64,000 bases of DNA from contig NZ_VCYH01000003.1 of the NCBI RefSeq assembly GCF_030464345.1, positions 248,001 through 312,000 of the forward strand, given 5' to 3'. A model generated the notes under the pieces. That model made no database searches. It was not told the origin of the DNA and worked only from the letters and a program-made list of their open reading frames with translations. Of the stretch, positions 1 to 64,000 are shown piece after piece. Within the stretch, counting starts at the first letter, position 1. Every line of letters begins with the position of its first letter. This stretch comes from Methanoculleus frigidifontis. Its GTDB lineage: Archaea; Halobacteriota; Methanomicrobia; Methanomicrobiales; Methanoculleaceae. A program made the position numbers and the translations under genes.

Positions 1-63
1 GATGGCGCTCCGTGCCGTCTTCGCCTGCTCGCGGAGGTACTGTTTCGTCCGGCTCATTTTCAT
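1..63 (-). CDS. N-terminal fragment of an unidentified gene cut by the window edge
   Basis: The minus strand has an ATG at 63 followed by 21 open codons that run off the window start. The encoded N-terminus is very basic (Lys and Arg rich, MKMSRTKQYL...). A GAGATC stretch lies just upstream of the ATG as a possible ribosome binding site. It sits 51 bases after the stop of the gene at 115-522 on the same strand, so it may be the next gene of that operon. Too little is visible to assign a function. Confidence 0.5.
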   Translation of the reverse strand, partial: MKMSRTKQYLREQAKTARSAI

Positions 64-114
64 CAGGATCTCGACCGGAATGCTCTTAAGGTTTGCACAG
101 CGGCGGTGCAAAGG

Positions 115-522
115 TCACCGGCCTTCCGTCCCGCAGGCGTCGCGAAACTCCCGCAGGGCCGTCGCGAGGATCTTTGTTTTGCCGATGAGCCCGGCTATCT
201 GGAGGGTGTCGAGGATCTCGTCGCGGCTGGATCCCGCACGGAGGGCCGCCCGGATATGCACCTTCAGGCATTTGTCGGCGCCTGCACCGGCGGCAGCGGC
301 GACGGCAACGAGTTCTGCGGTCCGTGCGTCCAGGCTCTCGGGGCGGGCGGTTTTGTAGTCCGCGAGAGCAGCGAGGACGAACGCTTCGGGGCGCTCCTGC
401 AGAATGGGGAAGATGAACGGCACCGTGCCCAGCATCGCTTCGGTGTCGGCGACGATGTCGTCGCCGATCTCCTCCGCGTGGCTGAGAAATGCATCGAGTA
501 TGCGGGTATTTTCCGGATTCAT
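115..522 (-). CDS. carboxymuconolactone decarboxylase (CMD/AhpD-like) family protein
   Basis: This 135-residue helical protein has the CMD-family pattern around residues 67-110: ARTAELVAVAAAAGAG, then Cys85 and His89 (KCLKVH), then ALRAG and an EIL helix. Family members are small all-alpha peroxidase or decarboxylase-type proteins. Here the usual AhpD CxxC pair is missing, because only Cys85 is present, so thiol peroxidase activity of the AhpD kind is doubtful. I chose the ATG at 522 over the longer frame to 672, because the upstream extension is Arg-rich and does not look like protein. The first 60 residues (a helical region with FLSHAEEIGDD) are additional to the core. It is followed by a truncated gene at the window edge. 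Confidence 0.7.
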   Translation of the reverse strand: MNPENTRILDAFLSHAEEIGDDIVADTEAMLGTVPFIFPILQERPEAFVLAALADYKTARPESLDARTAELVAVAAAAGAGADKCLKVHIRAALRAGSSRDEILDTLQIAGLIGKTKILATALREFRDACGTEGR

Positions 523-1058
523 TGCTCTCGGTATGCAGTATGCCGCTCTTCTGCTGAAAAGGTGTTGTTTTGATCGGGCACGGCCGGTTCCTGACCGCCG
601 TACCCTGCGTTCATTTAACATGAAAGAGCCCCTCTGCTTTCGGTTCTTGCACGTGCCCGCAGAACCGGTCACGAAGAGCGGTATGAAATGCCGGATCCGT
701 GAATACGGTTTTTCGTTGGATTACCGCTCCCCCTGCTGCATTTCTCGGCACGCTTTCACAAGTGTCGCGGTCGGGTTCCAGAGCACCGCAAGGAATACTC
801 ATCAATGAGCAGTGTCCGTCCCGGACTATCGCATCGGGGTGGGGACAGGGGAGGGGGCCCGGCCCCTTCCCCTGGTACCCCTCCCCCATGAAGATACTCC
901 CCACGGTACGGTTGTCAGTGAAAGTGTTGCAGAGAGCAGACCTCGTAATGTTGTACAATGTGCTGAGCCCTTACTCAGTGAGCGTTTGATAGAGAGTCCC
1001 TGCAGCCACCGCCACGGGCGACCCGCCTGCAGCCCCGAAAAAAAGGAGTATCCGGTAT
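523..1058. other. 536-base intergenic region with a GC-rich repeat-like palindrome
   Basis: No convincing gene is present; the open frames here are shadows or extensions. Around 835-891 there is a run of G-rich then C-rich sequence (GGGGACAGGGGAGGGG then CCCCTTCCCC and CCCTCCCCC) that resembles part of the intergenic repeats near 24.7-25.0 kb and 51.7 kb. The part next to thiC holds its probable terminator. Confidence 0.5.
1038..1044 (-). terminator. T-run terminator downstream of thiC
   Basis: A run of seven A on the plus strand reads as T7 on the minus strand about 15 bases after the thiC stop. Archaeal intrinsic termination commonly needs only a T-run. No strong stem precedes it. Confidence 0.45.
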
Positions 1059-2333
1059 TTAGAAGTTGAAGTGCCGGGAGACGATCTTGAGTGCGCAGAA
1101 GTCGCCGCACATTGTGCAGGCATCGGCATCGGCGGGCGAGCGCTCGTCGCGGATGGCTTTTGCGCGCTCCGGGTTGATCGCGACGGCAAACTGGCGGCCC
1201 CAGTCGAGGTCGCGGCGGGCGTGCCCCATCTCGAGATCGGCGTCGCGCTTCTTGAGTTTGATCATGTCGCCGACGTGAGCGGCGATCCGGGAACTGATGA
1301 CGCCCTCGTAGACCTCCTCCGGAGTGGGGAGCGCCAGGTGCTCGGCCGGGGTGACGTAGCAGATGAAGTCCGCGCCGTACGACGAGGAGAGTGAGGCGCC
1401 GATTGCGGCGACGCGGTCGTCGTAGCCGGGAGCGATGTCGGTGACGAGCGGGCCGAGCATATAGAACGGCTTTCTGTTCGTGACGCGCTTCTGCAGGACG
1501 ACGTTCGTCTCGATCTCGTCGATCGGGATGTGGCCGGGCCCTTCGACGATGACCTGCACGCCGGCGGCATGCGCCTTGTCCGCAAGCTCGGCGTTGATCA
1601 GGAGTTCCTGGATCTGGGCGCGGTCGGTCGCGTCGTGGCATGCGCCGGCACGCATGCCGTTCCCGAACGAGAGTGTCACCTCGTGCTCCTTGAGGATCTC
1701 AAGGAGGTAATCGAACTCGGCGTAGAGTGGGTTCTCCTTCTCGTTATGGATCATCCACGCGGTCATGAACGCGCCGCCGCGGGAGACCAGGCCGCCGTGG
1801 CGCCCCTGGTTCTGCAGGCGTTTCATGGTCTCGTAGTTGATGCCGGTGTGGATCGCCATGAAGTTGGTGCCGAGCTTCGCCTGCTCGGCGGTGATCCGGA
1901 AGAGGTCGTCCTCCTCCATATTGACGACCGCGCCGTCTTTTCGGGCGGCCTCGATGAACGCCTGGTAGAGGGGGACCGACCCGACCGAGAGATCCGTCGC
2001 CTCGACGACCCGCCGCCGGATCTCCGCGAAGTCTCCGCCGGTCGAGAGCTCCATCAGGGTGTCGGCTCCGGCGAGCTTGGCCTGCCGCGCCTTCTCAACC
2101 TCCATGTCGATATCGACGATGTCGGAGGAGGTGCCGATGCTGGCGTTGACCTTGGTGCGGAGCCCCTCGCCGATACCGCAGATCGCAACCTTGCGGTACG
2201 GGGAGATTGGGATGGTGATATGTGCGCCCGCAACGCCCCGCCTGACGAAGTCTTCGGTGACGCCTTCCTGCTGTGCGACTATTTTCATCTCTTCGGTAAC
2301 GATGCCTCTCTTTGCATCCTCTATGAGACCCAT
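1059..2333 (-). CDS. thiC: phosphomethylpyrimidine synthase ThiC
   Basis: ThiC is a radical SAM enzyme that rearranges aminoimidazole ribotide to hydroxymethylpyrimidine phosphate for thiamine synthesis. The 424-residue protein has the family body (ELSTGGD, SVGSVPLYQA, HTGINYE, NPLYAEFDYLLEIL, EGPGHIPID, YMLGPLVTDIAPGYD) and ends with the cluster-binding cysteines C406, C409 and C413 in CTMCGDFC. That spacing is C-x2-C-x3-C, one residue shorter than the CSMCGPKFC form I know from bacteria. The length fits the short archaeal form. The start ATG at 2333 has no clear Shine-Dalgarno sequence, and a TTTATCAA box about 30 bases upstream suggests a leaderless or short-leader transcript. I saw no TPP riboswitch upstream. 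Confidence 0.95.
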   Translation of the reverse strand: MGLIEDAKRGIVTEEMKIVAQQEGVTEDFVRRGVAGAHITIPISPYRKVAICGIGEGLRTKVNASIGTSSDIVDIDMEVEKARQAKLAGADTLMELSTGGDFAEIRRRVVEATDLSVGSVPLYQAFIEAARKDGAVVNMEEDDLFRITAEQAKLGTNFMAIHTGINYETMKRLQNQGRHGGLVSRGGAFMTAWMIHNEKENPLYAEFDYLLEILKEHEVTLSFGNGMRAGACHDATDRAQIQELLINAELADKAHAAGVQVIVEGPGHIPIDEIETNVVLQKRVTNRKPFYMLGPLVTDIAPGYDDRVAAIGASLSSSYGADFICYVTPAEHLALPTPEEVYEGVISSRIAAHVGDMIKLKKRDADLEMGHARRDLDWGRQFAVAINPERAKAIRDERSPADADACTMCGDFCALKIVSRHFNF

Positions 2334-2509
2334 GGGTATAGCGTTGGAAGAAAGAGTTGATAAAGCCTCTTTTTTACAAATCTCGAATAAATCGTGCTTG
2401 TTCTCTTCGCAAGTAAATTTGTTTACTCTTACTCAGGCTAAGTTGCATTGCGTGAATGCGAACCTATTCATGAAACCAACACCATATATCCGATTATCTG
2501 GGTGACGAT

Positions 2510-3220
2510 GTGAAGGTCAATTTCGGAGGGTTCGTTCCGGTGAGCACCGTCGACTGGCGGGGGAGAGCGGTCTGCACGGTCTTCTTCCGGGGATGCCCCG
2601 CGGACTGCTACTACTGCCACAACCGCTCCATCCGCGAGGGCGAGGATATGCGCGAGGTCGCCGAGATCGCCCGGATGATCGATGAGTCGCTCCTGCTCAT
2701 CTCCGGTGTCGTCTTCTCGGGTGGCGAAGCGACGATGCAGAAGGAGGGTCTGCTCGCCCTCGCCGAAGCATGCAGAAAGAGAGGTCTCGCCGTCGGCCTG
2801 CAGACGAACGGCATGTTTCCCGCGACACTGCAGGCGCTGCTCGACCGGGACCTCGTGGATATGGTCGCGCTTGATCTCAAGACCCGCTGGGAGCGCTACG
2901 ACGAGCTGCTGGCCGTTCCCGCCGTCGACCGGGTGAAGCACTCGCTCGCCCTCTGCACCGCTGCGGCAGAAAGCGGCGATCTCGAGCATTTCGAGGTCGT
3001 GGTGACGCTCTTTCGAGGCTGGGAGGATGATCTTGCGTACATCGCCCCCGAAGTCCGGGGTGGAGACCTCGTCCTGCAGCAGGGGGTCTATGGGACCATC
3101 CCGCCGCTCACCCGGGAGGAGCTTTTGGCCGTCGCGGATACGCTCTCGCGGCAGGTGGCGGTCCGGACGCGTGAGGACGGTGAAGTGCCCTGTGACGGGC
3201 TGGGACGGCGGCAGTGCTGA
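2510..3220 (+). CDS. radical SAM protein, anaerobic ribonucleotide reductase activase-like
   Basis: This 236-residue protein carries the radical SAM cluster motif C29-x3-C33-x2-C36 (RGCPADCYYCHN), preceded by VCTVFFRGCP and followed by the SAM-binding FSGGEAT at about residues 68-74. That layout is typical of NrdG/PflA activating enzymes, which make a glycyl radical on a partner protein. No glycyl-radical partner lies nearby, so the substrate is not settled. Methanogens often carry stand-alone members with the same annotation. The start is GTG at 2510, preceded by GGGTGA, with a TATA-like ATATATCC about 25 bases upstream. It is divergent from thiC. Confidence 0.8.
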   Translation: MKVNFGGFVPVSTVDWRGRAVCTVFFRGCPADCYYCHNRSIREGEDMREVAEIARMIDESLLLISGVVFSGGEATMQKEGLLALAEACRKRGLAVGLQTNGMFPATLQALLDRDLVDMVALDLKTRWERYDELLAVPAVDRVKHSLALCTAAAESGDLEHFEVVVTLFRGWEDDLAYIAPEVRGGDLVLQQGVYGTIPPLTREELLAVADTLSRQVAVRTREDGEVPCDGLGRRQC

Positions 3221-3396
3221 TCTGCTCCTGCCGGTCGTTAAGCATAATACACACGGTAACGAATTTTTTATAAGAAAGTTCTCGGTTCGCCGGACGGCGG
3301 ACCCTGCGCACGGCCGGTCGGCAAACGACCTTTGGCGTGCAGAGATCCTGAATACGGAGATAATTTTTTGTGATTTATCAAGAGGAGATACCGCTG

Positions 3397-3945
3397 ATGA
3401 AGGTAATAGGCGTAGTCGGGCTGCCGGGGAGCGGGAAAGGAGAGGTATCGAAGATAGCCGGAAAGATGGGAATCCCCGTCGTCGTGATGGGGGACGTCAT
3501 ACGGGAGCGTGTCAGGGCTGCGGGACGCGACCCGACCGATACGAATCTCGGTGAGGTCTCCCGGAGCCTGCGTGCCGAACTCGGCATGGACGCCATCGCC
3601 CGGCTCACCATCCCGGCGATCGAGAGTCAGGAGTCCCCGATCGTCCTGGTGGACGGGATCCGGGGCGACTACGAGGTTGCGACCTTCCGACAACGGTTCT
3701 CCGAGTTCGTGCTGGTCGGCATCACCGCCCCCTTTGCGGTGCGCCTCGCGCGCCTCGCGCGGCGGGGACGGGCGGACGATATGCTGACGGAGGACGACCT
3801 CCGCGCCCGCGACGAGCGCGAGCTCGGGTGGGGGCTTCTGCGTGCGCTCAGAGAGGCCGACTATACGGTCGAGAACGCCGGGTCCGTGGAAGACCTGGCC
3901 GCAGAGGTGGAAGGCCTCTTTGCCCGTCTCGGAGGCGATGCATGA
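3397..3945 (+). CDS. AAA-type P-loop kinase, dephospho-CoA kinase-like (UPF0200 type)
   Basis: This 182-residue nucleotide kinase has its Walker A at residues 8-15 (GLPGSGKG), followed by a VMGDVIRER segment that resembles the substrate region of dephospho-CoA or nucleoside monophosphate kinases. VDGIRGDYEV lies mid-protein. The UPF0200 family is the archaeal group usually described as a dephospho-CoA kinase candidate; this is family knowledge, not proof. The ATG at 3397 is chosen over an in-frame GTG at 3370 because GAGGAGAT lies nine bases upstream. Its stop overlaps the next ATG (ATGA at 3942-3945), so translation is probably coupled. Confidence 0.75.
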   Translation: MKVIGVVGLPGSGKGEVSKIAGKMGIPVVVMGDVIRERVRAAGRDPTDTNLGEVSRSLRAELGMDAIARLTIPAIESQESPIVLVDGIRGDYEVATFRQRFSEFVLVGITAPFAVRLARLARRGRADDMLTEDDLRARDERELGWGLLRALREADYTVENAGSVEDLAAEVEGLFARLGGDA

Positions 3946-4715
3946 GCCTTTCACCCTACTTCTCCTCCTCCTCCAAGGTCTGGGAGTCCCGGGACTGGAT
4001 CTTCGGGATTGAAGAAGCCGGCTATGCAGGCTGGGAGATCGTGGCCGACGGCCGCTACCGGTTTGACAACCCGGAGACCTTCCGCGAGATCCGGGAGGAC
4101 CTCGCAAGCACCGGGCTTTCCGCGACGGTGCACGCCCCCTACAGCGACCTCAACCTCGCCTCGCTCAACTACCCGATCTGGCGGGAGTCGGTCCGGCAGA
4201 TCTGCACCTGCATTGAGAAGGCTGCGGAACTGACCGACCGGGTGACGGTGCACCCCGGGTTCGTATCCCCGGTGGGAAAGCTCGTGCCCGAGAAGACCTG
4301 GGAGATGCAGAAGAACGCTCTTGCCGAGATCGGGCGGTTCGCCGCCGATCGCGGCGTGCTTGCGTGCCTTGAGAATATGATAAGCATCAAGGAGTTTCTC
4401 TGCCGGTATCCCGAGGAGCTGATCGGGATGACCGAGGATATCGAGGGGATCGGTATCACCTTCGATGTCGGGCATGCGAACACCAACGGCATGGTCGCCT
4501 CCTTCCTGCAGTACGTCCCGCAGTTCGACCACCTGCACATCCACGACAACCACGGTGTGCAGGACGAACACCTGGCGCTCGGGGACGGGACGATCGACTG
4601 GGAGACCGTGGGACGGCGCATCGCCGCCGAGTACTCGGGGGTTGTCGTCGTGGAGGGGCGGTCGCTTGAAGAGGCGAAGAGAAGCCTTGCAGCTTTTGGG
4701 AAGTGGTTCGTATAG
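3942..4715 (+). CDS. sugar phosphate isomerase/epimerase-like TIM-barrel protein
   Basis: The 257-residue protein belongs to the xylose isomerase-like / AP endonuclease 2 superfamily. It has strands ending in VHAPY, TVHPG, CLENM and FDVGHANT, then HLHIHDNHG and HLALGDGTIDW, which place Glu, His and Asp metal ligands at the top of a barrel. The reaction is unknown; family members isomerise or epimerise sugars or act on abasic DNA. The ATG at 3942 overlaps the preceding stop by four bases, and the following rnz gene starts inside it at 4703, so it is embedded in a co-translated run. Confidence 0.75.
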   Translation: MSLSPYFSSSSKVWESRDWIFGIEEAGYAGWEIVADGRYRFDNPETFREIREDLASTGLSATVHAPYSDLNLASLNYPIWRESVRQICTCIEKAAELTDRVTVHPGFVSPVGKLVPEKTWEMQKNALAEIGRFAADRGVLACLENMISIKEFLCRYPEELIGMTEDIEGIGITFDVGHANTNGMVASFLQYVPQFDHLHIHDNHGVQDEHLALGDGTIDWETVGRRIAAEYSGVVVVEGRSLEEAKRSLAAFGKWFV

Positions 4716-5656
4716 CGGGGGAGACGCTGCATGTCCACTTCCTCGGCACCGCCGGGGCGCTCCCTTCGCCGCAGCGAAACCCCTCCTGCATACTGATCCG
4801 GCGGGGTTCGGATACGCTCCTCTTCGACTGCGGCGAGGGAGCCCAGCAGCAGATGATGCGGGCACGGACGGGCTTTGGCATCGACGCGATCTTCGTCACA
4901 CACTGGCATGCCGACCACTTCCTCGGCATCTTCGGGCTTGTGGAGACGCTCTCGTTCACGGGACGGACAGAGCCGCTGCATATCTACGGCCCTGACTGGG
5001 TGCGTGAGTTCGTCGGCCTGCTCCGGACGGTCGGCAGGGGCAACGTCGGCTTTCCGGTGCACGCCCATCCGCTCGGGCACGGCGCGGTCGTGCCGTTCCC
5101 CGGGTATACCGTGCGGGCGTTTGCGACGCGCCACGGGATCGCCGGCCTCGGCTATGTCCTCGAAGAAGACGCCCGTCCGGGGAGGTTCGACCGGGAACGG
5201 GCGATCGCGCTCGGCGTCCCCGCAGGGCCGCTCTTCGGGAGGCTGCAGCGGGGCGAGACGGTCCGGGTCGTGCGGGACGGCGTCGAGATCGAGGTCCGTC
5301 CCTCCGACGTGATGGGCGACGAGCGGCCGGGCAGAAAGATCGTCTATACCGGCGACACCCGGCCGCTGCAGCACCAGCCGGAGGCGGCTGCACTGATGCG
5401 GGACGCCGACCTTCTGATCCACGACGCGACCTTCGACGACGAGGACGCCGCCCGGGCTGCCGAAGTCCTCCACGCTACGGCGGGCGAGGCAGGCGAGGCT
5501 GCAGAAGCACTCAATTCCCGCATGCTGGCTTTGGTTCACCTCAGTTCGCGATATACGGGCATAGGAAACCATATACGCGATGCAAAGAGAAATTATAAGG
5601 GTGACGTGATCGCGCCGGCCGACCTGACGGTGCTTGAGATCACGTACAGGGGCTGA
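4703..5656 (+). CDS. rnz: ribonuclease Z (tRNA 3' processing endonuclease)
   Basis: RNase Z cleaves the 3' trailer of pre-tRNAs. The 317-residue metallo-beta-lactamase protein has NPSCILIRRG near the N-terminus, the zinc motif THWHADH (His67, His69, Asp71, His72), the downstream ATRHGI loop, the TGDTRP segment and the C-terminal ALVHLSSRY histidine motif, all expected for the tRNase Z short form. The length is normal. The start is a GTG at 4703, 13 bases inside the upstream gene. No later start would keep the first strand (HVHFLGTAGALP). Confidence 0.92.
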   Translation: MVRIAGETLHVHFLGTAGALPSPQRNPSCILIRRGSDTLLFDCGEGAQQQMMRARTGFGIDAIFVTHWHADHFLGIFGLVETLSFTGRTEPLHIYGPDWVREFVGLLRTVGRGNVGFPVHAHPLGHGAVVPFPGYTVRAFATRHGIAGLGYVLEEDARPGRFDRERAIALGVPAGPLFGRLQRGETVRVVRDGVEIEVRPSDVMGDERPGRKIVYTGDTRPLQHQPEAAALMRDADLLIHDATFDDEDAARAAEVLHATAGEAGEAAEALNSRMLALVHLSSRYTGIGNHIRDAKRNYKGDVIAPADLTVLEITYRG

Positions 5657-5678
5657 TCGGCGATGGACGGTGATATTG

Positions 5679-6875
5679 ATGTTCCTGGGCATAGGCGACC
5701 GGAGCAGGCTTATTCTGACCGGGCTTGCCGCTCTGGTCATCAGTGCCGCCGTGATCAGCATCGCCGGCATGGTTCTCGGGTCTGCCCGTGAGCTCCTGGC
5801 GGTCATTCCCGGACTGATGGTGCTGCTCCCGGCGTCCATCAACATGCGGGGGAGCATATCGGGCGTTTTTGCCTCCCGGCTCTCCTCGTCGATGCACCGT
5901 GGTGAGTTCGAGGTCGATCTCCGGGAGGGGGAGATCCTCGGCAACAATCTCCGTGCATCGTTTGTGATCACCGTCCTGATCGCCTTTGTTCTCGGTATCT
6001 TTGCATACGCCGTCGCCAGGCTCGCCGCCCTCGAGGTGCTCGGCGTCCTCGATCTGGTGCTGATCTCCATGATCAGCGGCGTCGTATCGGGGGTCGTCGT
6101 CATGGCGATCACGATCCTCGTCTCGGTTGCAAGTTACCGCTACGGTCTCGACCTCGACATGATCGCCGCCCCGACCGTCACGACCTCGGGTGACATCGTC
6201 ACCCTGCCGGTCCTCCTCCTCTCCGCATTTCTTGTCATCCTCCTGCCGCCCGGCATCCGCCTGGCGCTGGTCGCGGCTGCTCTCCTTCTGGTTGCGGCGA
6301 CGGTGGTGTATGCCCTGCAGCGGACCGAGGAAGTGCGCGATGTCGTGCGCGAGACGACATCGCTTCTCATCCCGCTCTGCTTCGTGGGCACCCTGGCCGG
6401 CGTGACCTACACCGTGAGCCTCGACAGTCTGATCGCCTTCGCCGCGCTTCTGATCCTGATACCGCCGTTCGCAGGCGGACTTGGTTCGATCGGCGGGATC
6501 CTTGCCTCCCGCCTCTCGACCGGGATGCATATGGGTGAGATAAATCCGACGCTGCTGCCGGAGCGCGGTGTCGTGCATCAGTTTATTATCACCTATTTCT
6601 ATACGCTGATACTGCTCCCGCTGGTGGCAGGAATCGCGCACGGTGGGGCGCTGCTCCTCGGCCTGAACAGTCCCGGGCTGGGGGTGCTGGTCGCCATCAG
6701 CGCCCTTGCCGGGGTGGCGATTATGACGCTGGTGAACGGCGTGGCCTACGTGACAGCAACTCTGTCGTTTCGCTACGGCCTTGATCCCGATAATTTCGGG
6801 ATTCCGGTTATCACCAGCCTGATAGACCTGATCGGCGCAACAGCGCTCATCGCGGTTATTACTCTTGTGCTATAG
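5679..6875 (+). CDS. MgtE/SLC41-like divalent cation transporter, two-repeat form
   Basis: This integral membrane protein of about 398 residues is made of two homologous halves. Each has the MgtE-family pore-region pattern: PASINMRGSISGVFASRLSS at about 50-69 and PPFAGGLGSIGGILASRLST at about 263-282, each followed by an MH.GE segment. Roughly ten hydrophobic helices are visible. The cytoplasmic N and CBS domains of bacterial MgtE are absent, which matches archaeal and SLC41-type proteins, so Mg2+ or a related divalent ion is the inferred substrate. I chose the ATG at 5679, preceded by GGTGAT, over upstream TTG and GTG codons. The next gene encodes a probable regulator. Confidence 0.75.
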   Translation: MFLGIGDRSRLILTGLAALVISAAVISIAGMVLGSARELLAVIPGLMVLLPASINMRGSISGVFASRLSSSMHRGEFEVDLREGEILGNNLRASFVITVLIAFVLGIFAYAVARLAALEVLGVLDLVLISMISGVVSGVVVMAITILVSVASYRYGLDLDMIAAPTVTTSGDIVTLPVLLLSAFLVILLPPGIRLALVAAALLLVAATVVYALQRTEEVRDVVRETTSLLIPLCFVGTLAGVTYTVSLDSLIAFAALLILIPPFAGGLGSIGGILASRLSTGMHMGEINPTLLPERGVVHQFIITYFYTLILLPLVAGIAHGGALLLGLNSPGLGVLVAISALAGVAIMTLVNGVAYVTATLSFRYGLDPDNFGIPVITSLIDLIGATALIAVITLVL

Positions 6876-6885
6876 TGAGAGATAT

Positions 6886-8109
6886 ATGAAAAGAGCGCCA
6901 AAAAGACCTATGATGGAACGTGATTATCAGCCGGTCAGCTTTAAGGATGTCCTGATCGAGATGAAGGATATCTCCGAGCTGATGGTTGATCTTGCATATT
7001 CTGCCATACTGTTCGATAGTAAAGAGATTGCCCTTGAAGTCATCAATCTCGAAGAGAGCATGAATAAACTGGTCTATCAGGCCAGGATCCAGAGCGTCCT
7101 CGGTGCCCGGCGCCTCGAAGAGGCGGAGGCGATGAGCGGGATGCTCCAGGTGGCCGAGGCTGCCGAGAAGATCGCAAACTCCGCTTCGGATGTCGCAACG
7201 CTCATCCTGAAGGACGTGAAGTTCCCTGCCCAGCTCCGGCGTGTCCTCCCCGAGGCAGAAGAGGTCGTCACCCGCGTGGTGGTCTCCCCGGGAAGCGGCC
7301 TTGACGGACGGACACTCGGCGACCTGAAACTCCAGAGCACGAGCGGCATGCAGGTCATTGCCATCCGGCGCGGGCGGGGATGGATATACGACCCGGATAA
7401 GTGGACGTGTATGGTCGAGGGAGATATTCTGCTCGCAAAAGGGCCTGAAGACGGCGCCGAGCAGCTCGCCCTGATGGCCGGAGCCGAAGCATACCTGCGC
7501 CGCGAACCGCGCACGGTCGGTGTCGTCGACGACATCGACCGGGCCGTCAAGCTCATCATCGAGATGAAGAACATCAGCGAGCTCTCCGTCGGGCTCGCCT
7601 ATACATCCCTGCTCTTCAACAACAAGGAGGTCGCCGACGAGGTGGTTGCCCTCGATGCAGCGATGGAGGATATGCGCTACGATCTCGATCTCTGGATCCT
7701 CGAGGCGGCAAAGAAGATCGACGACGTCAGGTACCTGCGCGGCCTGCTGTACATGTCGTCGTTTTCAGAGGCGATCAGCAACGCCGCGCACGCCGTCGTC
7801 GACGTGCTGCTGCGGGACATCGAGATCCCTCCGGTCTTCAGGAAGATCGTGCGCGAGTCGGACGAGATCATCACGCGGATCTCGGTGAGCGAGTCCTCGC
7901 CCCTTGCGGGCAAGAGCCTCAAGGAGGCGTCCCTCGGCAGGGTGACCGGTATGGTGGTGCTCGCGATAAAGAGCCGGGACCGCTGGATCTACCGCCCGGG
8001 CAAGAACGTGCGCCTCCGGAGCGGGGACAGCATCATTGCAAAGGGAAGAAGAGACGGCGAGTGCAGACTCTATGAACTCGCCGGATACAGACGGGAAGAA
8101 CCTGAATAA
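6886..8109 (+). CDS. duplicated PhoU-like / RCK_C (TrkA-C) regulatory protein
   Basis: This soluble 407-residue protein consists of two copies of a module with an alpha-helical PhoU-like domain followed by a TrkA-C (RCK_C) beta-rich domain. The first copy spans about residues 15-205 and the second about 215-405. Matching landmarks are IEMKDISELMVDLAY and IEMKNISELSVGLAY, VVSPGSGLDGRTL and SVSESSPLAGKSL, and GRGWIYDP and RDRWIYRP. RCK_C domains bind small ligands such as c-di-AMP or ions and gate transporters. Its position 10 bases after the MgtE-like gene implies it regulates that transporter, which is inference. The ATG at 6886 is chosen over a TTG at 6865 inside the transporter gene. Confidence 0.8.
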   Translation: MKRAPKRPMMERDYQPVSFKDVLIEMKDISELMVDLAYSAILFDSKEIALEVINLEESMNKLVYQARIQSVLGARRLEEAEAMSGMLQVAEAAEKIANSASDVATLILKDVKFPAQLRRVLPEAEEVVTRVVVSPGSGLDGRTLGDLKLQSTSGMQVIAIRRGRGWIYDPDKWTCMVEGDILLAKGPEDGAEQLALMAGAEAYLRREPRTVGVVDDIDRAVKLIIEMKNISELSVGLAYTSLLFNNKEVADEVVALDAAMEDMRYDLDLWILEAAKKIDDVRYLRGLLYMSSFSEAISNAAHAVVDVLLRDIEIPPVFRKIVRESDEIITRISVSESSPLAGKSLKEASLGRVTGMVVLAIKSRDRWIYRPGKNVRLRSGDSIIAKGRRDGECRLYELAGYRREEPE

Positions 8110-8124
8110 CGTGGAGATACAGAA

Positions 8125-9960
8125 ATGTCAGACACAACTGATACTATTGTTTATCGCCTTGGAGCAAACTGCGACCTGGAGGAGGTCGAGGAAGGAAAGG
8201 CATACCTCGGCCGCGTCCAGGGATTTGCCAACTTCGGCGTCTTCGTGCAGCTGAACGACCGGGTGAAAGGGCTTGTGCATAAGAGCAACGTCAAGATGCA
8301 GCACACAGAACGCGACCCGATCATCGTGCGGGTGCTGCAGATCCGGTCGAACGGCAACATCGATCTTGAGGAGGAGACTCCGACCGTCTACCACACCCAG
8401 ACGGTGGTGAAGAAGACCCCGACGATCCGGCTCTCGGAGCTCGGGAAGAAGATCGGCAGAACCGTGCTGATCGAAGGGGAGGTCGCCCAGATCAAGCAGA
8501 CGTCAGGGCCGACGATCTTTACGCTGGTGGACGAGTCCGGCACCGAGAACGCCGCCGCCTTCATCGAAGCAGGCGTCCGGGCATACCCGGAGGTGCAGAT
8601 CGGCGACATCGTCGGGGTTATCGGCGAGGTGATGCAGCGCAACAACCAGCTCCAGATCGAGGTCGCCTCGCTTGCGGCTCTGGAACCCGAGGATGCCGCA
8701 CGGGTGCGCGCCCGGATCGATCAGGCGCTTGACGAGCGGGCGGAGCCCGAAGACCTGCCGTTCCTGGTCGAGAGCGAGGTCTTCGAGAAACTGAAACCTG
8801 CGATGCGGAACGTGGCGAAGCAGATCCGAAAAGCGGTCTTCACCGCACAGCCGATCATCCTCCGGCACCACGCCGACGCGGACGGCATCTGCGCCGCCGT
8901 CGCCGTCGAGACCGCCGTCACCGCCCTGATCAGGGAGAGTGGCGGGGATTTCGACGCCGAGTACTTCCTCTTCAAGCGGGCACCCTCGAAGGCGCCGTTC
9001 TACGAGATTGAGGATATCACCCGCGATCTCGACTTTGCCCTGAAGGACAACGTCCGCTACGGCCAGAAGATGCCGATGATCCTGCTGATGGACAACGGGT
9101 CCACGGAGGAGGACGAGCCGTCGATGAAGGTCACGAAGATCTACGGTCTTCCGGTCCTCGTCGTCGATCACCACCACCCCGACGAGATCGTGGACCAGTA
9201 CCTGGTCGGCCACGTCAACCCCTACCATGTCGGCGGCGACTTCGGGATCACCGCAGGAATGCTCGGCACCGAGATCGCCCGGATGATCAACCCGGACGTC
9301 GAGGAGCAGATCAAACACCTGCCGGCGATTGCGGCCGTCGGCGACCGGAGCGAGGCTCCGGAGCGGGCGCGTTACCTGGAGCTCGCCGCTCCTGCCTACA
9401 CCGAGCAGGACTGCAAGGATATCGCGCTTGCACTCGACTACGAACAGTTCTGGCTCCGCTTCAACGACGGGCGCGAGATCGTCAAGGATATCGTCAACCT
9501 GACCGGCAACACCGAGCGGCACCGGCAGTTCGTCGCGCTGCTTGTGGCCGAGGCGAACCGTGCAATCGACGAGCAGATGGCGGCGGTGATGCCGCACGTG
9601 GTCTCCCGGGTGCTGCCGAACGGGGCGAACCTCTTCATGCTGGACGTCGAGATATACGCCCACCGGTTCACCTTCCCGCCGCCCGGGAAGACCTCGGGCG
9701 AGGTCCACGACCGGCTTGTCCAGCAGCATCCGGGTGAGCCGGTGGTGACCCTGGGCTTTGGGCCTGACTTTGCCGTGCTGCGTTCGAAGGGCGTCATGAT
9801 GAACATCCCGCAGATGGTCCGCGAACTGCGGCAGGAGATCATCGGCGGCGGCGTCAACGGCGGCGGCCACCTGGTGGTCGGCAGCATAAAGTTCGTGGAG
9901 GGCATGCGCGACGCCGTCCTCGAGGCCCTGATTGAGAAGATTGGCCAGGCTCCAATCTAA
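8125..9960 (+). CDS. S1-OB-DHH family phosphoesterase (RecJ-like)
   Basis: The 611-residue protein has an S1 RNA-binding domain at about residues 20-78 (GKAYLGRVQGFANFGVFVQL), an OB-fold nucleic-acid-binding domain at about 92-185 (RTVLIEGEVAQIK), then a DHH phosphoesterase domain. Metal-site motifs are HHADADG near 248, MDNGST, and VDHHHPDE near 348. The C-terminal DHHA1 region has GGGVNGGGH near 574. Such proteins are archaeal RecJ/Cdc45-type or nanoRNase-like enzymes acting on single-stranded DNA or RNA. Which nucleic acid is cut cannot be told from the sequence. GGAG lies nine bases before the ATG, and the gene ends the run that began at 3397. Confidence 0.85.
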   Translation: MSDTTDTIVYRLGANCDLEEVEEGKAYLGRVQGFANFGVFVQLNDRVKGLVHKSNVKMQHTERDPIIVRVLQIRSNGNIDLEEETPTVYHTQTVVKKTPTIRLSELGKKIGRTVLIEGEVAQIKQTSGPTIFTLVDESGTENAAAFIEAGVRAYPEVQIGDIVGVIGEVMQRNNQLQIEVASLAALEPEDAARVRARIDQALDERAEPEDLPFLVESEVFEKLKPAMRNVAKQIRKAVFTAQPIILRHHADADGICAAVAVETAVTALIRESGGDFDAEYFLFKRAPSKAPFYEIEDITRDLDFALKDNVRYGQKMPMILLMDNGSTEEDEPSMKVTKIYGLPVLVVDHHHPDEIVDQYLVGHVNPYHVGGDFGITAGMLGTEIARMINPDVEEQIKHLPAIAAVGDRSEAPERARYLELAAPAYTEQDCKDIALALDYEQFWLRFNDGREIVKDIVNLTGNTERHRQFVALLVAEANRAIDEQMAAVMPHVVSRVLPNGANLFMLDVEIYAHRFTFPPPGKTSGEVHDRLVQQHPGEPVVTLGFGPDFAVLRSKGVMMNIPQMVRELRQEIIGGGVNGGGHLVVGSIKFVEGMRDAVLEALIEKIGQAPI

Positions 9961-9967
9961 AACCGGC

Positions 9968-9973
9968 TTTTTT
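9968..9973 (+). terminator. T-run terminator after the DHH gene
   Basis: CGGCTTTTTTCTTC follows seven bases after the stop at 9960, giving a T6 tract after a GC-rich step. It probably ends the 3397-9960 operon. Confidence 0.4.
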
Positions 9974-10132
9974 CTTCGGGACTGCATATCCCGCTCTGCC
10001 CCTCTGCGGGGATCTGTGCCGCTCCTGCGGGTTCCGGCTCCGCAAACACCTTCAATCCTGCACGCTTGTCAGAATTATGTTGTTTATTCGGCTTTGGGCG
10101 TTGAAAGGCGCCTCTCGAATTCTATTATCACC

Positions 10133-10150
10133 GAAATATAAATATAATAG
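10133..10150 (+). promoter_or_regulatory. TATA-box region of the surface protein gene at 10172
   Basis: An AT-only stretch (AAATATAAATATAATAG) lies 22-39 bases before the ATG. The surrounding 130 bases (about 10072-10200) are similar to the region before the paralogue at 11249, including the blocks TATCACCGAAAT and CTCCGTATGTCCGGAAGTAG. Confidence 0.55.
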
Positions 10151-10171
10151 TATTGAATAGATGGTCTCCGT

Positions 10172-11044
10172 ATGTCCGGAAGTAGACGAGCACAAAAGGC
10201 CCTCCTGATGGCCCTGCTGGTGGTGGGCTGCGTTATCGCCGTACCGGTATCGGCACAGGTCGATACCCCGACGGCGACCGAAATTCCCTTCGACGAGACG
10301 ACTCCGAATGAGACCGTGACCGAAACCCCGACTGAGACCGTGACTGAGATTGCGACTGAGACCGTGACCGAAACCCCGACTGAGACCGTGACTGAGATTG
10401 CGACTGAAACGATGACCGTAACCGAAACCGTAACTGAAAGTGGAGCTGTTGTCAGCGGACAGGAGGCGGAGAACGTGACCGAAGTGCCGGTTCAGGTACA
10501 GCCGGGCGAGACGATCACTGTGGGAAGCGAAACTCAGATCTACGATCTCTCCGGGCTTCGGAACGCCACGACCGACGAGCCTGTCACCGAGCTGCGTGCG
10601 TACGAAGATAACAACCCCGAGACCGGCACCCTGGTGAACACGGTCTCCGTAGGGCCAATAGACACTAACGTCGAGCTCTCTGCCGCCGACTTCGGGGACA
10701 CCTTCGGTGTGTACTACCCCTACGACGGTCAGGCCGTCGTCGATAACTCCATCACTGTCATGGAGGAGGAAGGCGGTGTTGCAGCGAATGAGACCGCCAA
10801 CGTGACCGAGACGATGACCACGGAGACCACGGCTACGCCTGCAGAGACCGAGACGGTGACCACCGAGGAGACGCCTGTGGAGACGATGACAACCGAGGCC
10901 ATGACGCCTGAGACGACGTTCACGCCGATGCAGGAGACCGAGACCCCGTCACCGACACCGACAACGCCGCTCTCGTTCTTCTCTGTTCTCGGCGCTCTGG
11001 GGATCCTGAGTCTCCTGATTGTCGTATTGCGGTACCGGCGCTGA
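10172..11044 (+). CDS. secreted Thr/Glu-rich surface protein with C-terminal membrane anchor
   Basis: The 290-residue protein begins with a signal peptide (basic SRRAQKA, a hydrophobic core, VSAQ at about residue 27). It continues with a Thr/Glu repeat region built on TETVTEI and TETPTETV units (about 40-92). A compact domain follows at about 100-195 (PGETITVGSETQIYDLSGL, FGVYYPYDGQA), then a second Thr/Glu-rich linker with TPTPTTP. It ends in a hydrophobic helix with an RYRR tail. The tail looks like an archaeosortase-type or simple membrane anchor, and the linker is a likely O-glycosylation zone. The middle domain recalls S-layer-associated DUF3821-type domains, with low confidence. The 105-residue paralogue at 11249 keeps the ends but lacks the middle domain. 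Confidence 0.7.
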   Translation: MSGSRRAQKALLMALLVVGCVIAVPVSAQVDTPTATEIPFDETTPNETVTETPTETVTEIATETVTETPTETVTEIATETMTVTETVTESGAVVSGQEAENVTEVPVQVQPGETITVGSETQIYDLSGLRNATTDEPVTELRAYEDNNPETGTLVNTVSVGPIDTNVELSAADFGDTFGVYYPYDGQAVVDNSITVMEEEGGVAANETANVTETMTTETTATPAETETVTTEETPVETMTTEAMTPETTFTPMQETETPSPTPTTPLSFFSVLGALGILSLLIVVLRYRR

Positions 11045-11059
11045 TCTACGCGCCCGCCC

Positions 11060-11067
11060 TTTTTTTT
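11060..11067 (+). terminator. T8 terminator shared in form with the paralogous gene
   Basis: CTACGCGCCCGCCC followed by T8 starts shortly after the stop at 11044. The same word followed by T7 occurs after the paralogue (11582-11588). Confidence 0.5.
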
Positions 11068-11248
11068 ACTCCGCCATCCCGCACCCGCGCCGCCTCCCGT
11101 TCCCGGGGATCCCGCCTCCGCAGCATCTTTCGTCGGACCTGGTTGTCAGAACCCCGCTGCTTGTTCGGGTTTGGGTACTGAAAGACGCCTCTTGAATTCA
11201 AGCATCACCGAAATGTACATAAGATAGTATTGGATAGGGTGTCTCCGT

Positions 11249-11566
11249 ATGTCCGGAAGTAGACGAGCCGAGAAGGCCTTCCTGATTGCCCTGCTGGTTG
11301 TGGGTTGCGTCATTGCCATACCAGTGTCGGCACAGACCGATACACCACCGCCGACCGAGGTGCCGTTCGGGGAGACGGCCCCGAACGTGAACGAGACCGC
11401 CAATGTGACCGAAACGACGACCGAAACGACGACCGAAACGACGACCGAAACGACGACAGACGAGATCCCGATACCGACACCGACAACGCCGCTCTCGATA
11501 TTCTCCGTTCTCGGTGCTCTGGGGATCCTGGGTATCCTGCTTGTCGTGTCGAGAAACCGGCGCTGA
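11249..11566 (+). CDS. short paralogue of the Thr/Glu-rich surface protein
   Basis: This 105-residue protein has almost the same signal peptide as the 10172 gene (MSGSRRAEKAFLIALLVVGC, VSAQ). A short stalk follows, whose core is a four-fold TTTE repeat encoded by a 12-base DNA repeat, ACCGAAACGACG, at about 11408-11459. It ends in the same TPTPTTPL plus hydrophobic anchor with RNRR. It lacks the globular middle domain of its neighbour and is therefore essentially a signal peptide, glycosylatable stalk and anchor. GGTG lies eight bases before the ATG. It could be a stripped-down duplicate or a stalk protein in its own right. Confidence 0.65.
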   Translation: MSGSRRAEKAFLIALLVVGCVIAIPVSAQTDTPPPTEVPFGETAPNVNETANVTETTTETTTETTTETTTDEIPIPTPTTPLSIFSVLGALGILGILLVVSRNRR

Positions 11567-11581
11567 TCTACGCGCCCGCCC

Positions 11582-11588
11582 TTTTTTT
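11582..11588 (+). terminator. T7 terminator of the short surface protein gene
   Basis: The same GCGCCCGCCC word as after the 10172 gene precedes this T-run, 15 bases after the stop. Confidence 0.5.
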
Positions 11589-11763
11589 CTCGCCCCTCCT
11601 GCACCCGTATTCTCCTGTCCCGTCCCTTCTGATGGTGCTTTGCTGCAGGGTCGGGAAACGACCTCGCTCTCTCGCTCCTCGGAGACCCCGTTCGGGGTTT
11701 CTGTCAGACGCGATATCCGTGAATGCGCGAAGAACCGCTGCCGGTCGTGTTCACAAATAGGTA

Positions 11764-11773
11764 GATATATATA
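11764..11773 (+). promoter_or_regulatory. TATA box of the DUF7123-like gene
   Basis: GATATATATA lies about 45 bases before the ATG at 11816, in an AT-rich pocket. Confidence 0.45.
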
Positions 11774-11815
11774 CTGGGCTGAATAAAATGGAGGTGCTCA
11801 CGAGGGAAATGGCGA

Positions 11816-12067
11816 ATGTCGACAAAAGACCGTATACGGAAAAAGTACAACGATACTCAGAGAAAAATACTCTACCACCTGAAGTCCGGCATGAAGGCGG
11901 GCAAGTCCTATTTCAAATCCAAGTACATCGCAAAAGACCTCGGCCTGTCGCCGAAGGAAGTCGGGATTAACCTTGCAATCCTTTCGGAGATCTGCGACGA
12001 GCTGGATATCAAGCGCTGGAGCTACTCCAACAGCACCACCTGGCGGGTGACCTGCCGGGCGTCATAA
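11816..12067 (+). CDS. small winged-helix protein (DUF7123-like)
   Basis: The basic 83-residue protein has a winged-helix pattern: TQRKILYHLKSG, a YFKSKYIAKDLGLSPKEVG helix-turn-helix, and a C-terminal KRWSYSNSTTWRVT wing. The SPKEVG and TTWRVT segments recall the DUF7123 family known from haloarchaea and methanogens; I recognise this from memory only. The ATG at 11816 has GAGGG nine bases upstream. It is probably a DNA-binding protein, and its targets are unknown. It is monocistronic. Confidence 0.65.
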   Translation: MSTKDRIRKKYNDTQRKILYHLKSGMKAGKSYFKSKYIAKDLGLSPKEVGINLAILSEICDELDIKRWSYSNSTTWRVTCRAS

Positions 12068-12097
12068 TATTAATGAGAGCCAACCCTATTTCTTCCC

Positions 12098-12487
12098 ATG
12101 ACTATTGTTGACTTCGTAGCACCGGTTGAGTTTGTTGCAAACATCAACGGCGACAAAGACTGTCTGATGGCGCCGGACCTGGGCACCGCTGAGGCCGGCG
12201 TCTTCTGGTTCAACATCGACGTGCCGAAGGGTCACGGCGTCTCGGCGGGAGACCGCATCCGTGTCGTTGTGGACGCCGGAGGATCGGATACGGCTCTGGA
12301 AGGAGCGATCGCCGACTTCGAGGCGCCGGTGGAGATGGTTGCGCACGTCAGCGAGCAGAAGGACTGCCTGCTCTATCAGGAGAAGAACCACGATGACCCG
12401 AACGTCTTCTGGTTTAACATCGACATCCCGGCGGGTCACGGCATATCGGCAGGAGACCGCGTCCGCATTATTGTTGCGAAGCCGTGA
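12098..12487 (+). CDS. unknown protein made of two copies of a 60-residue domain
   Basis: This 129-residue protein has an obvious internal duplication. Residues 5-60 carry DFVAPVEFVA, KDCLM, VFWFNIDVPKGHGVSAGD. Residues 73-126 carry DFEAPVEMVA, KDCLL, VFWFNIDIPAGHGISAGD. Each copy keeps one Cys and an FNID-P-GHG core. There is no signal peptide or membrane segment. No Shine-Dalgarno sequence precedes the ATG, while TAATATTAAT lies about 30 bases upstream, so a leaderless transcript is likely. I do not recognise the family. The conserved Cys, Asp and His in each copy could form a metal or ligand site, which is speculation. Confidence 0.7.
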   Translation: MTIVDFVAPVEFVANINGDKDCLMAPDLGTAEAGVFWFNIDVPKGHGVSAGDRIRVVVDAGGSDTALEGAIADFEAPVEMVAHVSEQKDCLLYQEKNHDDPNVFWFNIDIPAGHGISAGDRVRIIVAKP

Positions 12488-12523
12488 ACCGCAGGGTTGC
12501 GGCCGGTGAGCCGCCGGCGGGGA

Positions 12524-13138
12524 TTACGCCGATGCATACGCAGGCAGCGTCTCGAAGTCGATCCGGTATCTATCCACGGCGTCACAGCCAACGATCAGGT
12601 AGTACTCGGCGTCGCTGCTCTGCACGTTCTTGACAACGGAGCCGGAATACCACAGTTCGGCTCCCTCGACGATTGTTCCGTCCCCGGCATCGACGAGAAT
12701 GAAGCTGATATGCGCGGCGTGGGGTCGGCGTTCGGCGTAGACGGTGCAGTTCATTCTCCAGACCGGGTAGGGCACGCTGAATGTTTCGGTCAAACCGCCG
12801 CCGGACTCCTCGACGTAGGCAAAGGGTATTGTCCGGTTGCTCTTCCAGAGAATATCCGATCCGCCGAAGGTACCCATATTCGGTGGAAGGAGGTGCCGGG
12901 GATACGTCAGGTAATCGGGATTGTATCTGATCCTGTACGGCTCCGGAACCGGGGGTGCCGTCGGCGACGGGGAGGGTTCTGCAGCCCCCGCATCCGGCGG
13001 GCGATACGGTGTCTCACCCGGTGTTTGGATCTCCCCCTGCCCGGCCTGATCCTCCCCTGCTGCCGGGTTGAAGACGACCGCAATGAGGCTGACGATGATC
13101 AGTGCCGCCAGGATGCTGATGACATCTCCTCTCTCCAC
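12524..13138 (-). CDS. membrane-anchored extracellular protein of unknown function
   Basis: The 204-residue protein has one N-terminal membrane helix (about residues 6-25) followed by a Pro-rich linker (about 36-67, with EPSPSPTAPPVPEP). A probable beta-rich domain follows, with YLTYPRHLLPPNMGTFGG, WRMNCTVYAERR and SSDAEYYLIVGCDAVDRYRI. Two cysteines (in NCT and VGC) could form a disulfide outside the cell. It starts at the ATG at 13138 and is divergent from the 13306 gene. No family was recognised. Confidence 0.6.
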   Translation of the reverse strand: MERGDVISILAALIIVSLIAVVFNPAAGEDQAGQGEIQTPGETPYRPPDAGAAEPSPSPTAPPVPEPYRIRYNPDYLTYPRHLLPPNMGTFGGSDILWKSNRTIPFAYVEESGGGLTETFSVPYPVWRMNCTVYAERRPHAAHISFILVDAGDGTIVEGAELWYSGSVVKNVQSSDAEYYLIVGCDAVDRYRIDFETLPAYASA

Positions 13139-13267
13139 GCATGTATGGTTCCCGGGCAGTCGGAAATAGGTTTCGTAACGGATGCGGGAAATCCGTATCG
13201 ATCACCGGCCAAAAGACCCCCGATCTCTCTCCTGCCTTCTCGAGAGCCGCTGCCCGAAAAGAGAAGT

Positions 13268-13278
13268 GTTTAAATATC
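13268..13278 (+). promoter_or_regulatory. TATA box of the 13306 gene
   Basis: GTTTAAATATC lies about 30 bases before the ATG at 13306, a spacing that suggests a leaderless or nearly leaderless mRNA. Confidence 0.5.
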
Positions 13279-13305
13279 CAAAGTCGAAAATGTCCTGTTG
13301 CGATC

Positions 13306-13566
13306 ATGGAAATCCCGGAAGCACGCACGTGGGTCATTTTTTATCTGCTCTCGTTTGTCGTACTTCTGGTGGCGCTCTTTCTTACAACGCAGGAAAGCGG
13401 TCAGCTCTGGATAAGTCTCATGCTCATCATCGTGGTAGTCGGCATCAACTTCACGACACTCTTTTCGGAACTGAAGAGAGAGAAGGAAAAGAGGGAACTT
13501 ATGCGGAAAATGTCAGGTGATGAAGGTCTTGTACCTGCTGCCGACGCTCCCGGGCGCAGGTGGTGA
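13306..13566 (+). CDS. small two-helix membrane protein
   Basis: The 86-residue protein has two hydrophobic helices (about residues 8-26 and 34-53) and a charged C-terminal tail rich in Lys and Glu (ELKREKEKRELMRKM). The ATG at 13306 is chosen because the upstream extension of the frame is low-quality and a TATA box sits at the leaderless distance. It overlaps the start of the next gene by a few bases, so the two are probably co-translated. The function is unknown. Confidence 0.6.
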   Translation: MEIPEARTWVIFYLLSFVVLLVALFLTTQESGQLWISLMLIIVVVGINFTTLFSELKREKEKRELMRKMSGDEGLVPAADAPGRRW

Positions 13567-14162
13567 ACGGCATGGCTGGTGAGACGCCGCTGCCCCCTCA
13601 TGTCCATGAGCAGGAGTACTGGAAGCGTTACCGGACGTTGCGGTCGATGACCGGAAGGCTTGCATCGCAGCAGGCGCTCATCCATGCACTCCATGATGAG
13701 GGTTCGATCCCCCAGCAGATCCGGGACCTTGCCGTTAAAGCGGTGAACAGCGATATCGAGGCGACACGGCATATGCTGATCGAAGTTCTGGAGAACTTCA
13801 TCAGCACCGGTATGCAGGGCATCCATAGCATCGACGTCGAGGTTTCGGTCGCGATTCCCCCCGACTCGGATCTGATCGACGTTGATGAATGCCGGCTTCT
13901 GGTCGACGGAAGAGAGGAGTCGATCCCCCCGGAGATCGGGGAGGCTCTCATCACCTACGGCATACGCCACGGCCACGGCACTCCCGTCCGTGCTCTCCTT
14001 GAGTTTTACCGAACCGAAGAGGTGCGCTACGACCGGATGCTGGAAGGCGCCCTCGGCCGCTGCTCGATGCAGATTCTGCAGGAAGTGTATCCCGGAAAAC
14101 AGTACCGGATCAGGCTCCGCCTGCCGGCACAAGCTCTGGTCGAATATGGGATTGTGGCGTAG
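13560..14162 (+). CDS. conserved-looking hypothetical protein
   Basis: This 200-residue soluble protein has no signal peptide. Its first half is helical and acidic (EYWKRYRTLRSM, IRDLAVKAVNSDIEATRHML). Its second half is mixed (IDVDECRLLVDGREESIPPEIGEALITYGIRHGHGTP). The start could be GTG at 13560 or 13563 or ATG at 13572; the first gives a seven-base overlap with the upstream membrane protein gene. Codon use matches its neighbours. I do not recognise it. Pairing with the small membrane protein upstream suggests a membrane-linked role, which is inference. Confidence 0.55.
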   Translation: MVNGMAGETPLPPHVHEQEYWKRYRTLRSMTGRLASQQALIHALHDEGSIPQQIRDLAVKAVNSDIEATRHMLIEVLENFISTGMQGIHSIDVEVSVAIPPDSDLIDVDECRLLVDGREESIPPEIGEALITYGIRHGHGTPVRALLEFYRTEEVRYDRMLEGALGRCSMQILQEVYPGKQYRIRLRLPAQALVEYGIVA

Positions 14163-14278
14163 GGCTTTTCGCGGGCTCCCCGGCAGAAAGAGCTATTGTG
14201 CCTCCATGGCTGTCCCGGATTCTGCGACCCACAAGGCAATTGCATGCGGGGAGTGGCGGCAGGGCTCCCTCGCCCGGC

Positions 14279-15073
14279 CTACCGCTTTATCAGCACCTTC
14301 TGGGCGCTGTTGTACGAGGCGAAGAGGTGTTCGACCTCCCGGCCGAGATACTCGGTCTTCCCCATGACATAGTATCCGTCGTTTAAGAGAGCGGAATGAA
14401 AGAGGCGTGCGAGGTCGTTCTTCTGCTTCTCGGTAAAATAGATCGTGACGTTTCTGCAGCTGACAAGATCCAGGAAGCGGATGATCGGCGTTCCTGACAT
14501 CAGGTCATGGTGGCGGAACTTGATGAGTTCCCTGATGTGCGGCCTGACCTCGTATTTGCCGTCATCGCGGGCGATAAAGTGTTTCCGCAGATCCCGCTCG
14601 TTCACGTTCTCCAGAACCCGGCGGTCGTACACGCCATCGACTGCCTTTCGGATGGCTTCGCGATCGATATCGGTCGCATAGATCGTGATACTGACGTTTT
14701 TCCGCGCCATCATGAGGTCGTGTGCGAGGATGGCGTACGAGTACGGCTCTTCGCCGGTAGCACAGCCCGCACACCAGATCCTGATGCTGCTCTTCTTCGC
14801 GGCAAGCGAGGGGAGGATATCCTGCCGCAGAAGGCTATAGACCTCCTGGTCGCGGAAAAATTTGGTGACGTTGATTGTGAGAGCATTCCTGAGAAACTCA
14901 ACCTCGGCGGGGTTTGCGAAGAGGTACTTGTGGTAATCGTCGTAGGTCTCCTGCTTTGTAAGGCGCATCCGGGAGAGGATGCGCCGTTTGATGTAGTCTT
15001 CTTTGTACTGTGAGCACCGGATATGAACCAGTTTCTCGATGCTCCTCTGGAGTGACAAAAATGCATCCGTCAT
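14279..15073 (-). CDS. cheR: chemotaxis protein methyltransferase CheR
   Basis: CheR transfers methyl groups from SAM to glutamates of chemoreceptors. The 264-residue protein has the N-terminal helical domain (LRNALTINVTKFFRD), then the SAM-binding motif WCAGCATGEEPYSYA at about residues 99-113, ATDIDREA, and the C-terminal DLVSCRNVTIYF, which is the usual D(L/I)IxCRNVLIYF motif. The length is standard. It is the last gene of the parA-MCP-cheW-cheR run, 61 bases after cheW. No cheB methylesterase is in the window. Confidence 0.93.
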   Translation of the reverse strand: MTDAFLSLQRSIEKLVHIRCSQYKEDYIKRRILSRMRLTKQETYDDYHKYLFANPAEVEFLRNALTINVTKFFRDQEVYSLLRQDILPSLAAKKSSIRIWCAGCATGEEPYSYAILAHDLMMARKNVSITIYATDIDREAIRKAVDGVYDRRVLENVNERDLRKHFIARDDGKYEVRPHIRELIKFRHHDLMSGTPIIRFLDLVSCRNVTIYFTEKQKNDLARLFHSALLNDGYYVMGKTEYLGREVEHLFASYNSAQKVLIKR

Positions 15074-15134
15074 TGCTTTCGATACCGTGTCTCTGCGCCG
15101 CAGGGTTTTGTTCCGGCAGCATCTCCGCTGCCGA

Positions 15135-15611
15135 TCAGGTGTTCAGGTGTTCCTCGAGGTTGCCGATCACCTTGAGGATATCGATCCAGATGACCAGGTT
15201 CTTTGCCTTCTGGGTATCGTCGCTCCCTCCCTTGATGATGCCCTTGACGAAGGAGCCGATACTCGAGGATATGCCGTCGCTCATCTTCTCGATATCGGTA
15301 GAGTGCACCTGGATAACACTATGGACGTCGTCGACGATGATGCCGACGTTCGCTCCGCCGGTCGCCTCGGGGATCAGGACGACGATCTTCTGGCTCTCCC
15401 CTATCTGGCTGCCCGGGAGCCCGAGGAGAGTCTTCAGGTTGATGATGTTCGTGATCTCGCCGCGCAGGTTGATGATCCCGGCCAGGTAGTGCGGAGCCCT
15501 CGGGAGTGGAGTGATTGGCATCATCTCCACGATCTCCCGGGCGATCTGGATGTCCATGGCGTAATGCTCCGCTCCCAGCTGGAATTCTACCACATCGATG
15601 GTCTCTGTCAT
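15135..15611 (-). CDS. cheW: chemotaxis coupling protein CheW
   Basis: CheW couples chemoreceptors to the CheA kinase. The 158-residue protein shows the family pattern: VVEFQLGAEHYAMDI, REIVEMMPITPLPRAP, YLAGIINLRGEITNIINLK and VGIIVDDVHSVIQV. A short C-terminal extension after residue 110 includes IDILKVIG. It lies 11 bases after the receptor gene on the same strand and is most likely the coupler for that receptor. CheA must be supplied from elsewhere in the genome. Confidence 0.93.
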   Translation of the reverse strand: MTETIDVVEFQLGAEHYAMDIQIAREIVEMMPITPLPRAPHYLAGIINLRGEITNIINLKTLLGLPGSQIGESQKIVVLIPEATGGANVGIIVDDVHSVIQVHSTDIEKMSDGISSSIGSFVKGIIKGGSDDTQKAKNLVIWIDILKVIGNLEEHLNT

Positions 15612-15622
15612 CTGCGGGCACC

Positions 15623-18600
15623 TCAGTTGAGCCTGAACTGTTCCATCATCTTCTTCAGTTGCTCCGTCATTGCAGCAAGCTCGTGCGAGGCGCTTCCGAC
15701 TTCTTCGGTGGATGCACTAACCTCCTCGGCAAGAGCGGCCATGTCCTCGGTTCTGCCCATGTTCTCCTTTGTCATATCCGTCGAGTCTTCCATCTTCTGC
15801 ATGACGTTGTTGGTGGAGGTTGCCTGGTCTTCGGTCGCCTTGGTGATCTCGGTGATGCCGTGTGCCACCACTTCGGCTTCATCGATGATCCGGTTGAGCG
15901 CCTCGATGGCCTTGTTCACGCTCTCGATACCCTCCTGGATCTCCTGGTGGGACGAGCGCATCGATGTCGCCGTCTTTTCGCTGCTTGCCTGGATCGACCG
16001 GATCAGGTTTTCGATGTCCTGGCTTGCGCCTTTGGACTCGCCGGCGAGGTTCCGGATCTCGCCGGCTACGACGGCAAAGCCCCGGCCGTGCTCGCCCGCC
16101 CGGGCCGCCTCGATCGCTGCGTTCAGTGCAAGCAGGTTCGTCTGGTTGGCGATATCGGTGATCAGCTTCACAATGTTGTTGATCTCCAGCATCTGCGCAT
16201 TCAGGTCGGTGATCTCCTGCACGCTCTGCAGGGAGACTTCCTCCACAAGCTGCATCTTCGAGGTGGCGACCTGGCCGAGGGCTGCGGCGTCGTTGCCCTC
16301 TTTGGCAGCCTTCGACGCATGCTCCATAACCTCCTGCGAGGTGCTTGCAATCTCCTCGATGGATGCGGAGAGATCCGTGATCGCCTGGCCAATCTCCTCG
16401 ATCTTTTCGAGCTGCCGCCGTGCGTCTTCGCTCGACTGCTGGGTGGAGAGCGCCACCTGCTCGGTTGCACGGATGATCTCGTCCGAACTCTTGCTGACCT
16501 CCTGGGTGGTCTGCTCGACCTGCAGTGCCGACTTCACGACCTGCTGCAGGGTGGAGCGGATCGCGGTCAGGGACGTATTGTAGTCCTCTTTCACCTTCTT
16601 GAGGGGATCGTCCTCTCCAACGTTCACAAACGCCGTCAGGTTGCCCTTTGCCATCGCGTCCAGGGCACTGCCGAGCTCATCGGCACTGGCGGCCAGTTTC
16701 GCGTTCTCCTCCTGGGCGTTTTTCATCAGCAGCTGGACTTCTTCCACCTTGTCGTGCATATCCGTCCAGTCGTTCCAGACGTAGAAGGCCATCTCGATAT
16801 CGCCGTTCTTGTCCAGAATCGGGATGGCGTTTAAGGTCAGGTACTTCTGCACGCCGTCGGGCCACTTCGCGAGGACGTCGGTCCGTGCCCGCTTCTTCGT
16901 CTCGTAGCAGGCGTAGAAGTCGTCGCCGTCGATGACCGTGATGTCGTAGTCGTAGAGCTTCTTGGCGAGGGTCTCTTCGCGGGTTCCCCGCCACATCCGG
17001 GCATACTCGTCGTTGATATCGATCCGGCTCTTGTCTGCCCGCAGGACGGCGATGGCGAGCGGGTTGTCCTTGATCATGGTGTCGACACGCTGCTGCGCTG
17101 CAGTGGATTCGTTCATCTTCTCGTGCAGTTCCGTCCAGTCGTTCCAGACATAGAAGGCCATCTCGATATCGCCGTTTGCGTCCAGGATCGGGATGGCGTT
17201 CAGGGTCAGGTATTTCCGGACGCCGTCGGGCCACTTGACCCTGACGTTGGTGGTCGCCCGCTTCTTCGTCTCGTAGCAGGCATAGAAGTGGTCGCCGTCG
17301 AGCACCTCGATGTCGTAGTCATAGAGTTTCTTTGCGAGGGTCTCTTCGCGGGTTCCCCGCCACATCCGGGCATACTCATCGTTGATGTCGAGGCGGCTCT
17401 TGTCGGCACGCAGGACGGCGATGGCGAGCGGGTTGTCCTGGATCATCGTGTCGACCCGCGCCTGCGCCGTCTTGGCCTCTTCTGCCTTATCGTGCACCTC
17501 CGTCCAGTCGTTCCAGACGTAGAAGGCCATCTCGATCTCCCCGTTTTCATCGAGGATGGGGATGGCATTGAGGGTCAGGTACTTCTGCACGCCGTCGGGC
17601 CACTTCGCGAGGACGTCGGTCCGTGCCCGTTTCTTCGTCTCGTAGCAGGCGTAGAAGTCTTCGCCGCCGATGACCGTGATATCGTAGTCGTAGAGCTTCT
17701 TGGCGAGGGTCTCTTCGCGGGTCCCCCGCCACATCCGGACGTACTCGTCGTTGATATCGATCCTGCTCTTGTCGCCCCGCAGCACCGCGATGGCGAGCGG
17801 GTTGTCCTTGATCATGGTGTCGACGCGGTGCTGCATCCGCTTGATCTCTTCCTCCTCTCTGCGCAGCTCGGTGACGTTATTGTAGACGACCAGCAGGCCG
17901 GTGAGCTCGCCTTTGTCGCTCAGGATCGGGATGCCGTACTGCTCGAGAGCGTAGGTTCCGGTCGGGAACTCGACGGTGACTTCGCCGTACGACCGCTGCT
18001 TCTCGCCGATGGCCTTCCTGATCCCGTCTCCCTTCTGGGAGAGGACACGGAAGTCGCGGAGGGTCATGGCCATGACCTTCTCCCGCGCGAAACCACTCAG
18101 TCTGACGAAGGCGTCGTTGGTGACCGTCACCTTCATCTCCGGATCGACGACCAGGATGGGCATCGGGTTCTGCTCGACGATGGTCTCGGACCGCTTCTGG
18201 AGCTCGGCGATCTCGTCCATCTGGGTCTTCAGTTCCTCTTCCTCTTCCCGCTGCCTCGTCACGTCGTTGTAGACGATCAGCAGGCCGGTGAGCTCGCCTT
18301 TGTCGCTCAGGATCGGGATGCCGTACTGCTCCAGGATAAGGGTTCCCGTCGGGAACTCGACGACGACCTCTCCGTACGATCGCTGCTTCTCGCCGATGGC
18401 CTTCTTGATCCCGTCCCCTTTCTGGGAGAGGACGCGGAAATCGCGGAGGGTCATGGCCATGACCTTCTCCCGCGCGAAACCGCTCAGTCTGACGAAGGCG
18501 TCGTTCGTGACCGTCACTTTCATCTCCGGATCGACGACCAGGATGGGCATCGGGTTCTGCTCGACGATGGTCTCTGACCGCTTCTGGAGTTCGGCGATCT

Positions 18601-19243
18601 CGTCCATCTGGGTCTTCAGCTCCTCTTCCTCTTCCCGCTGCTTCGTCACGTCGTTGTAGACGATCAGGATCCGCTCGATATCGCCCCTGTCGTCCAGAAG
18701 CGGGATGCCGTACTGCTCGAGGGTGAAGGTGCCTGCCGGCAGTTCGACGACGACCTCTCCGAAGGCCTTCCGCTTCCCCTTCACCGCCTGCCCGATCCCG
18801 TCACCCTTCTGGGAGACAATACGGAAGTCGCGGAGGGTCATGGTCGTGATCTTCTCCTCCGGAATGCCGCTCAGCTTCGCATATGCCTCGTTCGTGACGG
18901 TTATACGGAAGTCCGCATCCACCACGAGCATCGGCATGGGGTTCTGCCCGATGATCTCGTCGGAAGTCTTGCGAATGTTCTCCACGAGCTGCATGCTCTG
19001 CTGAACCTCCTGCTCTTCACCCTCGACTTTCTCAAGGAGCGTATTGATGGAGGCAGCAAGTGATCTGAATGCCTCCGGAATCCCCGCAGGGTCGATTCTG
19101 CCGGAGAAATCTCCGGCAACTGCTTTTCCGAGTACGGCCTCGATCGCGGGCGGCACCTCGGCCGGCGCCTGGCCCGTCGTCCCGCTCACGCCGGTACCCA
19201 CGGCCCCCGTGAACAGTGCTTTTCTTCCTGGTTTGTCGGTCAT
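15623..19243 (-). CDS. soluble methyl-accepting chemotaxis protein with six PAS modules in two triplets
   Basis: This 1206-residue receptor has no membrane helix, so it is cytoplasmic. The order is a HAMP-like segment (about 35-85), three PAS modules of one type (about 95-455; core [32 protein letters not shown]), and three PAS modules of a second type (about 465-840; core [39 protein letters not shown]). A second HAMP-like segment follows (about 865-915), then the methyl-accepting signalling domain with hairpin tip [19 protein letters not shown]. The second-type modules repeat every 369 bases (same word at 17051, 17420, 17789), and two of the first type repeat every 390 bases. Their high DNA identity points to recent tandem duplication. 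No CheR-docking pentapeptide is seen at the C-terminus (ends EQFRLN). Confidence 0.9.
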
Positions 19244-19279
19244 AGTTTTTCTTCCTCCCTTCCGGATTCTCCCGTCGCT

Positions 19280-20203
19280 TCAGTTCCAGTTCTGTATCGT
19301 GGACGCAATCGTTCGATACATCTCTCCTGCGTCGCTTTCGGGTGCATAGTGCGAGATGGGCAGCCCCTTCTGCTGCGTCTCGTAGATCTTCGGCGAGTAC
19401 GGAACCGTGAAGACCTGCTTGAAGTGTTTCTTCACCTCGTCCTCAAGGTCGGTCAGCCTCTGGCGCTCTTTCTCGTCATCCGGGGATGCCCTGGGAGCAA
19501 AAAGGCGTTTGATGAAGAGTGCCAGTCCTCCTGTCGATTCGTCTTTTGCTTCGCCCGGCCGGTTCCAGCGTGTCAGAATGGCAACGTCGGTCTCGACTCG
19601 TGCGCCGAGAATCTCTCCGATATCATCGAAGATGGTGGAGAGGGCTCCTATCCCTTTGAGTGCGAACGTGCCGGGATCAAGGGTCACGATGGTGTGGTCG
19701 GCTGCAACGAGGCCGTTGATAACGAACTGGCCCATGCTCGGAGGAGTATCGATCAGGATGTAGTCGTACTGCGCTACCATCGGCGTCAGCAGTTCCCTGA
19801 GAATTCCCGCACGGTCACCGATGTTGTAGAGGTACGGCTCGACGCCGACGAGGTCGAGGGTCGCCGGTGCGAGATCTACCCCCGAAGCGGTGGGAATGAT
19901 GATCTCTGCGAGGGGGACGTCCGGGAACCCCTCAAAGACGCTCATGAACACGTCATACATGCTGTGCTCCAGCGAGTCCGGTTCAACGCCGAGCCCGGTT
20001 GTGGCGTTGGCCTGCGGATCGCAGTCGACGACGAGCACCTTCTTTCCGGCTTTCTGGAGAAACCCTGCAATGTTGATGCACGATGTCGTTTTTCCTGTCC
20101 CACCTTTATGGTGGGCGAACGCTACGATGGTAATGCTAGCACCCCTATTACGTGTATTTGCAATATGTGAACTTAAATCTATTTTTCCTGTATGGGCACT
20201 CAT
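19280..20203 (-). CDS. ParA/Soj-family ATPase linked to chemotaxis genes
   Basis: The 307-residue P-loop ATPase has a deviant Walker A at residues 33-40 (KGGTGKTT), the VLVVDCDPQAN switch segment, IDTPPSMGQFV, and a C-terminal IYETQQKGLPISHYAPES typical of ParA/Soj. ParA proteins use ATP-dependent surface gradients to position DNA or protein cargo. It is the first gene before the receptor, with a gap of 36 bases, so a role in placing the cytoplasmic chemoreceptor cluster (like bacterial ParC or PpfA) is inferred. No parB is adjacent. The N-terminal 22 residues before the first strand are longer than usual, so a later start is possible. Confidence 0.85.
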   Translation of the reverse strand: MSAHTGKIDLSSHIANTRNRGASITIVAFAHHKGGTGKTTSCINIAGFLQKAGKKVLVVDCDPQANATTGLGVEPDSLEHSMYDVFMSVFEGFPDVPLAEIIIPTASGVDLAPATLDLVGVEPYLYNIGDRAGILRELLTPMVAQYDYILIDTPPSMGQFVINGLVAADHTIVTLDPGTFALKGIGALSTIFDDIGEILGARVETDVAILTRWNRPGEAKDESTGGLALFIKRLFAPRASPDDEKERQRLTDLEDEVKKHFKQVFTVPYSPKIYETQQKGLPISHYAPESDAGEMYRTIASTIQNWN

Positions 20204-20485
20204 GCCGCCGGTTATCTCATTTCCTGAATCATTGGTTCACTTTTTTGCCGGAAAGGGGCGGCATGTCTCCGGCTGCCGGGACGATGGATTCACGCGGAGT
20301 ATCGAAGACCGGATTTTTGGGATTGCCGGCAGTTCCGGCATATCTCGCCTCCCGGGGGCTTTAGCATGCGGCCGGCGGGCGGTTCGGCCATGGTATCCAC
20401 GGAGCGATCCCGGCATGCCCCGGCGGGGATAATGTCAGAGCCGGGATCGCAAAGAATAATTCTCTTTCTGCTCCACACTCAATCA

Positions 20486-20842
20486 ATGTCCAAAAAATGT
20501 GCGGCTCTTTGTATTCTCATCCTCGGCGTGGCGATCGGCGCTGCCGGCTGCCTGGGCGACGGTTTCAGTTTCGGGGATGCGGTCTATGCCGACGATGCGC
20601 TCACTATCGGGATAGAGAGTTCCCGAGACGTGGCCGGTGCGGTCATGCAGGTCGGGGTGACCGAGATGGCCGGTTTTTCGCAGAACGAGATCTCCACCGA
20701 GGCGGTCTACGTCGATCTCCGGCAGGGTATGCACGAGTACACCTATGCGATCGGTCTTGCGCCCGGTGAGTACCGGGTCTACCTTCTCCTCTTCGTCGAC
20801 GGCGAACGGGTTGCCTCCGTGATCCGGGATGTGGAGGTGTAG
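20486..20842 (+). CDS. small secreted lipoprotein-like protein
   Basis: The 118-residue protein starts with a signal sequence of 21 residues (MSKKCAALC..., ending IGAAGC) followed by Cys22, which fits an archaeal lipobox. The mature part is one beta-rich domain with DALTIGIESSRDVAGAVMQV, a YTYAIGLAPGEYRVYLLLF core and a VIRDVEV C-terminus. The ATG at 20486 gives a clean signal peptide, whereas the longer frame does not. Its stop lies three bases before the ade start, so the two are co-transcribed. The function is unknown. Confidence 0.65.
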   Translation: MSKKCAALCILILGVAIGAAGCLGDGFSFGDAVYADDALTIGIESSRDVAGAVMQVGVTEMAGFSQNEISTEAVYVDLRQGMHEYTYAIGLAPGEYRVYLLLFVDGERVASVIRDVEV

Positions 20843-20845
20843 GCG

Positions 20846-22504
20846 GTGAACCGGGAGGGCATCGCTGCGGCACGGGGGCTTGCACCGGCCGACAGCGTCT
20901 ATACGAACTGCGAGATCTTCAACCCGTTCGCCTGCACGTGGGAGAAGACCGGCCTTGCGGTGAAAGACGGCCTTGTCGTCGGGCTTGGCGAGTATACCGG
21001 CCGAAAGGAGGTCGACTGCGGCGGCGCCCGGATCGTCCCGGGGCTGATCGACGCCCATGTCCACATCGAGAGTTTGCTCCTCACGCCTGCGGAGTACGCC
21101 CGCCTTGTCCTCCGGCACGGCACCACGACGGTGGTGGCGGATCCCCATGAGATAGCGAACGTCTGCGGCTCTGCGGGCATCGAGTACATCCTGCGCGAGA
21201 GCGGTGCGACGCCGCTCGATATCCTGGTAATGCTCCCGTCCTGCGTCCCGGCGACGCCGATGGACCGGGGCGGCGCGGTGCTCGGCCCCGAGGACCTCAG
21301 GGCGTTCGTCGGCCGCGACGGTGTCATCGGCCTTGGGGAGATGATGAACGTCCCCGGCGTGCTGGCCGGGGACGGCGAGGTCGCAGAGAAGCTCGATCTC
21401 TGTGCAATCGTCGACGGCCACGCACCGCTGCTGTCCGGCAAAGACCTGAACGCCTACATGTATGCAGGGATTGACAGCGATCACGAGTGCACGCAGCTCC
21501 CGGAGGGCCGGGAGAAACTGCTGCGGGGGATGTACGTCATGATGCGGGAGGGTTCGACGGAGCGGAACCTCCGGGAGCTGGTGCCGCTCGTCGATGCCTG
21601 CACCGCCCCGCGCTGCTGCTTTGCGACCGACGACCGGCACGTGGATATGCTGCTTGGCGCGGGGCATATCGACGACTGCATCCGGAAAGCCATCTTTTAC
21701 GGGTGTGAACCCGAGATCGCGCTCCGTATGGCGACCCTCTCCGCCGCCGAGCGTTTCGGGCTGCACGACCGGGGTGCGCTCGCTCCCGGCAGGATAGCCG
21801 ACTTCTGCATCCTCGACGATTGCGAGACCTTCCGGGTGGCGCGGACGTTCAAGCGGGGTATTGAGGTCGTCGATCCGGGCTACCGCGCTCCGGCCGCTCT
21901 CCGGCGCCCGCCGGTTGCCCGGCTGCCCGTCCCCGGAGATCTCGCGATCGCCGGCGAGGGCGTTGCCCGGGTCGTCGGTCTCGTCCCCGGCCAGATCATG
22001 ACCGAAGACCTCCGGTTCGCGGTGGCGGGGGCGAGCCTCCCCGATACCGGCCGCGACATCCTCAAAGCGGTGGTCACTGACCGGTACCGCGGGAGCGGTT
22101 TCGGGGTCGGGCTCGTCCACGGGTTCGGCCTTCTCACGGGTGCGCTGGCGAGCAGCGTCTCCCACGACTCGCACAACATCGTAGCGGTCGGTGCGGACGA
22201 CGGCGCCATCGTCCGGGCGATCGCCGAGGTTGCCGGGCTCGGCGGCGGGATGGCGGCCGTATCGGACGGGGCGGTCACGTCGCTCCCGCTGGACTGTGCC
22301 GGACTGATGTCGACGCTTCCCTACGACGAGGTCGCCCGGCGCCTGGCGGACCTCGAGGAGCATGCCCGGAGCCTCGGCGCCGTGGCGAATCCCTTTATGT
22401 ACCTCTCCTTCCTCGCGCTGACCGTGATCCCGCACCTGCGGGTGACGGAGCGGGGTGTCTTCGACGTCGACGCCTTTGCGGACGTGCCGCTGTTTGTTCC
22501 GTAA
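20846..22504 (+). CDS. ade: adenine deaminase
   Basis: Adenine deaminase converts adenine to hypoxanthine for purine salvage. The 552-residue amidohydrolase has VPGLIDAHVHIES (metal-binding HVH), LRHGTTTVVADPHEIANV, a GEMMNVPGVL segment, HAPLLSGKDLNAY, DSDHECT, CFATDDRHVDM, and the C-terminal half with SHDSHNIVAVG and GGGMAAVSDG typical of the Ade family. The length is normal. The start is a GTG at 20846. It follows a lipoprotein gene by three bases and faces the EamA gene. Confidence 0.93.
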   Translation: MNREGIAAARGLAPADSVYTNCEIFNPFACTWEKTGLAVKDGLVVGLGEYTGRKEVDCGGARIVPGLIDAHVHIESLLLTPAEYARLVLRHGTTTVVADPHEIANVCGSAGIEYILRESGATPLDILVMLPSCVPATPMDRGGAVLGPEDLRAFVGRDGVIGLGEMMNVPGVLAGDGEVAEKLDLCAIVDGHAPLLSGKDLNAYMYAGIDSDHECTQLPEGREKLLRGMYVMMREGSTERNLRELVPLVDACTAPRCCFATDDRHVDMLLGAGHIDDCIRKAIFYGCEPEIALRMATLSAAERFGLHDRGALAPGRIADFCILDDCETFRVARTFKRGIEVVDPGYRAPAALRRPPVARLPVPGDLAIAGEGVARVVGLVPGQIMTEDLRFAVAGASLPDTGRDILKAVVTDRYRGSGFGVGLVHGFGLLTGALASSVSHDSHNIVAVGADDGAIVRAIAEVAGLGGGMAAVSDGAVTSLPLDCAGLMSTLPYDEVARRLADLEEHARSLGAVANPFMYLSFLALTVIPHLRVTERGVFDVDAFADVPLFVP

Positions 22505-22618
22505 GTGCCGGTCGGTGAGGGGGCTGACCGCCTCTCCTCACCTCACCCCCCTCCTCTGCGATTGCCATCTCGGTCCGCCGGGTCCGGGAAGGCGAGAGTC
22601 AAAGATTCTCTTCAATCT

Positions 22619-23485
22619 TCAGAAGAGGATCAGCACCGCCGCGCCTGCGGCCATCATCGCCGCTCCGGGGAATCGGGTGTGGAGTTCTCCTTCGCGGAGG
22701 ATCAGTCCGCCGTACAGGACGGTCATGAGAATGCTCAGCCGTTTCATCGATATGACGTACGGCACGATCTGGACGGAGAGCGCGAGATTGATCGAGACCG
22801 CTCCGGCCGCGAGAACGGCGCCCGTTATGAGAAGAGGCCTGACGGCGAGAGGCTGACGGGCTCTTTCCTCCCGCTCCCCTCGGTTCCGTGCTGCAATGCC
22901 GAGGACGACGCCCATGACGGTCAGGATGCACGCCGTCCCGAAAAGCGGGTCTGAGTTTAAGAGTGCCAGTTTGTCGGCGTTGGCGCCGATGCTGAAGAGA
23001 AATGCGACGGCCAGCATTGCGAGGATTCCTGCATCGCTCCGCATCTTCCTGAAAGGGTCGAGAAGGCCGGCCGGTTTTCCGGTCATGGTGAGGACGTAGG
23101 CGCCGGCTGCGACGGATGCGATCCCGATGAGCCCGAAAGTGTCCGGAAACTCCCCGAGCATCACTGCGGACGTGACGATGAGAAACAGGGGGGTGAAGGC
23201 TATCATCGGCACGGCGAGCGAGATGTCGGTCGTCTGCAGCGCCCGGTAGTACAGGGTTGCTGCCAGGGTGTTCACTCCCGCCGAGGTGAGGACGGCGGGG
23301 TAAAACATGTCTCCGAGCGTCGGGGTTCCCATGGCGGCCGATGCGGCGAGCAGGAGCGTCCCCGAGCAGAGGAATGTGCCTGCAGCAAAGGTAACTGCTC
23401 CGATATCGCCGACATAGCGCTTGACGAGTATGGAGTATGCCGCATCGAGCGTTGCACCCGCGACGGCGAAGGCGATCCAGAGCAT
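22619..23485 (-). CDS. EamA/DMT-family membrane transporter
   Basis: The 288-residue protein has about ten hydrophobic helices in two EamA-like halves. The first half contains YYRALQTTDISLAVPMIAFT followed by GEFP, and the second half contains VPYVISMKRLSILMTVLYGG followed by REGE. Both match the fourth-helix and end-of-domain features of drug/metabolite transporters. The substrate is unknown. It is convergent with ade and precedes no obvious partner; the next gene downstream in its orientation is on the other strand. Confidence 0.75.
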   Translation of the reverse strand: MLWIAFAVAGATLDAAYSILVKRYVGDIGAVTFAAGTFLCSGTLLLAASAAMGTPTLGDMFYPAVLTSAGVNTLAATLYYRALQTTDISLAVPMIAFTPLFLIVTSAVMLGEFPDTFGLIGIASVAAGAYVLTMTGKPAGLLDPFRKMRSDAGILAMLAVAFLFSIGANADKLALLNSDPLFGTACILTVMGVVLGIAARNRGEREERARQPLAVRPLLITGAVLAAGAVSINLALSVQIVPYVISMKRLSILMTVLYGGLILREGELHTRFPGAAMMAAGAAVLILF

Positions 23486-23511
23486 CTCGCCCCTGGTTGG
23501 GGGCCGATCTC

Positions 23512-24252
23512 TTATGCATTGCTGAGCAGGAAGATCGCGGCGAGGATGATCGGCTGATGGAGGAAGTAGATGAAGAGGGAGTGGCGCCCCAGGAACGCGA
23601 GCGGCCGGGCTGCTCCGGGCTCCGCAATCTTCACCGAAAATCCTCTGGTGCCTTCGGGGTAGAACTTCTTGCCGAAGTAGATCCCGAAGAGGACGAGCCC
23701 GAACCAGGGGAGGAGCGGGACGTAGTCGAGGCTGGTGAACGACGATGGGTGGATGCCGAGCCAGAGCAGCGGCCAGGGGCCGGTGATGGCGTTCGTGACG
23801 TAGCCCGCGAAAAGAGCCGCGACGCCGAAGAGAAGGTTGGCCTCCTCGAAGCGTATGAAGAACGGGGCGATGATGACGGCGATCCCGATGAAGTGGAGGA
23901 TGCCGAAGACGATGTAGCCCGACGGCAGGAAGAGGTAGGTCGCGGCGGTGACGACGAGGCCGTAGCCGAAGATGGTTGCGCCCCTTTTCAGATATTTCCT
24001 GCGGAGAGCCTGCGCATCAAGCCGCCTGCTCGAGCGTGCGTAGCTGATCGTCAGCGAGAGGCCGACAAGAAAGATGAACGTGGATGCCGTGGCGTATGCC
24101 AGCATCCGCCAGAACCCGGTCGCAACGGTGACCGTGACGATGCCGAAGTAATTGAGGTCGAAGACGGCGTGGAAGAGGATCATCGTGACGACGGCGATGC
24201 CCCGGGCGGCATCGATCTCCCAGTAGCGGCCGGAGATGGCCGTCCCCGTCAT
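23512..24252 (-). CDS. multi-pass membrane protein, heparan-alpha-glucosaminide N-acetyltransferase-like (DUF1624 type)
   Basis: The 246-residue protein has about eight hydrophobic helices. Its N-terminus (YWEIDAARGIAVVTMILFHA) is the hallmark of the DUF1624/HGSNAT catalytic domain: an Arg-Gly in the first helix and a conserved His (FHAVFDLNYFG) in the motif. Further helices hold FGILHFIGIAVIIAP and the C-terminal GRHSLFIYFLHQPI. Such enzymes transfer acetyl groups to glycans across a membrane; the substrate here is unknown. The ATG at 24252 is chosen because the longer frame has no protein-like content and runs into the small zinc-ribbon gene, which lies 13 bases upstream. Confidence 0.7.
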   Translation of the reverse strand: MTGTAISGRYWEIDAARGIAVVTMILFHAVFDLNYFGIVTVTVATGFWRMLAYATASTFIFLVGLSLTISYARSSRRLDAQALRRKYLKRGATIFGYGLVVTAATYLFLPSGYIVFGILHFIGIAVIIAPFFIRFEEANLLFGVAALFAGYVTNAITGPWPLLWLGIHPSSFTSLDYVPLLPWFGLVLFGIYFGKKFYPEGTRGFSVKIAEPGAARPLAFLGRHSLFIYFLHQPIILAAIFLLSNA

Positions 24253-24265
24253 GGGCTCCACAGCA

Positions 24266-24424
24266 TCAGAAGGCGGCACGCTGCACGTCCACTCCGCAGA
24301 GCGGGCAGGTCGTAAGCTCCTCGATCTCCTGCATCTGTTCTTCCGTCGGCTGGTTGTAGATCCGGGAAAAGCCGCAGTGCCTGCTGCACTCAAGAACAAT
24401 AAAGAGACTGCATATCCTGCCCAT
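24266..24424 (-). CDS. 52-residue zinc-ribbon-like protein
   Basis: A short open frame from the ATG at 24424 to TGA at 24266 encodes 52 residues. Two Cys pairs are visible: C13 and C17 (ECSRHCGF) and C40 and C43 (TTCPLCG), joined by an acidic helix (EEQMQEIEEL). This looks like a small zinc ribbon. An additional Cys5 lies near the start. It precedes the membrane acyltransferase-like gene by 13 bases on the same strand, so they may be co-expressed. The family is not recognised. Evidence for its reality is the paired cysteines, tight spacing and a GAGATGAT sequence upstream. Confidence 0.55.
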   Translation of the reverse strand: MGRICSLFIVLECSRHCGFSRIYNQPTEEQMQEIEELTTCPLCGVDVQRAAF

Positions 24425-25280
24425 GGTCGGTCACATCATCTCGTCGTGGTCTTCTTTTTCAGTATGGTGCCCGCAGCTCATAAGTATATCACCGCTCCCG
24501 TACACGTGATCGGAAAAGTGGCCGGCAAGATGATCGCCTGCGCACGGATCGAAGAGATGCCGGTAGTGCCCTCCGAAACAACTGATACTCCCTTTGTTGC
24601 GATCGCGTCCGGGTGTTCCCGATTGATTGCACCCCGGGGCACGGCTTTCCATTGGGTATCGCCATGACTGCCCCCGCCCCCCGGGGCGGGGGAGGTATGC
24701 GGATCTTTGCGTAAGACAGGGGAGGGGGGAAGCCCCCATACACGCTACCGTGCCCTCTGGGTGCACCGAAATTCCTGGTGCTATCGGCGGGGTCTAGGCA
24801 ATAGATGAGGTTCCATCTCTTGCTCCGGATGACCGCAATCCGGGGTATTCGGGGGCACGGCTTTCCCCTGGGTATCGCCATGACTGCCCCCGCCCCTTGA
24901 GGGGCGGGGGAGGAGGCCGGAGGCCGGGTGGGGTGGGGTTGACAATGTCTGGGGATCTTCGCGGGAGACAGGGGAGGGGAAAACCCCTCCCCGTCAGCCC
25001 CACCCCCATGGTAATAGCCACCACGGTTCACGGCATGCGGGCATGCGTGAGAAAAAAGGCCGAACTTCGGGAACCGGCCTGATCAGGCACCAATCTCGTC
25101 CGGGAAGAATGACAGCCGGAAGAGAGCTTCACCAAAGCCCGATCATGGAAATCTTCTCCCCATGGTATTTTCTCATGAACGCGGGTTGGTGCGCACCATA
25201 ATTCGGTCGGATTCTCTGAGATCACGTATCAGGTATATGCTGGAGCACTACCGAGATGCCGCAGCGGTTCTCGTTTCCCC
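24425..25280. repeat. 856-base intergenic region holding a cluster of GC-rich repeats
   Basis: No credible gene is present. From about 24630 to 25050 the region is a mosaic of repeat words. A block with CACGGCTTTCC and GGGTATCGCCATGACTGCCC occurs twice (about 24637-24705 and 24856-24915). A block with GACAGGGGAGGGG and its C-rich complement also occurs twice (about 24717-24736 and 24968-24991). The stretch 24744-24906 is copied without gaps at 51514-51676, with about seven differences in 163 bases. CCACGGTTCACGGCATG near 25020-25036 is shared with about 51750-51766. These look like members of a non-coding repeat family with strong hairpins. Confidence 0.7.
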
Positions 25281-25973
25281 TCACCGCAGCAGCCCGAGGT
25301 GGGCGAGGAGGTCCGAGAACCGCTGCAGGACATAGTCGGCCCCGTGCTCGCCCGAGGTGTCGGTCCTCCAGTCGCCGTAGGCGGCAAACGCCGTCGCCAT
25401 CCCGAGCCTGCGTCCGCCGGCGATATCGCGTGCCGGACTGTCGCCAACTATCATCGCCGACCGGGGCGATGCGCCGAACTCCCGGAGGATGTAGAGGAAC
25501 GAGTCAGGTTCGGGCTTTCGCTTCCCGGAGACGTCGGGGGTCACGACCAGTTCGAAGTGGTCGATGAGCCCGGTGCGGGCCAGCCGCTTTTCCGCCTGGG
25601 AGAGCTCCGCATCCGTCGCGACGGCGAGCCGCAGCCCGGCATCGCGGAGGCGGCGGAGCGTCGCATCGACCTCCGGGTAGGGCTCAAGACCCCGGAGTTT
25701 CGCGTCTTCGTAGATGCGGCAGCATGCCCCGAAGGTCTCTGGACAGCAGATGCCGATCGTGTTTAGGTAGTCGCGGATGTTGTCGTGGTGCTCGAACCCA
25801 TGGACGCCCCGGAGGAAGTAGCGGAAGCACTCTTCCGCATCCCCGGCGCCGGCATACTCGACGATTCCCCGGCACGCCTCCCGTTTTGCCGTCACAAAAT
25901 CGAAGAGGGTGTTGTCCATATCGCAGATCACGGTGGTTATGGGGTTGCTGGCTGCGTGGCAATGTGGTATCAT
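25281..25973 (-). CDS. HAD-superfamily hydrolase (phosphatase-like)
   Basis: The 230-residue protein has the HAD catalytic motif DMDNTLFDF (nucleophile Asp18, Asp20), an alpha-helical cap (residues about 25-95), motif II AVATDAELS, the lysine of GKRKPEPDSF and the acidic motif IVGDSPARDI. This fits a HAD phosphatase of the pyrimidine nucleotidase or phosphoglycolate phosphatase-like group; the substrate is not predictable. I chose the ATG at 25973, because upstream residues of the long frame are not conserved-looking. It is flanked by long intergenic regions on both sides. Confidence 0.85.
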   Translation of the reverse strand: MIPHCHAASNPITTVICDMDNTLFDFVTAKREACRGIVEYAGAGDAEECFRYFLRGVHGFEHHDNIRDYLNTIGICCPETFGACCRIYEDAKLRGLEPYPEVDATLRRLRDAGLRLAVATDAELSQAEKRLARTGLIDHFELVVTPDVSGKRKPEPDSFLYILREFGASPRSAMIVGDSPARDIAGGRRLGMATAFAAYGDWRTDTSGEHGADYVLQRFSDLLAHLGLLR

Positions 25974-26028
25974 ATGGTTGCTACCCTGGTCTCCATAGCC
26001 CTTATCGCGCGAAACGTATGTAACTATC

Positions 26029-26148
26029 TCATCGGTGTACATGGTATACCGAGCCCGGGGAAGATCCGCACTGCGGCAGGTGTGCCTCGCAGATGTACCG
26101 GGCACATGTCCGTCGGCAGTTGAACGGCAAGCGGTCGTGGGTAGCCAT
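26029..26148 (-). pseudogene. possible remnant of a small zinc-finger gene
   Basis: A 39-codon frame encodes LPFNCRRTCARYICEAHLPQ followed by Cys. The order of Cys and His residues loosely recalls archaeal AN1-type zinc fingers (Pro-Tyr/Phe, paired Cys, Tyr-Cys, His, Pro), but the spacing is wrong and no ribosome binding site is seen. It may be a decayed gene, a divergent small protein, or chance. Confidence 0.2.
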
Positions 26149-26450
26149 TGGATAGTGGTGCCCGATGTGCGGCATGTTCGATGAGGGCGCGATCGCGTCC
26201 CTGCCGGTGATCACCTCGGGTTTGCCCGCGGCATGCGGCCGTGCCCTGAAGGCGCGACGACGCGTTATCGCCAGGGCCATCTGGACACAACCCGGCGCCC
26301 ACCGCTGCAGGCCCGGCGAGGTCTCTGCCTCTTCTCCTGAGTGTGATTGCCCTTCCGGGACTCGGCGGTATACGGGCCTTTTTGGGAGATGAACGAGTAG
26401 ACCCTCTTATTTTGTAATGGGGTTCACCTATTGCCTGGTTGAGGATAAAA

Positions 26451-26460
26451 ACTACTATAT
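26451..26460 (+). promoter_or_regulatory. TATA box of the large surface protein gene
   Basis: ACTACTATAT lies about 25-34 bases before the ATG at 26485. A second TATA-like AGATATACGC at 26471-26480 is closer. The first gives a leaderless transcript. Confidence 0.45.
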
Positions 26461-26484
26461 GGGCATCTACAGATATACGCATTT

Positions 26485-29400
26485 ATGTTGGCACGCCTCC
26501 CTTTGTTCTCTATAGGTCGCACGATGTGCTGTTTTTGCACCAATACGTCGCCTTTTCGGCTTATTCTTCTTGGAGCGCTCCTCTTTGGAATGTGTCTGGT
26601 ACTGCCGGCCGCCGCGTACAGCGGCGGCACCGGCACGGTAGGCGATCCCTACCGGATCGGCACACGGGATGATGTCATCGCTCTCGGAGCCGATTCCGCA
26701 CACTGGGACAACCATTTCATCGTAACGAATGACATTTCCCTCGCTGCCGGAAGCCCGACGGAGACGATCGGGAATGCAAGCACGAAATTCAACGGCACTT
26801 TCGACGGCCAGGGGTATACCATCAGCGATTTTGTGATGGATAAGAGCGGTTCCGATTATATCGGCTTCTTTGGCCATCTTGGTTCAGGTGCGGAGATTAC
26901 GAATCTCCGGATCACGGCTGGCGATGCCGGCGTATCCGGACAGAATTATGTAGGTGTCCTTGCTGGTCGCAACAATGGTGGTACCATCACAGACTGCTCT
27001 GCAACCGGGAGGGTCACTGCCAGTTCGGAAGCCGGTGGTCTTGTTGGGTATAATAACCATGGCACCATCACGAGCTGTTCTGCAACGGGGAGTGCCGCTG
27101 CCACCATGTGGTATGCCGGCGGTCTTGTCGGTCTGAACTATAAGGGTACCATCACGAGCTGTTACGCAACCGGGAACGCCGCTGCCGGGAGTGGTTACGC
27201 CGGTGGTCTTGTTGGCGTCAGCGATGGGGGCACCATCACGGGCTGTTATGCAACCGGGAATGCCACTGCCGGGAGTTATGCCGGTGGTCTTGTTGGAGCC
27301 AGTGCCGGCACCATCACGGGCTGCTATGCCTCCGGGAGCGGCACTGCCGGGATTGGTTATGCCGGGGGTCTTGTTGGTGTGAATACGGGCACCATCACCA
27401 ACTGTTATCGGCACTATACCGGCGGCGATTGTCTTGACGGCACCTATGTTTCCGATCGCACGAAGTTCAGGGACATCGCGTTCCTCACCGGCACGACACC
27501 CGGTGACGGTCTGAACTGGTCTCACGATATCATCAGCACCGATGCAGACCCGTCAAAGGTCTGGCGGGTGTTTCCCTACAAGGGCCGGTATCCGATCTTC
27601 CAGTGGCAGTCGTTTGGTACCGGTACGATTACGGTAAATTCGGTTCCGGCAGGTGCTGACGTCTCCTTCAATGGCGTTGCCACCGGGAGGATGACCAACA
27701 CAACGGTGTCTGATCTGCCGGAAGGCGAATACAATATCACCGCTGAACATGGAGGGCCCGCCTTCTCACCGGCCTTTTCGGTGGTACTGCTTGCGGCGGA
27801 CGAAACAAAAACCGTGGAGTTTACCCTGTACAGCGGCGGAAGCGGTACGCCGGATGACCCGTACCGGATCAGCACACGGGATGATGTCATCTCCCTCGGA
27901 GCCGATTCCGCAAACTGGGACAAACACTTCATTGTAACCAATGACATCTCCCTCGCTGCCGGAAGCCCGACGGAGACGATCGGGAACAAAAGCAGTGCGG
28001 AGTATTACTTCACCGGCACGTTCGACGGCCAGGGGTATACCATCAGCGATTTTGTGATGGATAAGAGGTATTCTTATTGTGTCGGCTTCTTTGGCTATCT
28101 TGGTTCAGGCGCGGAGATCAGGAATCTCCAGATCGCGACTGGTGATGCCGGCGTCATTGGAGATGAACATGTAGGTATCCTTGCTGGTTACAACGATGGG
28201 GGCACCATCACGAACTGTTCTGCAACCGGGAGCGTCACTGCCGACGTGAATGCCGGAGGTCTTGTTGGTTACAGCGATAGGGGCACCATCACGAACTGTT
28301 CCGCAACCGGGAGTGCCACTGCTGATGATTATGCCGGCGGTCTTGTCGGACGTAATCTCTATGGCACCATCACGAGCTGCTCTGCAACCGGGAGTGCCAC
28401 TGCTGATGACAATTATGCCGGCGGTCTTGTTGGGTGTTTCTATTATGGCACCATCACAAACAGTTCTGCAACCGGGAGTGCCACTGCCTGGAGTTATGCC
28501 GGTGGTCTTGTTGGATGCGGCGCCGGCACCATCACAAACTGCTCTGCAACCGGGAGTGCCACTGCCCGGAATAATTATGCCGGCGGTCTTTTGGGATACA
28601 CTGATATTACCAGCACCATCACGAGCTGCTCTGCAACCGGAAGTGCCACTGCCACCATGTGGTATGCTGGCGGTCTTGTTGGGAGAAACCGTTATGGCAC
28701 CATCACGAGCTGCTATGCAATCGGGACTGTCACTGCCTGGGAGTATGCCGGCGGTCTTGTTGGTTACGACTATGATGGCACCATCACGGGCAGCTATGCA
28801 ACCGGGAGTGTCACTGCCCGGAATAATTATGCCGGCGGTCTTGTTGGACAAGATTATGGCACTATAACGAACTGTTATGCAACGGGGAATGCCACTGGCG
28901 GTAATTATACCGGTGGTCTTGTCGGTTACAACGATGGGGGCACCATCACCAACTGTTATCGGCACTATGCCGGCGGCGATTGTCTTGACGGCACGCACGT
29001 CCCCGATCGTACGAAGTTTGGGGACATTGCTTTCCTCACCTGCGATACACCCGGTGACGGTCTGAACTGGTCTCACGATATCATCAGCACCGATGCAGAT
29101 TCAGCAAAGGTCTGGCGGGTGTTTCCCTACAAGAGCCGGTATCCGATCTTCCAGTGGCAGTCGTTTGGTACCGGTACGATTACCGTAAACTCGGTTCCGG
29201 CAGGCGCGGACGTTTCCTTTAATGGCGTTGCCACCGGGAGGACGACCAACACAACGGTGTCTGACCTGCCGGAAGGCGAATACAATATCACCGTTGAACG
29301 TGGCGACGTCATCTTCTCATCGGCCTTTTCAGTGGTACTCCTTGCGGCGGATGGAACGGAAACCGTGGAGTTTATCCGACTATACAGCGGTGGAAGCGGT

Positions 29401-31917
29401 ACGCCGGATGACCCGTACCGGATCAGCACTCGGGGCGATGTCATCTATCTCTCCATCGATTCCGTACACTGGGAGAACCATTTCATCGTAACGAGCGACA
29501 TCTCCCTCGCTGCCGGAAGCCCGACAGAGACGATCGGGAACAAAAGCAGTGCGGAGTATTATTTCAACGGCACTTTTGATGGCCAGGGGCATACAATCAG
29601 CGATTTTGTGATGGATAAGGGCAGCTCGAATTATATCGGTTTGTTTGGCTGTCTCGGTTCAGGTGCGGAGATCAGGGATCTCAGGATCGCGGCAGGCGAT
29701 GCCGGCGTCACTGGAGCTGAGTACGTAGGCATCCTTGCCGGTCACAACGATGGGGGCACCATCACAGACTGTTCTGCAACCGGGAGCGTCACTGCCGACG
29801 TGAGTGCCGGTGTCCTTGCTGGTAGCAACTATTATCATGGCACTATCACGAGCTGCTCTGCAACCGGGAGTGTCACTGCCGGGAATTATGCCGGCGGTCT
29901 TGTTGGGAGAAACATGGGCACCATCACGAGCTGTTCTGCAACCGGGAGTGCCACTGCCGGCAACTATACCGGTGGTCTTGCTGGAAGCAGCACTGGCACC
30001 ATCACGAGCTGTTCTGCAACCGGGAATGCCACTGCCGGGAGCAATTATGCCGGCGGTCTTGTCGGTTACAGCTATGATGGCACCATCACGAGCTGCTCTG
30101 CAACCGGGAGTGCCACTGCCGGGAGCAATTATGCCGGCGGTCTTGCTGGTAATAGCCTTGGCACCATAACAAACTGTTATGCAACCGGGAATGCCACTGC
30201 CGGTAACTGTGCCGGCGGTCTTGCTGGATATAGCGAGCGCACCATCACGCGCTGCTATGCAACCGGGAGTGCCGCTGCCGGGAATTATGCCGGCGGTCTT
30301 GTTGGTAGGAACTGGGCCACCATAACAAATTGTTATGCAACCGGGAGTGCCGCTGCCAGTTCGGATGCCGGCGGTCTTGTTGGAGATAACGGGCGCACCA
30401 TCACTAACTGTTATCGGCACTATACCGGCGGCGATTGTCTTGACGGCACCTATGTTTCCGATCGTACGCAGTTTGGGGACATTGCGTTCCTCACCGGCAC
30501 GACACCCGGTGACGGTCTGAACTGGTCTGCCGATAGTATCAGCACCGATGCAGACCCGTCAAAGGTCTGGCGGGCGTTTCCCTACAAGGGCCGGTATCCG
30601 ATCTTCCAGTGGCAGTCGTTTGGTACCGGTACGATTACGGTAACCTCGGTTCCGGCAGGTGCTGACGTTTCCCTCAATGGCGTTGCCACCGGGAGGACGA
30701 CCAACACAACGGTGTCCGATCTGCCGGAAGGCGAATACAACGTCACGGTAGAGAAAGCCGGGTATCAGCCGGCTCCGGTCCTGACCGTTCAGGTCAACCC
30801 GAACGAGACCGCGGAGGCCGCGTTCACCCTCACCCCGGTGGGAACCGCTCCGGTCGCGAACTTCACCGCCAATGTCACCGCAGGAATGAGGCCGCTCACC
30901 GTGCAGTTCGCCGACACCTCCACCGGCGAGCCGACCTTCTGGTCGTGGTCGTTCGGCGACGGCGAGACCTCCTCCGAGCAGAACCCGGTCCACACCTACA
31001 CCGCGGCCGGCGCCTACACGGTGAACCTGACGGTGACGAACGCCGCCGGCACCGATGCAACGTCCGTGCCGGGGTATATCACCGTCGAACGCGGGACGGT
31101 CAGCATCACGGCTCCGGGAGGCGGCAGTGCGACCATCGGTGATGCGATCACTCTCACCGGGACGAACACCGACAGCACGACAACCTACCTCTTCCTGACC
31201 GGGCCCGGGCTGCCGCTGGCGGGTGCCAACCTCATGAACCTCTCGATGCCCGTGGTGAGCGGCAGCGCCGCGACGTTCACCGTCGCCGCCGTCGCGGTCG
31301 ACGACACCTGGGAGCATTGCTGGGACACCGGGGCGGTCTGGGGCGGCGCCCTGCAGGAAGGCGTGTATACCGTCTACGCCGTCTCGGAACCGAAATCACG
31401 GACTGACCTTGCCGGCATCCCGCATGCAACCGTCGCCATACGGTTCGCCGTTCCCGGGCAGTCGAACGCATCCTTCGTCGCGGACGTGACGGGCGGCCCT
31501 GCCCCGCTCACGGTGCAGTTCACCGACACCTCGTCGATCAGCGCGACCTCCTGGTCATGGACGTTCGGCGACGGCGGCACTTCGACCGCACAGAATCCGG
31601 TGCACACCTACGCGGCAGCGGGTAACTACACTGTCACGCTCGCGCTCAGCGGCGGCGGCGAGACCTGCACGCGGTCTGCATACATCAAGGTCACGCCGGT
31701 CCTCTTCGGCGACGCGAACGGCGACGGTGCGGTCAACCAGGCCGACACCCTGCGGGTGCTCAAAGAGGTCGTCGGCCTTGAGACAAAACCGGCGAGCGGC
31801 ACCGAACAGTTCCAAAAGACCGACGTCCACAGAAACGGGATCATCGATGTCAGCGACGCCCTCTTCATCGCCCAGTACAACGTCGGACTGCGGGACGTCT
31901 GGTTCGTGATTGCTTGA
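26485..31917 (+). CDS. 1810-residue secreted adhesin-like protein: GLUG repeats, PEGA, PKD and dockerin
   Basis: The protein has a signal peptide (about residues 1-44, ending LPAAAYS). Three large modules follow, beginning near residues 45, 448 and 965. Each opens with SGG.GT.DDPYRI and a DISLAAGSPTETIGN strand. A run of 24-27-residue GLUG-type repeats follows (CSATGSATA, YAGGLVG, GTIT), then YRHYTGGDCLDGTYV, FPYKGRYPIFQWQ, and a PEGA domain (SVPAGADVSFNG). After the third PEGA come a PKD domain (about 1457-1537, FWSWSFGDG), an Ig-like segment, a second PKD (about 1660-1737, SWSWTFGDG), and a type I dockerin (about 1741-1805) with calcium loops DANGDGAVNQAD and DVHRNGIIDVSD. It is probably a cell-surface or secreted adhesive protein. 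An alternative start lies at 26524. Confidence 0.85.
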   Translation: MLARLPLFSIGRTMCCFCTNTSPFRLILLGALLFGMCLVLPAAAYSGGTGTVGDPYRIGTRDDVIALGADSAHWDNHFIVTNDISLAAGSPTETIGNASTKFNGTFDGQGYTISDFVMDKSGSDYIGFFGHLGSGAEITNLRITAGDAGVSGQNYVGVLAGRNNGGTITDCSATGRVTASSEAGGLVGYNNHGTITSCSATGSAAATMWYAGGLVGLNYKGTITSCYATGNAAAGSGYAGGLVGVSDGGTITGCYATGNATAGSYAGGLVGASAGTITGCYASGSGTAGIGYAGGLVGVNTGTITNCYRHYTGGDCLDGTYVSDRTKFRDIAFLTGTTPGDGLNWSHDIISTDADPSKVWRVFPYKGRYPIFQWQSFGTGTITVNSVPAGADVSFNGVATGRMTNTTVSDLPEGEYNITAEHGGPAFSPAFSVVLLAADETKTVEFTLYSGGSGTPDDPYRISTRDDVISLGADSANWDKHFIVTNDISLAAGSPTETIGNKSSAEYYFTGTFDGQGYTISDFVMDKRYSYCVGFFGYLGSGAEIRNLQIATGDAGVIGDEHVGILAGYNDGGTITNCSATGSVTADVNAGGLVGYSDRGTITNCSATGSATADDYAGGLVGRNLYGTITSCSATGSATADDNYAGGLVGCFYYGTITNSSATGSATAWSYAGGLVGCGAGTITNCSATGSATARNNYAGGLLGYTDITSTITSCSATGSATATMWYAGGLVGRNRYGTITSCYAIGTVTAWEYAGGLVGYDYDGTITGSYATGSVTARNNYAGGLVGQDYGTITNCYATGNATGGNYTGGLVGYNDGGTITNCYRHYAGGDCLDGTHVPDRTKFGDIAFLTCDTPGDGLNWSHDIISTDADSAKVWRVFPYKSRYPIFQWQSFGTGTITVNSVPAGADVSFNGVATGRTTNTTVSDLPEGEYNITVERGDVIFSSAFSVVLLAADGTETVEFIRLYSGGSGTPDDPYRISTRGDVIYLSIDSVHWENHFIVTSDISLAAGSPTETIGNKSSAEYYFNGTFDGQGHTISDFVMDKGSSNYIGLFGCLGSGAEIRDLRIAAGDAGVTGAEYVGILAGHNDGGTITDCSATGSVTADVSAGVLAGSNYYHGTITSCSATGSVTAGNYAGGLVGRNMGTITSCSATGSATAGNYTGGLAGSSTGTITSCSATGNATAGSNYAGGLVGYSYDGTITSCSATGSATAGSNYAGGLAGNSLGTITNCYATGNATAGNCAGGLAGYSERTITRCYATGSAAAGNYAGGLVGRNWATITNCYATGSAAASSDAGGLVGDNGRTITNCYRHYTGGDCLDGTYVSDRTQFGDIAFLTGTTPGDGLNWSADSISTDADPSKVWRAFPYKGRYPIFQWQSFGTGTITVTSVPAGADVSLNGVATGRTTNTTVSDLPEGEYNVTVEKAGYQPAPVLTVQVNPNETAEAAFTLTPVGTAPVANFTANVTAGMRPLTVQFADTSTGEPTFWSWSFGDGETSSEQNPVHTYTAAGAYTVNLTVTNAAGTDATSVPGYITVERGTVSITAPGGGSATIGDAITLTGTNTDSTTTYLFLTGPGLPLAGANLMNLSMPVVSGSAATFTVAAVAVDDTWEHCWDTGAVWGGALQEGVYTVYAVSEPKSRTDLAGIPHATVAIRFAVPGQSNASFVADVTGGPAPLTVQFTDTSSISATSWSWTFGDGGTSTAQNPVHTYAAAGNYTVTLALSGGGETCTRSAYIKVTPVLFGDANGDGAVNQADTLRVLKEVVGLETKPASGTEQFQKTDVHRNGIIDVSDALFIAQYNVGLRDVWFVIA

Positions 31918-32439
31918 AGATTTTTCCCCTCTTTTCAACTTCCCTGTCATTGTGTCGTATGATGATAGTCCTCATCCATTACCTGGCCACGATACGAGGA
32001 ACTCTATTCATCATGCTGCCTATCAGCAATGCCATTCCTTGTCATGCCGCCTGGGATGACAGGGTGCATGGCCGGCTATAAACAGTTCTAAGTAACCTTC
32101 CCTATTTCGGGGTGTATGAAATTCGGTAGCCCGGATAGTGGTGCCCTCCCTTACGGTATAGCGTAACGCCTACGTCCCTATCGTTGAGGGTTTGAGCATG
32201 TTTCAGATTACATGCGACGGTAAACCGATAACACCCCGGAACGCAGATGGTGAAACGCAGCTACAACAGCTCTTTCACCGGGAACTTGGGCGCGGATTCC
32301 GCTGCCACTCATGCATGTACGCGGCGTATGCGGGACAGAGTAAAGGACGCATACGCGCGTGTGAGGGGCGGATGCGCACGCCCTCGAACCGTTCAGTTTA
32401 CGTGGTTCATACGTTGCGTGGAAGCAACGTTATTCCCGG
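31918..32439. other. 522-base intergenic region with a perfect 9-bp hairpin
   Basis: No credible gene is seen; short open frames here have atypical composition. GCGTATGCG at 32324-32332 and CGCATACGC at 32348-32356 form a perfect nine-pair stem with a 15-base loop. ATTCGGTAGCCCG near 32125 recurs near 41505. The region separates two converging genes and may hold their terminators. Confidence 0.4.
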
Positions 32440-33447
32440 TTATCGCTCGATCCCAAGGTCGATGAGTCTTCTGCATACGGTCACCTCCCGCATGAATTCG
32501 TCCCCTGCAGCATCGTCGCCGAACCGGAGTTTGAGGTCGTCAAGCGCGTTCCCCTTTCCGCCGTACTCGCCGAGGATATCCACGCCGTTGCAGCGTATGA
32601 ACCCGAAGGCGGCGGCGAGGGTGAAGAGAAACTCCCGGAAGGCTCCGGCGGAGCAGTAGGCGGTCTCCGCGGTATACGGCCGCTCGAAGAAGAAGTACTC
32701 GATCCCCTCGGCATCGCAGAGATCGGCCATATAGATATCTGCCGTGAGCAGGACCGGGAGTGCGTAACGCTCCTCCTCGAACCGCCGCAGCGCCCGGGCG
32801 ATGTTGAGATCGTTCTCCGCGTTCCTGTGTGAGTGCTGCCCGGGGGACGCGATCTCGGTTGCCCGGTCGCGGATGCTCCGGTACTCCCGCAGCGCAAGGT
32901 ATGCGGCTTTCCGCGATTTCCTGGTGCGCTTGTTCTCGAGTTCGCCGATGAGCGGCGCGTACGCAGGGGCGTGCCCGGCGATCTCGGCGATCCTCTCGGC
33001 ACTGTACTTGTGGTTGATGGCAAAGGTGATCTCGTCCCTGACCGTGTCGACGATCAGGTACTGCGCCGGATCGATCGCAGGGCAGCGGGATGCGAACCGG
33101 TGGTAGAAGAGGTTCGTGTCGAGGCCGAAGAAGACGTCCTTCTTCAGGCGGCGGTATGCGGGCACCATCTCCTCAAAGGCGTCCTGGTTGTCGTACCTGA
33201 GAATGCCGCTTGCCAGCAGACACTCGAGGAGATCGGAGAAGGAGGGGAGTTCGCCGGCGACGGAACCGAACGACTCCTGCCGGGCGGAGAGCGTCTCCCT
33301 GTCGGCAGAGATCTCCAGGGCATATCCGGCGTCGTGCGGCCGTGCGACCAGGAGGTCGCCTTCGTAGAGCGGATAGGAGATGCGGACCTCCCCGAGGGTG
33401 TTGAGCAGAACCTGCACCTCGTCGGCACGGACGATTGCGTCGATCAT
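32440..33447 (-). CDS. PIN-domain ribonuclease-like protein coupled to a CARF gene
   Basis: The 335-residue protein has an N-terminal domain of about 105 residues, a PIN nuclease domain at about 106-255, and a C-terminal domain with many aromatic residues. The four PIN acidic positions are all present: Asp110 in FFGLDTNLF, Glu139 in DTVRDEITFA, Asp213 in NDLNIARAL, and Asp237 in VLLTADIYMADL followed by AEGIEYFF. PIN domains cut RNA (and sometimes DNA) with bound Mg2+ or Mn2+. Its ATG overlaps the stop of the upstream CARF gene by four bases, so the two are translationally coupled. That pairing suggests the nuclease is controlled by a nucleotide sensed by the CARF partner (inference). It is not a typical short VapC toxin, being more than twice as long. 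Confidence 0.8.
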   Translation of the reverse strand: MIDAIVRADEVQVLLNTLGEVRISYPLYEGDLLVARPHDAGYALEISADRETLSARQESFGSVAGELPSFSDLLECLLASGILRYDNQDAFEEMVPAYRRLKKDVFFGLDTNLFYHRFASRCPAIDPAQYLIVDTVRDEITFAINHKYSAERIAEIAGHAPAYAPLIGELENKRTRKSRKAAYLALREYRSIRDRATEIASPGQHSHRNAENDLNIARALRRFEEERYALPVLLTADIYMADLCDAEGIEYFFFERPYTAETAYCSAGAFREFLFTLAAAFGFIRCNGVDILGEYGGKGNALDDLKLRFGDDAAGDEFMREVTVCRRLIDLGIER

Positions 33448-33941
33448 GCGGAGAGCGCTGCCTCCTGCTCCCGGGTGAAGTCCCGGATCTGCTGTATCTG
33501 GAAGGGGATCATCATATACGGCTTCGCAACGTTATCGATGCTCTTCATGGCGAGGTAGTAGATGTGCCGGATTTCGAGGCCTGCTCGCGCGGTGGCGACG
33601 AGGGCGCCGGCGACCATGGCCTTCCTCCCCGAGGTGATGTCCAGCCCCACGACGAACCCCTCTTCGCCCAGGGTTCTGACGAGCGATCCGACCATCCGGC
33701 CCGCGCCGGCAAAGTCCGCCTCCGGGACCGTCCGGAGATGCACCTCCGGGCGTAGCCCGAAGGACTCTGAGATGATCCCGATGCCGCCCGCAGCTTTCTG
33801 GGTGCTCTCTGTGTACGGCTCCTCGGCGATGATGTAGACCTGCTCCGGCCAAAACCCCTTCTCGCGCAGAACGGCGTGGTAGGCGTTCACGAGCGCCCAG
33901 GTCGATCGTCCGAGGAACGTGATATATGCAGCCTTCGGCAT
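33444..33941 (-). CDS. stand-alone CARF-like (Rossmann nucleotide-sensor) domain protein
   Basis: The 165-residue protein is a single Rossmann-like domain: strand AAYITFLG, then QVYIIAEE, then VHLRTVPEADFAGA. The signature DITSGRKAMVAGAL (Asp101, Thr103, Gly105, Lys107, Met109) is followed by GLEIRHIYYL. That loop matches the (N/D)-x-T-x-G-x-K-x-M pattern of CARF domains in Csm6, Csx1 and Card1-type proteins, which bind cyclic oligoadenylates. No effector domain is fused. The PIN protein encoded next, with a four-base ATGA overlap, is the natural effector candidate. There are no Cas genes or CRISPR array in the window. A TATA-like CCTAAATAG lies upstream on the minus strand. CARF assignment is by motif reading only. 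Confidence 0.75.
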   Translation of the reverse strand: MPKAAYITFLGRSTWALVNAYHAVLREKGFWPEQVYIIAEEPYTESTQKAAGGIGIISESFGLRPEVHLRTVPEADFAGAGRMVGSLVRTLGEEGFVVGLDITSGRKAMVAGALVATARAGLEIRHIYYLAMKSIDNVAKPYMMIPFQIQQIRDFTREQEAALSA

Positions 33942-34265
33942 CGGGTATGCTCCGACTCAAAATCTCTCCCTGCATCTATTTAGGTTTTATCGGAGACTTG
34001 CTACAGCGCCCGGACGGTAATTTTACGGAACAATTCGCGTTCCCCGGCACTCTCAGATGGGTATATATTCGACTCGCATGATATCATCGCACAGACTATT
34101 GCCCGGGTATAATTTGCTTTTTTCTCATTTTATTTGCTAAAAATGGCTTAATTTATAAACGGGCGCCTCTGAAAAAGAAGGAAATTTAAGAACTCTTTTA
34201 TTGCTCCGTGCCGATAGGAATCATTGGGTAGATCCTCCGGATACCGTTGGAGGGGCTGAGAGACG
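33942..34265. other. 324-base AT-rich divergent intergenic region
   Basis: Much of 34060-34200 is strikingly AT-rich compared with the genome (GGGTATATATTCG, GGGTATAATTTGC, TTAATTTATAAACG). It contains several possible TATA boxes for the plus-strand gene at 34266. The side near 33960-33990 holds the promoter of the CARF gene. Confidence 0.5.
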
Positions 34266-34877
34266 ATGGGGTACGACGCACGATCGCAAACGCCGCAGGA
34301 GATATGGGGTCTTGTCGACCCTGACCGGCGGCGGAGGACGCGCCACGAGGCGATTGAGGAAGGCGAACTGATCGAGATCACCCGGATGGGGAAGGATGTG
34401 GGCATTGCCTATCCGCTTGCCGTGTCGGCACGCGCGGCGGAGTGTCTGGTGCCGTTCCCGAATATCCCCCAGGAGACGGTCACGGAGAATCTCTGGGACA
34501 CGCTGCATGCATTCAGGGAGAGGGCAGAGACGACTGTGGAGACGGTTTTTGCGTTCTCCGTAAGCCTGTACCACAACGGCCTCGTCCCGACGGTCACGCT
34601 CAAAGCGGCGGTCTCACCCGGGGATGACGGCAAGCCGGTCATCACCATCATGACCCCGGAGGAGAACTGGGAGGCCATGGGGGGAGAGATGCTGTGTGCC
34701 GGCACGGCGAAGCGGGATGCGATGCTGACGGTTGAGGACGTGGCGGGTCTGCTGAAGTTCTCCCCGCGGCGCATCCGGGACTTCATCCGGGAGGACCGGA
34801 TTCCTGCCGTGAAATGCGGCGGTTCGTGGCGGATCCGGCAGTCTGACCTCGAGCGGATCCTTGCCGACGGGTTCTGA
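34266..34877 (+). CDS. HTH (excisionase/MerR-type) protein with a phage/plasmid-like N-terminal domain
   Basis: The 203-residue protein has two parts. Residues 20-145 (RHEAIEEGELIEIT, IAYPLAVSARAAEC, LWDTLHAFRERAE, LKAAVSPGDDGKPVITIMTP) resemble the DUF6573-type domain found in phages and plasmids, as far as I can recall. Residues 150-203 form an excisionase-type helix-turn-helix (MLTVEDVAGLLKFSPRRIRD, IPAVKCGGSWRIRQSDLERI). It probably binds DNA. GAGAG and GGAGGGG lie upstream of the ATG, and an AT-rich promoter region precedes it. It may be a leftover of an integrated element, although no integrase is nearby. Confidence 0.6.
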   Translation: MGYDARSQTPQEIWGLVDPDRRRRTRHEAIEEGELIEITRMGKDVGIAYPLAVSARAAECLVPFPNIPQETVTENLWDTLHAFRERAETTVETVFAFSVSLYHNGLVPTVTLKAAVSPGDDGKPVITIMTPEENWEAMGGEMLCAGTAKRDAMLTVEDVAGLLKFSPRRIRDFIREDRIPAVKCGGSWRIRQSDLERILADGF

Positions 34878-34967
34878 CGGCAGTCTCGTCCGTCGGGGGG
34901 TCTCCTGCTGCTTCCCGTCTTCGACGCAACCTTCTATATCTACCTTGCTATCCGGCATTCTTTCCAT

Positions 34968-37900
34968 GTGGAAACGTATATCATTTTTTATACGTGTCCG
35001 TGCAGATATTACTGCATGCCAACGTGTGGCACGTCCGTTCGGCGCCGTAGCCCATCTGCGCCGTATGCCGGGAGGCCTGTCGATAGCGTGAGCCTATCGG
35101 CGGCGGGTCGCCGGGAGGATGCGCCGCACGCCGGTACCGATCGGAGTATCTCTCCGTGCGTTCTTCTCCTCTTTGTTATGGTCTGCATTGCTCTTGCATG
35201 CGCATCGGCCGATACTGTTGCCCTGGCTGCCCCGGGATGGGCCGGGGAACTGCCCTGGGCTGCAGTCTGTGGCCTCTTCGGACGGGAAGGCTTCTCGCTC
35301 TTCGGCAGATTCCGGCGATCCGGGCAGGAGAGCGGAGAGCATGAGCACGGATCGGATGACCGGCAGGCCGCCGAAGATGCTGAAGACCCGGCCGGTGATG
35401 CACCCGTCCCGGTGCCCCCTGCCGATGTAATCTCTTCTCCCTCCGACCGCCCCGGTCCGGGCGCCGTGCAGGAGAACGCGGCGGAGGATGCATCGCAGAT
35501 CATCCAGCGCATCGAGAACATTCCCTCTATCGTCGAACACTACTCCCGCTTTTCCGAACTCGATGAGTCGGAGTTTCAAGACCATCTGCAGGAGTCCGGG
35601 ATCACCCTGCCCGACGACGCCGGGGAGGGTGTGATCTTTGACGAGACCGGAGAGGAGCCGGTCGCAGAACCCCCATCCGGAACGGAGGAGGCCGTCCCCG
35701 AGGATCACATCCCGGGCGACGATGCAGTCCCCGTGACCGACACGGTGGACGATGACATCCCCATGCCTGACCCGCCCGAGTGGCCGGACGGGTTTGACGT
35801 TTTCCCTGGTTCGGATGAAGACCTCTCGCTACCGGATCCCGGTGACGATGATGCCGAGACGGCGGATTGCCCTGGGGATGACGCGCCCGTGTATGCTGCG
35901 CTGCCGGTAGAAGACCTCATCGAGTATCTCGGCAGCGACGATGCCGATCTCCGCCAGCAGGCGGCGACAGTGCTCGGGGCACGCGGCACCGAAGCAGTGC
36001 AGCCGCTGGTCGATGCACTCGGGAGCCGGAACGACCAGGTCCGGTGGAGCGCGGCCGATGCTCTCCGGCTCATCGGGGAGGAGGCGATCCCCTCTCTGAT
36101 CGGGTCTCTGAAAGACGTGCATCTCCAGCTCGGTGCGGCGACGGCTCTCGTGAAGGTGGGCGAGGCCGCGGTGCCGCACCTCATCGATGCGCTCGCCGAC
36201 GAGGATGGCGATATCCGGATAGGAGCGGCATATGCCCTCGAGGAGATCGGTGCCCCAGCGATTCCCTTCCTTGTCGAAAACCTGATGCGCCCCGAAGATG
36301 AGGTCCGCAGAGATGTTGCCGGGATCTTGAGCGACCTCGGGTGGACGCCCGAGAGCGACCGCGACCGTGTTCATCTTCTGGTGGCGGGGGAGCGATGGGT
36401 CGACATTGCGGAGATCGGTGTGCCTGCTGTCGATCCTCTCCTGGATCTTCTTGCATCCGTCGACCCTTCGCTGCGGCGGAGTGCGGCGCGGACGCTCGGT
36501 GCGATGGGGCCGATCGCCGTCGACCGGCTGATCGCCGTTCTCGGTGAGGGAGGCGGGGAGACCTGCCGGCTTGCCGGTCTGGCTCTCGCGGATATCGGCA
36601 GTCCTGCCGTCGGGCCGCTGATCGATCTCCTCAAAAACCCGGGCGTTCGCGACGAAGCGGCATCGGCGCTCGTCAGGATCGGTGAACCCGCGGTGCTCCC
36701 CCTCATCGCCGTGCAGCAGGGCGGAGGCGACGATCGCGTCGAGATTGCACGGAGTATCCTCGTCCGCACCGGTGATGCAGCGGTGCCCCCGCTCATCCAT
36801 GCGCTGCTTGCGGGCCGTACGGCGGATATGCGGGCGGCGGCAGAGGTGCTCGAGGCTATGGGCTGGGAACCGTGGAACGACGACGAACGGGTCTGCTATC
36901 TCATCGCCGGCGGGCAGTGGGAGGAGGTGGTGGGTGTGGGCTCTCCTGCGGCAGGCCCGCTCGCCCGGGTGCTTGCCGACGACGACCCGGCTGTCAGGCG
37001 TGAAGCGGCGGCGGCGCTCGGCAGGCTCGCTGACCCGCAGTCGGTGCTGCCCCTGGTGCGTGCTCTGGACGACGAGGCCGCCTGCACCGAGGCGGCTGAG
37101 GCTCTCGTCAGGCTCGCTGACCCGCAGTCGGTGCTGCCCCTGGTGCGTGCTCTGGACGACGAGGCCGCCTGCACCGAGGCGGCTGAGGCTCTCGTCAGGA
37201 TAGGGGAGCCTGCGGTCGTCCCGCTGCTCCCGGTGCTCGAACAGAACGGCGGAACGGCGCAGAGGCTCGCTGCCGAGGTTCTGGGGCGCATCGGTTCTGT
37301 GGCCGCGGTCGATCCGCTCGTCCGTCTCCTGTACGTCGATGACGACCGGCTCCGGAGAAAAGCGGGCGATGCCCTCTCGGCTATCGGTGAGCCTGCGGTC
37401 GCTCCGCTCGTCGCTCTCCTTGCAGCGGATGACGATATGCAGCCGGATGCAATCCGTGCACTTGCCGGCATCGGCACTGCGGCTGTAGAACCACTTCTGG
37501 CTGCTCTCGCCTCCGACAGCACTTGCACCCGGGCCGGGGCGGCGGAGGCGCTGGACCGCCTGGGCTGGTCCCCCCCGGACGCCGCCGCCGCGGCGCGGTA
37601 CCTGGTTGCCCGGGAACGGTGGAGCGATGCCGCCGCGCTCGGTGAGCCTGCGCTCGGCCCGCTCATCACCGCCTTCTGCGGCGCGGACGAGGATGTCCGT
37701 GACGGCGCCGCCGAGGCGCTTGTCAGGATGGGTTCCGGTGCCGTTCCCGCTCTTCGTCTGCTGCTCCGCGACGGGAGACACCGTGATGCGGCGGCGGATC
37801 TGCTCGTGCGGATCGGTGATGCTGCGATCGATCCGCTCGTTGCGCTTCTCGGTGACGACCGGGAGGGGCAGTCTGCTGCAGAGATCCTCGTTCGGATCGG

Positions 37901-39431
37901 CGATGCTGCTGTCCCGGCGCTTCTTTTGCTTCTCACCGATCCGGAGCGTGGGGCCGGGGCGGCCGAGGCGCTGGCGGCCATCGGGCCTGCCGCAGTCGAA
38001 CCGCTCATCGGCGTTCTCGGAGACGGGCAGGACGCTCTCCGCCGGAGAGCGGGCGACGTTCTGCTGGCGATCGGCAGTGATTCGTTTCAGCCGCTCATCG
38101 CTGCTCTCGATGATCCTGAGGAAGATATCCGGCTCGGTGCGGTTGCGGTGCTCACCCGCGCCGGAGCAGGTGCGACGGAGGCGCTCACGCTCGCACTGCA
38201 GGACGGGAACTTCAGGGTTCGCCTCGGGGCTGCCGAGGTACTGGGGCGGCTCGGATGGCAGCCCGAGGGAGAGGCGGAGACGATCCGGTATCTCCTGGCC
38301 AAGGAGCAGTGGGCGGAGCTTGCGCAGCTCGGCGCTCCTGCGGTGGAACCCCTGATCCTTGCTATCAGCGACCCGGACCCGGACGTCCAGATGGGAGCGG
38401 CCATGGCGCTCGGTATGATCGGCAGGCCGGCAGTGGCTCCGCTCATCCTCACGCTCCGGGACGAGACGACGGCCGAGAGTGAGAGGGCGATCGCAGCGCT
38501 GAAGAAGATCGGCGACCCTGCGATACACGCGCTCATCCAGGCGTTTCTGGATGATGACTGGCATATCCGTATCGGTGCTGCGCGGGCGCTTGTCAGGATC
38601 GGTTCTCCGGCGGTCGAAGCGCTCGTCCAGGCACTGCACGCAGGTTCGCCGGTGGTGAAGATGGGTGCCGCAGCAGCCCTCGGCAAGATCGGCGATGCGC
38701 GGGCGATCGAGCCGCTGGTCGTGGTGCTGCTGCAGGAAGACTGGCATATCGGCAGGATCGCGGTGCGCGCCCTCGGGATGCTGGGGCCGGCGGCGGTCGA
38801 GCCTCTGACCCGGGTGCTCGAAAAGGGAAGCGAAACTGCCTGGAAGGGTGCGGTGGAAGCCTTCGTTATGATCGGGGCGCCGGCAGAGCCGCAGGTTGCG
38901 GCGCTGCTCGTGCATGAGAACTACCGTGTCCGTGCGGGCGGCGCCGAGACGCTCGACCGCCTGGGTTGGAGACCGGTGGGCGAGGAGGACCGGGCGCACT
39001 ACCTGATCGCAAAGGAGCAGTGGGTCGATCTGGCGCACCTCGGCGGAGCCGTCGTTGAACCGCTCCTCCGGGTGCTCGGCGACGGCGACGACAGCATCCG
39101 GCGGAGAGCGGCAGGAGTTCTCGGTGAGACCCGGGACGGCAGGGCGGCAGAGCCGCTCGCACGGCTCCTCTGCGATGAGTATCACAGCATCCGGAGGGAA
39201 GCGGCGACGGCGCTCGTCAAGGTCGGGGAGCCGTCGGTCGCCCCCCTTATTGCCGCGCTGTCGAGCCCTGATGAGGATGTCAGGCGGAGAGCCGCCGGTG
39301 CGCTCGGGGAGATCGGCGGCGAAGCGGCGGCGCGGGCGCTCACCGGGTGTCTCGACGATCCGAGCTGGCATGTTCAGAAGGCGGTGCGCGACGCGCTGGA
39401 AGAGATCCGGCGGCGCGATCCGGCGTACTGA
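34968..39431 (+). CDS. giant HEAT-repeat (PBS-lyase type) protein with N-terminal membrane segment
   Basis: The frame encodes up to 1487 residues. A hydrophobic segment at about 62-90 (CVLLLFVMVCIALACASA) could be a signal anchor. An acidic, Pro-rich linker spans about 110-305. From about 310 to the end there are roughly 35 HEAT-like repeats of about 30 residues (pattern AAEALVRIGEPAVVPLL). A different unit is inserted five times (near 36.34, 36.86, 37.56, 38.25 and 38.96 kb): LGW-P, then Y/HLLA.E.W, then LG.PAV.PL. Two repeats at about 37.03-37.20 kb are exact 87-base copies. HEAT solenoids are protein-binding scaffolds. The start is uncertain: GTG 34968 is the longest, and ATG 35013 or ATG 35178 are alternatives. 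No catalytic motif is seen. Confidence 0.75.
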   Translation: METYIIFYTCPCRYYCMPTCGTSVRRRSPSAPYAGRPVDSVSLSAAGRREDAPHAGTDRSISPCVLLLFVMVCIALACASADTVALAAPGWAGELPWAAVCGLFGREGFSLFGRFRRSGQESGEHEHGSDDRQAAEDAEDPAGDAPVPVPPADVISSPSDRPGPGAVQENAAEDASQIIQRIENIPSIVEHYSRFSELDESEFQDHLQESGITLPDDAGEGVIFDETGEEPVAEPPSGTEEAVPEDHIPGDDAVPVTDTVDDDIPMPDPPEWPDGFDVFPGSDEDLSLPDPGDDDAETADCPGDDAPVYAALPVEDLIEYLGSDDADLRQQAATVLGARGTEAVQPLVDALGSRNDQVRWSAADALRLIGEEAIPSLIGSLKDVHLQLGAATALVKVGEAAVPHLIDALADEDGDIRIGAAYALEEIGAPAIPFLVENLMRPEDEVRRDVAGILSDLGWTPESDRDRVHLLVAGERWVDIAEIGVPAVDPLLDLLASVDPSLRRSAARTLGAMGPIAVDRLIAVLGEGGGETCRLAGLALADIGSPAVGPLIDLLKNPGVRDEAASALVRIGEPAVLPLIAVQQGGGDDRVEIARSILVRTGDAAVPPLIHALLAGRTADMRAAAEVLEAMGWEPWNDDERVCYLIAGGQWEEVVGVGSPAAGPLARVLADDDPAVRREAAAALGRLADPQSVLPLVRALDDEAACTEAAEALVRLADPQSVLPLVRALDDEAACTEAAEALVRIGEPAVVPLLPVLEQNGGTAQRLAAEVLGRIGSVAAVDPLVRLLYVDDDRLRRKAGDALSAIGEPAVAPLVALLAADDDMQPDAIRALAGIGTAAVEPLLAALASDSTCTRAGAAEALDRLGWSPPDAAAAARYLVARERWSDAAALGEPALGPLITAFCGADEDVRDGAAEALVRMGSGAVPALRLLLRDGRHRDAAADLLVRIGDAAIDPLVALLGDDREGQSAAEILVRIGDAAVPALLLLLTDPERGAGAAEALAAIGPAAVEPLIGVLGDGQDALRRRAGDVLLAIGSDSFQPLIAALDDPEEDIRLGAVAVLTRAGAGATEALTLALQDGNFRVRLGAAEVLGRLGWQPEGEAETIRYLLAKEQWAELAQLGAPAVEPLILAISDPDPDVQMGAAMALGMIGRPAVAPLILTLRDETTAESERAIAALKKIGDPAIHALIQAFLDDDWHIRIGAARALVRIGSPAVEALVQALHAGSPVVKMGAAAALGKIGDARAIEPLVVVLLQEDWHIGRIAVRALGMLGPAAVEPLTRVLEKGSETAWKGAVEAFVMIGAPAEPQVAALLVHENYRVRAGGAETLDRLGWRPVGEEDRAHYLIAKEQWVDLAHLGGAVVEPLLRVLGDGDDSIRRRAAGVLGETRDGRAAEPLARLLCDEYHSIRREAATALVKVGEPSVAPLIAALSSPDEDVRRRAAGALGEIGGEAAARALTGCLDDPSWHVQKAVRDALEEIRRRDPAY

Positions 39432-39556
39432 TACTATCCGTCTCTCTTCTTTTTTCTCGCCGCATTGGTTCTGCCGGACCCGGGTGTCTGTCGAAAGTAT
39501 TGCCCGGGCGGAGGAGAGACGCATCGCTTCCTGGAATTGACGTGCAAAAGTGTGAA

Positions 39557-39641
39557 TGCGAGGGGAGCGATTTGAACGCTCGGACTCCTACGAGACTAGG
39601 CCCTCAACCTAGCGCCTTTGACCTGGCTCGGCAACCCTCGC
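39557..39641 (-). tRNA. tRNA-Leu (anticodon GAG)
   Basis: On the minus strand an 85-base tRNA folds with acceptor stem GCGAGGG/CCCTCGC and discriminator A, and an anticodon arm CTAGG-TTGAGGG-CCTAG giving anticodon GAG. A long variable arm (class II, as expected for leucine) and a T arm GAGCG-TTCAAAT-CGCTC complete it. The CCA end is not encoded, and there is no intron. Confidence 0.93.
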
Positions 39642-39690
39642 TCAGCGGCATCACGCAGACGTGCCGCGACGGCGGCCCGTGCACGTGTCC

Positions 39691-39700
39691 TCTATATACA
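39691..39700 (-). promoter_or_regulatory. TATA box of tRNA-Leu
   Basis: TGTATATAGA on the minus strand lies about 50 bases upstream of the tRNA 5' end, which leaves room for a short 5' leader removed by RNase P. Confidence 0.45.
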
Positions 39701-39902
39701 ATGCTGTGCATCGTAAAATAGGTTACTCTTTGTTCCCGGGTTCCTGCCTCCAGGGCAGATGATAGCGCCGGATATACAGCAGATCCTGCGGCGATCCCTG
39801 CACCGGTCGTATCGGGACGGGGACTCCTGTACAGCCGGGTGCTCTGGTGCGCAGCATAGAGCATCGGTGTATATTTATCTGCGCCCCGCCAACCTCTGAT
39901 CC

Positions 39903-40403
39903 ATGTGGGCCGATATTATCCGGGAGTTCTCCGATTCGCCCTCCCAGGCCAGGGTCGTGCGATTTCTGCTTGAAAACGGCTTCGGTGTGAACCAAGACGG
40001 CCGGATCGTCTGCAACGGGATTGAGATCCCGGCAACGCATATCGGAAAGGCCATCGATACCGACCGGCGTGTCGTCGACGCCACCGCCCGCCGCATTCTC
40101 GGTGTTCCTGCACTCCGGGACGTCTTCACACGTATGCGGGCATCGCCGGATCTCTCCGAGGTGGCGGAGGCGCTTGGCCTCGCCGTGATAACGCTCATCC
40201 CGAAGGATGCGCAGCAGAAGGGGATCGTCGGTGCTGCCGTGGCGGTGCTGGTGAACCACGATCTTGCCATCCGGCAGATATTTGTGACCGACCCGTATTT
40301 TGCCGAAGAGCCCAAACTCGTCATGATCCTTGATGAGAAGGCTCCTCCTGTGGTCTTCGAGGAACTCCGGGCGCTCCCGCAGGTGAAGCAGCTGATTATC
40401 TGA
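39903..40403 (+). CDS. ACT-domain regulator of amino acid metabolism (COG2150-like)
   Basis: The 166-residue protein has an N-terminal winged-helix-like part (SQARVVRFLLENGFGVNQDG, HIGKAIDTDRRVVDATARRI) and a C-terminal ACT-like ligand-binding domain with PDLSEVAEALGLAVITL, GIVGAAVAVLVNHDLAIRQI and EEPKLVMIL. This matches the archaeal 'regulator of amino acid metabolism, contains ACT domain' family. ACT domains bind amino acids, so it is probably a small-molecule-responsive regulator. The start ATG at 39903 lacks a clear Shine-Dalgarno sequence. Its 3' end overlaps the convergent HD gene by eight bases. Confidence 0.75.
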   Translation: MWADIIREFSDSPSQARVVRFLLENGFGVNQDGRIVCNGIEIPATHIGKAIDTDRRVVDATARRILGVPALRDVFTRMRASPDLSEVAEALGLAVITLIPKDAQQKGIVGAAVAVLVNHDLAIRQIFVTDPYFAEEPKLVMILDEKAPPVVFEELRALPQVKQLII

Positions 40404-40878
40404 AGAGTTCCATCTCCAGGTGCAGCCGATACATCCGCTTTTTCAGCCTTGCCGGGAGATCGAGCGAGTGCATGAGCCGCTCTTCGATGGTGATGATCCG
40501 TGTCCCTTTGACCAGGTTGTCTGCGTGAGCGACGATCTTCTCCTCGATGGTGCGCGGCATGCAGTCGCGCGGCAGCAGGCCGAGCAGCGAGCACTCGTCG
40601 GCCGTAAACCCCGCCCCGATATGCCGCTCGACGATGGCGGCGACCTCTTCGGCAAGCCCCTCCGCCCTGCAGAGCGCACCGCCGATCTCTGCGTGGTCGA
40701 GTGCGTGCGAGACGCCCCGCCCGATGTCGTGGAGGAGGGCGCCCTCGTCGACGTGCTGGCGGTCGACGAGGGGATCGGCGGCAAACGTGAGCGCAACTTC
40801 CCGAACTGCCCTGCAGTGGGCGACGACGCCGGGGCTGCACCCGGCAGACTCGAGCTTTTTGAGCAGGTGCTCAGTCAC
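40396..40878 (-). CDS. HD-domain phosphohydrolase-like protein (TIGR00295 type)
   Basis: The 160-residue protein has the HD signature: [10 protein letters not shown], then [20 protein letters not shown], and a following helix with ERHIGAG. That gives the H...HD...D metal ligands. It matches the archaeal TIGR00295/HDIG small-protein family; the substrate is unknown. The start is taken as GTG at 40878, overlapping the end of tfe by eight bases. The upstream extension of the frame is the tfe shadow. Co-expression with tfe is likely, but a functional link is not established. Confidence 0.75.
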
Positions 40879-41392
40879 TGCCGAGGCTCTCCTTGATCTT
40901 CTGGACGCGTTTCCTGAGTGCCGTGGCGAGGAGTTCGTTGTCGAAGTGGTCGAGCATCTCGTCGCAGTTCGGGCATTCAAAGTTCCAGCTCGCCGCGTCG
41001 GTGAAGGTGAAGATGACGCCGCAGTTCTTGCACATGTAAAAGTCGTTGCGCTCTTCGTAGGAGAGGCGGGCGTCCAGGTGTTCGAGGACGTCTCTGATAT
41101 CCTCTTCGATGACGTCGGTGACGCGGTCGAGCCGAAGGTGCCAGAGGTAGGTCAGCCACCCGGTCTCGTTGTTTTTCAGCCTGCGGTACTCGGCGAGGCG
41201 CTTTTCGTAGAGCGTGTAGAGGGTATGGCGGACGGTGTTGAGGTTGACTCCCGTCTTCTCGGCGAGTTCCTCGTCGCTGTACTCTCCCTCCTCCGGAAAC
41301 CGCTCAATGAGCCCTATCCCATCGTCGCCGATTAACCGGTGGATATATGCATTGACGGCGGGATCGCTCAGTAGATCAGCAGCGCTGCTCAT
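40871..41392 (-). CDS. tfe: transcription factor E (archaeal TFE, alpha subunit of TFIIE)
   Basis: TFE helps the archaeal RNA polymerase open promoters together with TBP and TFB. The 173-residue protein has an N-terminal winged helix ([34 protein letters not shown]), a WLTYLWHL segment and a coiled linker. A C-terminal zinc ribbon follows with [10 protein letters not shown] and CPNCDEM. The length and order are those of archaeal TFE. It is encoded upstream of the HD-domain gene with an overlap. Confidence 0.95.
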
Positions 41393-41603
41393 GCTTCCCA
41401 GCTCCCTGGTGACAGGTGGTTCCCATACGTCTTCAAACCCCGGTACATAATGTCTACTACATATGATGCTCTGGATACAACAACCTTTTCCTCGTCATCC
41501 TATTCGGTAGCCCGAATGTTGGTATCCGGGTTTGGAATTCGGACGGTCAGCCGGCATCAAAAAAGAGCAATGGGAAAATCTGTCGACCATCACGCGTGAG
41601 CGC

Positions 41604-42689
41604 CTACATCCCGAGCAGTCGGCGGACGCGTTCGTCCTCTCTCCCCAGTGCTGTGAGTGCTTCGTCCCGGGTCGCACCGGAGCCGTAGACGCTGATGACT
41701 GCGTGCCCCTCCTCGATCTCGGTTCCCGGCCAGGGGATATCCGCGACGGCGGGGGCGAGGGGTGCGAGGTCGGCCCCGACCGCCATGTCCCGGTCGGCGA
41801 AGAGGATGCGGCGGACGGCGACTCTCCGCTGCACGGGCCTCTTTGCCGGGAGCGTCCCACGGCAGGCGTCGACGTGCAGCTGAAAAACGCTCATCCCTAT
41901 GGCGGCCTCGACCGTGTCCAGCGTCGCCTGGAACCGGGGATTGATCTCGATCGCCCAGGGCTCGCTGCCGAGCACAAAATCGATCCCGACCGATCCGACG
42001 CATCCGCTCGCGGCCGCGATCCGCTCGGCAACAGCGATCATCTGCCCCGAGAGCGGATGGTCGACCGGCGTGATCGAACCGGCGAAGCCGTGCGCCGATG
42101 CACCCTGCCCCCGCAGGATCTGCTCGTTGGTTGCGATCGCCACCGCCCGCGTCCCGTCGGCGATGCAGGAGACGCTCGCCGGCATCCCCTCGACGACCTG
42201 CTGGGCGACGGCCGGGTCGTCCGGGAAGGCCTCTTCCCAGGCGCGTCGCGCCGCATCGGAACGGACGACGGCGTTCCGCCAGCCGCCGGCCCCGCGCCGC
42301 GGTTTCAGCATCGCCGGGTACACCCCGTCGGGGGCGAGCGGCGGGACCGGTACCTGCAGGTCTTCAAAGAAGCGCTGGATCTCCATCTTGTCCAGGAACC
42401 GCGCGACCTTCGCCGGCGCCGTGCCGCAGAGCGGAACCGTCGCACCGATGGCTTCGGCGCCCGAGGCCACGACCAGCATGTCGATCCGGCGGTCGCGGCA
42501 GACCGCGGCCACGCAGTCCGGGAGGTCGTCGAGCTCCTCGAACGTCCGGCACTCTTTCGTGTACCACCGGAGGTCCTGGTCGCAGAAGTGATCGACCGCG
42601 TAGACCTCGTATCCGGCTCTGCATGCCGACTGCGCCACATGCCGGGTGGCGAACCCGGCGACGAGCACCCGTTCCGGGGTCATGATCAC
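41604..42689 (-). CDS. ATP-grasp ligase-like protein (COG2232-like)
   Basis: The 361-residue protein has an N-terminal pre-ATP-grasp Rossmann part ([20 protein letters not shown]) and a central ATP-grasp fold with [32 protein letters not shown] and the metal-binding [17 protein letters not shown]-grasp enzymes join a carboxylate to an amine or thiol through an acyl phosphate. It resembles the predicted carboligases of COG2232 found in methanogens; a role in cofactor synthesis is possible but not shown. The start is GTG 42689, making a four-base GTGA overlap with the trm56 stop; ATG 42683 is an alternative. Confidence 0.75.
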
Positions 42690-43210
42690 CGCTCTATTGT
42701 CTTTTTGCCGATCTGCGACGGCTTTATTCTGATCGCGGCGTCGGGATACTCACGGTCGAGCTCCTGCCCCTCAGAGAGGTGGTCGAGGAAGAGGGCGAGG
42801 CTTGAGATCTCGGAGTGCGGCTGTGTGGTGACCGAGACGTTGTAGTCTGCCAGGGCGTAGATCTCGCCGGGGACCTTCTCCGCACCGACGACGATCAAGA
42901 CCTTCGCATGCTCCCGGACCTCGCCGATCACGTCGGTCATGCGCAGCCCGTACATGGTAAGGTGGACGACAACGCCGCCGTCCGCCTTCCAGTCTTCGAT
43001 GCACCGGCGCCATTTCACCTCATCCTCGATGAAGAACTCCCCGCCCCAGCGGTCGGTGACGTCCTGGATGCTTTTGACGACGCCCGGGTCGCGGGCTGCA
43101 AGGTACATGCCGCGCGCCCCGAGAGCACGCGCCGCCAGCCCGACGTGGGTGGTGACGCGCTGGTCGCGCTCGGGACGGTGGCCTATGCGAAGAACGGCAA
43201 CCTCCGGCAT
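42686..43210 (-). CDS. tRNA (cytidine(56)-2'-O)-methyltransferase aTrm56
   Basis: aTrm56 is the archaeal SPOUT enzyme that methylates ribose of C56 in the tRNA T-loop. The 174-residue protein begins [20 protein letters not shown], has a HLTMYG segment, and shows the SPOUT knot region [15 protein letters not shown]-type ([15 protein letters not shown]) followed by [18 protein letters not shown]. All are typical of the family, and the length is standard. It follows a small wHTH gene by one base and overlaps the ATP-grasp gene. Confidence 0.92.
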
Positions 43211-43211
43211 G

Positions 43212-43496
43212 TTACTCCCCGTCGTTCTTTCTGGCCTTGATGACCCCGTCTTCGATGACGAACGGCAGGTCTTCCATGGCGTGCTTCAGCCGGCATTTCA
43301 TCAGGGACTCCTGAACCGAGAGCACCCGGCAGGTATCCCCGCTCCGTCCGATGAGGAGGTAGCGTTCGAGCCGCTCGACGGAGGCCTCGACGACCGTCCG
43401 GCTCTGCCCGGAGGAGATAGCGAGTTCGTCGATCCCGATCCCGTCCTGTTCGGCAATCCGGTGGTAGAGAATCCAGTCCAGGTCTTCTTCGCGCAC
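43212..43496 (-). CDS. small winged-helix protein upstream of aTrm56
   Basis: The 94-residue protein has a winged-helix pattern ([38 protein letters not shown], then a short wing RSGDTCRVL). Its last third ([13 protein letters not shown]) is distinct. It ends one base before the aTrm56 ATG, so they are co-transcribed. The start is a GTG at 43496. It may be a nucleic-acid-binding accessory factor or an operon regulator; the family was not identified. Confidence 0.65.
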
Positions 43497-43667
43497 AGAG
43501 AGTGTTTCTTGCGAGAGAACGATATAGTTTGTTCATTGCGGTTTCGCCGCTCTGCTCGCATCTCCGGGAACCGGCCTGTGCAGATGGCACGCCGCGGGGC
43601 GGGCCGGCCCCGCGGCGATGCACTCATCAGCAGCAATCTCCAATACTCTGGTGATCGACGGAGTTCT

Positions 43668-44069
43668 ATGGCTATGGCAACCGACTACTATGAACTGGCG
43701 GCGCTCGCGGATCAGCTCTTCGCGATCAGCAGCGACGACGACGAGAAGCTGGCGGGGACGCTCGACGACCTCGACCCGGAGGTGCGGCGCGAACTTCTGG
43801 CGTCCGATCTCCTGAACGCCTATCAGGTCTTCTTTTACTTCTTCCGGGAGCGGCCCGGAGACCTCGTGGAAGACCGCCTGCTGCTGCACGCCGCATCGGA
43901 TCTGGCAACAGGCGTCGTCATCGACGAGTTCGATATCTACGAGGTGATCCTCTCGGTGCAGGACGGCGCTCCCGTCATCACCGTCACCGACGGCGAGGAG
44001 GAGCTTGCGCGGTTCACCGGGCGGTCTGCCCTGCGCGACCTTGAGCGCTTCCTGGACGACGGCCTCTAG
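43668..44069 (+). CDS. acidic hypothetical protein
   Basis: This acidic 133-residue soluble protein has a helical first half (YYELAALADQLFAI, KLAGTLDDLDPEVRRELLAS) and a beta-rich second half (IYEVILSVQDGAPVITVTDG). GGAG lies seven bases before the ATG at 43668. The frame is open far upstream, but that part is a shadow of the minus-strand genes. It is convergent with the UPF0280 gene, overlapping by four bases. No family was recognised. Confidence 0.6.
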   Translation: MAMATDYYELAALADQLFAISSDDDEKLAGTLDDLDPEVRRELLASDLLNAYQVFFYFFRERPGDLVEDRLLLHAASDLATGVVIDEFDIYEVILSVQDGAPVITVTDGEEELARFTGRSALRDLERFLDDGL

Positions 44070-44785
44070 ATGATGCCCTTTCCCGACGTGATCAGCGCTT
44101 CGCTGACATCGGCCCGGACGACCGGGGGGAGGTCGCCCCACCGCTTCACCTCTTCGCCGGCGACGGCGAGGACGCCGGTCACCGCCGTCCCGTTGAGCGC
44201 GCCGAAGAGCGCGTCGTCGTCCCCGGTGCCGAGCCGGTTGCAGAGCGCGGTCGCCCAGGCGTCCGCCACCGAAACGTCGGGCGAGAAGACGACGACCGCA
44301 TCGGCAACCCCGAAACTGATCGACGGGCCGACGGTCGCCGATGAGGTGCAGATCCCGAGGACCTCCGGCTGCGGCGGGACGGCGAAGGCGAAGCGGCTCG
44401 AGAGGGTCGAGGCGCCCGCGTAGATGCCCACCCGCACCGGGCGGTCGGAGATGAGCGCGATATCGCCGCCGTTGTCGACGATCCCGAAGGCCGCCCCTGT
44501 CTCCCGCATCGCCTCCACCCCTGCCCAGGCGATGGTGCCCGCGACCGCCGCCATCGGGCCGACGCCTGCATTCTCTCCCGCGGCCGCCATCCGGCCGGCA
44601 ACCCTGCCCGGCGAGGCCGGAAGATAGGGATCGAGGGTTGCGCCGAAGAACGGGTCGGCTGCTATCAGCCGCTCGAGCTCCTGACGGGCGGCGAGAATGC
44701 CCTCCTTCGCCGCCTCGATGTGGGCGCTCTCCTCGGCGAGTATGGTGGTGATCGTCTGGCGGAACTGGAAATGCTCCCGGATCAT
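44066..44785 (-). CDS. UPF0280/COG2122 protein, sulfur transfer in homocysteine synthesis
   Basis: The 239-residue protein has the UPF0280 landmarks MAAVAGTIAWAGVEAM, GIVDNGGDIALIS, ICTSSATVGPSISFG and DAWATALCNRLG. In Methanosarcina acetivorans the COG2122 protein was reported to take part, with COG1900 and a NIL-ferredoxin protein, in persulfide-dependent homocysteine synthesis (recalled from the literature). Here all three genes are consecutive and overlap by four bases each (44782-44785 and 45180-45183), which strongly supports a shared pathway. The ATG at 44785 is used because the upstream part of the frame shadows the ferredoxin gene. Confidence 0.88.
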   Translation of the reverse strand: MIREHFQFRQTITTILAEESAHIEAAKEGILAARQELERLIAADPFFGATLDPYLPASPGRVAGRMAAAGENAGVGPMAAVAGTIAWAGVEAMRETGAAFGIVDNGGDIALISDRPVRVGIYAGASTLSSRFAFAVPPQPEVLGICTSSATVGPSISFGVADAVVVFSPDVSVADAWATALCNRLGTGDDDALFGALNGTAVTGVLAVAGEEVKRWGDLPPVVRADVSEALITSGKGII

Positions 44786-45183
44786 TGCTGCTGCGAGAGC
44801 GCCTGGTGCGGGCACGCCCTGATGCATTTGCCGCAGAGAACGCAGGCGCCCTGCCTGACCTGTATCCTCCAGTCCGCATCGAAGGAGAAGACGTTCTGCG
44901 GGCAGACGCTGATGCAGGCGCCGCAGTCGATGCACTCCTCCTCATCCCTGACGATGGCGTTCCGCTCCAGCGACCGGACGCTGATCCCCGTCTCTTCCAT
45001 GCGCCTGCGGATGAGGTCGGCGTCCTGGTCAGGGACGTCGATCAGCACTTCGCCGGCCGTCGAGTCGATGTTGGCCTTCTCCACGTTGATGAGGACGCCG
45101 GTCTCTTTGACGATCCGGGCGATCACCGGCTGCCTGCCCGGGTCGCTCTCCCGTTTGCGGGAGAATGTCAGCAGGAGTTTCAT
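44782..45183 (-). CDS. NIL-domain ferredoxin, partner of L-aspartate semialdehyde sulfurtransferase
   Basis: The 133-residue protein has an N-terminal NIL/ACT-like domain (about 1-75, PVIARIVKETGVLINVEKANI) and two 4Fe-4S motifs: CIDCGACISVCP and CVLCGKCIRACP. This is the arrangement of the NIL-ferredoxin encoded beside the COG1900 protein in Methanosarcina, which supplies electrons for sulfur insertion during homocysteine synthesis. The ATG at 45183 has GGGAGG about nine bases upstream, inside the preceding gene. It overlaps both neighbours. Confidence 0.9.
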   Translation of the reverse strand: MKLLLTFSRKRESDPGRQPVIARIVKETGVLINVEKANIDSTAGEVLIDVPDQDADLIRRRMEETGISVRSLERNAIVRDEEECIDCGACISVCPQNVFSFDADWRIQVRQGACVLCGKCIRACPHQALSQQQ

Positions 45184-46688
45184 CGCTGCCACCTCCCGCC
45201 GAAGAGCTTGCCGAGATCAATCGCCGAGAGGATCCCGACGACCCGGTTCTCCTTGTCCACGACCGGCAGGGCGCTGATGTTGTTCCGCTCGAGTTTCTGC
45301 GCCGCAATGTCCACCGGCTCCTCCGGGTGGGTCTTGATCACGTTCTTGGTCATGATGTCCCGGACGAGATTGTTCTTCCCGTCGTGGACGACCGCTTTTG
45401 AGACGTCGAAGGTCGTGACGATGCCGACCAGCATCCCGTTTCTGTCCAGCACCGGCAGGTGGTTCGTCTCACCCTTGAGCAGTTTCCGGGCGGCCGTCTT
45501 GATCTTCTCGTCCTCGGTGATGCTGACCGCCTTCGTGTTCATGAGCTCCCGGACACGGGGCGCCCGTGCGGTCTCCCGCATCGACTGCGCCCTTCTCTCT
45601 GCGTTGATCGACCGTGTGGGGAGGGCGAGCTCCATGCTCCCGGCCTCGATCCACCGTTTCAGTTCGGCCGCCACCTCCCGGGCCTTCCGGTAGCTCGAGA
45701 GCGGCGATGTCTTGACCCGATCGCCCTCGAGCTCGACGCTGCCGCTCTTCAGCTCCGCGTAGCTGACCTTTTTTAGCGACGGGCGGTCGCGGCGCGGGAT
45801 CCCATAATCGATGATCTCGGTCAGGATGTCCTCGTCCCGCACCGCCGTGCTCCTGACGATCGAAAGGTCGAGCACCGGGATGGGGACGCCGACGCCGACG
45901 TAGAGGGTCGTTCCGTATCCGGGCATCACCGCAGCGCGGAGAAACTCCTGCCGCATCTGCTTCATATCCCCGGTCACCATCAGGTTTCCAAACCCGCTTC
46001 CGGCCGAGTGCTGGGTGCCCTCACCGATGATCATCCCCTGCGTTCCGCCGAGGAATATCGGCACCCCGCCGCCGATGACCCGGAATGCGGGATCGTTCGG
46101 GAGCGGGGAGAGCGTCCCGGCGCCTGAGTAGGTGATGTTCCCGCACCGCGGGAGCAGCGTCCCCATATAGGTGTACAGCTGCCGGTCGCCGGCGTTCGCC
46201 GCTGCGTTGTAGCGCTGAAAGGCGTTGCGCGGGTTGACCATGATCGCCTGGTTCAGGTCTTCGAGCAGCACCTCGGTGGTGATCGCCCGCCTGGGATAGC
46301 AGTCGGTTCCGTGCGAGGTCGCCCGGAGCTCCACGGCCTTTCCTGCCACCAGGTCTTCAAGGACGTGTGCGCCGCCGTAGTACTCGCTGTTGCCGGCGGA
46401 TGCCTGGGTCGCCCCCAGGTAGGCATCGACGGCTGCAATCCCGGCATATGCCTCGACGTCGTTGAGCCATACCCGCTCCATCCGGATCGGGGGGTCGGCG
46501 TGCCCGAAGTTGAAGAAGGCGCCCGATGAGCACATCGCCCCGAACGTCCCGGTCGTGACGACATCGACCTCTTCGAGCGCTCCTTCTTCTCCGAGCTCGT
46601 CGACGATGGCGGGCATCTCCTCGGCGGTGACAACCCGCGCGTTCCCGTCGCGTATTCGCGTATTAATTACCTCGAGGGACTTTTCCAT
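45180..46688 (-). CDS. L-aspartate semialdehyde sulfurtransferase (COG1900/DUF39 with CBS pair)
   Basis: The 502-residue protein has a DUF39 catalytic region (residues 1-360) and two C-terminal CBS domains (about 375-495, MNTKAVSITEDEKIKTAARK and IMTKNVIKTHPEEPVDIAAQK). In methanogens this protein converts aspartate semialdehyde to homocysteine by sulfur transfer (EC 2.8.1.16). Cys53 in GAMCSSGAFFNFG and Cys130 in GTDCYPRR are the likely persulfide-bearing residues, from family knowledge. On the minus strand a TATA-like CATTAAATATTC lies about 20-30 bases before the ATG, so a leaderless mRNA is probable. It is the first gene of the sulfur operon. Confidence 0.92.
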   Translation of the reverse strand: MEKSLEVINTRIRDGNARVVTAEEMPAIVDELGEEGALEEVDVVTTGTFGAMCSSGAFFNFGHADPPIRMERVWLNDVEAYAGIAAVDAYLGATQASAGNSEYYGGAHVLEDLVAGKAVELRATSHGTDCYPRRAITTEVLLEDLNQAIMVNPRNAFQRYNAAANAGDRQLYTYMGTLLPRCGNITYSGAGTLSPLPNDPAFRVIGGGVPIFLGGTQGMIIGEGTQHSAGSGFGNLMVTGDMKQMRQEFLRAAVMPGYGTTLYVGVGVPIPVLDLSIVRSTAVRDEDILTEIIDYGIPRRDRPSLKKVSYAELKSGSVELEGDRVKTSPLSSYRKAREVAAELKRWIEAGSMELALPTRSINAERRAQSMRETARAPRVRELMNTKAVSITEDEKIKTAARKLLKGETNHLPVLDRNGMLVGIVTTFDVSKAVVHDGKNNLVRDIMTKNVIKTHPEEPVDIAAQKLERNNISALPVVDKENRVVGILSAIDLGKLFGGRWQR

Positions 46689-46706
46689 ATGAATATGTTC
46701 TTTCGA

Positions 46707-46719
46707 GAATATTTAATGC
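46707..46719 (-). promoter_or_regulatory. TATA box of the homocysteine sulfur operon
   Basis: GCATTAAATATTC on the minus strand, 19-31 bases before the ATG at 46688. This spacing predicts a leaderless transcript. Confidence 0.5.
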
Positions 46720-46759
46720 TGTTGGCAATTACTTTGGGTAATATGACCTATTTTATGCC

Positions 46760-47491
46760 ATGATCGCTATAGCTGTAGATATGGAGATTGCCGGGTTCAT
46801 CCGGGAGATGGAGCGGATTGCAGACCCGTGTCTGGCGGAAGAGTTCGACTGCGGGCGGATCGGGCTCATCGTCGAGGGGAAACCCGAGGTCGGGACCGTC
46901 TGCTGCGCCCTCGACGCTACAGAGGCCGTCGTCGACCGCGCAGCGGCGCTGGAAGCGGATATGCTGGTCGTTCACCATACGCCCCTCTGGCAGCCCCTCA
47001 CCGCTGTTCGGGGAGCGACGATGCGCCTCCTTCGGGCGGTGCTCGACGCCGGGATGAACCTCTATGTGATGCACACCAACTTCGACCGTGCGCCGGGCGG
47101 CGTCAACGACACGCTTGCGGCGATCCTCGATCTCGAGAACGCCGAACCGATGTCGCTCGGTGTCGTGGGGGATTGCCGGATATCGCTCGACGAGATCGGG
47201 CGGCGGCTCGGCCATGGGGGGCTGCGGGTATGGGGGGAGATCGACCGCGCCGAGAGGCTTGCGGTCATCGGCGGAAGCGGGTTCGATCCCGCGTTCATCG
47301 CCGAGGCAGCCGACCTCGGCGCGGACGCCTTCCTCTCCGCGGAGCTGAAGCACAGCGTCGCCCGGGCAGCGCCCATCCCCTGCATCGAGGCGACCCACTA
47401 CGCTCTCGAGGCACCTGCCATGGAAGCACTTGCGGGCCGCATGAGCTGGCATTTTATCCCCGATCCGCCATACGTGGTACTGGTACCATGA
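46760..47491 (+). CDS. NIF3 / DUF34 family dinuclear-metal protein
   Basis: The 243-residue protein shows the NIF3 pattern: LAEEFDCGRIGLIVEG, ALDATEAVVDRA, ADMLVVHHTPLW (metal His-His), MHTNFDRAPGGVNDTLA, and near the C-terminus AFLSAELKHSVAR with a following THYALEAPAMEALA. NIF3 proteins form hexamers with a two-metal site; their biochemical role is unclear and GTP cyclohydrolase-like activity has been proposed. The start is ATG 46760, or ATG 46781, which fits the usual N-terminus (MEIAGFIREMERIA) equally well. The next gene starts within its stop codon. Confidence 0.88.
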   Translation: MIAIAVDMEIAGFIREMERIADPCLAEEFDCGRIGLIVEGKPEVGTVCCALDATEAVVDRAAALEADMLVVHHTPLWQPLTAVRGATMRLLRAVLDAGMNLYVMHTNFDRAPGGVNDTLAAILDLENAEPMSLGVVGDCRISLDEIGRRLGHGGLRVWGEIDRAERLAVIGGSGFDPAFIAEAADLGADAFLSAELKHSVARAAPIPCIEATHYALEAPAMEALAGRMSWHFIPDPPYVVLVP

Positions 47492-47805
47492 GTCTGCTGC
47501 CGCCGCCGGCCGGCCGGGAGAGAATCCTGGACCCGGCGTTTCGCGAGCGGATGGTCGCCCGACACGGGGAGCGCGGCAGGAAGGCGCTCCGTGCGGTCGA
47601 AGACGGCAGGGTGAAGCGCTACCGCGACTTCTTCGTCGTCGTGGGCAGGAGCAGCGAGTACGTCGTGGAGGCGGACTTCTGCACCTGCAGCGATTTCATC
47701 TTCCGCGGCCGCGAGTGCTGGCATATTCTTGCCGTGCAGGTAGCGGAGCAGACCGGGCTCTACGAATCCTACGACCTCTGGTACCAGGACACCTGGCAGC
47801 CGTAA
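47488..47805 (+). CDS. SWIM zinc-finger protein
   Basis: The 105-residue protein holds a SWIM motif: ADFCTCSDFIFRGRECWHIL, i.e. Cys-x-Cys, then Cys-x-His. An N-terminal basic helical part precedes it (ERMVARHGERGRKALRA). SWIM domains bind zinc and often DNA or protein, for example in archaeal Rad51-paralogue partners. The ATG at 47488 overlaps the NIF3 stop by four bases (ATGA), so translation is coupled. Confidence 0.8.
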   Translation: MSLLPPPAGRERILDPAFRERMVARHGERGRKALRAVEDGRVKRYRDFFVVVGRSSEYVVEADFCTCSDFIFRGRECWHILAVQVAEQTGLYESYDLWYQDTWQP

Positions 47806-47866
47806 CGGCAGAGTAAAAACACATTTATCAGTCGCAGAAGAATAAGTTACCAATACGTGATTCTCA

Positions 47867-50608
47867 ATGCTCGAGGAAGAATATACGCTTGACTATTTTC
47901 GATCCCAGGGTCTTATACGGAAGGAGTGCACGAAGTGCGGGGCGGCATTCTGGACACGTGACCCTGACCGTGAGTTCTGCGGGGATGCCCCCTGCGTACG
48001 CTACGACTTTATCGGAAGCCCCGTCTTCAACCCCCACACCGTGGACGAGATGCGGGAAGCATTCCTCTCCTTCTTTGAACGCCACGGGCACACCCGGCTT
48101 GAGCGCTATCCCGTGGCCGCCCGGTGGAGGGACGATATCTACCTGACCATCGCCTCCATCGCGGACTTCCAGCCGTTCGTGACGAGCGGTGTCGTTCCGC
48201 CGCCGGCGAACCCGCTGACCATCTCCCAGCCCTGCATCCGCTTAAACGACCTCGACTCGGTCGGCCGCTCCGGCCGCCACCTGACGCAGTTTGAGATGAT
48301 GGCGCACCACGCCTTCAATACCCCGGGCGAGGAGCTCTACTGGAAGGACGAGACCGTAGCCCTCTGTGAGGAGTTTATTGCCTCCATCGGCGGCGATCTC
48401 GCCGCCGTCACCTACAAGGAGCACCCCTGGATCGGCGGCGGGAACGCCGGAGCGTCGGTTGAGGTGCTGATCGGCGGCCTTGAGGTCGCCACGCTGGTCT
48501 TCATGAACCTCGGGCGCGAGAAGACCGCTCACCCGCCGGTGGAGCTCGACGGGACGCCGTACTACCCGATGGATCTGCGGATCGTCGATACCGGCTACGG
48601 GCTCGAACGCTTTGTCTGGGCGTCGCGCGGGTCGCCGACGATATACGACGCGGTCTTCCCCGAGATGGTGAGCCGCCTGATGCACTCCGCAAATCTCGAG
48701 TATCTCCTTGATAATGCTGAGTTCACAAAGATCCTCGGGCTGAATGCGCGGTTTGCCGGAGTCATGGACATCTCCGGGACGAACCTCTACAAACTCCGCA
48801 AAAGGGTGGCGGAGGCGATCGATGTCCCGCTCGAGAAGCTCGAGCGGATGATCGGCCCTATCGAGAAGGTTTACGCCATCGCCGACCACACCCGGTGCCT
48901 GGCCTATATGCTCGGCGACTGTATCGTCCCGTCGAACGTCCGCGAGGGATATCTCGCCCGCCTGGTGCTCCGCCGCACCCTCCGGATGATGAACGACATC
49001 CGGGTGGAGGACGACCTTGCAGACCTGATCGAGCAGCAGATGCGGACGGTGGGCCTGGATGCCTTTGATCAGGACCTCGATGTCGTCCGCGAGATCGTTG
49101 CGAACGAGGTCGGCCGGTATGCGGCCACGCTCGAGCGCGGGACGCGGATCGTCCAGAAGATCGCGAAGTCCTACAAGAAGAAGAGCGAGCGGGTTCCGCT
49201 CGCCGAGGTGATCACCCTCTACGACTCCCACGGCATTCCGCCCGAGATGATCCGGGAGGTTGCAGCGGCCGAGGGAGCGGTCGTCGAGGTGCCGGACAAC
49301 TTCTACTCCCTGATTGCGGATATCCACTCGGAATCGCAGAAGGACGAGGCCGCCGACCCGTTCGCCGCCTACCGCGAGCGGGTGGAGTCGCTCCCGCCGA
49401 CGAAGAAGCTCTACTACGATCTTCCTGCCGAGATCGAGTTCGAGGCGATGGTGCTGGACTACTTCGACGGGTTTGTCGTCCTCGACCAGTCGCTCTTCTA
49501 CCCTGAAGGCGGCGGCCAGCCCTCGGACACCGGCACCCTGGTCGCCTCGGATAGCATGGTCCGCATCGAGGAGGCGATCAAACTCGGCGAGGTTGTCCTG
49601 CACCGGGTGAAGGGCGGAAGCCTGAAACGCGGAGAGCGGGTCAAGGGGATGGTCGATGAGGAGCGGCGCTGGTCGCTGATGCGGCACCACACCGCCACCC
49701 ACGTCCTGCTCCACGCCGCAAAGGCCGTGCTCGGTGCGCACGTCCACCAGGCCGGCGCACAGAAGGGGAGTGAGACCTCCCGGCTGGATGTCAGGCACTA
49801 CCGGCACATCACCCCGGACGAACTGCGCCGGATCGAGATCGAGGCCAACCGGATGGTGATGGCCGATATCCCGATCTATATCAGGATTGAAGAGCGCACC
49901 CGTGCCGAGCAGAAGTACGGGTTCGTCCTCTACCAGGGCGGCGTGCCGCCCGGCAGGGATATCCGGACGGTGCAGGTCGGCGGAGACGTGCAGGCCTGTG
50001 CGGGTACGCACTGCCGCACGACCGGTGAGATCGGCCCGATCAAGGTAGTCGCCGTCGAGCATATCCAGGACGGCGTCGAGCGGCTCGTCTTTGCCGCCGG
50101 CATCGCCGCCGTCTACGCCATGCAGCACCTCGAGGATCTCCTCCGCTCCTCCGCCGAGGTGGTGAGCGTCCAGCCCGAGAACCTCCCTGCCACCGTGGCG
50201 CGGTTCTTCGGCGAGTGGAAGGATCAGAAAAAGGAGATCGAGCGGCTGCGCCAGAAGGTCGTCGATCTCGAGCTGCAGAGCCTGGAGGGCGAGGTCGTCG
50301 AGGGCGTGCAGGTCGTGGTGCGACGGGTCGATGCGGCCGCAAAGGAGCTCGTTGCGCTCGCGAGCAGCATCTCGGACGCAGGCGGCGTCGCCCTCCTCGT
50401 CGGTGCGAATGAGAAGGCGACCGTCGTCGCCGCCTCCGGCAGCCCCGCGGTGAACGCGGCAGAGATCGTCCGCGAGGTCTGCGGCATCCTCGGCGGACGC
50501 GGCGGCGGCAAACCGACGCTGGCGCAGGGCGGCGGGCCCGACACCGCAAAGATTGATATCGCCCTTGAGAAAGGGCGGGCGCAGATACTCGAAACACTGT
50601 ATGGTTGA
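47867..50608 (+). CDS. alaS: alanyl-tRNA synthetase
   Basis: AlaRS charges tRNA-Ala. The 913-residue protein has the archaeal N-terminal zinc-like segment (CTKCGAAFWTRDPDREFCG), class II catalytic regions (FEMMAHHAFNTPGEELYWKD, MDLRIVDTGYGLERFVW), the tRNA-recognition domain, and an editing domain with RHHTATHVLLHAA and CAGTHCRTTGEIG. A DHHA1-like C-terminal domain ends it (GGRGGGKPTLAQGGG). The length is as expected for archaeal AlaRS. The next gene starts eight bases before its stop. Confidence 0.97.
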   Translation: MLEEEYTLDYFRSQGLIRKECTKCGAAFWTRDPDREFCGDAPCVRYDFIGSPVFNPHTVDEMREAFLSFFERHGHTRLERYPVAARWRDDIYLTIASIADFQPFVTSGVVPPPANPLTISQPCIRLNDLDSVGRSGRHLTQFEMMAHHAFNTPGEELYWKDETVALCEEFIASIGGDLAAVTYKEHPWIGGGNAGASVEVLIGGLEVATLVFMNLGREKTAHPPVELDGTPYYPMDLRIVDTGYGLERFVWASRGSPTIYDAVFPEMVSRLMHSANLEYLLDNAEFTKILGLNARFAGVMDISGTNLYKLRKRVAEAIDVPLEKLERMIGPIEKVYAIADHTRCLAYMLGDCIVPSNVREGYLARLVLRRTLRMMNDIRVEDDLADLIEQQMRTVGLDAFDQDLDVVREIVANEVGRYAATLERGTRIVQKIAKSYKKKSERVPLAEVITLYDSHGIPPEMIREVAAAEGAVVEVPDNFYSLIADIHSESQKDEAADPFAAYRERVESLPPTKKLYYDLPAEIEFEAMVLDYFDGFVVLDQSLFYPEGGGQPSDTGTLVASDSMVRIEEAIKLGEVVLHRVKGGSLKRGERVKGMVDEERRWSLMRHHTATHVLLHAAKAVLGAHVHQAGAQKGSETSRLDVRHYRHITPDELRRIEIEANRMVMADIPIYIRIEERTRAEQKYGFVLYQGGVPPGRDIRTVQVGGDVQACAGTHCRTTGEIGPIKVVAVEHIQDGVERLVFAAGIAAVYAMQHLEDLLRSSAEVVSVQPENLPATVARFFGEWKDQKKEIERLRQKVVDLELQSLEGEVVEGVQVVVRRVDAAAKELVALASSISDAGGVALLVGANEKATVVAASGSPAVNAAEIVREVCGILGGRGGGKPTLAQGGGPDTAKIDIALEKGRAQILETLYG

Positions 50609-51281
50609 CGACGTTGTTGTACTGCAGCCCGGCGACGAGCGGGCGAAGAAAGTTGCCAAGGCGATGGCGAGCCAGACAGCCACCGATATGATCCGGGCGT
50701 TCGGTGAACGGCCCATGACCTCGACCGAGGTCGCGGAGTTTCTGGCGATCCCGATCACCACCGCGAGTTACCATATCGAGCACCTCCTCGAAGCGGGTAT
50801 TCTCCAGGTCGCCGATACCCGTTGGAGCAAGAAGGGGCGCGAGGTGAAGATCTACGGCCTGACGAACCAGGTGCTGATCATCGCCCCGCCGGTGAGCGAT
50901 CTCCGCTCGGTGCTGCAGAAGTACACGGCGCTCTTCGGCGTCTTCCTCCTCCTGAGCATGGCGCTCTTCAGCCTTCTCCCGGTCGCGCTGCCCGATGCCG
51001 GTATGCCGGCCAATGACGGCAGTCTCCTGTCCGTCCCGGAGCAGTACGCGCCGCCCGCTACGGGCGGCGGAGAGATCGCGGAGAGAACCTTCGGAGCACC
51101 GTCGACCGCCGACAAGGCGCTCGAAGTCCCGCCGGTCCCCTTCGCATCCCTGACGGTTCACGATCTCGTGATGGCGTTCTTCTTCGGCGGGTGCCTGGTG
51201 CTGCTTGCCCTGATGCTCTACGAGCTCCATTACTGGTGGCGCTCGGCACCGCGGGATCTCCTGCGGAAGAACGGGCGATAA
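50601..51281 (+). CDS. membrane-anchored ArsR-like winged-helix protein
   Basis: The 226-residue protein has an N-terminal ArsR-like winged helix (about 20-85: MIRAFGERPMTSTEVAEFLA, ITTASYHIEHLLEAGILQVA, REVKIYGLTNQ). A first membrane helix follows at about 107-129, then a loop of about 60 residues rich in Pro and Ala and a second membrane helix at about 189-210. Both ends would face the cytoplasm, so this is a possible membrane-bound transcription regulator. The ATG at 50601 overlaps the end of alaS by eight bases; it is unusual for a regulator to be coupled to a synthetase gene. Confidence 0.75.
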   Translation: MVDDVVVLQPGDERAKKVAKAMASQTATDMIRAFGERPMTSTEVAEFLAIPITTASYHIEHLLEAGILQVADTRWSKKGREVKIYGLTNQVLIIAPPVSDLRSVLQKYTALFGVFLLLSMALFSLLPVALPDAGMPANDGSLLSVPEQYAPPATGGGEIAERTFGAPSTADKALEVPPVPFASLTVHDLVMAFFFGGCLVLLALMLYELHYWWRSAPRDLLRKNGR

Positions 51282-52129
51282 ATCTTTTTTGAAGAGACCC
51301 CGTGAATCCGGGTGTGGGGGGGGCGTGCGAGTCCGCCCTGGGCAGATCACGAACGCGTCCCAGAAGTATTCGTGGATGGAAACGGTCGATCTGGATAGAC
51401 ACAGTCCTCTTGGCTCTCTCAAAAAAGGTGCAGCTGAGGCAGAACCTACAAGCACGATATTTCCGGGGGTATCGCGTGAGGGAAGGGTGCGGGAGGGGGC
51501 GAGCCCCATGAGCGCTACCGTGCCCTATGGGTGCACCGAAATTCCTGGTGCTATCGGCGGGGTTTGGGCACTTGATGAGGTTCCATCTCTTGCTCCGGAT
51601 GGCCGCAATCCGGGGTATTCGGGGGCACGGCTTTCCCCTGGGTATCGCCATGACTGCCCCCGCCCCTTGAGGGGCAGGGTTGATGCTGTCTGTGGATCTT
51701 TGCGGGAGACAGGGGAGGGGAAAACCCCTCCCCGGGGGGCGCTTAGCCGCCACGGTTCACGGCATGGGGAGACGCCCGGGAAAAAGGTCGTCCCCCGAAC
51801 AAGCCCGGTCCGGCACCAGCCCGGTCAGGGGAAGAACGCGGTATACGCTTGAATCCTCTTAGCTAAGGGTAGCGCTCATGGGGGTCTCCCCCTCCTGCCG
51901 GAGAATAGTGGGACGACCTCCGCATGTCGCAGGTCGGGCCTCTGATGCACCTGCTGTTCTCGCGGGAGATCGGTGGAGACGCTTCGATCCCTGATAGGGT
52001 GGCCGGTTTTTCCGCCACAACGGCCCGCGTTCGCCAACCGGCAGGGCTTCGCGATTTGCTGCAGAACCTCAAAAGCCGCTTTTCGGGCAGCGTACCTGCC
52101 TGGGTGCGCAGAAAAAAAAGGTTGGTGTA
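51282..52129. repeat. 848-base intergenic region with the second copy of the GC-rich repeat cluster
   Basis: No supported gene is seen. T6 at 51285-51290 ends the alaS unit. The stretch 51514-51676 is a gap-free near copy of 24744-24906. It is followed by a GACAGGGGAGGGGAAAACCC type hairpin block (about 51708-51735) and the CCACGGTTCACGGCATG word (about 51750-51766), in the same order as at 24.97-25.04 kb. The tail up to 52129 is ordinary sequence ending in the terminator of the PEGA gene. Confidence 0.7.
52112..52119 (-). terminator. T8 terminator of the PEGA surface protein gene
   Basis: Eight A on the plus strand read as T8 on the minus strand about ten bases after the stop at 52130. Confidence 0.5.
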
Positions 52130-53434
52130 TTACATCCGCTTGCGGACGGCGAGGATCAGCCCGAAGACCGCAAGCGCGCCGAGTGCCGCGAAGGGCAGCG
52201 CACCGGCCTGCGTCGGGGTCGAGATCGGGTTTAAGGAGGCCGAGACGTAGGAGGTGCTGCCTGCGTTCACCTGGACGGCGTCGGACCAGTCCTGGTACCC
52301 GGAGACCTTCACCGCCACCACGTGCGACCCGGTGGCGACGCCGGTCAGGGTCAGGGGCGTGATGCCCTTATAGGCATCGTCGAGGTAGACGTTCGCGCCG
52401 GACGGTGAGGACGAGACCGAGATCGAGCCGGTCGGGCCCGGCGGGAGCGGGGTCATCGCGACCGATACGGGTGTGGTCACGCCGGACTGGACGCTCACGG
52501 AGGTCGAGTAGTCCTGGTACCCGGAGAGCGACAGCGTCACAGTGTGGCTTCCCGCGGTGAGGCTGCCGACGACGAGTGCCTGGCCGTCGGAGGTCTGTCC
52601 CTTATACACCCCGTCAACCGAGACGCTCGCGCCGGAGGGCGACGAGGTCACGGAGATGTATCCCGGGTTCTGGTCAGGGATCGGGTGCATCTGGGCGTTG
52701 ACGTACGAGGTGACGCCCGGCGAGACGCTGACGGTCGTCTTCCAGTCGTAGTAGCCGTTCAGGTCGAGCTCGATGTTGTGGCTCTTTGCCGAGACGCCGG
52801 AGAGCGTCAGCGGGGTCTTGCCCTTATAGGTCGCGTCCATGTAGACGTAGGCGCCGGAGGGGTTCGAGTTGATGACAATGCTGCCCGGCTGCGAGATGGC
52901 CTGCAGCGGGAAGAGGACGCTCGTCGTCTTGCCCGAGGTCACGCTCACCGTCGTCTGGTAGGGCTGATACCCGGGCATGTCGGCCTCCATCTGGTAAGAC
53001 CCGGGCGACAGGTCGCTGATCGTCAGCGGGGTGATGCCGCGGTAGTTGCCGTTTACGTAGATGGCGGCTCCCGAGGGTGTCGAGGTCGCGGAGATCGAAC
53101 CGGTGGTGGCCAGCGGGTTGAGCGTCACGTAGACGTCGACGGTCTCACCGGCGGCGGGGCTTCCCGGGAGACTGTTGGCGACCGACTGGTATCCCGGCAT
53201 CTCGACCCGGTAGGCCTGGTACGGCGTTCCCGTCGTGTAGACCGGTACCGAGAGGACGCCCTGGGCGATCTGGCCCTTGTATTCGCCGTCGATGTAGACT
53301 GATGCACCGTTCACGTTGCAGTGGAAGGTGTACCAGCCCTCGTCCCCGCCGATACCCGCTGCTGCAGACGGGATACCGGCGATGAGGACGAGCAATGCCA
53401 GCCCGATGATCGGGCATGCTGTTGTCTTCTTCAT
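52130..53434 (-). CDS. surface protein with five PEGA domains and a C-terminal anchor
   Basis: The 434-residue protein has a signal peptide (about 1-26, ending IPSAAAG) and five PEGA-type domains of about 70 residues each (NPSGAYVYMDATYKGKTPLT, SPSGANVYLDDAYKGITPLT and relatives, each followed by a GYQ.W/Y strand). It ends in a Pro/Thr linker plus hydrophobic helix (ALPFAALGALAVFGLILAVR) with a basic RKRM tail. PEGA domains are found in surface-layer and adhesion proteins. The tail matches archaeal sorting-type anchors. GGTGA precedes the ATG. The C-terminal helix is similar in style to those at 10172 and 11249. Confidence 0.85.
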   Translation of the reverse strand: MKKTTACPIIGLALLVLIAGIPSAAAGIGGDEGWYTFHCNVNGASVYIDGEYKGQIAQGVLSVPVYTTGTPYQAYRVEMPGYQSVANSLPGSPAAGETVDVYVTLNPLATTGSISATSTPSGAAIYVNGNYRGITPLTISDLSPGSYQMEADMPGYQPYQTTVSVTSGKTTSVLFPLQAISQPGSIVINSNPSGAYVYMDATYKGKTPLTLSGVSAKSHNIELDLNGYYDWKTTVSVSPGVTSYVNAQMHPIPDQNPGYISVTSSPSGASVSVDGVYKGQTSDGQALVVGSLTAGSHTVTLSLSGYQDYSTSVSVQSGVTTPVSVAMTPLPPGPTGSISVSSSPSGANVYLDDAYKGITPLTLTGVATGSHVVAVKVSGYQDWSDAVQVNAGSTSYVSASLNPISTPTQAGALPFAALGALAVFGLILAVRKRM

Positions 53435-53688
53435 TCTTTCACCACGAAAACAATTATCCCATCTTGCTTTTGAAATATTAACCCTTTCTATTAAATCTCC
53501 TGATTATCTTCGTATTTTTGGGGATTGCAGGCACGTTACAGAGCACGCTTCGGTGTTCGGGCGATGAGAAGTTTCCTCCCTCTTTCCTTCCGTTTCCGGA
53601 GCCGCCGATCTCCCGCCGCACCCGATCGCCGGAGAGTGGTGCAGGATAAAATCAAAACTCTGATTAGGTGCACCATCGACATTTCTGC

Positions 53689-55536
53689 ATGGTGCGATAT
53701 TCTGTCACGATGAGTGACACCCTTGCGGAACGGATCGACGAGGCACGGGGCGCCCGTGATGTTTCCCGGTCCGAGTGGATCAATGAGGTCTGCACAGCAT
53801 ACCTCAACGGTGCACCGGCGTTCGGGGATCATCCGACGGTCGCCGCATCACCTGGAAACGGTGGTGCACCGGGGCGGAAGCACAATATGCTCGACTACGA
53901 CGAGACCAATGCGGAGTTTTCGATCCATGTCCCGCAGCACTTCAACTTCGGCTACGACGTCATCGACCGGTGGGCCGAGACCGACCGGAACAAGCTCGCC
54001 ATGATCTGGGTGAACCAGCAGGGAGACGAGAAGAAATACTCCTTCCGGGACTTAAAGAACCTCTCGAACGGCGCCGCCAACATCCTGCTGAAGTACGGGA
54101 TCATGAAGGGCGACCGCGTGATGCTCATGCTTCCCCGCGTGCCGGAGTGGTGGATCTTCGTCATTGCCCTCACAAAGCTCGGTGCGGTCTTCTGCCCCTG
54201 CCCGACGATGCTGACGCCGAAGGACATCAAGTACCGAGTGAACGCCGGGAAGTTCAAGATGGTCATCACGAACAGTGAGAACGCCGACAAGGTCGATGCG
54301 ATCTGCAACGAATGTCCGTCCCTGACGAAGCGGTTCCTGGTGGACGGCGAACGGCAGGGCTGGGCGAGCTATCCGCACGAGATCGATTATCCCGCTCCGG
54401 TCTCGCACCACTCGGTGAGCATGCCGGTCGGCAAGAAGACGAGAGCCACCGATCCGATGCTGATCTACTTCACCTCCGGCACCACCGGCAACGCAAAGAT
54501 GGTGCTCCACGACCAGAGCTACCCGCTCGGGCATATCGTGACCGCCGGGCTCTGGCAGGACGTCGGCGAGCACGACCTGCACTTCACCTTCTCGGATACC
54601 GGGTGGGCGAAGTGCGCCTGGGGCAAGATTTTCGGGCAGTGGATCCAGGGATCCTGTCAGTTCGTCTACGACATCCGCGGGAAGTTCGAGGCGACGGAGC
54701 TCCTTCCCCTCATCGAGCGCTACGAGGTGACCACCCTCTGCTGTCCGCCGACGGTCTACCGGATGCTGATCCTGGCCGACCTCGACAAGTTTGACTTCCG
54801 CTACCTGCGCCACTGCTGCAGTGCCGGCGAACCCTTAAACCCGGAGGTGATCCGGGTCTGGAAGGAGGGCACGGGGCTTACGATCTACGAGGGCTACGGG
54901 CAGACCGAGACGGCCTGCTGTATCGCCACCTTCCCGTGCATGCAGAACAAGCCCGGCTCGATGGGGAAACCCTCGCCGGGATGGCGGATCGAGCTCCACG
55001 ATGACGACGGAAACCCTGTCTCCGTCGGAGACGAGGGGCGGATCGCCATCAGCCTCGATCCCCGGCCGCCGGGTCTCTTCGTCGAGTACCTCGACAACCC
55101 GGAGGCCAACCGCGAGTCGTTCGTCAACGGATTTTACTATACCGGCGACAAGGCCTACCGGGATAAGGACGGCTACTTCTGGTTCGTCGGCCGCGACGAC
55201 GACGTCATCAAATCGTCGGGTTACCGGATCGGCCCCTTCGAGGTCGAGAGCGCTCTCCTCGAGCACCCGGCCGTCCAGGAGTCTGCCGTGGTCGGGTCGC
55301 CCGATCTCCTCCGCGGGATGATCGTCAAGGCGTTCGTCGTCTTAAATCCCGGGTTCGAGCCGTCGGAGTCATTGGTGAGGGAGTTGCAGAACTATGTGCG
55401 GAATACGACCGCCCCCTACAAGTACCCCCGCTCGATCGAGTTCGTGCCGGAACTGCCAAAGACGCTCTCGGGCAAGATCAAGCGGAACGTCCTGCGCGAA
55501 CAGGAACTGCAGCGGCTGGCGAACGGCCAGGAATAA
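53689..55536 (+). CDS. AMP-forming acyl-CoA synthetase with N-terminal ribbon-helix-helix domain
   Basis: The 615-residue protein has two parts. Residues 1-41 (RYSVTMSDTLAERIDEAR, SRSEWINEVCTAYL) read as a CopG-type ribbon-helix-helix domain: a strand then two helices with the RSEWI turn. A linker follows (about 42-66). From about 67 it is a medium-chain acyl-CoA synthetase of the methanogen type. Motifs are YFTSGTTGNAKM (nucleotide loop), IYEGYGQTET, YYTGDKAYRDKDGYFWFVGR, and the catalytic lysine in TLSGKIKRN. It activates a carboxylic acid to acyl-AMP and then acyl-CoA; the acid is unknown. ATG 53689 is chosen over GTG 53668. T8 follows the stop. Confidence 0.85.
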   Translation: MVRYSVTMSDTLAERIDEARGARDVSRSEWINEVCTAYLNGAPAFGDHPTVAASPGNGGAPGRKHNMLDYDETNAEFSIHVPQHFNFGYDVIDRWAETDRNKLAMIWVNQQGDEKKYSFRDLKNLSNGAANILLKYGIMKGDRVMLMLPRVPEWWIFVIALTKLGAVFCPCPTMLTPKDIKYRVNAGKFKMVITNSENADKVDAICNECPSLTKRFLVDGERQGWASYPHEIDYPAPVSHHSVSMPVGKKTRATDPMLIYFTSGTTGNAKMVLHDQSYPLGHIVTAGLWQDVGEHDLHFTFSDTGWAKCAWGKIFGQWIQGSCQFVYDIRGKFEATELLPLIERYEVTTLCCPPTVYRMLILADLDKFDFRYLRHCCSAGEPLNPEVIRVWKEGTGLTIYEGYGQTETACCIATFPCMQNKPGSMGKPSPGWRIELHDDDGNPVSVGDEGRIAISLDPRPPGLFVEYLDNPEANRESFVNGFYYTGDKAYRDKDGYFWFVGRDDDVIKSSGYRIGPFEVESALLEHPAVQESAVVGSPDLLRGMIVKAFVVLNPGFEPSESLVRELQNYVRNTTAPYKYPRSIEFVPELPKTLSGKIKRNVLREQELQRLANGQE

Positions 55537-55544
55537 TTTTTTTT
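55537..55544 (+). terminator. T8 terminator after the acyl-CoA synthetase gene
   Basis: T8 begins immediately after the TAA stop at 55534-55536. Confidence 0.5.
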
Positions 55545-55599
55545 GGGCTCTTGCGGGATGATTGGCAGATGTGCCGCCACGAGAGACTCTGGTCCCCCG

Positions 55600-56298
55600 C
55601 TATCGTTTTTTCAGTCTCACAATCACGATGACGGGATGTTCCTTATCATCATCCAGTTCTTCAAAAAAGCCGTCGATCACAAACCCGGCATCAAACCCCA
55701 GTTGGAAAATCTCCTGCAACGGCCTGTGGTAATAATACTGCAAAATCGGCTGTCTTCTGATAGCTTCCCCTTCATGAACGCAGGGTGTCCGGTATGTATC
55801 CTGCGGCTTCACAAAGCAGGGATGATGCGTCGAAAAGACAAATATTCCCCCGGGCTTCAGCATTTCACCTACTGCCCGGAACAGCGGTTCGATATCAGCG
55901 ATGTCCATAACCGCCATGTTTGCAACCGCTTTATCGAACGGTCTCCCCGGTTCCAGGGACCGCAGCTGCGCACTGTCCGTAGCGTCGCAGACATGAAACG
56001 CTATCCTGTCCAGGTATGCCGAACGGCGTCGTTTTGCGTGGGCGATCATCTTTTCGCTGTAATCGAATGCAACAACCTCGGCGCCTTTTTCCGCAAGCCG
56101 CTGTGAAAAATTGCCGTTCCCGCAGGCGATATCCAGCACCAGTTCTCCTGCGCGAATATCGAGCGATTGCTCCGTACGGGGGCGTACGATAGTGCAGTGA
56201 AAAACATTGGCCGTATCACCCATTCTCGCATCCCAGAAATCGGCATTCATTTCCCATCGTCGTCTGCTCTCTTCTGTTGTATCTGAGAAAGTATGCAT
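55600..56298 (-). CDS. class I SAM-dependent methyltransferase
   Basis: The 232-residue protein has SAM motif I VLDIACGNGNFSQRLA, motif II VVAFDYSEKMI, an FHVCDATD acidic loop and ANMAVMDIADIEPL, then MLKPGGIFVFSTHHPCF, as in Methyltransf_11/25-type enzymes. The small-molecule or other substrate is unknown. It is monocistronic, convergent with the acyl-CoA synthetase gene. Its start ATG at 56298 has no strong Shine-Dalgarno sequence. Confidence 0.85.
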   Translation of the reverse strand: MHTFSDTTEESRRRWEMNADFWDARMGDTANVFHCTIVRPRTEQSLDIRAGELVLDIACGNGNFSQRLAEKGAEVVAFDYSEKMIAHAKRRRSAYLDRIAFHVCDATDSAQLRSLEPGRPFDKAVANMAVMDIADIEPLFRAVGEMLKPGGIFVFSTHHPCFVKPQDTYRTPCVHEGEAIRRQPILQYYYHRPLQEIFQLGFDAGFVIDGFFEELDDDKEHPVIVIVRLKKR

Positions 56299-56418
56299 GA
56301 TTCACATTGATCAGGGGACGCGATAAGGGCTTTGCGCTCGCCGTGGCTCGCATACTACAACGTGCGGCCTTTTACCCGTGCTGCGGCCGTTTTTTGGGAA
56401 AAGATATATCCGGCCGAT

Positions 56419-57024
56419 CTAGCAGATCCGCTCGATAAAGTTCTCAAGGAGCCGCAGCCCCACGGCCCCGCTCTTTTCGGGGTGGAACTGGACGCCGTAG
56501 GCGTTGCCGCTTTTGATGGACGAGGCGAAGGGGCAGATGTACTCGGTTGTCGTCAGGGTGCATTCCGGCGTGGTCGCGGCGTAGAAGGAGTGGACGAAGT
56601 AGACATACCTCTCGTTCATGAGCCCGTCGAAGAGCGGGTCGTCCTGCTCTATCCGGAGGCTGTTCCACCCCATGTGCGGCACCTTCATCCCGGGCGCGGG
56701 GGGGAACCGCTTCACCGAACCGGGCACCAGCCCGAGGCCGTTATGGGTGCCGTGCTCTTCGCTCGACTCCATGAGCATCTGCATCCCGAGGCAGATCCCG
56801 AGGACCGGCACCTCGCGGCTCGCGGCGATCACCGTCTCCTGCAGGTCGCCGAGCATCTCCATCCCCTCGCGGAACGCCCCGACGCCGGGCAGGACGATCC
56901 CGTCCGCGGCGGCGATGACGGCGGCGTCCGCGGTGATCGTCGCGTCCGCACCGGCACGCTCGAGCCCCCGGTAAACGCTCCGCAGGTTCCCGACACCGTA
57001 ATCAATTATAGCTATCTTCTTCAT
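56419..57024 (-). CDS. hisH: imidazole glycerol phosphate synthase subunit HisH
   Basis: HisH is the glutaminase that feeds ammonia to HisF in histidine synthesis. The 201-residue protein starts IIDYGVGNLRSV, has the oxyanion segment LPGVGAF, the nucleophile Cys78 in GICLGMQ, and the catalytic His and Glu in QFHPEKSG. The length is normal. Its start lies 23 bases inside the end of the upstream PAPS-reductase-like gene. No other his gene is in the window. Confidence 0.95.
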   Translation of the reverse strand: MKKIAIIDYGVGNLRSVYRGLERAGADATITADAAVIAAADGIVLPGVGAFREGMEMLGDLQETVIAASREVPVLGICLGMQMLMESSEEHGTHNGLGLVPGSVKRFPPAPGMKVPHMGWNSLRIEQDDPLFDGLMNERYVYFVHSFYAATTPECTLTTTEYICPFASSIKSGNAYGVQFHPEKSGAVGLRLLENFIERIC

Positions 57025-58411
57025 CCTTGCCGCCTCTCTTGCGCCAGAGTCCTGCCTCTATCCACTCCCGGGGCAGCTGCTCCTGCTGCCGCCAGTCTTC
57101 GAGCCGCTCCGTCCAGGTCGACCAGAGGTCCGGGCAGGTCTCCTCGATCCGTTTCAGCGTAGCGATATCGCTGGACGGACACATAAAGCACCCGATCCGG
57201 TCCAGCCCCTGTTCGTACAGGGGGTTGTAGGGCGCCTGTTTTGCGAAGATGTAGAGCCAGACGTGCATCGCCGTCCAGGTCTGGATCGGCGCGGCGGAGA
57301 GCTGGCAGGGGACGTGCCGGTTCCGCCATACCCGCCGGCTCTGCATTCTCTTCACCGATTCGTATTTGCGCTGGCCGATGAAGGAGAGGCATTCGCCCCA
57401 GTGCTCCTCGATGAGGTGGGCGACCGGGTGGAGCTTGCAGACCTTGCAGCACCACCGGAAGTCGACCGCCGGCGGCCCCTGCTCGTCGAAGGTCTTCCAG
57501 AAGTTCTCGGACTCGTCGATCCGGACGACCGGCATGTCGTAGCGTTCGGCGACGGCGTCGACGTTCGCGTAGGTCTCCGGGAACTCAAGGCCGGTGTCGG
57601 CGAAGATCAGCGGGACTCTCCCGATCGCCTCGAGGACGACGAGGAGCACCGCGAGGCTGTCTTTGCCGCCCGAGTAGGAGACGGTCGGGGGCACTTCCGG
57701 GTTTCTCTCCACGACATCCCTGACGAACCGCATCGCCGCCGCTTCGTACGCGGCGGTCGTCGGTGCGTTGGCGGCGACGGCGGTATCCCAGTCCGCCTCG
57801 CCGGGGATGCAGGATGCGGCAAGATTTTTGCGTGTCCGCACCACGGTGCCGCGTTCCATCTGTTTGGCGTCGGCGGCGCCGACCTTCGCCCTCCCGACGC
57901 CGATGCACTCGCCGTTCCGGGAGAGGATGAAGACCTCGTCGCCTACGGCCACGGCGGGGTCGATCGCGACGAGTCCGGGCGCGAGAAGGCTTGCGCCTTC
58001 GTCCCGGATCGAGGGGACGGCGCCGTCGTCGGCGACGACGAAGCGCTTTTTTGGGGTCATGTAGAGCGCAGCGTGGGGGCGGGGGAGCGCCTCCCAGCGC
58101 CCCTCTTCCGGGAGGTAGCGGATGGCGCCGACGACCGCACCGCCCATGACGATCTCGTCCATCCGGTCCTCGGAGGGTACCTTGTTCATCAGCGCCAGGT
58201 GGCCGTCCGGGATGAGGGCGCTTCCGAAAGCGTCGTGGTAAATCCGGTTGACGAGGTCGATGTCGCCCCGGAACGCCGGGCGTGCGTCGCCCGGCGGCGT
58301 CACCGAGACCGGGCGCGTGGCGGCGCCGCAACCGCAGGTCTCCGCCATCACCGGAGCGTGGCAGGCGTCGCACCACCGGAGCAGGATCTTCCCTAAATAA
58401 ATGCGGGGCAT
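57002..58411 (-). CDS. PAPS reductase-family protein with zinc ribbon and PUA domain
   Basis: The 469-residue protein has an N-terminal zinc-ribbon-like segment (RWCDACHAPVMAETCGCG). A middle part includes a PUA-like domain (about 130-210, SLLAPGLVAIDPAVAVGDEV). An adenine-nucleotide alpha-hydrolase domain follows with the PP-loop SYSGGKDSLAVL at about 230, then DTGLEFPET. Cysteines lie in RWCCKVCKLHPV and GCFMCPSS. This is the archaeal PAPS-reductase-like family. The true reaction is unsettled; a thiolation or sulfur-transfer role on RNA is plausible given the PUA domain (inference). GAGGA lies six bases before ATG 58411. It overlaps hisH by 23 bases. Confidence 0.85.
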   Translation of the reverse strand: MPRIYLGKILLRWCDACHAPVMAETCGCGAATRPVSVTPPGDARPAFRGDIDLVNRIYHDAFGSALIPDGHLALMNKVPSEDRMDEIVMGGAVVGAIRYLPEEGRWEALPRPHAALYMTPKKRFVVADDGAVPSIRDEGASLLAPGLVAIDPAVAVGDEVFILSRNGECIGVGRAKVGAADAKQMERGTVVRTRKNLAASCIPGEADWDTAVAANAPTTAAYEAAAMRFVRDVVERNPEVPPTVSYSGGKDSLAVLLVVLEAIGRVPLIFADTGLEFPETYANVDAVAERYDMPVVRIDESENFWKTFDEQGPPAVDFRWCCKVCKLHPVAHLIEEHWGECLSFIGQRKYESVKRMQSRRVWRNRHVPCQLSAAPIQTWTAMHVWLYIFAKQAPYNPLYEQGLDRIGCFMCPSSDIATLKRIEETCPDLWSTWTERLEDWRQQEQLPREWIEAGLWRKRGGKDEEDSYN

Positions 58412-58516
58412 GTGTCCTCTGATCTTTGGTTTTTGCAGAGATAAGTATTGGCGACGTTCCGCCGGGGCGGTACCGTATCGGCCGGTTTTAAGAGTCAGGC
58501 CGCCGAAAACAGGTGC

Positions 58517-58942
58517 ATGGATCCGCGCTTCTGCTGTCGGTACCGCGGGGACGGCATGCCGCCGTCGAACCGCTACTGCAGGTCGTGCCCCGACGCCGCG
58601 ATCGCCTGCGACCGGCTGTGGCGGCGCGTCGTCGATCTCGCCGGATCGCACGGCGGTGCGCCGGTGCCGCTGCCCGGGACGCGTGCAGTGCTCTCGTTGC
58701 ACCCGAAGAACGAAGACTTCGTTCGCCTGCAGGTCAACGTCCGGTGGAACCTCACCAAAGAGGATTTCCTGCACTTCATCGCCACCGGGCATGCAAAGAT
58801 GGGCCGAAAGGAGCAGCGATGCGACCCTGCCGTCTCACCGAGCCTCACGCGCCAGGAGCCGTACGTCCAGGCTATCGTCGCGCTCCTCGGCGGGCCGGAC
58901 TGCCCGGAGATCGCTCTTGTGCGGGCGGTGCAGCAGGGCTGA
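58517..58942 (+). CDS. small cysteine-rich hypothetical protein
   Basis: The 141-residue protein has a Cys-rich N-terminus (CCRYRGDGMPPSNRYC, then C-x2-C and AIAC) that could bind zinc or a cluster. A mixed domain follows with VLSLHPKNEDFVRLQVNVRW and a helix-rich C-terminus. AGGTG lies just before the ATG at 58517, and longer frames lack support. It is upstream of the ABC exporter by 53 bases but probably has its own promoter. The family is not recognised. Confidence 0.6.
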   Translation: MDPRFCCRYRGDGMPPSNRYCRSCPDAAIACDRLWRRVVDLAGSHGGAPVPLPGTRAVLSLHPKNEDFVRLQVNVRWNLTKEDFLHFIATGHAKMGRKEQRCDPAVSPSLTRQEPYVQAIVALLGGPDCPEIALVRAVQQG

Positions 58943-58955
58943 TCGGGGAGGGAAA

Positions 58956-58966
58956 CCTGTATATGG
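58956..58966 (+). promoter_or_regulatory. TATA box of the ABC exporter operon
   Basis: CCTGTATATGG lies about 30-40 bases before the ATG at 58996, consistent with a short leader. Confidence 0.4.
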
Positions 58967-58995
58967 CCGGATAGGCTACGTTTGTATCACTCGCC

Positions 58996-59934
58996 ATGAG
59001 AGCCAGGATGTCAAAAGCCATCGAAGTGCACGATCTCCGCAAAGCCTACAACGGCCGCACCGCCGTCGACGGCATATCGTTCGATGTCCACAGCGGTGAG
59101 GTCTTCGGGTTCCTCGGCCCGAACGGTGCCGGCAAGACCACGACCGTGCGGATGCTCACCGGCATCATCGCCCCGGACAGCGGGAGCATTGCTATCCTCG
59201 GCCACGATATCGTCCAAGAGCCGGTGCGGGGCAAACAGGCAATCGGCGTCGTCCCGGAGACGGCGAACGCCTACGATGACCTGACGGCGTGGCAGAACCT
59301 GATGCTGATGGCGGACCTCTACGGCCTCCGGCGCCCCGCCGCCCGGCGCCCCGCAGCCGATCTCCTGGAGGAGCTCGGGCTTGCCGACCGGCGGGACCAG
59401 AAGGTTGCGGGCTTCTCCAAGGGCATGCGGCAGCGGCTGATCCTGGCGATGGCGCTTTTGCACGACCCGCAGTTGCTCTTCCTCGATGAGCCGACGAGCG
59501 GGCTTGACGTGCAGAGCACGCACCTGATGCTGGAGATCCTCGGCGAGCGCAGCAGGGCGGGCACGACGATCTTTCTGACCACGCACAACATGGACGAGGC
59601 CAACCGGCTCTGCGACCGGGTGGGGATCATCCGGGCCGGGAGGATTGCGGCGATCGATTCACCGGAACGGCTGAAGCAGGCGATCAACCGGATGTTCATG
59701 ATTGAGGTCGGGTTCGACCGCCCGGTAGAGGCGCCCGTCTTCGCCGGTCTTCCCGGGATCGACCGGGTTTCGAAGCACGGCGATACCTGGCGGCTCGAGA
59801 CCGCCGACACCGACGCCGCGATAGCATCGGTGGTTGCGGCCGCCCGGTCGTCCGGCGCCCGGATCCTCTCGCTCTCCACGCTCTCGCCGACGCTCGACGA
59901 GGTCTACCTCAGGCTCACCGGAGGGGACGCATGA
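58996..59934 (+). CDS. ABC transporter ATP-binding protein (DrrA/ABC-2 type)
   Basis: The 312-residue protein has Walker A GPNGAGKTTT, a Q-loop region, the signature variant FSKGMRQRL, Walker B LLFLDEPTSGLD, and the H-loop TTHNMDEA. A C-terminal extension of about 90 residues (from about 220) follows, typical of DrrA-type exporters. It energises export by the permease encoded next, with which it overlaps by four bases (ATGA at 59931). The substrate is unknown. The start could be ATG 58996 or ATG 59008. Confidence 0.92.
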   Translation: MRARMSKAIEVHDLRKAYNGRTAVDGISFDVHSGEVFGFLGPNGAGKTTTVRMLTGIIAPDSGSIAILGHDIVQEPVRGKQAIGVVPETANAYDDLTAWQNLMLMADLYGLRRPAARRPAADLLEELGLADRRDQKVAGFSKGMRQRLILAMALLHDPQLLFLDEPTSGLDVQSTHLMLEILGERSRAGTTIFLTTHNMDEANRLCDRVGIIRAGRIAAIDSPERLKQAINRMFMIEVGFDRPVEAPVFAGLPGIDRVSKHGDTWRLETADTDAAIASVVAAARSSGARILSLSTLSPTLDEVYLRLTGGDA

Positions 59935-60689
59935 TCCGGCCCGCCGGGCTCGGAGAGCAGCTGCGGCGGTCGCTCGCCGTCGCCCGGAAGGATATCAGGA
60001 TCTACTACGTCAAGGGCCCGGTCGTCATCTTCGGCCTGCTGATCCCGCTCTTCCTGTTTCTGGCCTTCTCGCTCGGCAACCGGTTTGCGTCGGTCCCGTT
60101 CCTCATCTCCGGGCTGCTCGCGATGACCGTCTTCTTCACCGCGACGGCGGTCTCGCCGGTGATCTTTCCCTGGGAGACCCAGGCGCGGACGCTGGAGCGG
60201 CTCGCGGCCGCCCCGATCACCGTCCCGGCGCTGGTCTTCGGGGACGTGCTGGCATCGTTCCTCTTCGGGGCGCTGATAGCCCTCGTTCCGGTGGGGATCG
60301 GGGTAGCGCTCGGCGTGACGATCACGTCGCCGGCTGCCCTGCTCGCCGGCATCCTCCTCGCCGCGCTCTGCTTTGCCTCGCTCGGTGTCCTCCTCGCCGT
60401 CCCTCCGGCGCGGGCGCCGCAGAACATCATGATGCTCTCTTCGCTCATCAAGTTCCCGCTGATCTTCATCTCCGGCATCTTCATCCCGGTCGAGTCGCTG
60501 CCGGCCTGGGGGCGGGTGCTCGCGGCTGCATCGCCGCTGACCTACTTCACCGATATCGCCCGCGCTGCGATGGGCGAGGCGAACGCCTACCCGGTCGCCC
60601 TCGATCTCGCTGTGCTCGCCGCATTCTCCCTGCTCTTTCTCGGGGCGGCGATGCTGCTGCACGCACGGACGCTCTCAAAGAGGCTCTGA
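59931..60689 (+). CDS. ABC-2 type transporter permease
   Basis: The 252-residue protein has six hydrophobic helices and features of ABC-2 permeases: an N-terminal amphipathic ARKDIRIYYVKG, the loop FPWETQARTLERLAAAPI, and the late LIKFPLIFISGIFIPVESLP before a periplasm-side TYFTDIARAAM. It is encoded directly after the ATP-binding subunit and forms an exporter with it. The substrate could be a lipid, glycan, drug or antibiotic; nothing nearby decides. Confidence 0.9.
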   Translation: MIRPAGLGEQLRRSLAVARKDIRIYYVKGPVVIFGLLIPLFLFLAFSLGNRFASVPFLISGLLAMTVFFTATAVSPVIFPWETQARTLERLAAAPITVPALVFGDVLASFLFGALIALVPVGIGVALGVTITSPAALLAGILLAALCFASLGVLLAVPPARAPQNIMMLSSLIKFPLIFISGIFIPVESLPAWGRVLAAASPLTYFTDIARAAMGEANAYPVALDLAVLAAFSLLFLGAAMLLHARTLSKRL

Positions 60690-60750
60690 CGGGCGGGGAG
60701 ACGCTCCGGGAAGATTGGAAAAGAGCGCTGACGTTCCGGGGGCCCGATTC

Positions 60751-61950
60751 TCACGCCATCTCGTTCTTCCGCAAAAACTCCCGGATCGCCCGCGACTCGA
60801 CCCAGCCCCGGTCGAGCTGCCTGACGATCGTATTGATCCGCCGCACCTGCTGGCGGATACTCGCGGCTGCCTCGGCATCGTCCATGAGATCCGCCCGTGC
60901 CAGGATCACCTGCAGGGGGTGACGGATGTGGTCGCCGAGGATGGCGAACTGCTCCATGTTCTGCTCGATCTGGTCGTAGGCTTTCTGCCGGATCGCGTCG
61001 TGGTGTTTCCGGTCGGTGATCTCGTACATGATCCCGTGGCTTGAAATCGCCCGGCCGGCAGCATTGTAGGCGAACCTGCGGACCGAGCGCACCCAGCGCT
61101 CCTCGCCGCCCGGCAGGCAGACGCGATACTCCATCACGAAATCCTTCCGTTCACGGCTGCTCCGTTCAAGCTCTGCGAGGACGCGGTCGCGGTCGCCCGG
61201 GTGCAGCCGGTCGACCAGGGCGGGCATGCCCGGTTCGACGCTCCCGGGCGCATAGCCGAGGAGCTCGTACTGCCGGGGGTTCCACTCCGCCCTGTCGTTC
61301 TCGAAGTCCCAGTACGAAACCCCGGCCTGCAGGGCGTCCAGCGCCAGCGCCACCCGGTCCCTGCTTGTACGCAGTTCTTCTTCGACCTGTTTCTGTTCGG
61401 TGATGTCCCTGATGACGGCGACGCCGTACCGGGCAGCGTCTCCGGGAGCGGTGACGGGTGCGGAACTCACCGCCATGCACCCGGTGGAACCGTCCGGCCG
61501 GACGAACGCTATCTCTTCGTCCGTGACCCGCTCTCCGGTTGCGATCGACCGGGAGAGCGGGCACTCTTCGGGCCGGTACGGCCGGCCGTCGGGGTGCAGC
61601 CTGATCCGCCCGAGCCGCTCCCGCACGTCATTGGTGGAGAGGTAGGGATCCCGCAGGATGCGGTTCACCTGTTCGTTGTCGAGAACCGTCCTTCCGGACG
61701 GTGATTCGACGACGACCACGCCGGCCGGCATCCGTTCGATCACCGCCCGCAGCATGGCGTGGTCGGTTACGTTCTCGTCCAGGAGCCGCTCGCACTCCTG
61801 CTCGGTCCGCCGGACGCGGTCTTCGAGGGTGCCGATGTGGGCGGCGAGCATAGCGAGGAGGCGCCGCTCGGCCGGGCCCGCCCGCTCCCGGAGAGTCTGC
61901 AGGGTGTCGTTCACCTGCATGCTCGTATGGATATCGGCGGTTCGGGTCAT
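60751..61950 (-). CDS. double-PAS protein with a histidine-kinase-like dimerisation helix but no ATPase domain
   Basis: The 399-residue protein has an N-terminal coiled coil (about 20-55), a PAS domain at about 58-185 (MPAGVVVVESPSGRTVLDNE, ending GVAVIRDITEQKQ) and a second PAS_3-type domain at about 200-315 (YWDFENDRAEWN, ITDRKHHD). A C-terminal helix with GDHIRHPLQVI at about 332-342 looks like a kinase H-box. It ends about 57 residues later (FLRKNEMA) without the N, G1 or G2 ATP-binding boxes. It may act as a sensor that is phosphorylated by another kinase or dimerises with one. GAGGAA precedes ATG 61950. A CCCCC/GGGGG hairpin sits in its leader near 62006-62021. Confidence 0.8.
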   Translation of the reverse strand: MTRTADIHTSMQVNDTLQTLRERAGPAERRLLAMLAAHIGTLEDRVRRTEQECERLLDENVTDHAMLRAVIERMPAGVVVVESPSGRTVLDNEQVNRILRDPYLSTNDVRERLGRIRLHPDGRPYRPEECPLSRSIATGERVTDEEIAFVRPDGSTGCMAVSSAPVTAPGDAARYGVAVIRDITEQKQVEEELRTSRDRVALALDALQAGVSYWDFENDRAEWNPRQYELLGYAPGSVEPGMPALVDRLHPGDRDRVLAELERSSRERKDFVMEYRVCLPGGEERWVRSVRRFAYNAAGRAISSHGIMYEITDRKHHDAIRQKAYDQIEQNMEQFAILGDHIRHPLQVILARADLMDDAEAAASIRQQVRRINTIVRQLDRGWVESRAIREFLRKNEMA

Positions 61951-62134
61951 CAGTATTCCTCGTGTATCTCCCGGCGTTTGCTGCTGCTTTGCACGGCCTT
62001 CTGCTCCCCCTCTGCAGGGGGACGGCCAGCGCTCAGTCGTGATACTCAATATTTCCTGCTGGTATAAGTAAATTGCTGACCGATGTTTCACGTAGGGCGG
62101 AATTGAACGAAAAATTGTTTCTTTCGGTGCCAGG

Positions 62135-63517
62135 TTATGCGTTTTCCGAGCGGTCGGTCCGCCGGAGCGTGAACCGGAAGGCCGCCCCCTCCTCCGGTTT
62201 CCCTGCGACCCGGTCCTCGATCCGGATCGTTCCGCCGTAGCGTTCGACGAGTGTGCGGACGATGTAGAGTCCGAGGCCTTCCCCTCTCCCGCTGGCCCTC
62301 CCCCGCTCGAACCGGTGGAAGAGTTTGCCCTTCACCTCGTCCGGCACGCCGGGGCCGGTGTCCGCGACCGTCACCAGCACTTCGGCGCCCCGCCCCTCGA
62401 CGGTGATGGTGACGGCGACATCCGCTCCGCCAAACTTGACGGCGTTGCCTATCAGGTTCGTGAAGATCACCGGCAGAAGATTGTCGGCCAGCACCTCGAC
62501 CTCGGGGTCGTCGTACCGGATCGCCGCGCCGGGGAAGTTTCTGATCTCCTCTTTGATGACGGCGTCGAGGTTCACCGGCACCAGGCGTCCGCCTTCCGTC
62601 TGTGTCCGCCGGATGGTGGCGACGTTCATCAGGATCTCGCTGCTCCGCCCGATGCTGCCCTGCAGTTTCTCTGCATAGGTCTGCAGGTCGCCTGCCGTCA
62701 GGTCGACCAGGAGATCGGCGTACATGCTCGAGACATTGTTGGCGTTCCGGACGTCGTGGGTCATGATGTCCAGATAGATGTTCGCCTCGTCGCGGGCGGC
62801 CTCGAGTTCCTCACTCTTCAGGACGAGATCGTCGGTCCGGCGCACGAGCGCTGCTTCAGCCCGTTTGCGCTCCTCAATCTCGACCTGAAGCCGGGCGTTG
62901 GACGCTGCCAGCTCGGCGGTCCGCTCGTTCACGCGGTCTTCGAGTTCGTCGTACGCCCGCTGCAGCCTCTCCTCCGCAACCTTGCGCTCGGTCAGGTCAA
63001 AGACGACCAGGGAGTATGCCTGCACGCCGTCCATCGGCATCGGCTTCAGGGAGAGATGGACCGGCACCAGTCCTCCCCCGTTCGCCTGCAGCGCGCTCTC
63101 GCCCGTGCTGCCGGCGGGCTCTCCTGCCGCCATCGTCTGCCGGAAGTCCTCTGCGCCGGCGGGGCCGATGAAGCCGTGAACCGACTCCCCCATCACCTTC
63201 TCGAGCGGCATCCCGAGCAGCCGGGCGAAGCTCGCGTTGCTGTAGAGGATGGTGCCGTCGGCAGAGAGGATCGCCGCCCCCTCCCGCATCTGCTCGATGA
63301 GGATGCGGTAGGGATGTTCGGCGGTCTTTAAGGTGTAGATCTTCTCCCCTTCGTCCGTGGAGACCAGGAATGCATCGACTTCCCCGCGCCGGATCGCCGA
63401 AAGCGTCTCTTCCGCCTCGGCAAAGCCGCCGTAGAGCTCCTCAATAACGTGGAGGAGTTCCTCCTCCCGCGGCAGACGGGGAGCGCTCGTATCGGGTTGC
63501 TGTTCAGGTTTCTGCAT
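62135..63517 (-). CDS. PAS-domain sensor histidine kinase
   Basis: This soluble 460-residue protein has an N-terminal helical part, a PAS domain at about 65-185 (MREGAAILSADGTILYSNAS), and a coiled coil at about 190-245. A phosphoacceptor motif MTHDVRNANN lies near 250, and a full HATPase domain follows with NLIGNAVKFG (N box, about 354), DTGPGVP (about 386) and GRGEGLGLYIVRTL (about 414). No membrane helix is present. It lies 25 bases after kaiB, suggesting a clock- or KaiC-linked kinase as in the SasA relation of cyanobacteria (inference). ATG 63517 has GGAGAT upstream. Confidence 0.9.
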   Translation of the reverse strand: MQKPEQQPDTSAPRLPREEELLHVIEELYGGFAEAEETLSAIRRGEVDAFLVSTDEGEKIYTLKTAEHPYRILIEQMREGAAILSADGTILYSNASFARLLGMPLEKVMGESVHGFIGPAGAEDFRQTMAAGEPAGSTGESALQANGGGLVPVHLSLKPMPMDGVQAYSLVVFDLTERKVAEERLQRAYDELEDRVNERTAELAASNARLQVEIEERKRAEAALVRRTDDLVLKSEELEAARDEANIYLDIMTHDVRNANNVSSMYADLLVDLTAGDLQTYAEKLQGSIGRSSEILMNVATIRRTQTEGGRLVPVNLDAVIKEEIRNFPGAAIRYDDPEVEVLADNLLPVIFTNLIGNAVKFGGADVAVTITVEGRGAEVLVTVADTGPGVPDEVKGKLFHRFERGRASGRGEGLGLYIVRTLVERYGGTIRIEDRVAGKPEEGAAFRFTLRRTDRSENA

Positions 63518-63542
63518 TCCGTATCTCCGGTGAAGCGGCCGG

Positions 63543-63899
63543 TTACTCCTTTTCCTGGACCCCAAGCCCGATCAGGACGCGGTCGGTATCGGACATATCA
63601 CCGATCAGTTTCCGGAGCGGCAGGGGGAGCTGCTTGATCAGCGTCGGAGCCGCAACAATCTGGGCTTCCTGCGCCCGCTCGGGCTGCTGGTAGACATCGA
63701 CCACCTCAAGGTCGTAGCGCCCCGCAAGGTGTGTCTCGCAGATCTCCTTGATGTTTTCGATCGCCCGTTGGGACCGGGGCGTCATTCCCGCAACATACAG
63801 TCGCAGGACGTAGCGGGCGGGCGTCCGCGCCGCTGCCTGCTCGAACTCGTCCGTCGCCGAAAACCGTTCCTCTGTATGCTCGTTCTTTCCGTCGTTCAT
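63543..63899 (-). CDS. KaiB-family protein (second of a tandem pair)
   Basis: The 118-residue protein is a thioredoxin-like KaiB: YVLRLYVAGMTPRSQRAIEN, EVVDVYQQPERAQEAQIVAA, PTLIKQLPLPLRKLIGDMSD. In cyanobacteria KaiB switches fold and binds KaiC; in archaea it accompanies KaiC-like ATPases. An N-terminal tail of about 25 residues is extra compared with the core. It starts four bases after the stop of another kaiB at 63904 and is followed by a histidine kinase. No kaiC is seen before the window ends. Confidence 0.9.
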   Translation of the reverse strand: MNDGKNEHTEERFSATDEFEQAAARTPARYVLRLYVAGMTPRSQRAIENIKEICETHLAGRYDLEVVDVYQQPERAQEAQIVAAPTLIKQLPLPLRKLIGDMSDTDRVLIGLGVQEKE

Positions 63900-63903
63900 A
63901 TCG

Positions 63904-64000
63904 TCAGCTCCGGGGCTGAATGTCCAGCCCGACGAGAACCTTCTCGGTGTTCGAGAGATCGCCGATGATCTTGCGCAGGGGCGGGGGGAGTTTCCGGACC
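63904..64000 (-). CDS. KaiB-family protein (first of the pair), C-terminal fragment at window edge
   Basis: The last 32 codons of a minus-strand gene are visible. They encode [20 protein letters not shown] and then [11 protein letters not shown] before the TGA at 63904-63906. This is clearly homologous to the C-terminus of the following kaiB (LPLPLRKLIGDMSDTDRVLIG). The gene continues beyond the window. Confidence 0.85.

Follow-up and report, generated by a model that had tools for sequence, protein, structure and literature searches.

Nested mini-transposons at hairpin repeats of a methanogen genome and the proposed mobilization of one family in trans by an IS4-like transposase

Genes and Repeats in the Window

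The window analysed here is the whole stretch of 64,000 nucleotides found at G000:C3:248001-312000, where G000 is the draft genome of the organism itself (3,165,140 bases in 30 contigs). Two of its intergenic spacers carry related repeats. The first is delimited by the genes of an HGSNAT-type acyltransferase (23512-24399, minus strand) and of a HAD hydrolase (25281-26105, minus strand), while the second, at 51.5 kb, is flanked by genes for an HTH protein and a PEGA protein. The stretch 26485-31917 encodes an archaeal protein of 1810 aa that combines GLUG, PKD and PEGA repeats with a dockerin domain at its C-terminus.

An earlier note on this DNA had claimed that the stretch 24744-24906 recurs at 51514-51676 and, indeed, the two align without gaps over 163 bases with exactly 7 mismatches. 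The hairpin block GACAGGGGAGGGG and the sequence CCACGGTTCACGGCATG, said to follow in both places, are present downstream of both copies at unequal spacing, the 24-kb copy having an extra GGAGGCCGGAGGCCGGG... that is not found in the 51-kb copy. A shorter relative had also been placed at 835-891: this region has the same hairpin design (GGGGAGGGGGCCCGGCCCC...), but it is not a copy of the 163 bases, and it is not among the listed matches to the 172-base query described below. Finally, the repeat cluster boxed at 24620-25060 is real, but the box is too small, the true units being two larger elements that we name D and A (Table 1).

Table 1. Positions of the mini-transposons, their target sites and the associated repeats in the window
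Feature	Position	Strand	Basis or detail
Hairpin repeat, unoccupied, of the type used by A as target	835-900	.	GGGGGCCCGGCCCC at 853-866
Left target duplication of D, GAGATGCC, perfect 8 bp	24554-24561	.	
Mini-transposon D, bounded by GGTAGTGCCCTC (left) and TGGAGCACTACC (right), length 691 bp in this copy and usually ~440-470	24562-25252	+	
Shared palindromic core B, left copy, from D	24636-24735	+	
D hairpin GGGGGGAAGCCCCC, landing site of the nested A	24724-24737	.	A absent from other D copies, e.g. L065, L068
Nested A, left part (CATACACGCTACC...), in the D hairpin, right end missing	24737-24975	+	
Shared palindromic core B, second copy, start from A, end from D	24852-25055	+	
Right target duplication of D, GAGATGCC, perfect 8 bp	25253-25260	.	
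Host palindromic repeat C, left half, interrupted by A	51427-51506	+	Joined flanks versus unoccupied copies
Left flanking hairpin GGGGGCGAGCCCC, target of A	51495-51507	.	
Complete mini-transposon A, 374 bp, CATGAGCGCTACC ... GGTAGCGCTCATG	51507-51880	+	
Right flanking hairpin GGGGGTCTCCCCC, loop unlike the left one, no clean duplication in this copy	51880-51892	.	
Host palindromic repeat C, right half	51892-51935	+	Joined flanks versus unoccupied copies

Two Families of Mini-Transposons

A 172-base query gave at least 45 matches in G000 at E<=0.01, of which at least 31 span 113 bases or more, at least 12 are of about 60 bases and confined to query positions 109-172, and at least 2 are of 24 bases. 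The scenario of only two copies without ends, against which the count was to be checked, did not hold, since at least 31 long copies with defined ends were found. No match to this query was obtained by blastn among plasmids and phages. In addition, a pattern specific for A occurs in none of 84,980 species genomes, although this collection may lack records close to G000.

The length of A is 243-512 bp in the 23 copies, out of 31, in which both ends could be set; the other eight (L001, L008, L009, L014, L015, L016, L026 and L029) were set aside because an end is missing, decayed or displaced. Its ends read CATnnnCGCTAMC, where M is A or C, and its boundaries are sharp in oriented copies with flanks (CATATACGCTACC on the left and GGTAGCGCTAATG on the right, or sequences close to these). 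The pattern of terminal inverted repeats (TIRs) CATWNRCGCTAMC has 35 exact matches in G000, all of them at A copies, with 0 for the reversed-pattern control. Over the left 113 columns, pairwise identity averages 0.89 (range 0.80-0.97) among 21 aligned copies, that is, the 23 minus the two longest, L013 and L017.

Concerning D, 23 left ends were counted in G000 (27 rows, 4 of these being weak short matches). Of these, 22 were examined for target duplications and 20, which have both ends, were retained after dropping L016 and L181. A perfect 8-bp duplication flanks 8 of the 20, the window copy included, against a permutation mean of 0.38 and a maximum of 3. The terminal inverted repeats of D are GGTAGTGCCC / GGAGCACTACC, with GGTAGTGC/GCACTACC at the ends of the window copy, and the end motif can be written GGTAGTGCYC. 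A and D have the palindromic core B in common.

Non-autonomous mini-transposons, or MITEs, are an established kind of element, as stated in excerpts of PMC10969869. Like them, A and D are short, multicopy and intergenic, end in inverted repeats, are flanked by target duplications and lack a transposase gene; what sets them apart is that the target of A is mostly a GGGnnnnnCCC hairpin belonging to another repeat, and that both A and D carry such a target hairpin inside, which leads to nesting. As to the missing transposase gene, the single longish frame of A, which reads IPVAIGGVQAIDEVPSLAPDDRNPGYSG or close to it through most copies, might be taken for a live or decayed protein-coding fragment. 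The probability of this reading is practically negligible, as an alignment of 28 copies has 47 minor alleles at the first codon position, 61 at the second and 38 at the third: there is no third-position excess, and the repeat is non-coding, as the earlier note had held.

The mobility of A and D is evident from their ends, inverted repeats and copy number, from duplications above the permutation level, from empty sites and from nesting. On these grounds the proposal of a mobile non-autonomous element is well supported, whereas a second proposal, namely a structured RNA, is not. A family of structured non-coding RNAs under selection would be in keeping with the strong palindromes and with the intergenic location of both window copies; it is nonetheless very unlikely, as the covariation check revealed a double change in only 1 of 65 consensus pairs with an unfavourable covariation term (+1.4), 0 Rfam families exceed the gathering threshold in the window, the orthologous spacer of the sister species G001 has no copy, and some copies, such as L060 and L030, lack the inner hairpin.

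Short GC-rich palindromes, such as the host repeats of type C and the one at 835-900, also recall REP/BIME-like sequences moved by a single-strand transposase of the RAYT/IS200 type. This explanation is highly improbable for A and D, since both end in inverted repeats and are flanked by staggered target duplications, features that are absent from REP/BIME elements and that the RAYT/IS200-type mechanism is not known to produce. A and D account for many of the nested GC-rich intergenic repeats met in G000.

The Nested Locus at 24.7 kb

Along the window D copy the order of parts is D-left, A-left, D-right, whereas in L066 it is D-left, A-right, D-right. These two composites correspond to the two products that would be expected if a nested A lost one end through recombination in B, and the A/D junction of the window copy is inferred to lie within the shared palindrome, near 24975-25000. 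A composite of the window type is also found at G000:C1:395832-396180 (L016), whose right end was not recognised. The sister species G001 retains the same two genes in synteny, but their aligned parts are only 130 bp apart, versus 850 bp in G000; the insertion is therefore lineage-specific in G000, or was lost in G001.

A likely sequence of events can be proposed on this basis. Specifically, D would have entered the spacer between the acyltransferase-like and HAD-hydrolase genes, duplicating 8 bp; A would later have inserted into the hairpin inside D; and homologous recombination within the palindromic core shared by A and D would then have deleted the right end of A. The A copy at 51.5 kb is complete and lodged inside another hairpin repeat. 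The recombination that had been suggested at the outset hence stands in part, as two nested elements sharing an internal palindrome seem to have recombined, with a deletion, to give the 24-kb copy, but recombination alone does not account for the repeats. In fact, segmental duplication or gene conversion with no transposition at all, to which the recombinant composites (window, L016, L066) might lend some credit, is scarcely credible given that the copies lie in unrelated flanks, with target duplications and empty sites.

Hairpins as Target Sites of A

A GGGn3-7CCC motif, whose background is 0.18% of window positions, lies at the left junction of 16 of the 23 A copies and at the right junction of 14. 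Near-perfect duplications of 11-13 bp are seen in five of the 23 (L006, L010, L020, L023 and L060), against a mean of 0.92 and a maximum of 4 when left and right flanks were permuted 1000 times. Target site duplication is in this way a feature of A, although 18 of the 23 copies are not clean: in these, the stems are mostly kept and the left and right loops differ, as at 51.5 kb, where the loops are CGAG and TCT. When the flanks of this copy are joined, they match unoccupied host repeats over 101-110 bases (L009 89%, L013 84%, L029 83%). Joined true flanks and mispaired flanks of A fold equally well (-30.1 vs -29.4 kcal/mol), with no site-specific palindrome signal, since the host repeats have similar arms.

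A separate observation concerns the junctions of L024 (A) and of L100 and L111 (A2, see below), in which the stems are kept and the loops differ, one loop being approximately the reverse complement of the other; judged by eye, it is as if the hairpin loops were able to flip.

Related Elements in Other Genomes

Core B is present in 32 of the 61 genomes searched, corresponding to G000 plus 31 of the 32 members of g5, a large sister genus, while the first 69 bases of the 172-base query have no match outside G000 among the matches listed. We read g5 as Methanoculleus, because A2, a 258-bp cousin of A first seen in G011, recurs in named Methanoculleus genomes. The right end of A2 was found in 15 stretches, nine of them in Ca. 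Methanoculleus thermohydrogenotrophicum and Methanoculleus sp. UBA303; the other six belong to unrelated organisms and, with two of them inspected, we take them as chance.

A2 is a clean, textbook case of target duplication. Fourteen copies were tested, six from G011 and eight from the two named species, leaving out L122 (no left flank) and the second copy of L131. Perfect matches of 12-13 bp around GGG...CCC, counting an ambiguous end base, flank nine of the 14, against a permutation mean of 2.43 and a maximum of 7, and the duplication between CAT and ATG is of 11 bp. GGGn3-7CCC occurs at all 14 left junctions and at 13 of 14 right junctions. The TIR pattern has 35 matches in G011 (control 0), many of which belong to A3, a longer cousin that carries core B.

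At L131 3479-3766 (Ca. Methanoculleus thermohydrogenotrophicum) two A2 copies lie in tandem with a single GC-rich hairpin, GGGGGGCCGCCCCC, between them, as if the second had landed in the duplication generated by the first. Moreover, L096 of G011 and L132 of Ca. Methanoculleus thermohydrogenotrophicum have flanks in common and nearly identical mismatched loops, so that the loop mismatch seems older than their split.

Two insertion sequences of G011, L115 and L116, were considered as autonomous partners, in view of the A2 ends at their borders, and rejected, as each has A2 on one side only, and on opposite sides. They are read as an unrelated insertion sequence, IS1634-like by appearance, whose insertion into an A2 was followed by recombination between its two copies. 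These 1.7-kb copies, located on G011:C1 near 1.37 and 2.54 Mb, are identical over 1722 bases and have exchanged flanks, each being bordered by one half of an A2, which suggests an inversion of more than 1 Mb between them.

Autonomous IS4-Like Elements with the Same Ends

The TIR pattern search, conducted on genomes other than G023-G036, pointed to G003 and G041. On contig C40 of G003 lies an element of 1409 bp end to end, bounded by TATAAGCGCTAAC and GTTAGCGCTAATG, with GGGGGACACCC on both sides and a transposase inside. A related element in G041 is bounded by similar sequences (CATAAGCGCCAAC, GTTAGCGCTTATG), and a third element, in G034 of genus g5, shows the end GTTAGCGCATATG adjoining GGGGCAAGCCCC. 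With this transposase as a query (P0001), relatives were found in only three of 61 genomes, namely G003, G041 and G034, and none in G000 or G011. Among plasmids, a tblastn search with P0001 returned 1042 records, all below 60% identity, and the sole annotated one of the 12 matches listed is an IS421-family IS4-like element (33%). Viral contigs gave no relative of the P0001-type transposase and no A2 left end, and no match to P0001 was obtained among solved structures.

Concerning its classification, the transposases of G003 and G041 score 160.2 (P0001) and 164.1 bits with the NCBIfam IS4 model NF033592, whose cut-off is 115, and P0001 also matches PF01609. The YREK motif, Y(2)R(3)E(6)K, was recognised by eye in P0001 as YRLRWQVELAFKRLK, and direct repeats of about one helix turn, a feature of IS4 elements, are seen as GGGGGACACCC in G003 and as the 11-13 bp hairpin duplications of A2. 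A single open frame free of frameshift is another such feature and is not observed here: all three copies switch frame at one conserved tract, TTTTTCCCCCTGGGGATA, of the form T5-8/C5 (L138 1150-2461, L149 and L145 for G003, G034 and G041, respectively), and the C-terminal part is conserved in the other frame in all three, with a run of N between in G034. A possibility is that the break reflects a programmed frameshift or transcript slippage, which would be unusual for IS4. As the absence of frameshift is listed as an IS4 hallmark in a section of PMC2266710, the element is called IS4-like and not a strict member of the family.

The DDE_Tnp_1 genes of G000 (18 matches) include none with A-type ends, and those of G011 (7 matches) no partner transposase with such ends. 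In G000, two similar matches with 480-aa frames, L076 and L077, were discarded as partners, because the CATAATCCCTAAT-like words that they carry are direct and not inverted, with no TIR pair. Elsewhere in the same genome, at G000:C7 ~173.4-176.8 kb (L079), an inverted pair of stretches reading RYADDFLVT or close, a reverse-transcriptase-like motif, flanks a DDE transposase fragment; these are possibly two reverse-transcriptase genes, of a group II intron or similar.

These findings make it likely that two non-autonomous DNA transposons (MITEs) are nested in the 24.7-kb region, and that A would be moved in trans by an IS4-like transposase. As neither G000 nor G011 yielded a transposase with such ends, the link in trans is drawn from the shared ends and target. 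No likeness to the autonomous elements was seen in the inner sequence of A. The missing partner, together with the subterminal sequence of A, which differs from that of the autonomous elements, would agree with A being moved by a different transposase, with ends and hairpin target shared by convergence or coincidence. We regard this as unlikely, since the ends, the arrangement of ends and target and the 11-bp duplication are common to A and A2 as well as to the G003 and G034 elements, and the background of the TIR pattern in other genomes is low (0-2 matches each). On the reading that we prefer, with mobilization by an IS4-like enzyme, A in G000 is probably a relic of past activity, or else its source was missed, given that no such transposase is seen in the draft.

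Comparison with Known Systems

IS231, an insertion sequence of the IS4 family, prefers GGGN5CCC as target, and A shares this preference. According to passages of PMC2266710, IS231 has CAT ends and direct repeats of 10-12 bp, while ISH8, first found in archaea, has CAT ends, repeats of 10 bp and no apparent target preference. CAT ends, repeats of about one helix turn and, in the partner transposase, the YREK motif are therefore likenesses to the IS231 and ISH8 subgroups as portrayed there (PMC2266710), whereas A and A2 have no transposase and a frame break is conserved in their proposed autonomous partners.

Insertion sequences that hit REP (repetitive extragenic) palindromes, e.g., ISRm22, ISPsy8 and ISPpu9, are reported in parts of PMC1525189 and resemble A in this choice of target; these are autonomous and bacterial, in contrast to A and D, which are non-autonomous and archaeal and hold the target also inside. 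Among the papers listed for Methanoculleus repeats and for archaeal or methanogen MITEs no account of A, D or A2 was found; the paper on M. bourgensis MAB1 names transposases in a figure legend, as far as its excerpts go (PMC5062929). In kind, A and D are ordinary MITEs; what is new is the family, the hairpin target and the presence of that target inside A and D.

A Model of Hairpin-Directed Transposition and Its Implications

In the mechanism that we propose, an IS4-like cut-and-paste transposase would bind the CATnnnCGCTAMC ends (M = A or C) and move A and A2 in trans. The enzyme would cut GGGnnnnnCCC at the tip of the hairpin with an 11-bp stagger, and the tip would be duplicated at each insertion, so that the target would survive; A and D would, moreover, supply such a hairpin themselves.

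A more speculative extension, which we put forward tentatively, is that the system recognises the tips of DNA hairpins (cruciforms) and not base sequence alone, and that the mini-elements carry their own landing pad. If so, each insertion would copy the tip to both sides and bring a further tip inside the element, nested or tandem arrays, such as A in D or A2 beside A2 in L131, could grow without exhausting their targets, and elements equipped with a landing pad of their own would stay out of genes.

One GC-rich repeat family would in this way be linked to a definite transposase class. Within the methanogen family to which Methanoculleus belongs, these elements give a simple and testable example of hairpin repeats being both used and multiplied as landing sites. 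If the proposed link holds, A2 and the IS4-like transposase would offer a handle for a small transposition assay with hairpin preference.
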